A stretch of 44,710 nucleotides of DNA, taken from positions 1-44,710 of the forward strand of contig CAIMSU010000252.1 of NCBI GenBank assembly GCA_903844155.1. The letters are read 5' to 3'. The notes under the pieces were generated by a model. The model saw only the letters and a program-made list of their open reading frames with translations. It was not told the DNA's origin and did not search any database. This document shows positions 1 to 44,710 of the stretch, piece by piece. A program made the position numbers and the translations under genes. Numbering within the stretch: the stretch's first letter is position 1; every line of letters starts with the position of its first letter. The stretch is from an uncultured Pseudomonadota bacterium (GTDB lineage Bacteria > Myxococcota_A > UBA796 > SXON01).

Positions 1-130
1 CGTGCAGACGCATCAATCCTCGATTGGCTGGCGAAGCTGTAGACGGGACCACGGCGGTAATGTGGAGTGAAGTGTACAGAGATCCGCCGAGAAAGCTGGT
101 AAATTTACCTCGCGCCACATTACGAACGTC
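1..130. other. Non-coding left edge, possible mobile-element end
   Basis: This stretch is visibly richer in A+T than the rest of the window and no reading frame in it resembles a known protein. It contains a perfect 12-bp palindrome (GGTAAATTTACC, 98-109) and a 9-bp inverted repeat (GTAATGTGG at 57-65, CCACATTAC at 115-123). The adjoining SDR gene loses its family resemblance at the border near 131-140. That combination is what an inserted element or recombination end would leave; a breakpoint in the assembly would look the same. No transposase is visible because the window stops here. Confidence 0.4.
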
Positions 131-616
131 TCACCATAAATTGGGAAGGAACCGCTTGCCGGCCACGGACGCGATGTTGATGATTCGACCGCGAACACCG
201 CCCGCGGGAACGGGCTGGGCACGCATCGCCCGGTAGGCTGCGAGGCTGCCGAACACGGCGCCCTTGAGGTTGGTGTCCAGCATCAGGTCCACGTCGGAGG
301 GCCCAATGTCTTCGGCTGGACCGTAGACGGCCACGCCCGCGTTGTTGATCATCACGTCCAAACGCCCGAACTCAGCCATCGTCGCATCGACCAGGCGTTC
401 ACACTCAATCGCGAGGCGGACGTCGGTCTGGACGGCGAGCGTTCCAACGCCGGCGTCCCCGAGCTCCTCCGCCAACGCATCGATCTCCGGTGCGGTTCGA
501 GCGGCGAGAACGACGTCAAACCGGCCCTTTCCGAACCGGCGGGCCAGCGATGCGCCGAGTCCGCGCCCTGCGCCGGTGATGCAAACGACACGTCTCGCCG
601 GGTCCTGGCGGCTCAC
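131..616 (-). pseudogene. SDR-family oxidoreductase, C-terminally truncated
   Basis: The 161-residue product is the N-terminal two thirds of a classical short-chain dehydrogenase. The cofactor motif TGAGRGLG lies at residues 14-21, NNAG at 91-94, and the catalytic-serine strand IINIAS ends at residue 150. Family members run to about 250 residues and carry a YxxxK active site some 13 residues after that serine. Here the frame stops at residue 161 (PNLW), so Tyr and Lys are missing and the protein should be inactive. The sequence beyond the stop shows no SDR similarity in any frame, so this is a replaced end, not a simple frameshift. The GTG start overlaps the elbB stop as GTGA (613-616), which implies translational coupling to elbB. 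Substrate is unknown. Confidence 0.75.
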
Positions 617-1275
617 GCGTGACCTCGGTGCAACGCAAGCGCGGCACGCACGGCGGCGTGGATGCCGGTCGCGACGTCGCCGATACGGGCATCTCCGTAC
701 ATGTAGGCGGGCGTGGAGACGAGCCGGTGGACGGGGTCGACGTGGATGCTGGTGACGGGCTCGTCGACGTGCGTACCGCCCATCGTATAGATGACGCCGG
801 CAGTGGCGGGGTCGTTGCCGACCGTCACCGCCCCCTCGCCGAGCGCCGCGACGATCACCGCCGGCGCGATGCAGATGGCGACGATGGGCTTGTTCGCCTG
901 TCGAAATGCCTCGATCGCGACCTGGAATTCCGGCAGGAGCTTGGCGTCTGCCCCTGCGAACGCCAGGTCCGACAGGGTCTTTGCAACGCCGAAGCCCCCC
1001 GGGCAGACCAGCAGGTCAAACTCCCCCGCGTCGAGCGCCGTCAGCGGCTCGATCTTCGATCGTGCGATGCGCGCCGCCTCCACCAACACGTTGCGATTCT
1101 CGCCCATGGGTGTCTTGTGGAGGTGGTCGACGACGTCCCGCTGGGGCACGTCCGGCGCAAAGCATCGCACCGTCACGCCCTCCCGATCGAGCGCGAGCAA
1201 GGCCAGAACCGCCTCGCGCACCTCCGCTCCGTCCAGATAGCCGCATCCGGCCAGCACAACCGCCGCATTCGCCAC
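613..1275 (-). CDS. elbB: ElbB, DJ-1/PfpI-family glyoxalase-like protein
   Basis: The 220-residue protein matches the ElbB branch of the DJ-1/PfpI superfamily: GCGYLDGAE near residues 10-18, FAPD at 39-42, ENRNVLVEAARI at 59-70, CPGGFGVAK at 91-99, the nucleophile-elbow Cys135 in CIAPA, and a TPAYM segment near the C-terminus. ElbB proteins are cytosolic; glyoxalase activity and a link to isoprenoid synthesis have been reported for the family, but the physiological role is not settled. The GTG at 1275 is chosen because a GGAGG (1285-1281) lies 5 bases upstream; an in-frame GTG at 1281 would overlap that ribosome site. It follows prkA on the same strand by about 60 bases and overlaps the broken SDR gene. 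Confidence 0.88.
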   Translation of the reverse strand: MANAAVVLAGCGYLDGAEVREAVLALLALDREGVTVRCFAPDVPQRDVVDHLHKTPMGENRNVLVEAARIARSKIEPLTALDAGEFDLLVCPGGFGVAKTLSDLAFAGADAKLLPEFQVAIEAFRQANKPIVAICIAPAVIVAALGEGAVTVGNDPATAGVIYTMGGTHVDEPVTSIHVDPVHRLVSTPAYMYGDARIGDVATGIHAAVRAALALHRGHA

Positions 1276-1322
1276 GAGCACCTCCGCGCTAACCTTAACG
1301 CCTGAGCGCTCCCCGTGGCTGC

Positions 1323-1337
1323 CACGCGCGGCGCGTG
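1323..1337 (-). terminator. Hairpin after prkA stop
   Basis: CACGCG (1323-1328) and CGCGTG (1332-1337) form a perfect 6-bp stem with a 3-base loop, directly after the prkA stop codon. There is no U-tract, so it may only slow transcription or protect the 3' end before elbB. Weak evidence. Confidence 0.25.
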
Positions 1338-1338
1338 C

Positions 1339-3405
<2,067 letters not shown>

Positions 3406-3511
3406 CTGGACCTCCAAGGTCAGTTTCGCACCGTCCGTGGGGCAATGCGACTACTTTCTTGGACACGCCCGGGACCGCCGTTGTTCCGCGAGGCTCTGCC
3501 CGGTCAAGGGG

Positions 3512-4369
3512 TTACCCGTAAACATCGGCGATGAACCCCGCTTCTCGTGCAGCGTTCGCGATCGCGTCAAGCCGGTCCTTCGGCAGCGCGCCGACCTCCG
3601 GGTCGCTCGGACGACGGGCCACCGTGTAGACCTGGACGTCCGCGATGGTCCCCCCAGCGTCCCGAATGGCGACCATCCGGCCGACCCACGCGGCGATCTC
3701 GGTGGGGGCCGGGCCCTCGCCGCGCAGGGTAAGGAACATGCACTGCAGCGTGATCGGGCGCTCAATCGCCAGGGATTGCAGGCTTGCGAGGACGCGTGCG
3801 AAGGGGAACGTCGTGCCGTCCACCCGGTGAAACCAGGCCTCGGTGCCGGCGTCGAGCTTCGCCCAGACGCTGTCCACGCCGGGCAGCGCCGCCCGAACGG
3901 ATGCGCGGTGCAGCAGGGTGGCGTTGGTGAGAAGGCGGATGGGGGTCGACGAGAGCCCCGCCTCGGCGCGAACGCGCCGCACGGCCTCCAAGGCTGCGGG
4001 AAAGGCCCGGGAGGAGGTGGGTTCGCCGTCGCCTGCGAACGCAATGTCGGCGACGCGCCGGAGTCCGACGGGTGCTGTGTCGAATGGCGGACGGGTCCAC
4101 AGGCTTCCGTCGGCCACCCAGCCGAGGAGGGCCATCAGCTCGCGTTCCAGCGCGCGAACCTCCACCCCTGAACGAACGGTTGCCAGGGCATCGGGCGTCC
4201 GATCCACCTGGCAATAAGGGCAGTCGAAGTTGCAGATGCGGTCGGGATTCAGGTTGACCCCGATGGAGAGCCCGGCCGCCCGTCGCGAGACGACCGCGTA
4301 GATGTATCGGTTGTCGCCGAGGTCCCGGCGATGGTCGGTAAAGCTGAGGCGGCGAGGGGAGGGGATCAT
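3512..4369 (-). CDS. Radical SAM protein
   Basis: The 285-residue protein has the radical SAM cluster motif CNFDCPYC (Cys46, Cys50, Cys53, spacing CX3CX2C) and a GDGEPTSS segment matching the SAM-binding GE motif of the fold. No C-terminal SPASM or twitch cysteine cluster is evident, so it has one 4Fe-4S cluster by inspection. The substrate is not recognisable. The ATG overlaps the stop of the TPR gene (ATGA, 4366-4369), and this is the last gene of a five-gene minus-strand operon with a glycosyltransferase. Family resemblance is to small stand-alone radical SAM proteins common in delta-proteobacterial genomes. A role in modifying the product of this operon is an inference from position only. 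Confidence 0.85.
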   Translation of the reverse strand: MIPSPRRLSFTDHRRDLGDNRYIYAVVSRRAAGLSIGVNLNPDRICNFDCPYCQVDRTPDALATVRSGVEVRALERELMALLGWVADGSLWTRPPFDTAPVGLRRVADIAFAGDGEPTSSRAFPAALEAVRRVRAEAGLSSTPIRLLTNATLLHRASVRAALPGVDSVWAKLDAGTEAWFHRVDGTTFPFARVLASLQSLAIERPITLQCMFLTLRGEGPAPTEIAAWVGRMVAIRDAGGTIADVQVYTVARRPSDPEVGALPKDRLDAIANAAREAGFIADVYG

Positions 4370-4950
4370 TCGGTGGTTCCGCCGGCACGCTGTGCGCCGC
4401 GCAGCAGCGCTGCTTCGCCCTCCGCCCGGTCGGCAGGGTCGGTCAGATCCGGCATGACCCGGTCCCACGCCGCCGTCGCGTCGTCCCACGCCTCGGCGCG
4501 GCCGAACGCACGCGCGGCCTCGATCCCGAGGGTTCGGGCAGCCTCGCCATCGCCGGAGCGGACGGCGTCGGCCGCGGCATCGCGAAACGTCTCGCCCGCA
4601 CGCCGATAATCACCGAAGCGCGAGGTGTACACCAACGCCAGCTCCGACGCCACGCGGCGTCGGTCGCCCGCCGGCAAGAGCCCCGCCGCGACGTGCAGCC
4701 AACGGACTGCCCCGACGGCGTCGCCCGACTGCAGGTGAAGGAGCCCCGCGCGCTCGGCCGCCCGACCCCGGGTCTCGACGGGAACCCAGGCCCCGGCCGC
4801 CTGTTCGTAAAGGCCCACGGCCCGCTCCGAATCGCCGGCCAGATATGCCTCATTCGCCCTGTCCATCGCGCACGCTCCCCCGGGCCCGCACACGATGACC
4901 ACCGCGACAGCAGCGGTCGAAGCCGTCACACCAACAGCCTTCCATCTCAT
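4366..4950 (-). CDS. Exported TPR-repeat protein
   Basis: The 194-residue product begins with a basic stretch and a hydrophobic segment (about residues 7-21) followed by a Cys and Ala-rich cleavage region, so export is likely. The remainder is helical and Ala/Arg-rich with TPR-like pairs (AYLAGDSERAVGLYEQAAG, LHLQSGDAVGAVRWLHVAAG, TSRFGDYRRAGETFRDAAAD), consistent with about four repeats. TPR proteins act as protein-binding scaffolds; the partner is unknown. The ATG at 4950 overlaps the upstream membrane-protein stop (ATGA, 4947-4950), and its own stop overlaps the radical SAM start, so it is tightly coupled in the operon. Longer in-frame extension upstream is shadow sequence. Confidence 0.7.
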   Translation of the reverse strand: MRWKAVGVTASTAAVAVVIVCGPGGACAMDRANEAYLAGDSERAVGLYEQAAGAWVPVETRGRAAERAGLLHLQSGDAVGAVRWLHVAAGLLPAGDRRRVASELALVYTSRFGDYRRAGETFRDAAADAVRSGDGEAARTLGIEAARAFGRAEAWDDATAAWDRVMPDLTDPADRAEGEAALLRGAQRAGGTTE

Positions 4951-6191
4951 CCGCCGCCTCGCCCCGACCGGGTCAACACAACCGTGTGTGTTGCGTCGCC
5001 CATGTCGATGATCAGGCCAACGGACATCAGCGCCATCAGTGCCCCAAGACCCGTTCGGACGGCCCCCGGCGAGTCGGTCTTGTCGCACCGGGCCGGGCCT
5101 TCAATCTCCCACGGGTTCTTCCAGCCCTTCGGCGTCCCCGCGGGCGGCAGCGGAGGGCGTCCGCAGGCGCAGGTCCAGCCGTCGAGCACCTCCAGCGAGC
5201 AGCCAGTCAGGTGGTCGGCGGCGTCCGTCCCCACCTGCAGGAAGGGCTGTCCCGTCGCCTGGTCGATGAGATCGCCGTTCCACTGGTAGATCGTCCAGGT
5301 TGTCGCCGGATCGCCGTCGTCGGCGCGGCTGACCAGCCACGTGCGCAGGGGGCGATCGGGGCCGGCGGTCGCGACAATGTGGATCGTGCTCCCTGGATTC
5401 TCGTGGTTCCCATTGAGGAACCATAGGTAGTGCGCCTCGTGCATCACGGTCTCGGCGAGGTCCCAGGTGTTGCCGTCGGCGAGCGGAAACAGCGGCGAGC
5501 CCCGGTCCTCACCGGCCTCGCGGGTGACCACACGAAGGCCGGAGAGGCCGACGCGGTCGGCCTTCAACTCGACGGCGAACGTCCCCCGGGTCGTTGGGGC
5601 GACGTGAACGGGCGGCGCGAGCCAGCCTGACGCGGCCTCGTCGTCGAGGGTGACGGGGATGGTGGTGTCGCTGCCGACGTGCACGCGCGGTCCCAGGGCG
5701 ATGTCCATGGTCGGAAGTGGCCCTGCGGCGTTCAACGCGACGATGTGGCCCGGTCCGGCCAGCGCCAGCGCGATGACGACGGGCGCGAGCAACAGCGGCA
5801 CTACCGGGAGGGGGACGGAGGTTTTCGGCGCGTACAGCCAGGCGCTCACCCCCGCCCCGATCGCGAGCATGGCAACCGCAGAAGCCCCCAATTCAACGGC
5901 GAAGGGCGCCCAGTACACCTCGACGGCGTACTTCTGTTCGGAGAGCAGCGTCGCGGGGAGGAGGGCAAAGGGCACCGCGCACCCGAGGCCGGTGAGCAGC
6001 AGGGTGAGCGCCCCAACGATCCAGGCGGCTCCCCGCTGACCAAGGCCGCCGAACCGGCTGTGAACGACGAGGCCGACCGCGAGGGCGACGGCGAAGGCGG
6101 CGTTTCCGACCGCGAGCGCCACCGGCCAGCCCGGGGTGCGCCATGTCTCGTCCCCGACGATCGCGACCAGGTCGAGGCCTTGTAGATCCAT
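4947..6191 (-). CDS. Integral membrane protein with C-terminal extracytoplasmic domain
   Basis: The 414-residue protein is not recognised as a named family. Four hydrophobic segments are visible in the first half (about residues 22-42, 55-80, 97-118 and 128-147), followed by a soluble region of roughly 230 residues containing several Cys (GCSLEV, TCACG, ARCDK) and Trp-rich stretches, and one final hydrophobic segment near residues 382-397. The Cys pairs suggest disulfides and a periplasmic or outer-face location. It starts 2 bases after the glycosyltransferase stop and overlaps the TPR start, so it is the third gene of the operon. A part in assembling or exporting the glycosyltransferase product is an inference. 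Confidence 0.65.
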   Translation of the reverse strand: MDLQGLDLVAIVGDETWRTPGWPVALAVGNAAFAVALAVGLVVHSRFGGLGQRGAAWIVGALTLLLTGLGCAVPFALLPATLLSEQKYAVEVYWAPFAVELGASAVAMLAIGAGVSAWLYAPKTSVPLPVVPLLLAPVVIALALAGPGHIVALNAAGPLPTMDIALGPRVHVGSDTTIPVTLDDEAASGWLAPPVHVAPTTRGTFAVELKADRVGLSGLRVVTREAGEDRGSPLFPLADGNTWDLAETVMHEAHYLWFLNGNHENPGSTIHIVATAGPDRPLRTWLVSRADDGDPATTWTIYQWNGDLIDQATGQPFLQVGTDAADHLTGCSLEVLDGWTCACGRPPLPPAGTPKGWKNPWEIEGPARCDKTDSPGAVRTGLGALMALMSVGLIIDMGDATHTVVLTRSGRGGG

Positions 6192-6193
6192 GT

Positions 6194-7411
6194 CTACCCG
6201 CCTGACCGGGGGTCCGCGGCATCCGGGGAGACGGCCTTCCCATCATGGAACACCCGCCCTTTCCACGTCGTGCGAACAGCGAACAGCGCCCGAAAAAGCA
6301 CCAGTCCAAGGACGGCATTTCCGATCGGCTGTGTCCACGCGAGGGCCCCGCTACGTCCTTCGAGCCGCTCCAGCCGGAAGCGCAGGACCAGCGGCAACAC
6401 GCAGGTGAGCGCCAGCCACGCCAGCCATAAGAACGGGATGTCCATCGCCGGGAACACCGCGGTTGGGCGAACGAGGGCCACGGCCAGCGCAAGCCAGGGC
6501 GCGCCAACGGTCACGAACAGGAACAGCAGCGCGATGAGCGGGATCTGGGGGCGTCGATCCATCCCTTCATAAAAATTCTTGCCATAGCCGGCCAGGATCT
6601 CGCCCAGGCTCCGGTAGAGCCGGACACGGAACAACGACGGGGCGAAGTAGAGCCCGAGGCGCTGACCCCGCTGCTTCATCGCCCGAGCGAGCCGAACATC
6701 CTCCAGCACCTCCGCCTTGACGCAGGCGTGGCCGCCGACGGCGACGTAGCTGGGGCCGCGGACGAGGATGAACTGCCCGTTCGCGAACGCCTCCGGCCGC
6801 CCCGCCGCGTTCACGGCCGCGATGTCGGTCGCGCCGCGGATGAACCAGCCGATCACGGGGATGGCGGCGCGCTCCCAGAACGAGTCCAGCTTCCACGAGC
6901 CGAACGCGCTCAGCAGGTCGAGCCGGCGCTCCTCGAGCACGCCAACGGCGCGACGGGCTGCGTCGGGGGCCAGCTCCACGTCGGCGTCGATGAAGAGGTA
7001 CGCCGTTCCCGTCGCCAGCTCCGAGGCCCTCGCGCACGCCCACGGCTTGCCCGCCCACCCCTCTGGAAGCGGCGTGCCAGCGGCCACGCGAAGCCGGGGA
7101 TCGCCTGCGCCGGCGGCCTTGGCGATGGCGGCGGTCCCGTCCGTCGAGGCGTCGTCGACGACGACCACTTCAAAGTCGCGGTAGTCGCTCGCCAGCGCCG
7201 CGCGAACGCACGCTGCGATGTTCTCCGCCTCATTCCTCGCTGGAATGAGGATCGAGAGGCGTTGGGGGGTGGCGGGTGCGGCGACGTCCGGGAGCGCGAA
7301 CCGGGTCCGCCAGGCCGAGGCGCCGGCCGCGAGCCCGCTCCAGAGCACCGTCAGGAGCCCGAGATAGCCGCCAAACAGCAGCTCCGAGAGCGAGGGTTCG
7401 CCCCACCTCAT
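6194..7411 (-). CDS. Membrane-bound family-2 glycosyltransferase
   Basis: The 405-residue protein has an N-terminal hydrophobic helix (about 11-31), a GT-A domain starting at LSILIPARNEAENI, the VVVDDAST nucleotide-binding motif (84-90), the metal-binding DAD at 132-134 and an EDVRLARAMKQRG segment corresponding to the acceptor-side ED and Q/RxxRW-like region, then three C-terminal hydrophobic helices. This layout matches membrane GT2 enzymes such as the CrtQ and HpnB-like groups that glycosylate lipids or carotenoids. The donor and acceptor cannot be read from sequence. The start overlaps the upstream hexapeptide-protein stop (ATGA, 7408-7411). It is the only clear catalyst of sugar transfer in the five-gene operon. 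Confidence 0.82.
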   Translation of the reverse strand: MRWGEPSLSELLFGGYLGLLTVLWSGLAAGASAWRTRFALPDVAAPATPQRLSILIPARNEAENIAACVRAALASDYRDFEVVVVDDASTDGTAAIAKAAGAGDPRLRVAAGTPLPEGWAGKPWACARASELATGTAYLFIDADVELAPDAARRAVGVLEERRLDLLSAFGSWKLDSFWERAAIPVIGWFIRGATDIAAVNAAGRPEAFANGQFILVRGPSYVAVGGHACVKAEVLEDVRLARAMKQRGQRLGLYFAPSLFRVRLYRSLGEILAGYGKNFYEGMDRRPQIPLIALLFLFVTVGAPWLALAVALVRPTAVFPAMDIPFLWLAWLALTCVLPLVLRFRLERLEGRSGALAWTQPIGNAVLGLVLFRALFAVRTTWKGRVFHDGKAVSPDAADPRSGG

Positions 7412-8589
7412 TGTGGGGACCCGTCGACCAGGGGCTGCAGGCCGCCGTTCGCAACATGCGCGACGCGTACACCCGCGGGCACGTCCACGCGGGACACGAT
7501 GCCGGCGGGATCGGCGATGACGGTCAGTCCGGCCGGGATGACGCGTCCCGCCGCGATCCGGACGCCGCTGCCAATCACCGCGTCGGGTCCCACGCAGACC
7601 CCGAGCATACCGTGGGGGGCGTCGACGAGGCCGCCGCCGACCCGCACACGCACACGATCGTTGGCCCCGAGGCGCTGGTCCATGAGGATCGCGCCGTGCT
7701 TGACGATAGCACCCCGCCCGACGACGCCAAGCTGCTGGATCCCGGCAGCGAACGCCCCAGCTTCGACGACGCTGAACTTGACCATCGCCAGTCGCTGCAC
7801 GCAGGCCTTGTCGCCAAGCACGCTCCCCTCGACCAGCGCGAGCTCCTCCACGCGCGCGCCGGCGCCAAGGATGCAGCCGCGAACCACCGCGCCCGCTCCG
7901 ATGCTGGCCTCTTCGCCCACGACGCAGCCTTCCAGCGTCGCGCGGGGGTGGATGCGCGCGCCGCGCCCGACCCGGTTCACATGCGACGCGACACGATACG
8001 GCTCGATACTTCCGGCACGTATCGCACCCCCACAAAGGCGCAGTGCACCAGGCAGCCCCGCGCCCAACGCCTGCCAGAGCGCCGGGCCGAGACCAAGCAG
8101 GTTGGCCCACAGCAGTTGGGCCCAGTGCCCGACCGGCAGCGCCCACGCATCCACGACACAGAGCGGCCCATCGGGCAGGCTGAAGCCCGGTAGTTGCATC
8201 TGGTCCACTGCGATGATGCACTCGGGGGCGGCCGCCAGGCGCTCGGCGGTCGCGGGTTCAGCGCCGCGCGTGTAGACGAACCCGGGGACCTGCCCGGTCA
8301 GGGCCGCGATCACGTCGAGCGCTGGCGCGGTGAGGACGACGCGCAAGTCTCCTGTGCCCGCCCGACCGGCCGCGAGCACACGCGCAAAAGCAAGCTCTGA
8401 GAAGGCGATGTTCTCCGCGAAGTCCACGTGTTCGTCCGGTCGCAACAACGCGCGCGCGGTGTGATGCAGGCTCCCGAGGGTCCGACCGAGCACCAGCCGG
8501 TCCGCGACAGGCCCGAGACCTTCACACGTCGCCGCAGCGCCGTCTTGCTGGCGTGGGCGCGGGGGAATTCGGACGGGATCGGGCGTCAC
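7408..8589 (-). CDS. Left-handed beta-helix (hexapeptide-repeat) protein, sugar-nucleotidyltransferase-like
   Basis: The 393-residue protein has a C-terminal half (from about residue 205) made of [LIV]-G-X4 hexapeptides, such as VGRGARIHP, VVGEEASIGAGAVVRGCILGAG and VCVGPDAVIGSGVRIAAG, the signature of a left-handed beta-helix as in GlmU. The N-terminal half has a WALPVGHWAQLLWANLLG segment that recalls the NTP-transferase/hexapeptide proteins, but the GXGTRM-type nucleotide loop of GlmU is not visible, so catalysis is uncertain. The GTG at 8589 is chosen because sequence further upstream in frame runs through the divergent TPR gene and the repeat element. It is the first gene of the operon, with a 98-bp divergent intergenic region upstream. 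Confidence 0.7.
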   Translation of the reverse strand: MTPDPVRIPPRPRQQDGAAATCEGLGPVADRLVLGRTLGSLHHTARALLRPDEHVDFAENIAFSELAFARVLAAGRAGTGDLRVVLTAPALDVIAALTGQVPGFVYTRGAEPATAERLAAAPECIIAVDQMQLPGFSLPDGPLCVVDAWALPVGHWAQLLWANLLGLGPALWQALGAGLPGALRLCGGAIRAGSIEPYRVASHVNRVGRGARIHPRATLEGCVVGEEASIGAGAVVRGCILGAGARVEELALVEGSVLGDKACVQRLAMVKFSVVEAGAFAAGIQQLGVVGRGAIVKHGAILMDQRLGANDRVRVRVGGGLVDAPHGMLGVCVGPDAVIGSGVRIAAGRVIPAGLTVIADPAGIVSRVDVPAGVRVAHVANGGLQPLVDGSPQ

Positions 8590-8687
8590 GGCAGCACAGT
8601 CGCGGCAGTGTAGCCGGGATCGGCCACTGCGGACATGCTGTGCCACTCGGCCCTTCCGTCGCGATACGGCCCGGGCCGGAGTCGCCC

Positions 8688-9005
8688 ATGTCCGCCAACG
8701 CCCGCCTTGAAGCCGCCCGCGCCTACGTTCAGAAACGCCCCGAGGATCGGTTCGGCCTGTACACGCTCGCGATGGAGCTGCGCAAGGAGAAAGAGTGGAC
8801 CGACTGCTTTTCCACGTTCCAACGCCTTTTGAGCCTGAACCCGGGCTATGGCGCCGGCTGGTACCACTACGGCATGGCCACGCGGGAGTCCGGCGATCGC
8901 GACGGTTGCCTCGCCATTCTTCGCCGCGGGCTGGCCGCCACGGAGGCCAGCGGCGACAACCACGCGCACGCCGAGATCGAGAGCGCGATCGACGAGATGG
9001 AGTAG
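8688..9005 (+). CDS. Small TPR-repeat protein
   Basis: The 105-residue cytosolic protein carries about three TPR-like helical pairs (RFGLYTLAMELRKEKEWTDC, YGAGWYHYGMATRESGDRDG, and a C-terminal Ala-rich helix ending DEME). No signal peptide or catalytic motif is present. The ATG at 8688 is the first start that fits; an upstream in-frame ATG at 8553 would overlap the divergent gene and give a low-complexity tail. It is divergent from the five-gene operon across 98 bases and might share regulation with it. The function is unknown; small two-to-three-repeat TPR proteins of this kind are frequent in Myxococcota. Confidence 0.75.
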   Translation: MSANARLEAARAYVQKRPEDRFGLYTLAMELRKEKEWTDCFSTFQRLLSLNPGYGAGWYHYGMATRESGDRDGCLAILRRGLAATEASGDNHAHAEIESAIDEME

Positions 9006-9006
9006 C

Positions 9007-9198
9007 GGCTGGCCAGGTCGAAGGCGCGACTTCGTGCCCCGCACGAAGCGTGCCTTCGACGCGGTCAGCAGCGGTCGCGCTCGCCGGAACCTGCGCAGGT
9101 GTGGATGGGTCAAGGGAGGTAAGGAACGCGCGGCCCAGTCGGAAAGCCGAGGCGCGACAAGGAAACAACAGCCATCGCGAGCGCCACGCGCGAGTGAT
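9007..9198. repeat. Duplicated hairpin element, copy 1
   Basis: This is the first of two head-to-tail copies of a unit with a 192-bp period. About 125 bases from 9007 match 9199 onward with two substitutions visible (9016 and 9114), then the units drift but keep an AAGCC..GGCGCGAC tract and a CAGCCATC hairpin arm. Inside is a long stem-loop at 9019-9058. The last part holds a weaker hairpin (CAGCCATC 9169-9176, GATGGCTG 9196-9203). It lies between convergent genes and encodes no convincing protein. Confidence 0.9.
9019..9058. other. Nested stem-loop in repeat copy 1
   Basis: CGAAGGC (9019-9025) pairs with GCCTTCG (9052-9058) and CTTCGTGC (9030-9037) pairs with GCACGAAG (9041-9048), with a small internal loop between the stems and a CCC apex. 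Fifteen base pairs in 40 bases is far more than random; the structure is symmetric enough to form on either strand. Confidence 0.75.
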
Positions 9199-9395
9199 GG
9201 CTGGCCACGTCGAAGGCGCGACTTCGTGCCCCGCACGAAGCGTGCCTTCGACGCGGTCAGCAGCGGTCGCGCTCGCCGGAACCTGCGCAGGTGTGGATGG
9301 GTCAACGGAGGTAAGGAACGCGCGCAGTTGCTCGAAAGCCAAGGCGCGACGAGAATAAACAGCCATCACCGGACCGCATGGGCCGGTGATGGCTG
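9199..9395. repeat. Duplicated hairpin element, copy 2
   Basis: This is the second copy of the 192-bp unit, ending in the strong terminator-like hairpin at 9360-9395. The nested stem-loop of copy 1 recurs unchanged at 9211-9250. The end hairpin is perfect here and degenerate in copy 1, suggesting that copy 2 is the older or functional one and that the unit duplicated locally. The remaining bases up to 9416 hold no gene. Confidence 0.88.
9360..9395. terminator. Bidirectional hairpin terminator
   Basis: CAGCCATCACCGG (9360-9372) and CCGGTGATGGCTG (9383-9395) form a perfect 13-bp stem with a 10-base loop. On the minus strand the stem is followed by GTTTATTCTC, a partly U-rich tail that would end transcription of the aminotransferase gene; the plus-strand side has no U-run. 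It lies between the convergent TPR and aminotransferase genes. Confidence 0.7.
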
Positions 9396-9416
9396 CCCGT
9401 CTCGCCCCGGCGTTGG

Positions 9417-10637
9417 CTACCCCCGAAACTGCCTAAGCCCCGCGCCGAGGACCGCGACCGCGCGCCGGAGCTGCGACTCTTCCCGCACCGCGGCGAGCCG
9501 GATCTCGTCCCGGCCCTTGGACGGATCGGCATAGAACCCGGGTCCTGGCGCGACGACGACGCTCTCGGCGCGCCCGGTGGTGGTGTCCCGAAACTCATCG
9601 ACCAGCCAACGTGCGAACCGCTCCGTGTCCGAAACCGGAAGCCGTGCCATCGTGTAAAAAGCCCCTTCTGGCCGATGGAATGCCAGGCCGGGGATCTCAG
9701 CCAGCGCGTCCATCATGGCGTCCACGCGGGACTTGTAGATGTGCCGGACCTCCGCGTAGTAGGATTCGGGCAGTTGGAGCGCTGCTATCGCCGCTCGCTG
9801 GCCACGGGGTTGGGGTCCGAGGCGCGCCTGGCCAAGCCGCTCCAGCCGCTCCATCAACTCCAGGTTCCGCGAGACGAGAAAGCCGATCCGCAGCCCGCAC
9901 GCCGAGAACGTCTTGGAGGTCGAGTCAACGACGATGACGTGGTCCTCGTGACCTGCCAGGTTCAACGCCGAGAGTGGGGGCGCCGAGAACCAGATCGCCC
10001 GGTAGACCTCGTCGGCCACCAGCCACAGGCCCTTGCGCCGTGCCCAGGCCGCCACCCGGCGTAGCTGCTCCGCGCCATAGACCGCGCCCGTCGGATTCCC
10101 GGGGTTGGCGAACAGGAAGATGCGCGTCCGTTCGGTGACGAGGCTGTCGAGGACGTCGTCCGAGGGGATGGCGAAGCCCTCGTCCAGGCGTGTCGGCACG
10201 GGGACGACCTTTGCGCCGGCGAACGTCGCAAAGCCGTTGTAGTTGGTGTAGTAGGGCTCGGGGACGAGGATCTCGTCACCCGGGTCGCATAGGCCCACCA
10301 TCGCAAAAAGCAGCGCCTCCGAGCCGCCTTGCGTGACGACGGTGTGCTCGCGCGTGAGGCCCGGGCTCGTGCGGCTGTGAAACGCAGCGGCCGCGTCGCG
10401 ACACTCCAAAAGCCCGGATGCCGGCCCGTAAGCGAGCACCTGGCTGTCCTCGGCCGCGAGCGCGTCCATCACCGCGCGCGGGGTCGGCACGTCGGGCTGG
10501 CCGATGTTCATGCGATGGAAAAAGACGCCGGAGACCTTGTTCACGCTCGCGTCCAGCTTGCGGATCGCGGACTCCTGGATGGCCATGGCACGTCGGGAGA
10601 GGCGGAGCGGGGGAGCGTTCTGGAACGTCGACGACAT
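9417..10637 (-). CDS. Class I/II PLP-dependent aminotransferase
   Basis: The 406-residue cytosolic enzyme is an AAT-fold aminotransferase. It has the N-terminal NIGQPDVPTP segment, FLFANPGNPTGAVY for substrate and cofactor contact, VADEVYRAI with the PLP-ring Asp and Tyr, and SKTFSACGLRIG containing the Schiff-base lysine followed by the phosphate-binding Arg. The family includes aspartate and aromatic aminotransferases; the exact amino acid cannot be fixed from sequence. The ATG at 10637 is used; a GTG two codons upstream (10643) is equally possible, and no strong ribosome site separates them. It diverges from glpD across 95 bases, and its 3' end faces the hairpin terminator. Confidence 0.88.
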   Translation of the reverse strand: MSSTFQNAPPLRLSRRAMAIQESAIRKLDASVNKVSGVFFHRMNIGQPDVPTPRAVMDALAAEDSQVLAYGPASGLLECRDAAAAFHSRTSPGLTREHTVVTQGGSEALLFAMVGLCDPGDEILVPEPYYTNYNGFATFAGAKVVPVPTRLDEGFAIPSDDVLDSLVTERTRIFLFANPGNPTGAVYGAEQLRRVAAWARRKGLWLVADEVYRAIWFSAPPLSALNLAGHEDHVIVVDSTSKTFSACGLRIGFLVSRNLELMERLERLGQARLGPQPRGQRAAIAALQLPESYYAEVRHIYKSRVDAMMDALAEIPGLAFHRPEGAFYTMARLPVSDTERFARWLVDEFRDTTTGRAESVVVAPGPGFYADPSKGRDEIRLAAVREESQLRRAVAVLGAGLRQFRG

Positions 10638-10657
10638 GGTCACTCGTGAAGGAGGGT

Positions 10658-10670
10658 CCGGTCTAACCGG
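10658..10670. promoter_or_regulatory. Short palindrome between aminotransferase and glpD
   Basis: CCGGT-CTA-ACCGG is a 13-base inverted repeat in the 95-bp divergent intergenic region. It could be an operator, for instance for a glycerol-responsive regulator, but five-base arms in GC-rich DNA are weak evidence. Confidence 0.2.
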
Positions 10671-10732
10671 CGACGGCAGCGCGAGGTTCGCGGAGCCCCG
10701 GCAACGGCTGCTGCTGAGGTTAGCCCGGGGCC

Positions 10733-12412
10733 ATGTCCGAACCCGCCGCGTCCCCCTCGCCCGCTTCGTCCTCGTCGTCGGCAGCCCCGTTTGACGTCCT
10801 GATCATCGGCGGTGGCATCGTCGGCTGCGGCGCGGCCCGGGACGCGGCCATGCGCGGGCTGAAGGTCGTGCTCGTCGAGGCGGGGGACATCGCCTCGGGC
10901 ACGTCCTCACGGTCCTCCAAGCTCGTCCACGGCGGCCTTCGCTACCTCGAACAAGGCGAATTCTCGCTGGTGTTTGAGGCCGTGACCGAGCGACGCGTGC
11001 TCATGGACATCGCCCCGCACCTCGTCCACCCCCTCGGCTTCGTGTTTCCCGTCTACAAGCGCTCGCGCCGCGGCGTCTTCACCGTGAATCTCGGGATGTG
11101 GCTCTACGACGGCCTCTCGCTGTTCCGATCGCCGAAGATCCACCGAAACTTGTCCTCGGCAGACGTCGCGAAAGAGGAGCCGGCGCTCGACCAGACCGAT
11201 CTCAAGGGCGCGCCGCTCTACTACGACTGCTCCACCAACGACGCCCGCCTCACGCTCGAGAACGCCCTGGACGCGCAGGTCGAGGGCGCCGAGATCCACA
11301 ATTGGACGAAGATGGTTGGGTTTCGGCGTGATGCGTCCGGGCGCGTGCACGGGGCGCGGGTCCGCGACACCATCACCGGCGAGGAGCGCGACGTCGATGC
11401 GCGCGTGGTCATCAACGCCACCGGACCGTGGTCGGACGCCGTGCGCCAGGGCCCGAAGCCGCTTTTGCGGCCAACAAAGGGCGTCCACATCGTCGTGGAA
11501 CATGACCGGCTGCCCGTGAACAACGCGGTTGTCTGCTTCCACCCGACCGATGGCCGCGTCCTCTTTGCGATTCCCTGGGACGATCGGACCTACATCGGCA
11601 CCACCGACACCGACTACACGGGTGACCCGGCGGCCGTCGCGGCCGATGCCACCGACGTGCGCTACCTCCTGGACGCCGCGAATGTCTACTTCCCAGCGTC
11701 AAAGCTTACGGAAGCCGACGTGCTCTCGACGTGGGCGGGCTTGCGGCCGCTCATCTCCAGCGAGGGCTCCGAGTCGAGCGTCTCCCGCGAGCACGAAATC
11801 CTGGTCGGCAGCGATGGCCTCATCACCATCGCCGGCGGCAAGCTCACGACGTTCCGGAAGATGTCCAAGGAGGTGGTCGACCGGGCCGTGGCATTGCTCC
11901 GGTTGACGGCTGACAACAGCGGCGGAAAGGCCGGTGCCGCGCCGCCCGAATACCGCGAGGCACACACCGCCCGCAAGCCGCTCCCCGGCGCCAAGGGCTG
12001 GCCCGAGGACGACGACGTCGAGCGCGTCATCAAGGCCATCCGGGCCGCTGGTCCCGTCGACGAGGCCACCGCCCGCCTCTTCGCGACGACCTACGGGATG
12101 CGCGGCGTGGACGTTGCCGCGATGATCGCCGCGAATCCGGCGCTCGGGCAGGCGCTCGTCGAGGGCCGCCCCGAGCGGCTCGCACAGGTCGACTTCGCGG
12201 TGCGCCACGAGCTCGCAAAGACCGTCAGCGACGTGATGATCCGCCGCACACAGCTCTACTACCGCGACCACGATCAGGGCCTGGGCGCGACCGACCTCGT
12301 CGCCGACCGCATGGCGACGCTGTGCGGTTGGGACGACGCGCGCAAGACGAACGAGGTGCTCGCCTGGCAGCAGGAGGTCGCCCGCAGCCGGAGCTGGAAG
12401 AACACGCGCTGA
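10733..12412 (+). CDS. glpD: FAD-dependent glycerol-3-phosphate dehydrogenase
   Basis: The 559-residue protein oxidises sn-glycerol 3-phosphate to dihydroxyacetone phosphate and feeds electrons to quinone at the inner membrane. The FAD-binding GGGIVGCG is at residues 26-33, followed by SGTSSRSSKLVHGGLRYLE, the ATGPWSD motif, and the IPWDDRTYIGTTDTDY substrate-site block; the C-terminal all-helical cap runs from about residue 420. An Ala/Ser/Pro-rich leader of some 18 residues precedes the Rossmann strand. No glpF or glpK is adjacent, so it stands alone in this window. Start and length agree with the family. Confidence 0.95.
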   Translation: MSEPAASPSPASSSSSAAPFDVLIIGGGIVGCGAARDAAMRGLKVVLVEAGDIASGTSSRSSKLVHGGLRYLEQGEFSLVFEAVTERRVLMDIAPHLVHPLGFVFPVYKRSRRGVFTVNLGMWLYDGLSLFRSPKIHRNLSSADVAKEEPALDQTDLKGAPLYYDCSTNDARLTLENALDAQVEGAEIHNWTKMVGFRRDASGRVHGARVRDTITGEERDVDARVVINATGPWSDAVRQGPKPLLRPTKGVHIVVEHDRLPVNNAVVCFHPTDGRVLFAIPWDDRTYIGTTDTDYTGDPAAVAADATDVRYLLDAANVYFPASKLTEADVLSTWAGLRPLISSEGSESSVSREHEILVGSDGLITIAGGKLTTFRKMSKEVVDRAVALLRLTADNSGGKAGAAPPEYREAHTARKPLPGAKGWPEDDDVERVIKAIRAAGPVDEATARLFATTYGMRGVDVAAMIAANPALGQALVEGRPERLAQVDFAVRHELAKTVSDVMIRRTQLYYRDHDQGLGATDLVADRMATLCGWDDARKTNEVLAWQQEVARSRSWKNTR

Positions 12413-12433
12413 ACGCCGTGTTTGACCGCGAGA

Positions 12434-13363
12434 CTACGCGGGCCCGCCGACCTTGGCGACGATCGCCTCTGTCGCTGTCCAAAGCTTCGCCGCGAGCGCC
12501 ATGTCCTTCCCGAACGCCGAGGACTCCGCGACGTTGCAGTCCTGCATGTACTGCCCGGTGATCCCGGCCGCGCCCGGGTGCACCGCGGCCCAGACCTCGG
12601 TTGCAGCGCCTTCGCCCGGCGTTTTCAGGAACAGCGGCCCCGAGACGAGGATGCCGACGCGCTCCATCGTCCCCATGTGCCGGCCGAGGTTGGTCGCGAT
12701 GACGCCGGGGTGGACGGCGTTGACGGTCTTCTTCGTCCCGCCCAGCCGCCGCGCCAGCTCCCGAGCGAACAGCAGGTTCGCCAGCTTGGACTGGCCGTAG
12801 TTCTTCCACGCCGAGTAATGTAGCTCGCCCGTCAGGTTGTCGAGCTCGATCCCGGTCGCCGGCGCATTCTTGTGGGCGCCGCTGGAGAGGATCACGATGC
12901 GGCCGTCGTCCGCGACCTGGTCGACGAGACCGGTGACGAACAGGAAGTGGCCGATGTGGTTGGTGAAGAACTGCTTTTCGTAGCCGTGCAGCTTCTCCAG
13001 CTTCGGGAGCGCCATGATGCCCGCGTTGGCGATGAGCGCGTCGATGCGGACGCCCAACGCGCGCACGCTGGCGACGGAGGCACGCACGCTGTCGGGCTCG
13101 CCAAGCTCAAGCGCGATCGGGATGGTCTTGCCCCCGAGCGGCGCCAGGGCTTCCCTGGCTTTTTCGACGGTCCGGGCGGTGCCGATGACGGTCGCGCCGC
13201 GCATGGTGAGGACGCGAGCGGCCTCCAGCCCGAGCCCCGAGTTCGAACCGGTGATCAGCACGTGGCGACCGGTGAGATCGAGGCCGCTGGTGAGCGCCTC
13301 TGCGGTGGTGGAGGCGCCGAACCCGCTGGGGCCGTTCTTCGAGAGCATGGACATGAGCGACAT
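12434..13363 (-). CDS. SDR-family oxidoreductase
   Basis: The 309-residue protein is a retinol-dehydrogenase/WWOX-like short-chain dehydrogenase. It has TGSNSGLG at 38-45, NAG at 113-115, the catalytic serine at 160-161 in ILSSGA, and YGQSK giving Tyr189 and Lys193, so the active site is complete. HPGVIATNLGRH follows as the usual PG motif. NADP preference is plausible from Ala-Arg after strand 2, but is not proven. The substrate is unknown. It converges with glpD (21 bases between stops), and the start lies 61 bases from the transporter stop, with the repeated hairpin element in that gap. Confidence 0.88.
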   Translation of the reverse strand: MSLMSMLSKNGPSGFGASTTAEALTSGLDLTGRHVLITGSNSGLGLEAARVLTMRGATVIGTARTVEKAREALAPLGGKTIPIALELGEPDSVRASVASVRALGVRIDALIANAGIMALPKLEKLHGYEKQFFTNHIGHFLFVTGLVDQVADDGRIVILSSGAHKNAPATGIELDNLTGELHYSAWKNYGQSKLANLLFARELARRLGGTKKTVNAVHPGVIATNLGRHMGTMERVGILVSGPLFLKTPGEGAATEVWAAVHPGAAGITGQYMQDCNVAESSAFGKDMALAAKLWTATEAIVAKVGGPA

Positions 13364-13386
13364 CCCCGCGCCCTATCCCGCCCCGT

Positions 13387-13435
13387 CTCAGAAACGCCCT
13401 ACGCGATTCTGAGCAGTGGCCAAATTATGTCCGGG
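13387..13435. repeat. Dispersed hairpin element, solo copy
   Basis: A 27-base hairpin (CTCAGA 13387-13392, TCTGAG 13408-13413, with an inner CGC/GCG pair) followed by a TGTCCGGGT tail matches the two copies at 16071 and 16200. One base of the hairpin differs (position 13407), and the spacer before the TGTCCGGGT tail has diverged more. Its tail overlaps the transporter stop codon (13425-13427). Confidence 0.8.
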
Positions 13436-14666
13436 TCGAGGTCGATGCGACGTTGCGAAAGGTTAGGGCCACGGCCGAGAAAGCGAGGACACAGGCCAGC
13501 GCGAGGTGCAGCGGGTAGCCCAGCCATTGGGCCGAGGCCCCGCTGGCGATCGCCGCGATCCCCTCCGCCACCAGCACCGTCGACGCCTGAGTCGTGTAGT
13601 CGGACGCCGCCCGGCCCGGCCGGCATCGCGTCATCATCTCGGTGAACAACGACGTCGTCGCCAGGCCGCTCGTCGCATGCTCCACCACCAGCGCGACCAG
13701 GAGGAGATCGCGCGCCCCCGGCCCGCTCGGATGAAGGCTGACGGCGACCCAGAGCAGCAGCGCGGCCGCCTGCAACAGCGCAAAGATCGGCAGCGCATGC
13801 CGGATCCGTGTCGTCAGCCACCCGCCCGCCACCGAGCCGAGCATCGCCGCCCCCGAGCCAAGCGTCCCGACCAGCCACCCGATGTCGCCGATGCTGTAGC
13901 CGTAGTCGACGAGCATGGGCTTGAGGCTGCCGGCGCCGAAGGACACGCCGAGCTTGTAGACCACCAGGACGGCGAACCAGGACGCCATGCCGGGCTCGCG
14001 AAAAAACGGGGTTGAGCGCGGTGAGATGGGCGCGGGTGTGGGTTCGACGGCACGGGCAGGCCGAAGCGGCCCCGACACCAGCAACGGGATGGTCGTGGCG
14101 ACGAGGGCGAGCGCGAGGACCCCCACTGCCGCAGCCCAGCCGTACCCGTCCAGAACGGTGAGCAGCCACCCACCGCCGATGACCATACCGAGCCGATAGC
14201 CGGCGACCTGCGCCCCGTTTCCGAGGCCGAGGGCTGAGGGCTCCAGCGCCTCGACCGTCATCGCGTCTGTCGGGATGTCCTGCGTCGCCGAGATGAGGTT
14301 GGAGAGGAGGACGAGCGTAAACACAGGAAGAGCGGCGGTTTTCGGGTCGAGGCCAGTGCCGACGAGGAGGAGCGCGACGGCGGCAGCCTGAAAACAAAGC
14401 ACCGAGACCCGTCGCGCGGCCGGGTTGGCCAGCCGAGGATGATTGAACAGCGGCGCCCAGACCAGCTTGAGGATCCACGGTAGCGCGAGCAGATTCGTGA
14501 GTGAGATCGTGACCAATGACGACCCCGCCTGGCGCATCAGCACGGGGATGCACTGGTTGAAGAAGCCGAAGGGCAGGCCCTGCGCGACGTACAGGGACGT
14601 CAGGACGGCGAGGCGGCTGGCCGTGGACCGGGCCGAGGGTGGCGTGGCGACTGGTGCGGTGGACAT
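13425..14666 (-). CDS. MFS transporter, AmpG/PAT-like
   Basis: The 413-residue integral inner-membrane protein has about twelve hydrophobic segments. Near the start VAQGLPFGFFNQCIPVLMR matches the AmpG/acetyl-CoA-transporter (PAT) branch of the major facilitator superfamily, as does the ATQDIPTDAMTVEAL block of helix 4. AmpG imports anhydromuropeptides; whether this copy does so or exports another compound is unknown. It is transcribed away from the TetR-HD gene, with a 30-bp perfect palindrome between them, so repression by that regulator and induction by a ligand is the simplest reading. The frame 13399-14775 on the same strand is its shadow. Confidence 0.85.
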   Translation of the reverse strand: MSTAPVATPPSARSTASRLAVLTSLYVAQGLPFGFFNQCIPVLMRQAGSSLVTISLTNLLALPWILKLVWAPLFNHPRLANPAARRVSVLCFQAAAVALLLVGTGLDPKTAALPVFTLVLLSNLISATQDIPTDAMTVEALEPSALGLGNGAQVAGYRLGMVIGGGWLLTVLDGYGWAAAVGVLALALVATTIPLLVSGPLRPARAVEPTPAPISPRSTPFFREPGMASWFAVLVVYKLGVSFGAGSLKPMLVDYGYSIGDIGWLVGTLGSGAAMLGSVAGGWLTTRIRHALPIFALLQAAALLLWVAVSLHPSGPGARDLLLVALVVEHATSGLATTSLFTEMMTRCRPGRAASDYTTQASTVLVAEGIAAIASGASAQWLGYPLHLALACVLAFSAVALTFRNVASTSTRT

Positions 14667-14719
14667 GCGGGAAACGTAGCTGCGGCGGGCGCGGCGGGGG
14701 GCTGGTCGAGGATGCTAGA

Positions 14720-14749
14720 TAATGTTGGTCGATATATCGACCAACATTA
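14720..14749. promoter_or_regulatory. Perfect 30-bp palindromic operator
   Basis: Each half-site reads TAATGTTGGTCGATA from the outer end to the axis, and all 15 base pairs are complementary. The site is also much richer in A+T than the flanking DNA. It lies 53 bases upstream of the transporter start and 58 bases upstream of the regulator start in the divergent intergenic region, the classical position for a TetR operator that controls both genes. Confidence 0.85.
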
Positions 14750-14807
14750 CCGACACGATCACTTCCTGAGCACAACGTGCGCTAAGCTTCCCCCAGCAGG
14801 AGCCCCG

Positions 14808-16058
14808 ATGACCCGCCGACCGAACACCACCGAACGCCGTGTGGCCATCGCCGACGCGATGGTCCGCCTCCTCGCCCGCCATGGGGTCGACGGGGCGACG
14901 ATGCAGGCCCTGGCGCGAGAAACGGGCCTGACACAGGGCCTTTTGCACTACCACTACGCGTCCAAGGACGAGATCGTCCTCGCGGCTGTCGACCGCCTCG
15001 CCGCCGGGATCGAGGCGCGCCTCCCCGCCAACGCCGGGACCTACCCGCTCGGCGCGTTGCTTCAGGCCCTGCTCGACGCCGGGAGCGCGGACGAGGAAGC
15101 CCTGCGCGCCTGGCTCGCCGTGGGTGACGCTGCGCAGCGGGACGAGCCGATCCGGCAAGCGTGGGCGGCGGCGCTGGCGCGGCTGCGGGCGAGGGTGGCC
15201 TCCGCCAGGGACGCCGAGCGCCCGCACGAGGCCCGTCAGCCGGACCGGCTGGCGCTCGCCGGGTTCGTGGTCGCGGCGGTGGAGGGGGTATGGCGGGTTG
15301 GCGTGCTTGCTCCAGGGGTTCTTCCGGTCGGGACCGCGGCGGGCACGTTGGCGAGGATCCTGCAGACGACCCTCCCCGCGCCCGTCGCCCGTCCCGCGTC
15401 CCCGCCCGTCGCCCGTCCACCCGCCGTCGAGGTCGCCATGCCCCTGCGCGCCCGCGATCGACGCTGGCTCGACCACCTCGTCGCGCGGTCGCCCATCCCC
15501 CTGCCGGCCTCGGTCTGGCAGATTGTCGCCGGCGCATACACCAGCCCCGACCGGCACTACCACACGCTCGAACACCTCGCCGAGCTGGCCGACCGCTACG
15601 CCGAGGTCGCTGCCGGCCCGGGCTGGCAGGATCCGCGCGCCGTCTGGCTCGCCCTCCTCTTCCACGACGTCGTGTACGCCGTTGGCACCGCGCCCGGCGA
15701 GAACGAGCGTCGCAGCGCCGCCATGCTCCGGGCCCTCCTCCCCGACACGGACGGCGCCGCCGAGATCATCGAGGCCACCGCCGATCACGGTGCGGCGCGT
15801 ACCCCCGTCCACGTGTCCGCCGCCGACCTCGCCCACTTCCTCGACGCGGACCTCTCCATCCTCGGCGCCTCGCCCGCCCGCTACGCCCGCTACGAGCGGC
15901 AGATCGCGGCGGAGTACGTGCCGTTCGTGGGGCAGAAGGCCTACGATATCGGCCGAAGCGCGTTCCTGGCGCGCATGGCTGCGACGCCCTCGCTCCTCCG
16001 CTCCGAGCTCTTCCGCACCAAATTCGGCCCCTCCGCCCGCAGGAATCTCGCGTCCTGA
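14808..16058 (+). CDS. TetR regulator fused to HD-type phosphohydrolase
   Basis: The 416-residue protein has two parts. Residues 1-188 are a TetR repressor: helix-turn-helix at about 28-50 (DGATMQALARETGLTQGLLHYHY) and a helical ligand domain. Residues 189-208 are a Pro/Ala/Val linker with an internal in-frame repeat. Residues 211-416 match the full length of COG4339 HD-superfamily proteins: HYHTLEH (250-256), FHD (285-287), ENE (298-300), ADH (325-327) and FLDADLS (344-350), so the metal ligands look complete. The ATG at 14808 follows an AGGAG (14799-14803) at 4 bases. An internal ATG at residue 211 could make the HD domain alone. The two parts are known separately; the fusion and any link of nucleotide or phosphate cleavage to repression are inferences. 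Confidence 0.85.
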   Translation: MTRRPNTTERRVAIADAMVRLLARHGVDGATMQALARETGLTQGLLHYHYASKDEIVLAAVDRLAAGIEARLPANAGTYPLGALLQALLDAGSADEEALRAWLAVGDAAQRDEPIRQAWAAALARLRARVASARDAERPHEARQPDRLALAGFVVAAVEGVWRVGVLAPGVLPVGTAAGTLARILQTTLPAPVARPASPPVARPPAVEVAMPLRARDRRWLDHLVARSPIPLPASVWQIVAGAYTSPDRHYHTLEHLAELADRYAEVAAGPGWQDPRAVWLALLFHDVVYAVGTAPGENERRSAAMLRALLPDTDGAAEIIEATADHGAARTPVHVSAADLAHFLDADLSILGASPARYARYERQIAAEYVPFVGQKAYDIGRSAFLARMAATPSLLRSELFRTKFGPSARRNLAS

Positions 16059-16070
16059 CCGCCCCCCGTC

Positions 16071-16199
16071 TCAGAAACGCCCTACGCGAATCTGAGCCCT
16101 GGTCAAAAACTGTCCGGGTGCCGGTGCCGACGGGCGCTGAGAATTCGAGGCTTGCGGCTAATAATCGCGCGGTCGGCGCCGCTGCATGGTCACGCCGGT
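16071..16199. repeat. Tandem hairpin element, unit 1
   Basis: The 129-bp unit begins with the 27-base CTCAGA..TCTGAG hairpin, then CCCTGGTCAAAAACTGTCC and a GTGCCGGTGCCG tail. Middle sequence differs between units, and the last third (GGCTAATAATCGCGCGGTC) is shared again. It starts 13 bases after the TetR-HD stop and could end its transcript. Confidence 0.9.
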
Positions 16200-16328
16200 C
16201 TCAGAAACGCCCTACGCGAATCTGAGCCCTGGTCAAAAACTGTCCGGGTGCCGGTGCCGGATGGCGCGAAAAATACTAGGTTTACGGCTAATAATCGCGC
16301 GGTCGACGCCCCTGCATGGTCGCGCCGC
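16200..16328. repeat. Tandem hairpin element, unit 2
   Basis: The second unit is in the same orientation as unit 1 and the first 60 bases are identical, while the middle 26 bases are different and AT-rich (GCGAAAAATACTAGGTTTAC). It ends 22 bases before fmt. The AT-rich middle plus TAATAAT could supply a promoter for fmt, but no matching -35 box was found. Confidence 0.9.
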
Positions 16329-16350
16329 GGGTGGGTGATAGCGGACGGGG

Positions 16351-17253
16351 ATGCGGATCGGCTTCTTCGGCACCCCGTCCTTCGCGCTCACGTCGCTCGA
16401 GGCGCTGCACGCGGCGGGGCATGACATCGCCCTGGTCGTCGCACAGCCGGACAAGCCATCGGGGCGCGGAAACCAGGTTGTTCCCCCGGTAACCGTCGCA
16501 TTCGCGCGGGCGCATTTCATCACCACGCTCCAGGCGGCGAAGGTGCGGGTTCCGGAGTTCGCGGGGCAGATCGAGGCGGCAAAGCTTGACCTTGGCGTAG
16601 TCGTCGCCTACGGTCGCATCCTGACAGCGCGCGTGCTCGCGGCGCCGCGGCTTGGCTGCATCAACGTCCACGGCTCGCTGCTGCCGCGCTGGCGTGGGGC
16701 CGCGCCCGTGCAGTGGTCCGTGCTGGCGGGCGACGCCGAAACTGGCGTTTGCATCATGCAGATGGACGAAGGGCTGGACACCGGCGGCGTCCTCGCCCGC
16801 GCGTCCACACCCATTGGCACGCGCGAGACCGCGGGCGATCTGTATGACCGCCTCGCGGGCATCGGCGCCGACCTCCTCGTCGACACCGTCGCCCGGCTCC
16901 CGACGCTCACCCCCGTTCCGCAGCCGGCCGACGGGATCACGCACGCGCGGATGCTCCAAAAGTCCGACGGCAAGCTGGACTTCACCCTGCCCGCCAGTGA
17001 GCTCGACTGTCGGGTCCGCGGCCTCTCGCCCTGGCCCGGCGCCTACGCGATGTTCCGCGGCGAACCCCTGAAGATCCTCGAAGCCGCCCCCGTCTCCGCG
17101 ACCGTCGCACCCGGCGCCATCGCCCGCGACGCCGTCGTCGGCACCGGGGCGGGCGGCCTTCGACTCCTCCGCGTCCAGCTCCCCGGGAAAAAGCCCGTCA
17201 GCGGCGCGGACTTCATGAACGGCGCGCGCGCGTTGGGCGAAACGCTCTGCTGA
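16351..17253 (+). CDS. fmt: Methionyl-tRNA formyltransferase
   Basis: The 300-residue protein transfers a formyl group from 10-formyl-THF to Met-tRNA(fMet). FFGTPSFAL opens the Rossmann domain, the catalytic pair Asn105 and His107 lies in CINVHGS, and SLLPRWRGAAP (109-119) is the family signature; QMDEGLDTG follows, and the C-terminal OB-like domain begins near residue 205. The length is slightly under the usual 310-315. It is normally found with def; here rpe follows 72 bases downstream on the same strand and no def is in the window. Confidence 0.95.
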   Translation: MRIGFFGTPSFALTSLEALHAAGHDIALVVAQPDKPSGRGNQVVPPVTVAFARAHFITTLQAAKVRVPEFAGQIEAAKLDLGVVVAYGRILTARVLAAPRLGCINVHGSLLPRWRGAAPVQWSVLAGDAETGVCIMQMDEGLDTGGVLARASTPIGTRETAGDLYDRLAGIGADLLVDTVARLPTLTPVPQPADGITHARMLQKSDGKLDFTLPASELDCRVRGLSPWPGAYAMFRGEPLKILEAAPVSATVAPGAIARDAVVGTGAGGLRLLRVQLPGKKPVSGADFMNGARALGETLC

Positions 17254-17325
17254 GCCGTGGCGCCGGACGCCTGACCCTCGACGCCCGCCCGCCCGCAGCG
17301 TAAGCGCCTCGGCCCCGGAGCCGTC

Positions 17326-17985
17326 ATGCCCACCCTCGTCGCCCCAAGCATCCTCTCCGCCGACTTTGGCCGCCTGAACGAGGAGATCACGTCGATCCAG
17401 TCCGCGGATTGGATCCACGTGGACGTCATGGACGGCCGCTTCGTCCCGAACATCACCATCGGCCCGCTCATCGTCGAGGCCGCCCGGCGCGCGTCCCAGG
17501 CCCTCGCCGCCCCGCTCCCGCTCGACGTCCACCTGATGATCGTCGAGCCCGACCGCTACCTCGCCGACTTTCGCAAGGCCGGCGCGGACGTGCTCACCGT
17601 CCATGCCGAGGCCTGCGTCCACCTCGACCGCACGGTCCAGTACCTCCACCAGCTCGGCGCCAAGGCGGGGGTGTCCCTCAACCCGCACACCCCCGAGAAC
17701 GTGCTGGACTACGTGCTCGACGAGCTGGACGTGGTGCTGTGCATGACCGTGAACCCGGGCTTTGGCGGGCAGTCGCTGATCGAGCGCGTTTTCCCGAAGA
17801 TCGAGAAGATCCGCCGGGAGATCGAGCGCCGCGGGCTCAAGACGCTCGTCGAGGTCGACGGCGGCGTCAAGCCCGACAACGCGCGCCGGTTCCGGGACGC
17901 AGGGGCGCATGTGATGGTCGCTGGGTCGGCGGTGTTCGGGGCGAAGGATCGCGCAGGGGCGATCACGGCAATTCGCGAGGCGTGA
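17326..17985 (+). CDS. rpe: Ribulose-phosphate 3-epimerase
   Basis: The 219-residue TIM-barrel enzyme interconverts ribulose 5-phosphate and xylulose 5-phosphate in the pentose phosphate pathway. APSILSADFG, HVDVMDGRFVPN (31-42), DVHLMI, NPGFGGQSLIE and EVDGGV carry the metal ligands and the two catalytic Asp residues. GGAG five bases before the ATG supports the start. It is likely co-transcribed with fmt, and it converges on the nuclease gene with only 12 bases between the stops. Confidence 0.96.
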   Translation: MPTLVAPSILSADFGRLNEEITSIQSADWIHVDVMDGRFVPNITIGPLIVEAARRASQALAAPLPLDVHLMIVEPDRYLADFRKAGADVLTVHAEACVHLDRTVQYLHQLGAKAGVSLNPHTPENVLDYVLDELDVVLCMTVNPGFGGQSLIERVFPKIEKIRREIERRGLKTLVEVDGGVKPDNARRFRDAGAHVMVAGSAVFGAKDRAGAITAIREA

Positions 17986-17997
17986 TCGTCTTCGGCG

Positions 17998-18954
17998 TCA
18001 CACCTTCGGGGCCTCGCGCCCGCACGACCGTCGGAAGTTGCACCATCCGCACTTCGCGGACCCCTCCGCGAGCGTCGGAAAATCGTCCTTCTCGGCGATG
18101 TTCCTGGCGACGTCCTTGAGCGGCGCCCGCAGCTCGGTCACACCCGCGCGCACGGCCTCCCGGGCCAGCGCGATCTCGGTGGGCCCGACGGCGTGGCGCG
18201 TCTCCGTGTTGTGCCGCAGGTTTACGTGCATCGCCACGATGCGGTCCTCCGGGATCCCCAGCTCCTGCGTCGCGTAGAGCCCGTAGATCCCGAGCTGCGA
18301 GGCGATCTCCGCGTCGTCGTGGTTGGACCCGGTCTTCCAGTCGATGATGACCACGCCGCCCTTCCCGTCGCCCACCATCGCGTCCACGGCCAGGTAGACC
18401 TCGGCCCCAAACGCCGGGTCTCCCACGGTAAAACGCCGCAGCTCCTCGACCTCCGTCAGCCGGTCGGCCGAGGCGAGGAGGCGCTGGTAGATCCGGTTCT
18501 CGTGGAGGGTGATCACCTGACGGTCGATCTCGTCGGCCGCGGCATCCCAGTCCTCGCGGGTGACGGGCGTGGCGTAATAGTGCTCGGCGAAGCCAGTTCG
18601 TTTGGCCGGGCGCTGGAGCCAGGCGCCGGACTCGGAACCGTCGATGTCCTCGCTGACCTGCCGGTTCGCTGCGTGCCGCATGTCTTCGAGGGGCCAGTCC
18701 CGGACGTGACCGCCGCGCTGCAGGTCGCCCATCGCGCGCTTGAGCCCCTCCTCCGCGATGCCGTGCACCACCGTGCCCGTCCACATCGCCCGCGTCGTCA
18801 GCTTCTTCTCGATCCAGGCCTGCTTTGTCGCCTTCGGCGCGCCGCTCTCCCACCCGCCCCAGGAGCCGTAATACGTGTACCAGTACGCGCGCTTGCACTC
18901 GTGGAACGCGCGCCCGCGCGAGTGCGACCATACAAGCTCATTCTGGAGGCCCAT
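17998..18954 (-). CDS. Stand-alone PD-(D/E)XK nuclease with Cas4/AddB-type Fe-S cysteines
   Basis: The 318-residue protein shows the RecB-type motifs in order: His64 (TVVH), Asp191 (AVDAM), Asp205-Trp-Lys207 in VIIDWKTG, and Gln220/Tyr224 in the QLGIYG segment. Four Cys match the 4Fe-4S arrangement of Cas4 and AddB: Cys20 near the N-terminus and Cys302, Cys305 and Cys311 in CGWCNFRRSC at the end. It should cut or resect DNA, but no helicase or Cas gene is near, so it may act alone or with a distant partner. The ATG (18954-18952) overlaps the ATG of the divergent lipoprotein gene; the longer in-frame extension upstream is not supported. Confidence 0.87.
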   Translation of the reverse strand: MGLQNELVWSHSRGRAFHECKRAYWYTYYGSWGGWESGAPKATKQAWIEKKLTTRAMWTGTVVHGIAEEGLKRAMGDLQRGGHVRDWPLEDMRHAANRQVSEDIDGSESGAWLQRPAKRTGFAEHYYATPVTREDWDAAADEIDRQVITLHENRIYQRLLASADRLTEVEELRRFTVGDPAFGAEVYLAVDAMVGDGKGGVVIIDWKTGSNHDDAEIASQLGIYGLYATQELGIPEDRIVAMHVNLRHNTETRHAVGPTEIALAREAVRAGVTELRAPLKDVARNIAEKDDFPTLAEGSAKCGWCNFRRSCGREAPKV

Positions 18955-19723
18955 GCGCGATTTCCTGCTCCCCCGTATCTCTCCCCTGGTCGCGCTGCTC
19001 CCGGCGGCACTGCTGCTCGCCGCCTGCACCCCTGCTTTTCATGGCGGTCGGTACGACAGCACGACGGCTTCGCAGGACTCGGCCGACACGGCGGGGCACG
19101 GGGACTCTGGCGGCGCGGGCGACTCGTCCATCGGTGGCTGTCCCGCAGGCAGCGTCCCCGTCGTCGGCGCCTCGGGCACGTTCTGCATCGACGCGTACGA
19201 GACCACCATCTCGGGCGACCCGGGGAACATCGATCAGGGCGCCGCGTTCCCGGACGGCTCCACCAAGGCGACGTCCAAGGCGAAAGCTGGCGTCCAGCCG
19301 ACGCAAAACGTGAGCTGGTACCAGGCCTACGCCATCTGCGCCGTCGACGGCCGGCACCTCTGCACGGTGGATGAGTGGCAGACCGCCTGCGGGCCCTACA
19401 CCTATCCGTGGGGCGACGCACCCTCCGCCCAGACCGAGTGTGCCGTCGCCAATTCGGACGGAACAACCTCAAGGACCGACAGTCAGCCGGCGGGGTCGTT
19501 GACCGGCTGCGTGAGCCCGCAGGGGGTGTACGACCAGATCGGCAATTTGTGGGAATGGGCGGACCCCGGGGTGAAGAACAGTGATGGAACCCCGGGAACT
19601 GCGAAGCTCGGCGGCGCCTGGTACGCGGGCGCGGGCGATGCCCTCTGCGGCCTGGACCCCCACACCGAACACCCGCCCACGTTTGACGGCACAATCGGTT
19701 TCCGCTGCTGCTCCGAGCCGTAA
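18953..19723 (+). CDS. SUMF1-like lipoprotein
   Basis: The 256-residue precursor has a hydrophobic signal sequence ending in the lipobox LLAACT, so it should be lipidated and held at a membrane. A Ser/Asp/Gly/Thr-rich spacer leads into a formylglycine-generating-enzyme (SUMF1) fold: WYQAYAICAVDGRHLCTVDEWQTAC, TYPWGD, GNLWEWADP, LGGAWYAG and IGFRCC. Where true FGE has a cysteine after GGSY (GGSYMC..C), this protein reads GGAWYAG, so the active-site Cys pair is not present and catalysis is unlikely; it is probably a binding or structural member. Several Cys may form disulfides. The start shares a CATG with the divergent nuclease gene. Confidence 0.85.
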   Translation: MRDFLLPRISPLVALLPAALLLAACTPAFHGGRYDSTTASQDSADTAGHGDSGGAGDSSIGGCPAGSVPVVGASGTFCIDAYETTISGDPGNIDQGAAFPDGSTKATSKAKAGVQPTQNVSWYQAYAICAVDGRHLCTVDEWQTACGPYTYPWGDAPSAQTECAVANSDGTTSRTDSQPAGSLTGCVSPQGVYDQIGNLWEWADPGVKNSDGTPGTAKLGGAWYAGAGDALCGLDPHTEHPPTFDGTIGFRCCSEP

Positions 19724-19741
19724 ACCGGCCCTTCACCGCCG

Positions 19742-20401
19742 CTATTTCTTGAGCTGCCCCACGCGCGCCTCAAACGCGTCCAGCAGGTCAGGGATCGTGC
19801 GGCTCACGGCGTAGCGCTGGATGCCGGTCGGGATGTGCCCGGATTCGGCCCACCATTGGTAGCTCACGAGGCTGCCGCCTCCGGGCCGGTTCGACACTTC
19901 CCATCGACCAAGCATGGTTTTCTCCCACGTTGCATCCGTGGCCCACTGCGTGATGCGCGTCATGTAGGGCGCGGGGTCGATCATCCACCAGCAACTGTCG
20001 AAGTGGTCGCCGTGGTCCACGTTCATGACCTGCGCGACGAGCTGGCGCTTGATGTGGATGGCGTCGAACATGAACCCGATGTCAAAAGACAGGTACATGT
20101 GGTCTTTGTCGATGTACTCGCTCTTGTCGTAGCCAAAGCGCTCGGGGACCCACTCGTCCTGGCTCCCGGCATCGCGCAAGACCGGCTCCCAGTCGGCGAC
20201 GGTGTAGGCGCTGTACCGGGTGAAATTACCGCCGACAACGTCCATCCCGTCGATGTCCGCGGTGCCGGTGGCGATGCCGTGGCCGGTGTCCGAATCGGGG
20301 GTCGGGGAGGCGATGGTCGAAAAGACGCGCTGGTCGCAGGCCGCGGCGGGTGCGACGGTGTGGGGGGCCAGAGCGACCACGAGGGCGATGAGCGAGACCA
20401 T
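19742..20401 (-). CDS. Exported SRPBCC/START-like protein
   Basis: The 219-residue precursor begins with a signal peptide (MVSLIALVVALAPHTVAPAAA), so the mature protein is extracytoplasmic. The rest has no catalytic motif, but the pattern of WEPVLRDAG, YIDKDHMYLSFDIGFMFD, VAQVMNVDHGDHFDSCWWMID and GRWEVSNRPGGGSLVSYQWWAESG followed by a long C-terminal helix fits a helix-grip lipid-binding (SRPBCC) fold. The ATG at 20401 follows GGAGGAGG at 5 bases, an unusually strong ribosome site. It converges with the SUMF1 lipoprotein gene (18 bases) and diverges from the ureohydrolase gene. Confidence 0.7.
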   Translation of the reverse strand: MVSLIALVVALAPHTVAPAAACDQRVFSTIASPTPDSDTGHGIATGTADIDGMDVVGGNFTRYSAYTVADWEPVLRDAGSQDEWVPERFGYDKSEYIDKDHMYLSFDIGFMFDAIHIKRQLVAQVMNVDHGDHFDSCWWMIDPAPYMTRITQWATDATWEKTMLGRWEVSNRPGGGSLVSYQWWAESGHIPTGIQRYAVSRTIPDLLDAFEARVGQLKK

Positions 20402-20431
20402 GAGGCCCTCCTCCGTGAAGGGGCTTTACCC

Positions 20432-20459
20432 AGTATAGCTGCGGGAACGGCCGTCGCAA
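20432..20459 (-). promoter_or_regulatory. Sigma-70-type promoter for the SRPBCC-like gene
   Basis: On the minus strand a -35 box TTGCGA (20459-20454) and a -10 box TATACT (20437-20432) are separated by 16 bases. Transcription would begin near 20425, giving a leader of about 24 bases with the GGAGGAGG ribosome site. The -10 box is one of the better matches seen in the intergenic DNA of the window. Confidence 0.5.
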
Positions 20460-20478
20460 GCTCAGGGTAAGGGTGGGC

Positions 20479-21513
20479 ATGTCCTTTGACCCCGACGCGC
20501 CCGCGAACCCCGACCACCTCTACGGCCTTCCGTTCACCCCCGAGAACGCCCGCGTGGTGCTGATACCGGTGCCCTGGCAGGCGACTACGTCGTACCGGCG
20601 AGGCACGCGCGGTGGCCCGAGGGCGATCTTCGAGGCCTCGCTCCAGGTCGACCTCCACGACCTCGAGGTCGGCGACGCGTGGCGCGAGGGCTTCGCGATG
20701 CTGCCCGAGGACGACGTCGTGCGCGCCTGGGACCACGACGCCGAGGGCGACGCGCTCGCCGTTATCGCCGCGGCGGAGGGCGACGACGCGGGTGACGGCC
20801 CGGCGGACATCGTGATCGAGCTGGCCCTCGCGCGGGTCAACGCGCTCTCCGAGAGGCTGAACGAGCACGTCTACGCGGAGACGAAGCGCCTTTTTGACTT
20901 AGGACACCTACCCGGAGTGCTGGGCGGGGACCACTCGGTGCCATTCGGCGCGATCCGGGCCGCCGCCGAGCGCCACCCCGGCCTCGGCATCCTGCACATC
21001 GACGCGCACGCCGACCTGCGTGTCGCCTACGAGGGATTCACGTGGTCACACGCCAGTATTCTGTACAACGTCCTCACCCGGATCCCGGACATCGCCGCCG
21101 TGGCGCAGGTGGGCCTCCGCGATGTTGGCGCGAAGGAAGTCGCGTTCGCCAACGCCGATGATCGCGTCTCCTGGTACACAGACCCGCAGATCCAGCGCTC
21201 GCTCGCGGAGGGGACGCCGTGGATCGCGCTTGTCCGCGAGATCATCGCCGGCCTGCCTGACACCATCTGGATCACCCTGGACATTGACGGGCTCGATCCG
21301 GCGCTATGCCCCGGAACGGGAACGCCGGTGCCAGGTGGCCTCTCGTGGGGGCAGGTCTGCGTGCTGCTCGCCGAGGTTGGGGCGAGTCGCCGGATCGTCG
21401 GCTTTGACCTCAACGAAGTCGGGCCGGGCGAGTGGGACGGGAACGTGGGGGCGCGGTTGCTGTACAAGCTCTGCGGGCATGCGGTGCGGTCGCATCGGGG
21501 CCTGCGCACGTGA
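20479..21513 (+). CDS. Ureohydrolase (agmatinase/arginase family)
   Basis: The 344-residue cytosolic enzyme has every Mn-binding motif of the ureohydrolase fold: GGDHS (His152), DAHAD (Asp175, His177, Asp179), LDIDGLDP (Asp268, Asp270) and a C-terminal GFDLNEVGP. It would release urea from agmatine, arginine or a related guanidino compound. An insert of some 40 residues rich in Asp/Ala (about 75-115) makes it longer than the usual 300-310. The ATG at 20479 is preferred to the GTG at 20473 because an AGGGT-type ribosome site then has normal spacing. The stop overlaps the next lipoprotein start (GTGA, 21510-21513). Confidence 0.87.
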   Translation: MSFDPDAPANPDHLYGLPFTPENARVVLIPVPWQATTSYRRGTRGGPRAIFEASLQVDLHDLEVGDAWREGFAMLPEDDVVRAWDHDAEGDALAVIAAAEGDDAGDGPADIVIELALARVNALSERLNEHVYAETKRLFDLGHLPGVLGGDHSVPFGAIRAAAERHPGLGILHIDAHADLRVAYEGFTWSHASILYNVLTRIPDIAAVAQVGLRDVGAKEVAFANADDRVSWYTDPQIQRSLAEGTPWIALVREIIAGLPDTIWITLDIDGLDPALCPGTGTPVPGGLSWGQVCVLLAEVGASRRIVGFDLNEVGPGEWDGNVGARLLYKLCGHAVRSHRGLRT

Positions 21514-22049
21514 GGCCGATCGCGGCCGTACTCGCGGCGCTCCTCGCGGGGTGTGCGGCGCGCCACGCCTCACCGCCAGTGGCAGTCGCACTGCCGCCGC
21601 AGGCCATCAACACGACATGCAGCGCCCACAACGCAGACATTCAGGAGGCGGTGTTCCGGGCGCTCTTCGCCGACAACGAGTCCGGCATCCAACAGCGGGC
21701 GCGGGCCTACTTCCTGGTGGTTGAGAAGGCCGACCCCCCGGCGGAATTCCTCGCCCGCTTCGCCGGAGAGCAGCCGGTCGTCCTGCCAGGGTCCGCATTT
21801 TCAGGGCACCGGGCCCTGGAGTTCTCCGTCGGCCCCATCGTTTGTGCGTCGCCGACCGAGGCCGTCGTCGGTGCAGGCTACTATGAGGGCCCGCTGAGCG
21901 CGTCCGGGGCCGCGTACACCCTCGATCTCCTCGACGGCCACTGGGTCGTGAAGCGCGTGAGCGGCGGATGGGTTTCGCAGGCGCCTGCCCGCCCCGTAAA
22001 AACCGCCACCCCCGTCAATCCCGACAGCATCGTCAACAATAACGGATAA
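21510..22049 (+). CDS. Small lipoprotein of unknown function
   Basis: The 179-residue precursor starts with GTG and has a short signal sequence ending in the lipobox LLAGC. The mature part has a TTCSAHNADIQEAVFRALF segment, two further Cys that may form a disulfide, a beta-strand-rich centre (ALEFSVGPIVCASPTEAVVGAGYYEG) and a WVVKRVSGGW strand, recalling NTF2-like or small beta-sandwich proteins; no family is recognised. The start overlaps the ureohydrolase stop, so the two are translationally coupled. The sequence after the stop is AT-rich for this window. Confidence 0.7.
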   Translation: MRPIAAVLAALLAGCAARHASPPVAVALPPQAINTTCSAHNADIQEAVFRALFADNESGIQQRARAYFLVVEKADPPAEFLARFAGEQPVVLPGSAFSGHRALEFSVGPIVCASPTEAVVGAGYYEGPLSASGAAYTLDLLDGHWVVKRVSGGWVSQAPARPVKTATPVNPDSIVNNNG

Positions 22050-22086
22050 CTCATAAGGTTTTTCCGTCACTTTTCACCGATTCTGC

Positions 22087-22115
22087 TTGTCATGGCGGGT
22101 GTCCTCCCATACCCT
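22087..22115 (+). promoter_or_regulatory. Possible promoter of the activase gene
   Basis: TTGTCA (22087-22092) and TACCCT (22110-22115) are separated by 17 bases within the AT-richer gap. Start of transcription would fall at about 22122, next to the ATG at 22123, so the mRNA could be leaderless. The -10 match is weak. Confidence 0.25.
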
Positions 22116-22122
22116 CCGGAGG

Positions 22123-25611
<3,489 letters not shown>

Positions 25612-25728
25612 CCCGCCGCGCCCGCGAGGGGGTTGAGCGGCGTTCCACAGCGACGACGAAGCCGGCGTCAGGCCTGCGTAGCCGCCCAAATGAATTTCAT
25701 CGCCACGTGAATCTCTCAACCCCCCTCC

Positions 25729-25761
25729 GCCCTTCGGGCACCTCCCCCCGGTGGGGGGAGG
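25729..25761. repeat. Paired GC-rich hairpins (REP-like)
   Basis: GCCC-TTC-GGGC (25729-25739) is followed by CCTCCCCCC-GGT-GGGGGGAGG (25741-25761), a perfect 9-bp stem. This CCGCCCTTCGGGCACCTCCC type of sequence is a common interspersed repeat in many bacterial genomes. It lies in the 175-bp gap between the activase and the HgdB-like gene, with no U-run on the plus strand, so it is more likely a repeat or mRNA-stability element than a terminator. Confidence 0.65.
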
Positions 25762-25786
25762 AAAAATCAACACCCCGGAACTCCCC

Positions 25787-27385
25787 ATGAACGAAAACCA
25801 GCCCCTCCCGTCTTCCGAAGATCACCCGAGCTACACCAACGACGCGGACCTGAACGCCGAGCTCGCCGCCTTTGAGGCTGCAGAAGCCAGGAAGCTCGGC
25901 ATCGACGGTGCCACCCAGCACTGGTCGGACCCGGTGCCGACGGGCTTCACGATGAAGGAGCGCCCGCACACGACCCTGCTCGTCTCCGGGCTCACGCTTG
26001 CGCACGACACCTTCGTCGTCGCGGCGCTCTCGGGCATCGGGTACAAGGTCGAGGCGATGGAGGTGCCCAACCAGGAGTCGCTCACGTTTGGGAAGGAATA
26101 CGGCAACCGGGGGCAGTGCAACCCGACGTATTTCACGGTCGGCAACCTCGTGAAACACCTCGCGCACCTGCGGGACAAGGACGGGATTCCGACCGCCGAC
26201 ATCATCCGCGACTACGTCTTTCTCACGGCGGGCGCGTGTGGGCCCTGCCGATTTGGGACCTACGTCACGGAATACCGCAAGGCGCTGCGGGACTCAGGCT
26301 TTGACGGCTTCCGCGTCATGCTTTTTCAGCAGCAGGGCGGCTTGAAGCAGGCCACGGGTGAGAAGGCCGGGTTGGAGCTGAACCCGCCGTTCTTCCTGGC
26401 GTTGCTCAAGGCGCTGTTCACCGCCGACATCCTGAACCTGCTTGGGTACCGCATCCGCCCCTACGAGGTTGAGCCTGGGGCTACAGACGCCGCGATCGCG
26501 CGTTGCAAGGCGATCATCAACAAGTCGCTCTCCGAGCAGACGCCGCTGGTGTTCGCGCTCCACAAGGTCTCCAAGGAATTGAAGGCGGTGAAGGTCGACA
26601 AGGTCCAGCCCAAGCCCAAGGTCATGATCATCGGTGAGTTCTGGGCGATGACCACCGAGGGCGACGGAAATTATCACCTGCAGCGCTTTCTGGAGCAGGA
26701 GGGCGCGGAAGTCGACATCCAGCCGCTGATCAACTGGATCCTGTTCATGATCTGGGAGAACACCCACGACACCAAGGAGCGCATGACCCTGCGCGGGGAC
26801 GACGCCGGGAAGAAGGGCCTGGAGGGCAAGGACCCGTGGAAGAAGCTGGTGATGTTGAAGGGCGCGGACATCGCGATTCGCGCCGTGTTCCAGGGCATGG
26901 CGTTCACCACTGGCTTGTACGATTACCACCTGCCGGACATGGACGAGATCGCGTCCCTGGCCAGCGCCCACTACGACAACAACGTGCGTGGCGGCGAGGG
27001 CCACATGGAGATCGGCAAGGTCATCCAGTCCGTCCAGAAGAAGAAGGTGCACATGGTCGTGAGCGTGAAACCCTTCGGTTGCATGCCGTCTTCTGGCGTG
27101 TCGGATGGCGTCCAGTCGCTCATCACCCAGCGCTACCCGGAGCTGATCTTCTGTCCGATCGAGACGTCTGGCGACGGCGCGACGAACGTGCAGAGCCGTG
27201 TTCAGATGATGCTTTTCCGGGCACGCCAGCGCGCGAAGGAGGAGTTGCAGGCCTCGCTCGAGAAGCGCGGGATGTCCCTGGACGACGCAAAAGCCCGGGC
27301 GAAGGCCAAGGGTTGGACGGCGTTGCGGCACCCGAAGCACGCGGTCATCGGGACCGGCGCGAACATTGTGGAGCAGATGGCGTAG
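25787..27385 (+). CDS. HgdB-like 2-hydroxyacyl-CoA dehydratase/benzoyl-CoA reductase-type subunit
   Basis: The 532-residue cytosolic protein resembles the HgdB/BcrB-type subunit that holds an Fe-S cluster and receives electrons from the upstream activase. Candidate cluster ligands are Cys111 (GQCNPTYF), Cys151 and Cys154 (GACGPCRFG). A KVMIIGEFW segment opens the second Rossmann-like half, and VKPFGCMPSSG, with a further Cys, is near the end. No partner HgdC/BcrC-like second subunit is adjacent, so it may act as a homomer. The substrate cannot be assigned. It lies 175 bases after the activase on the same strand and converges on the C39-like gene with 10 bases between stops. Confidence 0.8.
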   Translation: MNENQPLPSSEDHPSYTNDADLNAELAAFEAAEARKLGIDGATQHWSDPVPTGFTMKERPHTTLLVSGLTLAHDTFVVAALSGIGYKVEAMEVPNQESLTFGKEYGNRGQCNPTYFTVGNLVKHLAHLRDKDGIPTADIIRDYVFLTAGACGPCRFGTYVTEYRKALRDSGFDGFRVMLFQQQGGLKQATGEKAGLELNPPFFLALLKALFTADILNLLGYRIRPYEVEPGATDAAIARCKAIINKSLSEQTPLVFALHKVSKELKAVKVDKVQPKPKVMIIGEFWAMTTEGDGNYHLQRFLEQEGAEVDIQPLINWILFMIWENTHDTKERMTLRGDDAGKKGLEGKDPWKKLVMLKGADIAIRAVFQGMAFTTGLYDYHLPDMDEIASLASAHYDNNVRGGEGHMEIGKVIQSVQKKKVHMVVSVKPFGCMPSSGVSDGVQSLITQRYPELIFCPIETSGDGATNVQSRVQMMLFRARQRAKEELQASLEKRGMSLDDAKARAKAKGWTALRHPKHAVIGTGANIVEQMA

Positions 27386-27395
27386 TCGCTCGCGG

Positions 27396-28916
27396 CTACG
27401 TCGGCGGCGATCCGGCGCTGACGCCGCGATGCACCAGCATCAGGTACACCCACGACGTGCTGACCATCGCATCCGTCCAGTCGCTCGCCTCGCCGCGCGT
27501 CTCCGCGGACGTGACGGGCGCCGACATCTTCCAGTCGTCCAACGCCGGGTCCTTCTGGTTGCGGCGACCGCTGGTGGCGCGGGTCTTGCCCGGGTCGGCG
27601 TACGCATCGCCCGGCTTCGCGGCCGAGTAGTCGGGACGGGCCTTTCCGTAGGGGTCGTCGACGACGAGCCCGCCGCTCGTGACCGCCTGCACCGCCACGA
27701 TGTGGGTGCCCTCCTGGCCGGCCCCCTTGTGGCGGATCGACATCATCGCAGCACCGCCCTGCTCCAGGCAGTCCTTCAGCTTGACCTTGGCTTTTGGCCA
27801 GCCGATTCCGGGCTCGACGCGCTCGGTCGTGGGCTTGGGCAGGCCGTGGGCGGAGGAGCCGTCGTGGACCGCGCCGACGAGGTCGGACGCGTTGGAGCCC
27901 GCGTTGATCGCGGTACGTTCGATGCCGAGCAGATCCATCATGAACAGCGCGAGGTCGTCCATGCCGGCGTTGGCCTGGAAGTCACCGGCCCAGGTCTGCA
28001 ATTGGGTGTCCGACTGGCGAGCGCCGCGCAGGCGTTGATAGTCCTTGTCGTGACGCGGTCCGTTTTCAGCGCGTAGATACTGGAGAACGCGGGCCTTCCA
28101 GGCGCCGTCCTTGAGCCGGACGCAGGTGGGGTCGAAGGCGGCCATCTGGCGCTTGACCTCGTCGGGCGGCAGCTTTTTGGCCGCGAGCGAGGCCTGCAAT
28201 TCGGCGCGCTTCAGCTTTGTCTCGATCGCCAGGATCAGATCCTCGCGCGAGTATCCCAGTCGCTCCAGCACCATCGCCAGGGAAGTGCCGTTGCACGTGG
28301 CCTCGGGCGACGCGAGATTGTTCGACTGCGTCTGATAGCCGGGAACGCCGTAATCCGCGGGTTTGCGCCCGATCTTTCGCAGATCGTCCAGGGCCCCGGC
28401 CCAGGGTGTTGCCGGCTCGGTCTGGGCGGTGCCCCACAGGTCAGTGGCCGGCGCGTTGCTCGAGTCGTTCCGCGGTGTAGCGCCGCTTCCACCCGCCATC
28501 TGGAGGAGAATGCGCGCGGGCTGCACCCACGAGGGCGGCAGGGCGCCGATCGGCATCGCCCCCTCGTCGCCCTCCGGGAATTTCGGGAGGTGGGCGACGT
28601 CGACGATATCGCCGCCGCGAAGGCGCATATCCACCTCGGCGGCCTCCCCCATCACCGCGCGCGCCCGTTGGCCTTGAACCTTGACGTCCTCCTCCAACAT
28701 CAGGTCGCCGACGACCTCCCAGAGCCGGTTCGCGTAGGCCTCGGTTGCCGCGGCCCGGGGGTCCTTCGCGGGCCCCTGCGGCGTTGCCGGATCGCCCGTG
28801 CCCGCGCGGGCCTGAGCGTCGGCGTTACTTCCGGTCAAACGGGCTGTTTCCCGGCTCCGCTCGGGTGTCAGGGTCGGCGCAGTCGCGGGGGCTCGGGTCT
28901 GGGTCTGGGCGGCCAT
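27396..28916 (-). CDS. C39-like cysteine-peptidase-fold protein
   Basis: The 506-residue protein has a low-complexity, Thr/Ala/Pro-rich N-terminus (1-55) and a papain-like C39 core: Gln195/Gln197 in the YQTQSNN segment, Cys208 in ATCNGTSLAM, His405 in GTHIVAVQAV and Asp420 or Asp421 in VVDDPYG, so a Cys-His-Asp triad looks complete. The insertion between Cys and His is about 200 residues, longer than in simple C39 domains. There is no signal peptide or transmembrane segment, so it is cytosolic or leaves through a specialised route. Whether it is a protease or an inactive binder is unknown. It converges with the HgdB-like gene. Confidence 0.65.
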   Translation of the reverse strand: MAAQTQTRAPATAPTLTPERSRETARLTGSNADAQARAGTGDPATPQGPAKDPRAAATEAYANRLWEVVGDLMLEEDVKVQGQRARAVMGEAAEVDMRLRGGDIVDVAHLPKFPEGDEGAMPIGALPPSWVQPARILLQMAGGSGATPRNDSSNAPATDLWGTAQTEPATPWAGALDDLRKIGRKPADYGVPGYQTQSNNLASPEATCNGTSLAMVLERLGYSREDLILAIETKLKRAELQASLAAKKLPPDEVKRQMAAFDPTCVRLKDGAWKARVLQYLRAENGPRHDKDYQRLRGARQSDTQLQTWAGDFQANAGMDDLALFMMDLLGIERTAINAGSNASDLVGAVHDGSSAHGLPKPTTERVEPGIGWPKAKVKLKDCLEQGGAAMMSIRHKGAGQEGTHIVAVQAVTSGGLVVDDPYGKARPDYSAAKPGDAYADPGKTRATSGRRNQKDPALDDWKMSAPVTSAETRGEASDWTDAMVSTSWVYLMLVHRGVSAGSPPT

Positions 28917-28964
28917 GTCGTCAGTGTACCACTCCTCGGGAACGTGGCTGGCGTCGCTGTCCGG

Positions 28965-30572
28965 TCAGGGTTGGACGGGCGCGAGGACGCCACAGCAGAG
29001 CCACACCCCTCCGGAGGCGTCCTCCGCCACCGGTTCGCCGAAGGCCGCACGGGCGTTTTCGATGTTGATGCTGCCGAAATCGCCGAGCGCCACGACGAGC
29101 GTTCCCGGCGGAAGCTGCTTGAGGTTCGGCTCCTCGGGCCGGTCCGGGTTCGCCAGCAGCTTTCGCCCGTGCGCGCGCTGGTCGAAGTAGAGTTGTTGGG
29201 GATGGACGCCCGGTCCGGTCGCACCGACGACGGCGATGGGACCGGGCGGAAGGTCGGCAAGCAGGTCATAGACGGATGGCGTGGCGGACGACGTCCCCGG
29301 CAGAACGAGCGGTCCGGGGCCGAGGCAGGCGGCATCGGCGAGGGTGCCGAGGAGGGCGAGGGGGACGAGGAGGGGCCCGGCGACGGGGAAACGGCGCTGG
29401 ATGCGACGAATCCCGTGACCGGCGAGGAGCACGCAGCCGATCTGTCCGAGGATCCAGAGCCGCGCGTGGTGGTTGAACAACGACGCGAACGGCAGACGGT
29501 CGAGCGCATCCGCGACGGGATTGCCGCATGAAAGCGGCGTTCCTCCCAGCGACGGGTGCTGCCCGACCGACCACGCGGCCATCGCGACGACCGGCGCCGT
29601 CAGCGGTCCTGCGCCGACGGCCGCCAGCGCGAGGGTCGGGTAGCCGATCCAGACCGGGTGCTCGCGGACGAACGCGTCGCCGAGCGGTTGTTCGCCGCTG
29701 GGTGCCAGGAAACTCGCGACGTCGGCGGCGCGCCAGGGGTTCACGCGCCAGAGCGGCTCGACCTGTACGGCTGGCGTGCCTGACCTGTGCCCGACGCCGG
29801 AGAGTCGCGTGCGAAACGGCAACAACGCGGGCATCGCGATGACCGCGGCGAGGATGGCCGCGACGCCCAGCCGCTTCGCCGCCGCAACGCGTGCGGGCCC
29901 CCCCGCGAGTCGCCAGAGCCCGATCCCGACCGCCGTCGCTGCCCCGAACCACGCCAGGTAAAGCCCACACCACGCCAGCAGCCCGAGCAGAAACCCAGCC
30001 GCCAACGCCCGCCTCCCCGTCCCGGTCGCGTCCGTCGCCGACCACAGGAACGCGATCGCGAGGAGCAGCACGCCGACCGCCCCGTCCTCCGTCAGCCCGC
30101 TCCACAGCGACCCGCGCCAGATCGGCGACATCACGCAGCCAACCGCCACAAACGTCGGAGAGAGCTTCGTCGCCCGCCCGAGCGCCGCCCCGCCCATCGC
30201 CGCGAGCGCGATCCAGCCGATGACGAGGGTGTTCCAGGCGAACGTCAACGCTGGCGTCGCCAACGGTCGCTGCACCCCGCTCAGCCCACGTACGAAGCCA
30301 AACGGCAGCCCTCGGGAGAGGCCGTCGTCGACCACCGCAATTGCGCCGGCGATCCACGTCGGCAGCGGATCGATCACATGCCGGTCCTTCGTGCCCAGCG
30401 CCAGATCCGTCCCGGTCGGCCATGCGGGCCACTGCTCGGCGGTCCACGCTTGCACCCACGCGTGCCCGTAGGTCTCCGCGCGCGGCGACCCGACCAATTC
30501 CCCGCGTCCAATGGCCGGTCCCGCGAGCAGAAGCGCCAGCCCAAGCCCGAGCAGGACGTCTCGCCATCGCAT
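28965..30572 (-). CDS. Polytopic membrane protein, YfhO/GT-C-like
   Basis: The 535-residue protein has about ten hydrophobic segments from the N-terminus to about residue 420 and a final soluble domain of some 120 residues rich in Pro/Gly. The layout (many helices with a large first loop containing a WPAWPTGTDLALG stretch, and a C-terminal globular domain) recalls GT-C-fold or YfhO-like envelope proteins, but a catalytic Asp-Asp motif is not obvious. It diverges from the small membrane gene at 30643 (70-base gap) and lies 48 bases upstream of the minus-strand C39-like gene start region only in the sense of adjacency. The function is unknown. Confidence 0.55.
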   Translation of the reverse strand: MRWRDVLLGLGLALLLAGPAIGRGELVGSPRAETYGHAWVQAWTAEQWPAWPTGTDLALGTKDRHVIDPLPTWIAGAIAVVDDGLSRGLPFGFVRGLSGVQRPLATPALTFAWNTLVIGWIALAAMGGAALGRATKLSPTFVAVGCVMSPIWRGSLWSGLTEDGAVGVLLLAIAFLWSATDATGTGRRALAAGFLLGLLAWCGLYLAWFGAATAVGIGLWRLAGGPARVAAAKRLGVAAILAAVIAMPALLPFRTRLSGVGHRSGTPAVQVEPLWRVNPWRAADVASFLAPSGEQPLGDAFVREHPVWIGYPTLALAAVGAGPLTAPVVAMAAWSVGQHPSLGGTPLSCGNPVADALDRLPFASLFNHHARLWILGQIGCVLLAGHGIRRIQRRFPVAGPLLVPLALLGTLADAACLGPGPLVLPGTSSATPSVYDLLADLPPGPIAVVGATGPGVHPQQLYFDQRAHGRKLLANPDRPEEPNLKQLPPGTLVVALGDFGSINIENARAAFGEPVAEDASGGVWLCCGVLAPVQP

Positions 30573-30642
30573 CAACCGGTCGGTCACACCCTCGCCTATC
30601 CCTGCCGTACGCGCGGTCGTCGTGACGGGATTCCCGTCGCCG

Positions 30643-31011
30643 ATGAACGAGATCAAAACGCTGAGCTACATCTGGGGCGGCTTCGGCATCTTCCAGGTGG
30701 TCGTCGGCCTCCTCTTTGGCGTTTGCTTCGGGCTGTTCGGGTTCGTCCCGCTGCTCTCCGGCGACCGCGACGGCGCCATGGTAGGCGGCATCTTCATGAC
30801 GTTTGCCGTGGTGTTCACGGCGATGATCGTCCTGTTCGCCATCCCCAACATGATCGCTGCCTGGGGGCTGTCGAACAACCGACGGTGGGCGGGGATCCTC
30901 GCGTCCATCCTCTCGGTGTTCATGATCTTCAGCTTCCCGATCGGCACGATGATCGGGGGATACACGCTCTACATCCTGTACAAACCCGAAAATCAGGCTG
31001 CGCTCACCTGA
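30643..31011 (+). CDS. Small membrane protein of unknown function
   Basis: The 122-residue protein has three hydrophobic segments (about 10-32, 45-68 and 82-108) joined by short loops with DRDGA and SNNRRW. It matches the size of DUF-type three-helix membrane proteins with no known role. The ATG at 30643 is chosen over longer in-frame starts that run through the divergent gene. It converges with the sua5 gene (3 bases between stops). Confidence 0.65.
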   Translation: MNEIKTLSYIWGGFGIFQVVVGLLFGVCFGLFGFVPLLSGDRDGAMVGGIFMTFAVVFTAMIVLFAIPNMIAAWGLSNNRRWAGILASILSVFMIFSFPIGTMIGGYTLYILYKPENQAALT

Positions 31012-31014
31012 CCG

Positions 31015-31854
31015 TCATCGGTAAGCGGCGCGCCGCAGCCGGTCGTTGATGGCAACGCCGATGCCGACGGGCAGGGCCAGCTCGCAGACGATGGGGTCGA
31101 TGCCGACGTCATCGTGGCAGCGCAGGTCGTCGTACAAGCGGCGGGCGTGGTCGTCGGGTGGGCCGGCGGGCACGTGGGCGCCGGTAGTGCCGTTGGGGAC
31201 GAGGAGGACCGAGCCCCGCGGCGCATAATGGGCGTCCAACGTGCCGGGAGCGGCGATGGCTCCGCCGACCTCGACCGGGCCGAGGCTGTCGAGGAGGGTT
31301 TCGAGGGCGACGCCGCCTGGGCGCAGGAGGCGCGGGTGGCCGTCAAGGAGGGCGACGATGGTGCTCTCGACGCCAACGCGGCAGGGCCCGCCGTCGACCA
31401 CGGGCAGGTCGGGAAGCTCGACGAGGACGTGCTCAGCGCGGGTTGGGCTGACGCGTCCAAAGCGGTTGGCGCTGGGTGCGGCGAGGGGGCCGACGCCGGT
31501 GAGGATCGCGAGCGCAACGGGGTGATCGGGTACGCGCACGGCCAAGGTCGCGTGCCCGCCAGTGACTTCGCGGGGGACATCGCGGTTCGGCAGCACGATC
31601 GTCAACGGCCCGGGCCAGAGGCCGATCAGCGCGTCGGCGCGCGGATCCCAGCGGGTGTGCGCGCGCGCGGCGGCGACGTCGGCTACGTGCAGGATGAGCG
31701 GGTGCGTCGCCGGTCGGCCCTTGATCGCGAAGATCCGCGCCACCGCGGCCGGGTTCAGGCCGTCGGCCGCGAGCCCGTAGACCGTCTCCGTGGGGATCGC
31801 CACGACTTCGCCCGCGCGCAGGCGCTCGATCGCCTCGGGGACGGGGATTCGCAT
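31015..31854 (-). CDS. sua5: L-threonylcarbamoyladenylate synthase (Sua5/YrdC)
   Basis: The 279-residue cytosolic enzyme makes threonylcarbamoyl-AMP from threonine, bicarbonate and ATP for tRNA t6A modification. TETVYGLAADG, KGRPATHPL and AAPSANRFGRVSPT are the YrdC-domain signatures, and a C-terminal extension starting near PGTLDAHYAPR is the Sua5 domain, so this is the longer TsaC2/Sua5 form. The ATG at 31854 fits the family start MRIPVPEAIERL. It converges on the small membrane gene and diverges from the CrtC-like gene across 109 bases. Confidence 0.9.
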   Translation of the reverse strand: MRIPVPEAIERLRAGEVVAIPTETVYGLAADGLNPAAVARIFAIKGRPATHPLILHVADVAAARAHTRWDPRADALIGLWPGPLTIVLPNRDVPREVTGGHATLAVRVPDHPVALAILTGVGPLAAPSANRFGRVSPTRAEHVLVELPDLPVVDGGPCRVGVESTIVALLDGHPRLLRPGGVALETLLDSLGPVEVGGAIAAPGTLDAHYAPRGSVLLVPNGTTGAHVPAGPPDDHARRLYDDLRCHDDVGIDPIVCELALPVGIGVAINDRLRRAAYR

Positions 31855-31963
31855 GGGGGCGGGGTAACCGGTGTGGGCGGGCCACGGCTCTCCGGGGTTA
31901 TCCAAAACCGATGGTGCAACGTGGACCCCCGCTTCTCGCCAGAGCCGCCCCCGCGAGGGTTCG

Positions 31964-32980
31964 ATGAACGCGCCACGCTATGCGGGGCGACCCGGCCACG
32001 TTGAAAGCTGGTTCCTGCGCGCCAACCACCCGTCGCGCCCGCTCGCGGTCTGGATCAAGCTCACGATCCTCGCGCCCTTGCCCGGCCCGGCTGGAGCACC
32101 GCCGCCGGTCCTGGAGACCTGGCTTGTCTACTTCGACGGCGAGAATGGCACGACCTTCGCCCACAAGGACACGCACCCGCTCGACCGGACCTCGCTCGCC
32201 AGTCCGGATGCCAGCGCCGACGTGGTCTTGTCCGCTGGCCGCTTCGTCCTTGATCTGAAGGCCGGGACCGTCCGGGGCGCTGCGGGGGCTGGGAGCTTCG
32301 ACCTTCAGTTCTCGCCCGTCGCCGGCAGCGTCGCCCGTCCCCTCTGCCTCCTGCCCTACGACTGGATGCTGCGGTCGCCGTTCCCGAAGTCCAAGCTGCT
32401 CACCCCGCTCCCAGCGTTGATGTTTTCGGGCGCGCTCACCATCGGCGGGGCAACGGTGGCGGTCGACGGATGGTCGGGGATGGAGGGGCACAACTGGGGC
32501 AAGGAGCACGCTTTTGAGTACGTCTGGGGGCAGTGCGTGTTCCCCGAGTCGGTCGACCCGGGGGGCGCCGGCCCGGCCGTCGTGGTCGAGGCGTTCAGCG
32601 CGCGCGTGCGTGTCGGCGGCATGCTCACGCCTCGCCTCTCCGCGTTGGTGGTTCGGCGAGGCGACGAGGAGCACCGGTTTGACAGCCTGGTTGACGTCTG
32701 GCGGCAGGAGGCGACCGTCAACGATGTCCGCTGGACGCTGCGAATGCGCGGTCCCGCGGGCGAGGTGCGGTTGCGCGTGGACGGCACGGGGCGCCCGATG
32801 GTCTGCCTCGGGTACCGGAACCCGGACGGGCGGCTGGCCTACTGCCGCAACAGCAAGCTCGCTGACACGCTCGTCGAGGTGCGGCCTGCCCGATCAACGC
32901 CATTCCACGCGAGCAGCGCCCACGGCGGCGCGCTGGAGCTGTTGGGGGCGGACGCCGATCCGGCGCTCCCGGTGGTGTAG
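31964..32980 (+). CDS. CrtC/tocopherol-cyclase-like protein
   Basis: The 338-residue protein resembles the lipocalin-like fold of hydroxyneurosporene synthase (CrtC) and plant tocopherol cyclase: ESWFLRAN near the N-terminus, PYDWML, GMEGHNWGKEHAFEYVWGQC in the centre and CLGYRNPDGRLAYCRNSKLAD near the end. No signal peptide is seen. CrtC hydrates carotenoids, but no other carotenoid gene is present, so the substrate here is unknown and a general AttH-like function is equally possible. The ATG at 31964 follows a GCGAGGG at about 5 bases. It precedes the aldehyde dehydrogenase gene by 74 bases. Confidence 0.65.
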   Translation: MNAPRYAGRPGHVESWFLRANHPSRPLAVWIKLTILAPLPGPAGAPPPVLETWLVYFDGENGTTFAHKDTHPLDRTSLASPDASADVVLSAGRFVLDLKAGTVRGAAGAGSFDLQFSPVAGSVARPLCLLPYDWMLRSPFPKSKLLTPLPALMFSGALTIGGATVAVDGWSGMEGHNWGKEHAFEYVWGQCVFPESVDPGGAGPAVVVEAFSARVRVGGMLTPRLSALVVRRGDEEHRFDSLVDVWRQEATVNDVRWTLRMRGPAGEVRLRVDGTGRPMVCLGYRNPDGRLAYCRNSKLADTLVEVRPARSTPFHASSAHGGALELLGADADPALPVV

Positions 32981-33054
32981 GCAGGGGGTGTGGGGCGAGG
33001 TGGGCACGCCCACGTTCCGACCCCGGGTTAGGCCCGACCGCCCCTGGAGCCCCG

Positions 33055-34614
33055 ATGATCCGCCTTGAGAGCTACGTGTCCGGTCGCTGGCAGCCTGGAG
33101 CCGGACGGTTGACGACCCTCGTGAACCCGGCGAACGAAGCGGCGATCGCGGAGGCCTCCAGCGAAGGCGTGGATTTTGGCGCGGCGCTGGCGTACGGGCG
33201 GGCGGCGGGTGCGGCGTTGCGTGCGCTCACGTTTGCCGAGCGCGCGGGCCTGCTCAAGGCGATGGCGAAGGTGCTGCACGCCAACCGCGAGGAATTGTTG
33301 GACCTCGCGCAGACGAACGGCGGAAACACCCGGGGCGACGCCAAGTTTGACGTCGACGGCGCGATCGGCACGCTGTCCGCCTACGCCGTGACCGGGGATG
33401 CCATGGCCGCCCGGCTCGGGGACCGGAAGTTCCTCCTCGACGGCGACTTCATCCAGCTCGCGCGAAATCCCCGCTTTGTCGGCCAGCACATCCGCTCCAC
33501 GCGCCACGGCGTTGCCGTGCACATCAACGCGTTCAACTTTCCGGCCTGGGGCACGTACGAGAAGGTCGCCGTCGCGTTCCTCGCGGGGGTGCCGGTCATC
33601 ACGAAGCCGGCCACGGCCACCGCGGTGGTCACGTGGCGGTCGGTCCAATTGCTCGTCCAAAGCGGGTGTCTACCGGCTGGCGCGCTGCAGCTCATCTGCG
33701 GGAGCACAGGGGAGCTGCTGTCCCGGCTCGGGCCGCAGGACCACCTCGCGTTCACCGGATCCAACGCGACGGGCGCGGCGCTGCGAAACACGGCGGGCTT
33801 CGCCGAAAACGGCGTGCGCGTGACCGTCGAGGCGGACTCGCTCAACGCGGCGGTCTGCGGGCCGGACGTGGAGGTCGGCGGCGATGTGTGGAGCACGATG
33901 CTCCGGAATGTCGTGCAGGACATGACGCAGAAGACGGGACAGAAGTGCACGGCCGTTCGCCGTGTGTTCCTGCCGGCCGACAAGGCGGAAGCCTTTGAAG
34001 AAGCGCTCGTGGACGCGCTCTCCGGGGTGGTCGTGGGCGATCCGACGACGGATGGGGTGACGATGGGGCCGGTCTCCACGGCCGCGCAGCTCCGGGATGC
34101 GCGGGCGGGGATCGCGGCGTTGGCGGAAGGCAATCGCGTTGCTCTCGGCGGTGCGGCGCCGGTCGACGGCGTCAACGCGCCGGCTGGGAAGGGCTACTAC
34201 GTCCGTCCAACCGTCATTTCAGGCGCCAACGCACGCACGCACGATCTGGAGGTCTTCGGGCCCTGCGTCTCGTTGCTGGCGTACGATGGGACGGCTGCGG
34301 GCGCGGCGAAGGGCATCGGGCAGGGTCAGGGCAGCCTCGTCTCCAGCTTCTACGCTGATGATCGCGGGTGGATCGGCGATGTCGTCGCCGGCGCTGCGCC
34401 CTGGCTTGGGCGCATGCAGATCTGCGGGTCGAAGATCGCGGACATGGCGACGCCGCCGGGGATGGTGTTGCCGTCGATGTTGCACGGCGGGCCGGGACGC
34501 GCGGGCGGGGGCGAGGAATTGGGCGGCGAACGCGGCTTGTTGTTCTACATGCAGCGGACGGCGGTGGCGGGCGACCGGGTCGTGCTCGGCAAGGTGTTCG
34601 GGACGGGCGAATAG
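33055..34614 (+). CDS. PaaZ/BoxD-type CoA-linked semialdehyde dehydrogenase
   Basis: The 519-residue cytosolic protein matches the N-terminal aldehyde dehydrogenase domain of PaaZ throughout (VAVHINAFNFP, FTGSNATG, EADSLN with Glu259, KTGQKCTAVRR with Cys298, GPGRAGGGEELGG near the C-terminus). It has no C-terminal MaoC hydratase domain, so it resembles BoxD, the stand-alone dehydrogenase of aerobic benzoate degradation. The likely reaction is NADP-dependent oxidation of a CoA-thioester semialdehyde from aromatic-ring cleavage. No paaABC or box genes are near. GGAG six bases upstream supports the ATG. The stop codon abuts the hisS start (TAG-ATG). Confidence 0.85.
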   Translation: MIRLESYVSGRWQPGAGRLTTLVNPANEAAIAEASSEGVDFGAALAYGRAAGAALRALTFAERAGLLKAMAKVLHANREELLDLAQTNGGNTRGDAKFDVDGAIGTLSAYAVTGDAMAARLGDRKFLLDGDFIQLARNPRFVGQHIRSTRHGVAVHINAFNFPAWGTYEKVAVAFLAGVPVITKPATATAVVTWRSVQLLVQSGCLPAGALQLICGSTGELLSRLGPQDHLAFTGSNATGAALRNTAGFAENGVRVTVEADSLNAAVCGPDVEVGGDVWSTMLRNVVQDMTQKTGQKCTAVRRVFLPADKAEAFEEALVDALSGVVVGDPTTDGVTMGPVSTAAQLRDARAGIAALAEGNRVALGGAAPVDGVNAPAGKGYYVRPTVISGANARTHDLEVFGPCVSLLAYDGTAAGAAKGIGQGQGSLVSSFYADDRGWIGDVVAGAAPWLGRMQICGSKIADMATPPGMVLPSMLHGGPGRAGGGEELGGERGLLFYMQRTAVAGDRVVLGKVFGTGE

Positions 34615-35928
34615 ATGGCGACGAACGCGGTTTTCGCAGCGAAGGGCACCCGTGACCTGCTCCCTGAGGCCATGCACCGCCGCCTCGCGGTCATCCAGAC
34701 CCTGCGCAGCGTCTACGCGATGTTCGGCTTTGAACCACTTGAAACGCCGGCGATGGAGCGGATCGAGACGTTGACCGGCAAGTACGGCGAGGAGGGCAAC
34801 CAGCTCATCTTCAAGATCCTCGAGCGCGGCGAGGGTGGGAGGGAGGGCAAGGCCGATCTCGCGCTGCGCTACGACCTCACCGTTCCGCTGGCACGTGTGG
34901 TGGCGATGAACCCGGCGTTGCCCCTGCCCTTCAAGCGCTACCAGATCCAGCCCGTCTGGCGCGCCGATCGCCCGGCCAAGGGGCGATTCCGAGAGTTCTA
35001 CCAGTGCGACGGCGACATTGTCGGGTCGACGTCGTTGCTCTGCGACGCCGAGTGCATCGCGATGGCGCACATGGCGCTGGAAAAGCTTGGTTTCAAGGAT
35101 TTTGTCGTCCACATCAACCACCGCGCGCTGCTGACAGCCATCGTCGCGGCCGCGGGCGTGCCCGAGCGGGAGACGGAGGTGCTCGTCGCCATCGACAAGC
35201 TCGACAAGATCGGCGTCGCCGGGGTCACGAAGGAGCTCTCGGAGCGCGGGATCGCGGCGGACGTCGTCGACCGGCTGTGGGCGATCCTGGCCAGCCCCGC
35301 GGACCTCGACGCCGTGTTCGCGGCTGTCGGCCAGCAGGCACATGCCGCAGTCGCCGATCTGCACGCTTTGTTCGCCCATCTTCGGTCGCTCGGCGCTACC
35401 CGCGTGGTGTTCGACGCCACCCTCGCGCGGGGCCTTGGGTACTACACGGGCGCGGTCTACGAGGTGAAGCTCACCGGCGTCGACGGGCAGGGTGCGGGCG
35501 TGGGGACGGTCGCGGCGGGCGGGCGATACGACGGGTTGATCGGGATGTTCTCGGGGAGGAAGGTGCCCGCGGTCGGCATCTCCATCGGGCTGGAGCGCAT
35601 CCTGACCGTGATGGAGGAGCGCGGGATGCTCGCCGGCAAGGGGACGCCGGTGCGGGCTTTGGTCACGCTCTTCTCGGCGGAGACCGTAGCGGCGTCGCTG
35701 GAGCTGGCGGCGGGGATGCGGGCGGCGGGTGTCGCGGTCGAGGTCTGGCTGGGAGAGCCGGGTAGCCTCGGAAAACAGTTCCGGTATGCTGATCAGCGTG
35801 GGATCCCCTACGCGCTCGTGCTTGGCCCTGACGAGGTCGCGGCAGGCAACGTCGCGGTGAAGAAGCTCGCCACCGGCGACCAGCACGTGATCGCGCGGAA
35901 TGGGGTCGCGGAGCGGATCAGGCCGTAG
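34615..35928 (+). CDS. hisS: Histidyl-tRNA synthetase
   Basis: The 437-residue class II synthetase charges tRNA(His). The N-terminal GTRDLLP motif, DLTVPLAR, the motif-2 region KRYQIQPVWRADRPAKGRFREFYQCD, the histidine A-site RGLGYYTGAVYE and GGRYDGLI are all present; the C-terminal anticodon domain begins near residue 345. The length is normal. The start codon directly abuts the dehydrogenase stop, so the two are co-transcribed despite unrelated roles. Confidence 0.95.
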   Translation: MATNAVFAAKGTRDLLPEAMHRRLAVIQTLRSVYAMFGFEPLETPAMERIETLTGKYGEEGNQLIFKILERGEGGREGKADLALRYDLTVPLARVVAMNPALPLPFKRYQIQPVWRADRPAKGRFREFYQCDGDIVGSTSLLCDAECIAMAHMALEKLGFKDFVVHINHRALLTAIVAAAGVPERETEVLVAIDKLDKIGVAGVTKELSERGIAADVVDRLWAILASPADLDAVFAAVGQQAHAAVADLHALFAHLRSLGATRVVFDATLARGLGYYTGAVYEVKLTGVDGQGAGVGTVAAGGRYDGLIGMFSGRKVPAVGISIGLERILTVMEERGMLAGKGTPVRALVTLFSAETVAASLELAAGMRAAGVAVEVWLGEPGSLGKQFRYADQRGIPYALVLGPDEVAAGNVAVKKLATGDQHVIARNGVAERIRP

Positions 35929-36009
35929 GCAGCCTGGGGTCGGCCGAGCGACGGACGGCTGGCGTCGCCGTTCAGCGCGTGCTTAGGCTTCCGTCCCCAC
36001 GGAGCCTCT

Positions 36010-36462
36010 TTGTCCAGCCACACCGCCCGAGTCACCTGGTCCCCCGCCGTCCAGGGTGCAGAGCCGCCGCCTTTCACCTATGAAACCTACTCCCGCGACC
36101 ATCGCGTCGCGTACGGCACCGGCTCTTCCACCGCGCTGTCGGCGGCCCCCGAGTACCGTGGCAACCCAGCATTGCCGAACCCCGAGGAGCTGCTCGTCGC
36201 CGCCCTCTCAAGCTGTCACATGCTCACCTTCCTCGCCATCGCCGTCCGCAAAGGCCTGACCGTCACCTCCTATGTGGACGACGCCGTCGGCACCCTCGCC
36301 AAGGACGAGAGCGGTGTCCTCTGCGTCACCGACGTCGCCCTCCGGCCCGTCGTCGGGTTCGCGGCCGAGGTCGACGGCGAGACCCTCGCGCGGCTGCACG
36401 CATCAGCCCATCGCGGCTGCTTCATCGCCAACTCGGTGAAGACGAAGGTCACCGTCGCCTGA
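36010..36462 (+). CDS. OsmC/Ohr-family peroxiredoxin
   Basis: The 150-residue cytosolic protein is an OsmC-family thiol peroxidase that would reduce organic hydroperoxides. The reactive Cys69 lies in SSCHMLTFL and the second Cys137 in HRGCFIANS; Glu60 of PEELLVAAL precedes the first. The start is a TTG with GGAG (36001-36004) five bases upstream, so TTG initiation is credible; no ATG fits. It converges with dnaJ across 20 bases. Confidence 0.88.
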   Translation: MSSHTARVTWSPAVQGAEPPPFTYETYSRDHRVAYGTGSSTALSAAPEYRGNPALPNPEELLVAALSSCHMLTFLAIAVRKGLTVTSYVDDAVGTLAKDESGVLCVTDVALRPVVGFAAEVDGETLARLHASAHRGCFIANSVKTKVTVA

Positions 36463-36467
36463 CCATC

Positions 36468-36483
36468 GGGGCACTGCGGCCCC
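36468..36483. terminator. Short hairpin between osmC and dnaJ
   Basis: GGGGC (36468-36472) pairs with GCCCC (36479-36483) in the 20-bp gap between convergent genes. It has no U-tract and overlaps the dnaJ stop, so termination is only possible. Confidence 0.3.
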
Positions 36484-37598
36484 TAAAGCGACCAGCCCTC
36501 GCGCGCGTCCTTCCCGGCGTCGAGCTGCTTTGCCAGCTCCAACGCTGCATCCCGCCCTTCGTCCGCCACCTTCGGCAGGACTGGTCGGACGATGAGGTAG
36601 AGGTCGCCACCGTCCACGCCCTTGCCCCGAACGCGCAGGCGCTGCCCGTTGCCCGTGCCGGGCGGCAGGGGGAAGCGGATCTTTCCGCCCATGGGCATGG
36701 GGATGTCGACGGGTCCGCCGCCGATCGCCTCGGTCAGCGAGACCGGGAGGTCCATCTCGAGGTCGTCGTCTTTGCGACGGAGGAAGGGGTGCTCGGTGAT
36801 GCGGACGGTCAGCAGCAGATCGCCGGCTGGGGCCTTGTCCTGCCCCTCGGCCCCTTGCCCGCGCAACCTGAGCACCTTGCCGTCGCCGACGCCGACGGGG
36901 AGCTGAACCTGGATGGTCTGGCGCTCGCGGACGCGGCCCGTGCTCCCGCAAACGGCGCATTCCTCCTCGAACACCTCGCCGGACCCGCCGCACTCGTTGC
37001 AGGCCACGGCCATGTTCTGGCCCATCGCCCGCACCTGCCGTCGCCCGGTGCCCTTGCAGCCGCTGCAGGCGCGCTCGCCGGTGCCGCCCTTCCCATTGCA
37101 GGCCTTGCAGTTGGTGGGGCGCAGGATGCTGACGGGCAGCGGCTTTCCGCGGAGCGCGTCGAGCAAGGGCACCTCCACATCCCCCTCGATGTCGGCCCCC
37201 CGACTCGGGCGACGGGCCTGAGCGCCGGCGCCGCCGAAGCCGCCCCCGCCGAACCCTCCGCCGCCAAAGCCGCGAAGGATGTCGTCGATGTTCACGCCGC
37301 CCCCGAACCCGCCGGCCCCGGGCGGGGGCATGCCGCCGCGGGCCTTCCACGCGCGGGCCTGATCGGCGTCAAAACCGCTGCGGAGCGAGTCTTCGCCAAA
37401 CTCGTCGTACAGCGCGCGGCGTTGCTCGTCGCCGAGGACCTCGTGCGCGGCGGAGACCTCCTTGAAGCGGGTCTCCGCGCCCGCTTCCTTGTTGCGGTCG
37501 GGGTGGAATTTCTGGGCGAGCGTGCGGAAGGCCTTCTTGATCTGGGCTTGATCCGCGGTCTTCGGCACGCCGAGCGCGGCGTAGAGGTCGAGGGGCAT
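36483..37598 (-). CDS. dnaJ: DnaJ chaperone, type I
   Basis: The 371-residue co-chaperone stimulates DnaK ATPase. It has a J domain with HPD at 32-34, a Gly/Phe-rich linker (about 80-135), a zinc domain with four CXXC units (CKACNGKG, CSGCKGTG, CNECGGSG, CAVCGSTG), and the C-terminal substrate domain. No dnaK or grpE is adjacent. The ATG at 37598 starts the MPLDLYAALG block of the J domain; a longer start at 37661 is rejected. It diverges from the TonB_C-like gene across 83 bases. Confidence 0.94.
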   Translation of the reverse strand: MPLDLYAALGVPKTADQAQIKKAFRTLAQKFHPDRNKEAGAETRFKEVSAAHEVLGDEQRRALYDEFGEDSLRSGFDADQARAWKARGGMPPPGAGGFGGGVNIDDILRGFGGGGFGGGGFGGAGAQARRPSRGADIEGDVEVPLLDALRGKPLPVSILRPTNCKACNGKGGTGERACSGCKGTGRRQVRAMGQNMAVACNECGGSGEVFEEECAVCGSTGRVRERQTIQVQLPVGVGDGKVLRLRGQGAEGQDKAPAGDLLLTVRITEHPFLRRKDDDLEMDLPVSLTEAIGGGPVDIPMPMGGKIRFPLPPGTGNGQRLRVRGKGVDGGDLYLIVRPVLPKVADEGRDAALELAKQLDAGKDAREGWSL

Positions 37599-37681
37599 GG
37601 GGGCTCTGTGGGGGCTGGACGCAACGTAGGCGCGCGCCGGGTCCGCGTAAACCCGCCGCATGAAGTCGTTACGTCGCCCCG

Positions 37682-38821
37682 ATGGCTGACCCCGTCGCCA
37701 CGCCGCCGATCGCCCTGTACGCGCCTGCCTACCCGGAGGCCGCGTGGCAGGTGCGCGCGCGGGGCGACTGCCACGTCATCGTGACCGTGGACGAGGCCGG
37801 GAACGCCGGCGCCAGCGACGTTCGCGACTGTCCCGAGCTCCTCGTCGGGGCGACCCGCGACGCCGTCACCCGCTCGGTCTTTGCGGCCGAGGACGCGCCG
37901 GACGGCGTGTTGACGAGGACGTACGCGCTCACGTTTCCCTTTCGCCTCGACCCCGGCTTTGGCCACGACTGGGTCATGACGGGGTCAGTCGCGGGCTTTG
38001 GCTGGTGCGCCTTCTGTGCCGACACGGGCGCGTTCGCCGAGAACGACGCCTTGTTCGGGTTTGGCCTGCGCGACGACGCCATCGTGAGCGAGGCGGTGAT
38101 CGGCTGGCGCGCCGGTGGATTCGAGATGGGCGGTGGGGCGGTCCGGGCGCTGTTTCCAGACGGACTGGCCACGCCAACGCTGGAGCTTGCGAGTACCTTT
38201 GTCATCGGTGAGCGCTCCGGGGTCGGGGTGCTGCCGAACTACGGGTCGCTGCGGCCGGGGCTCGGGATCGCCGTTCAGAGTCGGGTGCTGGATCGGCATG
38301 GCTTTGGCTGGCGCGTCGATCTGCACGGGGGCGTCGACGTGCGCGTCGGTTGGAACTACTACAAGGAGCTTCGACCCGACGTCGGATTGCAGGTTGGCTG
38401 GGTGTTTCCGGCGCCCGGCGCGAAAGCGGCGCTCGCCCGCGCGAACACACCGCGGGTCGAGTCGGTCGATCGGCTCTTTGTTCCGTACGTTCCGCCCCGT
38501 CCACCCCCTCCCGTCCTGCCGCCGCACGTACCGCGGCCACCGGCGATCGCCCTCCCGGCCGCGATTGTGCCCGCTGAACTGCGCGATCTCGGCGTCGCCG
38601 GGACCTGCCGCCTGCTGGTGGACGTCGATGCCGAAGGCATCCCCACGCGCGCGGAGTCCCTCGCCTGCCCGGGCCCCTACGCCGGCCCGGCCGAGGACGC
38701 GGTCATGGCGTCCCGCTTCTCGCCCGTGACGGATCCGGCTTCCGGCTCGGCCATCGCCGTGAATTTCGACGTCACGTACACGTTTGCAGCGGGCGGCGAC
38801 GGCACCCCCATGCTCCCTTGA
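37682..38821 (+). CDS. Protein with two TonB_C-like domains flanking a beta-rich region
   Basis: The 379-residue protein has a TonB C-terminal-like domain at each end: APAYPEAAWQVRARGDCHVIVTVDEAGNAGASDV near 13-47 and ELRDLGVAGTCRLLVDVDAEG near 300-320, each with its paired Cys. Between them are about 190 residues of short beta-strands rich in Gly and Trp, followed by a Pro-rich linker (PPRPPPPVLPP). TonB_C domains normally work in the periplasm, but no signal peptide is found and an in-frame stop at 37661 prevents extension. The function is unknown; a role as an outer-membrane or envelope component is an inference. Confidence 0.6.
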   Translation: MADPVATPPIALYAPAYPEAAWQVRARGDCHVIVTVDEAGNAGASDVRDCPELLVGATRDAVTRSVFAAEDAPDGVLTRTYALTFPFRLDPGFGHDWVMTGSVAGFGWCAFCADTGAFAENDALFGFGLRDDAIVSEAVIGWRAGGFEMGGGAVRALFPDGLATPTLELASTFVIGERSGVGVLPNYGSLRPGLGIAVQSRVLDRHGFGWRVDLHGGVDVRVGWNYYKELRPDVGLQVGWVFPAPGAKAALARANTPRVESVDRLFVPYVPPRPPPPVLPPHVPRPPAIALPAAIVPAELRDLGVAGTCRLLVDVDAEGIPTRAESLACPGPYAGPAEDAVMASRFSPVTDPASGSAIAVNFDVTYTFAAGGDGTPMLP

Positions 38822-38889
38822 CGTGTCGATAGCCCGATCCGCATCGGGCGCATCCGGCTCTCCCCACGGGTTGCCCTCGGCGCCGTTTC

Positions 38890-38903
38890 TGAGTAGGTGC
38901 TCA
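38890..38903. promoter_or_regulatory. Candidate TetR operator
   Basis: TGAGTAGGTGCTCA has TGAG and CTCA arms separated by 6 bases and ends 3 bases before the TetR start codon. The position suits autorepression. The arms are short, so this is a hypothesis. Confidence 0.35.
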
Positions 38904-38906
38904 ACA

Positions 38907-39518
38907 ATGGCCCGGCCCACGCGAATCTCCGAGGCCCAGGTGCTCGCAGCGGCCCGCGAGGTGTTCCTGGAGGGGGGCATTCGGGCGACGACGGCGGAGG
39001 TGGCACGGCGGGCGGGGGTTGCCGAGGGCAGCATCTTCAAGCGGTTTCCGACGAAGTTCGAGCTCTTTCGACAGGCGATGAACCTCAGTGTGGAGGAGCC
39101 TGCGTGGTTGCTCGCGCTGCCCGCGCGGGTGGGCGTGGGGGACGTACAGGACACGCTCACGGATCTTGGCACGGAGATGGTCGCCTACTTCCGTCTGGTC
39201 GCTCCGTTCATGATGATGCGCTGGTCCAACGCTGACTGTCTCGGGGGGGGCGCGTCGACACCGCCGAACCCCGCGCTGCAGCGGCTCCGCAAGCTGGCAG
39301 GCTATTTTGAGGCAGAGATGCGGCTTGGCCGGATGCGCCGGCACGATCCGGAGATCCTCGCGCGGGTGTTTGCGGGGAGCATCCAGAACTTCGTGTTCCT
39401 CGAGATCCTCGCCACCTCGCAGGAGGAGCTGCCCCTGCCGGCCCCCACCTACGTGCGCGGGCTTGTCCGCCTGTTCTGGGTCGGCGCCGCGCCAATCCCC
39501 AAGGAGTCCCTCGGATGA
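38907..39518 (+). CDS. TetR-family regulator of the efflux operon
   Basis: The 203-residue protein has the TetR helix-turn-helix (RISEAQVLAAAREVFLEGG, then ATTAEVARRAGVAEGSIFKRFPTKFELF) and a helical ligand domain. It is the first gene of an operon with a membrane fusion protein, an ABC ATPase and an ABC-2 permease, each overlapping the next, and so probably represses all four. The layout matches cecR-ybhGFSR of enteric bacteria. The ATG at 38907 fits the DNA-binding domain; a longer start at 38784 adds 41 residues from the upstream gene. Its ligand is unknown. Confidence 0.87.
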   Translation: MARPTRISEAQVLAAAREVFLEGGIRATTAEVARRAGVAEGSIFKRFPTKFELFRQAMNLSVEEPAWLLALPARVGVGDVQDTLTDLGTEMVAYFRLVAPFMMMRWSNADCLGGGASTPPNPALQRLRKLAGYFEAEMRLGRMRRHDPEILARVFAGSIQNFVFLEILATSQEELPLPAPTYVRGLVRLFWVGAAPIPKESLG

Positions 39519-40486
39519 TCCGTCGCTTCGTCATGGTCCTGATCCTCGCCGGAGGGCTCACCGCCTATTTCCTCTACCAGGCGTGGCTGGCGCGGCAGCC
39601 GTACGAGTGGAGCGGCACCATCGAGGCGCACGCGGACAACCTTGGTTCTCACGTTGGGGGGCGGGTGAAGGACGTGCTGGTCGCGGAGGGCGACAAGGTC
39701 GAGGCGGGTGCGGCGCTGGTGGTGCTGGAGCCGGGCGACCTGGACGCGCAGCGGGCGAGCGCGCAGGGGCAGATCGATCTGGCTGAGGCGGCGCTCAAAA
39801 AGCTCGAAAAGGGCGCGCGGCATGAACAGGTCGACGCGGCCCGTGCACGGGTGGACGGGGCGACGGTCGCGCTGGCGGACGCGACGACGCGGGCGACCCG
39901 GGCCGCCACGCTATTTGCCGGTGGTGCGGCGACGCAGGCAGACAGGGACTCGACGGCCGCGGCCCAGCAGGTCGCCGCGGCGAACCTGGACGCCGCGAAG
40001 AAGCAGTTGGACGAGCTCCACAACGGCGCTCAGGCCGAAGATGTGGACGCCGCGCGGGCGCAGCTCGCCATTGCCCAGGCTCGCCTGACCCAGCTTCAGG
40101 TCGCCGTCGACGAGCTGACTGTGAAGGCGCCTCGGCCCGGCCACGTCGAGGCCCTGCCCGTCCGCCCCGGCGACATCCTCGCGCCCAACGCCGTGGCCGC
40201 CACGCTCGTGGAGGACGACCAGCTCTACGTCCGCATCTACATCCCCGAGACCCAGCTCGGGCACCTGCCGGTCGGCTCGGACGTTCCCGTGACCGTCGAC
40301 GCGTTCCCCGGCCGCACCTTCAAGGGCCACGTCGACCACATCAACACGGTCGGTGAATACTCGCCGCGAAACCTGCAGACCGCGGACGAGCGGGCGGACG
40401 AGGTTTTTGGGGCGCGCGTCACCCTGGTGGAGGGCGCGGACGTGCTTCGCGCGGGGATGGCCGCGTTCCTCTCGGTGCCGAAGTGA
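39515..40486 (+). CDS. HlyD-family membrane fusion protein (YbhG-like)
   Basis: The 323-residue protein has one N-terminal membrane helix (about 5-22), a biotinyl/lipoyl-like half ([18 protein letters not shown]), a long Ala-rich coiled-coil hairpin (about 85-190) and the second lipoyl half and beta-barrel ([19 protein letters not shown]). It links an inner-membrane ABC exporter to an outer-membrane channel. Its ATG overlaps the TetR stop (ATGA), and its stop overlaps the ATPase GTG start (GTGA). No outer-membrane TolC gene is in the window. Confidence 0.9.
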
Positions 40487-41493
40487 GCGCTGACTCAGAA
40501 TCCGAGTTCGCGATCGAGGTGAACGGCCTCACCCGGCGCTTCGGGGACTTCACGGCGGTCGCGGACGTCGATCTGCGGGTGCGCCGCGGGACCGTCTACG
40601 GGCTGCTTGGCCCGAACGGATCCGGAAAGTCCACGTTGATCCGGATTCTTTGTGGCCTACTGGCCCCGACTGAGGGCTCGGCGCGGGTGCTTGGCCTGGA
40701 CGTAGCCAGGCAAGGCCCTGCCATCCGCCGGCAGATTGGCTACATGAGCCAGAAGTTCGCGTTGTACGAGGACTTGACCGTGAAGGAGAACCTCGAGTTC
40801 TACGCGCGCGTCTACGGCCTCTCGGGCGCGCGCATGCGCGAACGCATCCAGGCGACGATCGACCTCACCCACGTCGAGCCATACCTCGGGCGCCGGGCCG
40901 CCCTGCTCTCCGGCGGCTGGAAGCAGCGCCTCGCGCTTGGCGCCGCGCTCATGCACGAGCCGCGCGTCATCTTCCTCGACGAGCCGACCGCCGGAATTGA
41001 CCCCGTCGCCCGCCGGGAGTTGTGGGACCTGCTCTTCCAGCTCGCGGCCGACGGCGTCACCCTGCTCGTGACCACGCACTACATGGACGAGGCCGAGCGC
41101 TGCGGTGAAGTCGGCTATTTGTACCTGTCGAAGATGTTGGTGAGCGGCACTCCGGACCAGCTCAAGGCGCTGCCGGCGGTGAACGAGCCGGGGATGCGCC
41201 GGCTCGAGATCGTCGCGGGCGTCCCGGCGCGGTTGATGGCGTTCCTGGTCTCCTGGGCCGCCTGCGACAACGCCACGATCTTCGGGCAGGCCGTCCACGC
41301 CGTCATCGACGCGAGCCTGAGCGACGCGGCCATCGTCGCCCGCCTCGCCGAGAACGGGTTCGCCGGTGCGGTGGTCAACCCGATCCCGCCCTCGCTGGAG
41401 GACGTGTTCGTCGCCCTGACCCGCAACGCGGCACGTGAGCGCGAGCAGGCCACCGAAGGGCAGGCCACGGGCGCCGCCAGGGGAGGCGCGTAG
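40483..41493 (+). CDS. ABC exporter ATP-binding protein (YbhF-like, single domain)
   Basis: The 336-residue ATPase has Walker A GPNGSGKS (43-50), the signature LSGGWKQR, Walker B VIFLDEP and the H-loop [16 protein letters not shown] instead of LSGGQ is shared with YbhF-type exporters. Enteric YbhF has two nucleotide-binding domains, about 580 residues; this protein has one, so it must act as a homodimer. The C-terminal 100 residues form the ABC-2-associated regulatory domain. The GTG start overlaps the upstream stop, and its stop shares one base with the permease GTG start. Confidence 0.92.
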
Positions 41494-42602
41494 TGTTCTG
41501 GAACTCCTTCCTCTCGATCATGCGCAAGGAATTCCTGCACATGACGCGCGACGCCGGCACCCTCCGCTTCGCGGTCATCATGCCCGTCTTCCAGCTCGCG
41601 CTGTTCGGCTCCATCGACCAGACCGTCAAGCACCTGCCCACGGTCGTCGTCGACCAGGACCGCTCGACCGCCAGCCGCGAGATCATCGACGGCCTGCGCG
41701 CCTCCGCCACCCTCACCATCACCAAGGTGACCTCCAACCCCCACGAGGCCCGCGACGACATGGCCGCCGGCACCGCCCGCGTGGGCGTTGTCATCCCGCC
41801 CGACTTCCACGACGATGTTGCCAAGGGCAGCGGCGCCGAATTGCTCGTGCTCATTGACGGCTCCGACTCGGCCGCGAGCGCCCAGGCCCTCGCCGCGGTG
41901 AACGGGCTGGTCGCCACGAAGAACCTCGCTTCTGTGCAAGCGGTGACCACCCGCGCCCCGCCCTTCTCCGCGCACCCGATCATCCTGTTCAACCCGGACG
42001 GTCGCACGGCCAACTACATCATCCCGGGCCTTGTCGCGGTGCTGCTCCAGATGGCGGCGATTGCCCTGGCTTCTTCGGCGATCGTGCGCGAGCGTGAGCG
42101 CGGCACCCTGGAGCAATTGCTCGTCACACCCATCGACCCGATGGGCCTCATCCTCGGAAAACTCGTTCCCTACCTGGTGTTCGGCCTCGGGCAGATGGGC
42201 CTCATCCTGTTCATCATGCGGTTCGCCTTTGGCGTCGTCATCCGCGGCAGCCTGCCTTTCCTGTTCTTGATCGCCACGATCTACCTGATCGCGCTGCTGG
42301 CGATGGCGCTGTTCGTGTCCAGTCGAGCCGCCACTCAGCAAGAGGCGTTTCAGGTCAGCCAGCTCATCGTCCTCCCCTCGATCTTCCTCTCCGGGTACAT
42401 CTTTCCGTTCGCAGGATTACCGAGGATCCTGCAGGTGATTGGCCTCTGCCTGCCCGCTACGCACATGATCGCGATCATGCGCGGCGTGGTCTTGCGCGAG
42501 GCCAACCTCACCGAGATGATGCCGCACGTGCTCGCGCTCGTGGCGATGAGCGTGGTGCTGATCGGCGTGAGCGTGCGGAGCTTCCGGAAGGTCGCGGGGT
42601 AG
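41493..42602 (+). CDS. ABC-2 type permease (YbhS/YbhR-like)
   Basis: The 369-residue inner-membrane protein has an N-terminal helix, a large extracytoplasmic domain of about 140 residues and a cluster of five helices with the ABC-2 signature (ERERGTLEQLLVTPI) and a conserved re-entrant LPSIFLSGYIFPFAGLP. It would form the transmembrane pore with the upstream ATPase, probably as a dimer, and export a drug, lipid or cation. Only one permease is encoded here, whereas ybhGFSR has two. The GTG start shares a base with the ATPase stop (TAGTG). Confidence 0.9.
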   Translation: MFWNSFLSIMRKEFLHMTRDAGTLRFAVIMPVFQLALFGSIDQTVKHLPTVVVDQDRSTASREIIDGLRASATLTITKVTSNPHEARDDMAAGTARVGVVIPPDFHDDVAKGSGAELLVLIDGSDSAASAQALAAVNGLVATKNLASVQAVTTRAPPFSAHPIILFNPDGRTANYIIPGLVAVLLQMAAIALASSAIVRERERGTLEQLLVTPIDPMGLILGKLVPYLVFGLGQMGLILFIMRFAFGVVIRGSLPFLFLIATIYLIALLAMALFVSSRAATQQEAFQVSQLIVLPSIFLSGYIFPFAGLPRILQVIGLCLPATHMIAIMRGVVLREANLTEMMPHVLALVAMSVVLIGVSVRSFRKVAG

Positions 42603-42644
42603 AACCGCGCAGGTTACCGCCCGGCCCCTCTCCCCGGGTACCCG

Positions 42645-43964
42645 ATGATCGCCACCGTCAAAGACATCGCCGCGTTCGAAGGCCAAACTGTCACGCTTTC
42701 AGGCTGGATCTACAACGTGGCCGGCAAGGGCAAGCTGCTGTTCCTGCAGCTCCGCGACGGCACGGGCATCATCCAGTGCGTCCTCAACAAGGGGACGTTG
42801 GGAGACGAGGCGTTTGACGCCGTGAAAGCGCTGGGGCAGGAGTCCAGTCTGTCGGTCGACGGGGTCGTGGTCCGCGATTCGCGTTCCAAGGTTGGGTTCG
42901 AGCTTCAGGTCTCCGCCGCCCGGGTGATCGGCCCAGCGGAAGGCTACCCGATCACGCCCAAAGAGCATGGAGATGCGTTCCTTTTTGACCACCGGCACCT
43001 GTGGTTCCGCTCCAAGGGCCCCCACGCGATCCTCCACGTTCGCCACCTGATCATCCAGGCGATCCGGAACTACTTTGATTCGCGCGGCTTTTTGCTGCTC
43101 GACAGCCCGATCTTCACGCCCAACGCCTGCGAGGGCACCAGCACGCTGTTCGAGACCGAGTATTTTGGCCGCACGGCGTACCTCTCGCAGTCCGGCCAGC
43201 TCTACCAGGAGGCCGGGGCCACCGCCTTCGGCAAGACGTACTGCTTTGGACCGACCTTTCGCGCGGAGAAGCACGACACCCGGCGCCACCTGAACGAGTT
43301 CTGGATGGTCGAGCCCGAGATCGCGTTCATCGACCTCGACGGCATCATGGACATGTGCGAGGACTTCATCGTGGAGGTGGTCGCCCACGTGCTCACGCAC
43401 GGCCGGCACCACCTCGAAGAGCTTGGCCGCGATCTTTCGGTCCTCGAGCGCGTTCAAAAACCCTTCGTCCGCATGTCGTATGACGAGGCGTGCGTCATCA
43501 TCGCCCGGTTGGCGGCCGAGAACCCCGGGCAGGATCCCCCGATCAACCCCGTCGATCCCGAGGACGACTTTGGTGCCACGCACGAGACGTGGCTGACAAA
43601 GCAGTACGACCGGCCGATCATGGTCCACCGCTTTCCCACGGTTGTCAAAGCTTTTTACATGAAGGCGGACCCCGAGAACCCCGCGCGCGCCCTGGGCGTG
43701 GACCTGCTCGCCTCGGAGGGCTACGGCGAGGTGATCGGCGGCGGGCAGCGTGAGGACAGCTACGACGAATTGGTCCGGAAGATCCACCACCATCAGCTCC
43801 CGATGGACGCCTTTGAGTGGTACCTGGACCTGCGCCGGTACGGGACCGTGCCGCACGGCGGCATGGGCGCGGGCGTCGAGCGCCTCGTGACCTGGATCTG
43901 TGGCATCCACAACGTGCGCGAGGCGATCCCGTTCCCGCGGACGGTCTCGCGGTTGACGCCGTAG
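42645..43964 (+). CDS. asnS: Asparaginyl-tRNA synthetase
   Basis: The 439-residue class IIb synthetase charges tRNA(Asn). The N-terminal OB-fold (VTLSGWIYNVAGKGKLLFLQLRDGTG) is followed by the motif-2 region FGPTFRAEKHDTRRHLNEFWMVEPE and motif 3 GGMGAGVERLVTWICGIHNVREAIPFPR. The short OB-fold and the exact ending fit AsnRS, not AspRS. A 10-bp palindrome (CGGGTACCCG, 42635-42644) touches the ATG and no ribosome site is clear, so expression may be weakly or structurally controlled. It follows the permease by 42 bases and converges with the next gene across 4 bases. Confidence 0.94.
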   Translation: MIATVKDIAAFEGQTVTLSGWIYNVAGKGKLLFLQLRDGTGIIQCVLNKGTLGDEAFDAVKALGQESSLSVDGVVVRDSRSKVGFELQVSAARVIGPAEGYPITPKEHGDAFLFDHRHLWFRSKGPHAILHVRHLIIQAIRNYFDSRGFLLLDSPIFTPNACEGTSTLFETEYFGRTAYLSQSGQLYQEAGATAFGKTYCFGPTFRAEKHDTRRHLNEFWMVEPEIAFIDLDGIMDMCEDFIVEVVAHVLTHGRHHLEELGRDLSVLERVQKPFVRMSYDEACVIIARLAAENPGQDPPINPVDPEDDFGATHETWLTKQYDRPIMVHRFPTVVKAFYMKADPENPARALGVDLLASEGYGEVIGGGQREDSYDELVRKIHHHQLPMDAFEWYLDLRRYGTVPHGGMGAGVERLVTWICGIHNVREAIPFPRTVSRLTP

Positions 43965-43968
43965 CGCC

Positions 43969-44385
43969 CTACCGGTCCCACCCGCGCTTCTTCGCCTTCG
44001 CGGCCAGGATGCCGTGCGGCTCGGACAGCTTAAAACAGAGCCAGGACGCCCACCGGTCGCCGTCGCCCTCGGGTCCGGCGTACTCGCCCGCGTCCTTGAG
44101 TCGCACGACCGCGTCGCAAAAGGCGCTCACCCACTTCGGTTTGAGGCGTCCGCGCTTGTCGAGCATCGGCCCGCATCCGGTCATCGCCGCCTGCCAGCCG
44201 CAGTCCTCCAGGTAGCCCCAGGCGCCCTCGGACATGTCCCCGATCCAGCTTTCGTACCCGAGGTCCACCAGCGGTGCGAGCCACCGCACCTCCCACCCGC
44301 CGATCCTACGGATGATCGGCAGGCGCGACCAGCATTCCTCGAACGCGGGCGAGCAGTCGTAGTCGTCGGCGGAGAAGAGGGGCAT
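43969..44385 (-). CDS. Hypothetical protein
   Basis: The 138-residue protein is not recognised. It is soluble, rich in Trp (nine) and acidic, with Cys residues spread through DYDCSP, EECWSR, EDCGW, TGCGP, FCDAV and WLCF, so disulfides or metal binding are possible but no motif is set. The ATG at 44385 sits inside an inverted repeat (GGCATGG/CCATGCC, 44381-44403), and an in-frame ATG five codons upstream (44400) is the other choice. It converges with asnS (4 bases between stops). Confidence 0.6.
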   Translation of the reverse strand: MPLFSADDYDCSPAFEECWSRLPIIRRIGGWEVRWLAPLVDLGYESWIGDMSEGAWGYLEDCGWQAAMTGCGPMLDKRGRLKPKWVSAFCDAVVRLKDAGEYAGPEGDGDRWASWLCFKLSEPHGILAAKAKKRGWDR

Positions 44386-44644
44386 GGCCGAGCGTACCAT
44401 GCCGGGTCGAGGCCCCCCTTGGGGCGAGACGCGCCGTCGCGGCTCGGCCCGGCCAGCCCTGACAGGCGCCAAATGTCGCGAATCGGATCGTGACACGGGT
44501 CAAAAGTCGCTGCTCAGTCTGCCGGCAACCCGGGCGCAGACGTCGGCGTGCGGAAGCCACGCGGCGATCGCGAATTGCAACGGTTGCTCCGTGCGCGTTG
44601 GAGCGCGGACGGCGCTGACACGAGCGGAGGCGCGGCTCCGGGCC
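44386..44644. other. Intergenic region without a recognisable gene
   Basis: About 260 bases between the hypothetical gene and the terminator show no protein with family character in any frame. Local stems (GCTCC..GGAGC near 44586-44614) and the strong plus-strand terminator just downstream suggest that a transcript ends here, which may be a non-coding RNA starting inside this region or a long read-through from elsewhere. Confidence 0.35.
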
Positions 44645-44694
44645 GCCGATCCTGGCGCTCGGAGTACCTCGCGCCAGGATCGGCGTTGATTTTT
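44645..44694 (+). terminator. Intrinsic terminator, plus strand
   Basis: GCCGATCCTGGCGC (44645-44658) and GCGCCAGGATCGGC (44671-44684) form a perfect 14-bp stem with a 12-base loop, followed five bases later by TTTTT (44690-44694). The U-run makes the orientation plus. No plus-strand gene precedes it closer than asnS, 680 bases away, whose transcript would first have to cross the opposite-strand gene. Confidence 0.8.
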
Positions 44695-44710
44695 CGGCGT
44701 TCCAAGGCCA

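Follow-up and report, generated by a model that had tools for sequence, protein, structure and literature searches.

Background

Repressor-enzyme fusions are already known. PutA of enteric bacteria holds a proline dehydrogenase and a DNA-binding domain; it is both repressor and enzyme, and its binding is confined to the spacer that separates putA from putP, the divergent transporter gene (PMC8249747). NadR and BirA, which are listed among the trigger enzymes (PMC8249747), likewise join a transcription factor to an enzyme, in their case one of cofactor metabolism. Among HD-type enzymes, AcpH is an acyl carrier protein phosphodiesterase that releases 4'-phosphopantetheine (PMC8557913).

Here we describe a gene from a lineage of Myxococcota, found in a window of 44,710 nucleotides (the whole stretch of DNA that was analysed), in which a TetR-type repressor is fused to an HD hydrolase resembling cyclic-nucleotide phosphodiesterases (PDEs). 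Its domain content is that of a trigger enzyme, with repressor and enzyme domains in one polypeptide as in PutA. The locus is also laid out as that of PutA is, with the repressor-enzyme gene divergent from a transporter gene and, in the window, one palindrome between the two. Unlike the fusion, PutA has another DNA-binding fold and another enzyme, and its substrate and membrane switch are known, whereas NadR and BirA combine non-TetR DNA-binding domains with an adenylyltransferase/kinase or a ligase rather than an HD hydrolase. In the open-licence literature we found no fusion of a TetR repressor with a PDE-like HD hydrolase and nothing specific on TetR proteins fused to enzymes, and we rate the combination as a new variant of such fusions. 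Our main reading, to which we assign a probability of roughly 0.6, is that the protein works as both repressor and enzyme in the manner of trigger enzymes, is PutA-like and of single origin, and controls itself and the transporter, with an HD half linked to CoA or adenine nucleotides.

Table 1. Features of the fusion locus and related operons. Coordinates are positions in the window.
Feature	Coordinates	Strand	Length	Basis
TetR-HD fusion gene	14808..16058	+	416 aa	One uninterrupted open frame
TetR/BetI-type repressor half, aa ~1-188	14808..15371	+		PF00440, PF13977; structural matches
Pro/Ala-rich linker, aa 189-210	15372..15437	+		Model confidence; alignment
COG4339-type, PDE-like HD hydrolase half, aa ~211-416	15438..16055	+		Alignment with 19 homologues; PDE-type fold
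Perfect palindrome, predicted operator; core TTGGTCGATATATCGACCAA at 14725-14744	14720..14749	.	30 bp	Comparative
Divergent MFS transporter, AmpG/RhtX/acetyl-CoA-transporter-like	13425..14666	-	413 aa	PF13000, PF07690
SDR-family oxidoreductase	12434..13363	-		PF00106; 61 bp downstream of the transporter, same strand
TetR-MFS-CoaD-MBL operons in other genomes (L170, L172, L173, L180, L181, L196, L199)				

Domain architecture of the fusion protein

Both domains of a TetR repressor were recognised in the N-terminal half. TetR_N (PF00440) matched residues 15-60 with 44.3 bits against a Pfam cut-off of 24, and the BetI-type C-terminal domain TetR_C_6 (PF13977) matched residues 83-189 with 30.9 bits against a cut-off of 27. 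The top structural matches were TetR regulators, with Foldseek TM values (target) of 0.7-0.8, and the fusion displays the features by which the TetR family is recognised: a helix-turn-helix domain, an all-helical ligand-binding domain, and a palindromic predicted operator next to its own gene. The profile of the BetI choline repressor (TIGR03384) reached 50.9 bits, far below its equivalog cut-off of 201.3; thus, we rejected an identity with BetI and consider this half a BetI-like TetR protein.

These results agree with the preliminary description of the locus, which had placed a complete TetR domain (residues 1-188) and an HD domain of COG4339 length with intact metal ligands in a single uninterrupted frame. 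The span that it gave, 14666-16058, is correct at its end and not at its start, since 14666 is the start codon of the divergent transporter and the fusion begins at 14808. An alternative ATG at 14712 would open a longer frame of 448 aa; the start at 14808 is the conserved one, the motif M-x-R-P-x-N-T being kept in relatives. In the predicted model of the full-length protein (mean pLDDT 87.5, pTM 0.54), the halves are joined by a short, disordered linker in which residues 194-202 fall below a pLDDT of 50. The HD half starts at Met211, and GAGG stands ahead of the corresponding ATG (15438), which makes internal initiation at this codon possible.

We take the HD half to belong to COG4339, a family name carried over from the preliminary description rather than obtained from a COG profile. 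Its alignment with standalone COG4339-type proteins spans the full length, and it has kept all residues that are invariant in 19 homologues (R249, H252, H256, H286, D287, N299, E300 and S303, and further T324, D346, D348, R383, R411 and N413), along with each of the COG4339 motifs RxYHxxxH, HD, NExxSA, T, DxD and RxN. Among the four fusions known to us (see below), the only motif change is a replacement of the tyrosine of RxYHxxxH in G241. The Pfam HD family PF01966 gave 11.6-15 bits, which does not reach its gathering cut-off of 22.

The predicted model of the HD half (mean pLDDT 92.6) can be overlaid on the catalytic domains of cyclic-nucleotide PDEs with a Z of about 16 over 206 of 209 residues; the Foldseek E-values for these matches are weak. 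The class I enzymes PDE2, PDE5 and PDE10 share the predicted fold and a similar layout of H-x3-H, HD and a later D, but they are only 12-16% identical to the HD half, and a shared fold does not show a shared substrate. No PDE family of Pfam matched the 19 COG4339 members. The nearest solved structures by sequence profile are YedJ-type HD proteins. AcpH is alike in being an HD-family phosphodiesterase of phosphopantetheine chemistry, and it provides no more than a functional lead for COG4339; the Pfam family ACP_PD matched none of the 19 members at E-values up to 1, for which reason we rejected the HD half as AcpH.

COG4339 proteins are widespread, usually standalone and without a Pfam family of their own, and are often annotated as 'N-methyl-D-aspartate receptor NMDAR2C subunit'; our search of open-licence papers found none on this family. 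Apart from TetR, the HD domain is fused to GNAT, CoaD, CoaE, and a small uncharacterised domain. The latter (around ITTDEGPFAEDVFW) was seen repeatedly, either fused to the HD gene or next to it, and also beside a TetR gene (L059 6354-7304, L046 5819-6172, L020 985-1371, L133 and L134), and it had no Pfam match in the two proteins tried. We also observed an HD gene directly after a 2H-phosphoesterase-like gene of the 2'-5' RNA ligase type in Xanthomonas arboricola (L069 3252-4699), and one ahead of an RNA ligase gene in Rhodococcus phage NiceHouse (L240).

Conservation and origin of the fusion

The same fusion is present in three other genomes (G269, G091 and G241), making a total of four from two families of the order. 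G269, a congener, displays the same fusion, divergent transporter, flanking genes and gene order; its fusion gene is divided between two contig ends, which overlap exactly. G091 and G241, whose records are Deltaproteobacteria bacterium UBA2385 and a Myxococcota MAG, belong to another family of the same order. Both carry the whole fusion gene on one contig, with linkers shorter than that of the window fusion and without an adjoining transporter of the window's MFS family. The preliminary description had proposed that conservation be checked in homologues, and that a stop codon at the linker in these homologues, leaving two separate genes, would mark the fusion as a sequencing or assembly error. 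The frame turned out to be uninterrupted in four genomes from independent assemblies, and two-gene arrangements were confined to more distant relatives. Judged from these sequences, the fusion is real and not an artefact, and each half groups by ancestry.

In the phylogenies, the four fused TetR halves formed one clade (bootstrap/SH-aLRT 90/87), and the four fused HD halves formed another together with one standalone HD protein from G260 (100/98). This standalone protein begins with MPL at the position that matches Met211 of the fusion. Its placement inside the clade of fused HD halves is explained most simply by one fusion event, with the TetR half lost later in G260.

A profile search detected 49 HD loci among 377 Myxococcota genomes. 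In 12 of these, the HD gene has a TetR gene of the window fusion's clade as its fusion partner or neighbour: besides the four fusions, there are six pairs of divergent genes and two operons with both genes on one strand. In the G309 operon, a 4-bp GTGA contains both the stop of TetR and the start of HD, and in G328 the genes of TetR, a HIT-type protein (called from an HxHxH-like motif only) and HD follow in succession and overlap. The TetR proteins of the six divergent pairs form a clade apart from the fused ones (100/99), indicating that the partnership of TetR and HD recurs on different branches. The separate TetR and HD genes of more distant relatives look like the pre-fusion state in these comparisons.

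The predicted operator

A perfect 30-bp palindrome had been reported between the fusion and the transporter gene, and it is exact: the site is identical to its own reverse complement over its whole length. The distance from it to the start codon is 58 bp on the side of the fusion and 53 bp on the side of the divergent transporter. A rough calculation with 4^-15 gives about 0.008 palindromes of this kind as the chance expectation for 8.1 Mb. The pattern TTGGT-N6-ACCAA was found upstream of 32 of the 41 genes of the TetR clade, compared to 21 of 328 control genes (sites up to 150 bp upstream, matching at 9 or more of the 10 positions; the controls came from the same loci, some of them sharing the same intergenic region). 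Together these observations support the palindrome as the predicted operator of the fusion's TetR half.

The fused genes carry an N10 form of this site. The window and G269 have TTGGT-N10-ACCAA, G241 has CTGGT-N10-ACCAA, which can also be read with N6, and G091 has TAGGT-N10-ACCTA. Compared to the sites of standalone genes, the half-site is retained and the spacer has 4 additional bp, perhaps because of another dimer geometry or the binding of two dimers. When no mismatch is allowed, the window genome (G000) and G269 each contain a single extended site, in both cases at the fusion locus, and looser matches in the window genome were no commoner than those of a backward control. Two congeners that possess an orthologous transporter (67-70% identical) without the fusion have no operator-like site nearby. 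The uniqueness of the exact site and its absence from these congeners suggest that the fusion protein probably acts locally, regulating its own gene and that of the transporter. Regulation of coaD by the fusion in the window genome was rejected, since that genome has no exact operator outside this locus. No match to a sigma-70 promoter was found within the intergenic region.

Divergent transporter and neighbouring genes

The divergent transporter matched Acatn (PF13000; 40.3 bits, cut-off 23.7) and also PF07690. Its assignment as an AmpG muropeptide transporter failed, with 160 bits for TIGR00901 against a subfamily cut-off of 350. The copy adjoining the fusion in G269 is 66% identical to that of the window, and outside the genus the best matches in the genomes searched were operonic copies of G115 and G102. 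On these matches, the fusion-adjacent transporter belongs to the same MFS group as those of the TetR-MFS-CoaD-MBL operons described below. The SDR gene possibly forms one transcription unit with the transporter; its homologues include one that is 84% identical in G269 and one beside a TetR gene of the family in G095. A dispersed repeat (CTCAGAAACGCCCTACGCGAATCTGAGCCC...) occurs on both sides of the locus (13387-13416, 16070-16099 and 16200-16229), with more than 20 similar stretches across the genome and weak stem-loop potential (z -1.6).

Probable links to CoA and phosphopantetheine chemistry

Gene context provided insights into the possible substrate of the HD half. In the myxococcal genome G152 (L137 2828-4574), a COG4339 HD domain is fused to CoaD directly behind CoaE. 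Meanwhile, on Variovorax plasmids (L142 3413-5145) the HD domain is fused to a CoaE-like kinase that barely exceeds the CoaE cut-off (65.7 vs 65.55 bits), followed by coaD with a 4-bp overlap. The standalone members of the TetR clade head TetR-MFS-CoaD-MBL operons with 4-bp overlaps in many Myxococcota families, and reduced forms occur as TetR-CoaD-MBL, TetR-MBL and one TetR-MBL-HIT. In each of the five operon genomes tested, the operon encodes a second CoaD in addition to the housekeeping one; genomes with TetR-HD have one CoaD. The operonic MBL protein resembles cyclic-nucleotide phosphodiesterases (PF23023 Apyc1, 53.6 bits, cut-off 50). MBL and HD were never found together near a TetR of the fusion's clade, suggesting that one may take the place of the other.

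A single CoaD is encoded in the window genome, on another contig, so that the link to CoA is indirect there. Across Myxococcota, plasmids and phages, which our neighbourhood survey covered, most of the COG4339 genes examined are not near CoA genes, and the context of the plasmid and phage HD genes is mixed, including RNA ligase, YaaA, and a CoA pyrophosphatase two genes away. In the open-licence literature we found nothing specific on a TetR regulator of coaD, on an HD domain fused to dephospho-CoA kinase or on HD-Pnk. Collectively, the CoaD and CoaE fusions and the TetR-transporter-CoaD operons make a link to CoA or phosphopantetheine likely but unproven. Our best guess from gene context is that the HD half is a phosphohydrolase of CoA, phosphopantetheine or a related adenine nucleotide. 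The preliminary description had spoken of a generic phosphorylated ligand; a ligand tied to CoA/phosphopantetheine or another nucleotide is more likely in view of this context.

Proposed mechanism and alternatives

Based on these findings, we propose that a dimer of the TetR half, or two such dimers, would occupy the palindrome and thereby repress both the fusion gene and the divergent transporter. A small ligand in the TetR pocket would lift this repression, upon which transporter and hydrolase would rise together. The HD half, as a PDE-like metal phosphohydrolase, would then act on the ligand metabolite or a close one, most likely a CoA- or phosphopantetheine-derived or other adenine-nucleotide compound. 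Such a protein would have arisen once, by the joining of two adjacent co-regulated genes like those that overlap by stop and start codon in relatives.

Two co-regulated genes can, however, fuse without any allosteric coupling. A stop codon may simply have been lost, leaving an HD half that works on the general nucleotide pool and whose catalysis has no effect on the TetR half, and we give this explanation nearly an even chance. It agrees with the existence of separate, co-regulated TetR/HD pairs, some of which overlap, with the short, variable and disordered linker, and with the descendant G260, which keeps HD without TetR. The retention of the fusion in two families with all active-site residues counts against it, although simple co-expression still fits.

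The opposite view is that of the preliminary description, in which the substrate of the HD half is the TetR ligand itself and the protein resets its own induction. The alternation of two phosphohydrolase folds, HD and MBL, as partners of the same TetR clade fits enzymes that remove a signal, but it fits equally well any shared pathway step, and we consider this version doubtful. PDE and HD folds bind nucleotides, so the HD half could also be a non-catalytic ligand-binding domain that aids nucleotide sensing by the TetR half; this is unlikely, as none of the four fusions has lost any of the invariant residues, among which are the predicted metal ligands and general acid. An assembly or sequencing artefact joining two genes, to which the division of the G269 gene over two contig ends might point, is exceedingly improbable, because those ends overlap exactly and four assemblies agree, two of them from another family with the whole gene on one contig.

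The PutA-like repressor-enzyme that we favour has implications beyond this locus. The TetR, CoaD and CoaE fusions and the TetR-MFS-CoaD operons lead to a concrete, testable guess at the substrate of COG4339, and the defined operator of 20-30 bp offers a means to seek the ligand to which this TetR clade, present across Myxococcota, would respond. We tentatively extend this to the possibility that the COG4339 HD proteins include an unrecognised enzyme of CoA/4'-phosphopantetheine turnover, and that the TetR clade is the dedicated sensor of this pathway in Myxococcota, with a transporter, a second CoaD and alternative phosphohydrolases under it. If this were true, the fusion would make the sensor and the hydrolase of the pathway one molecule.
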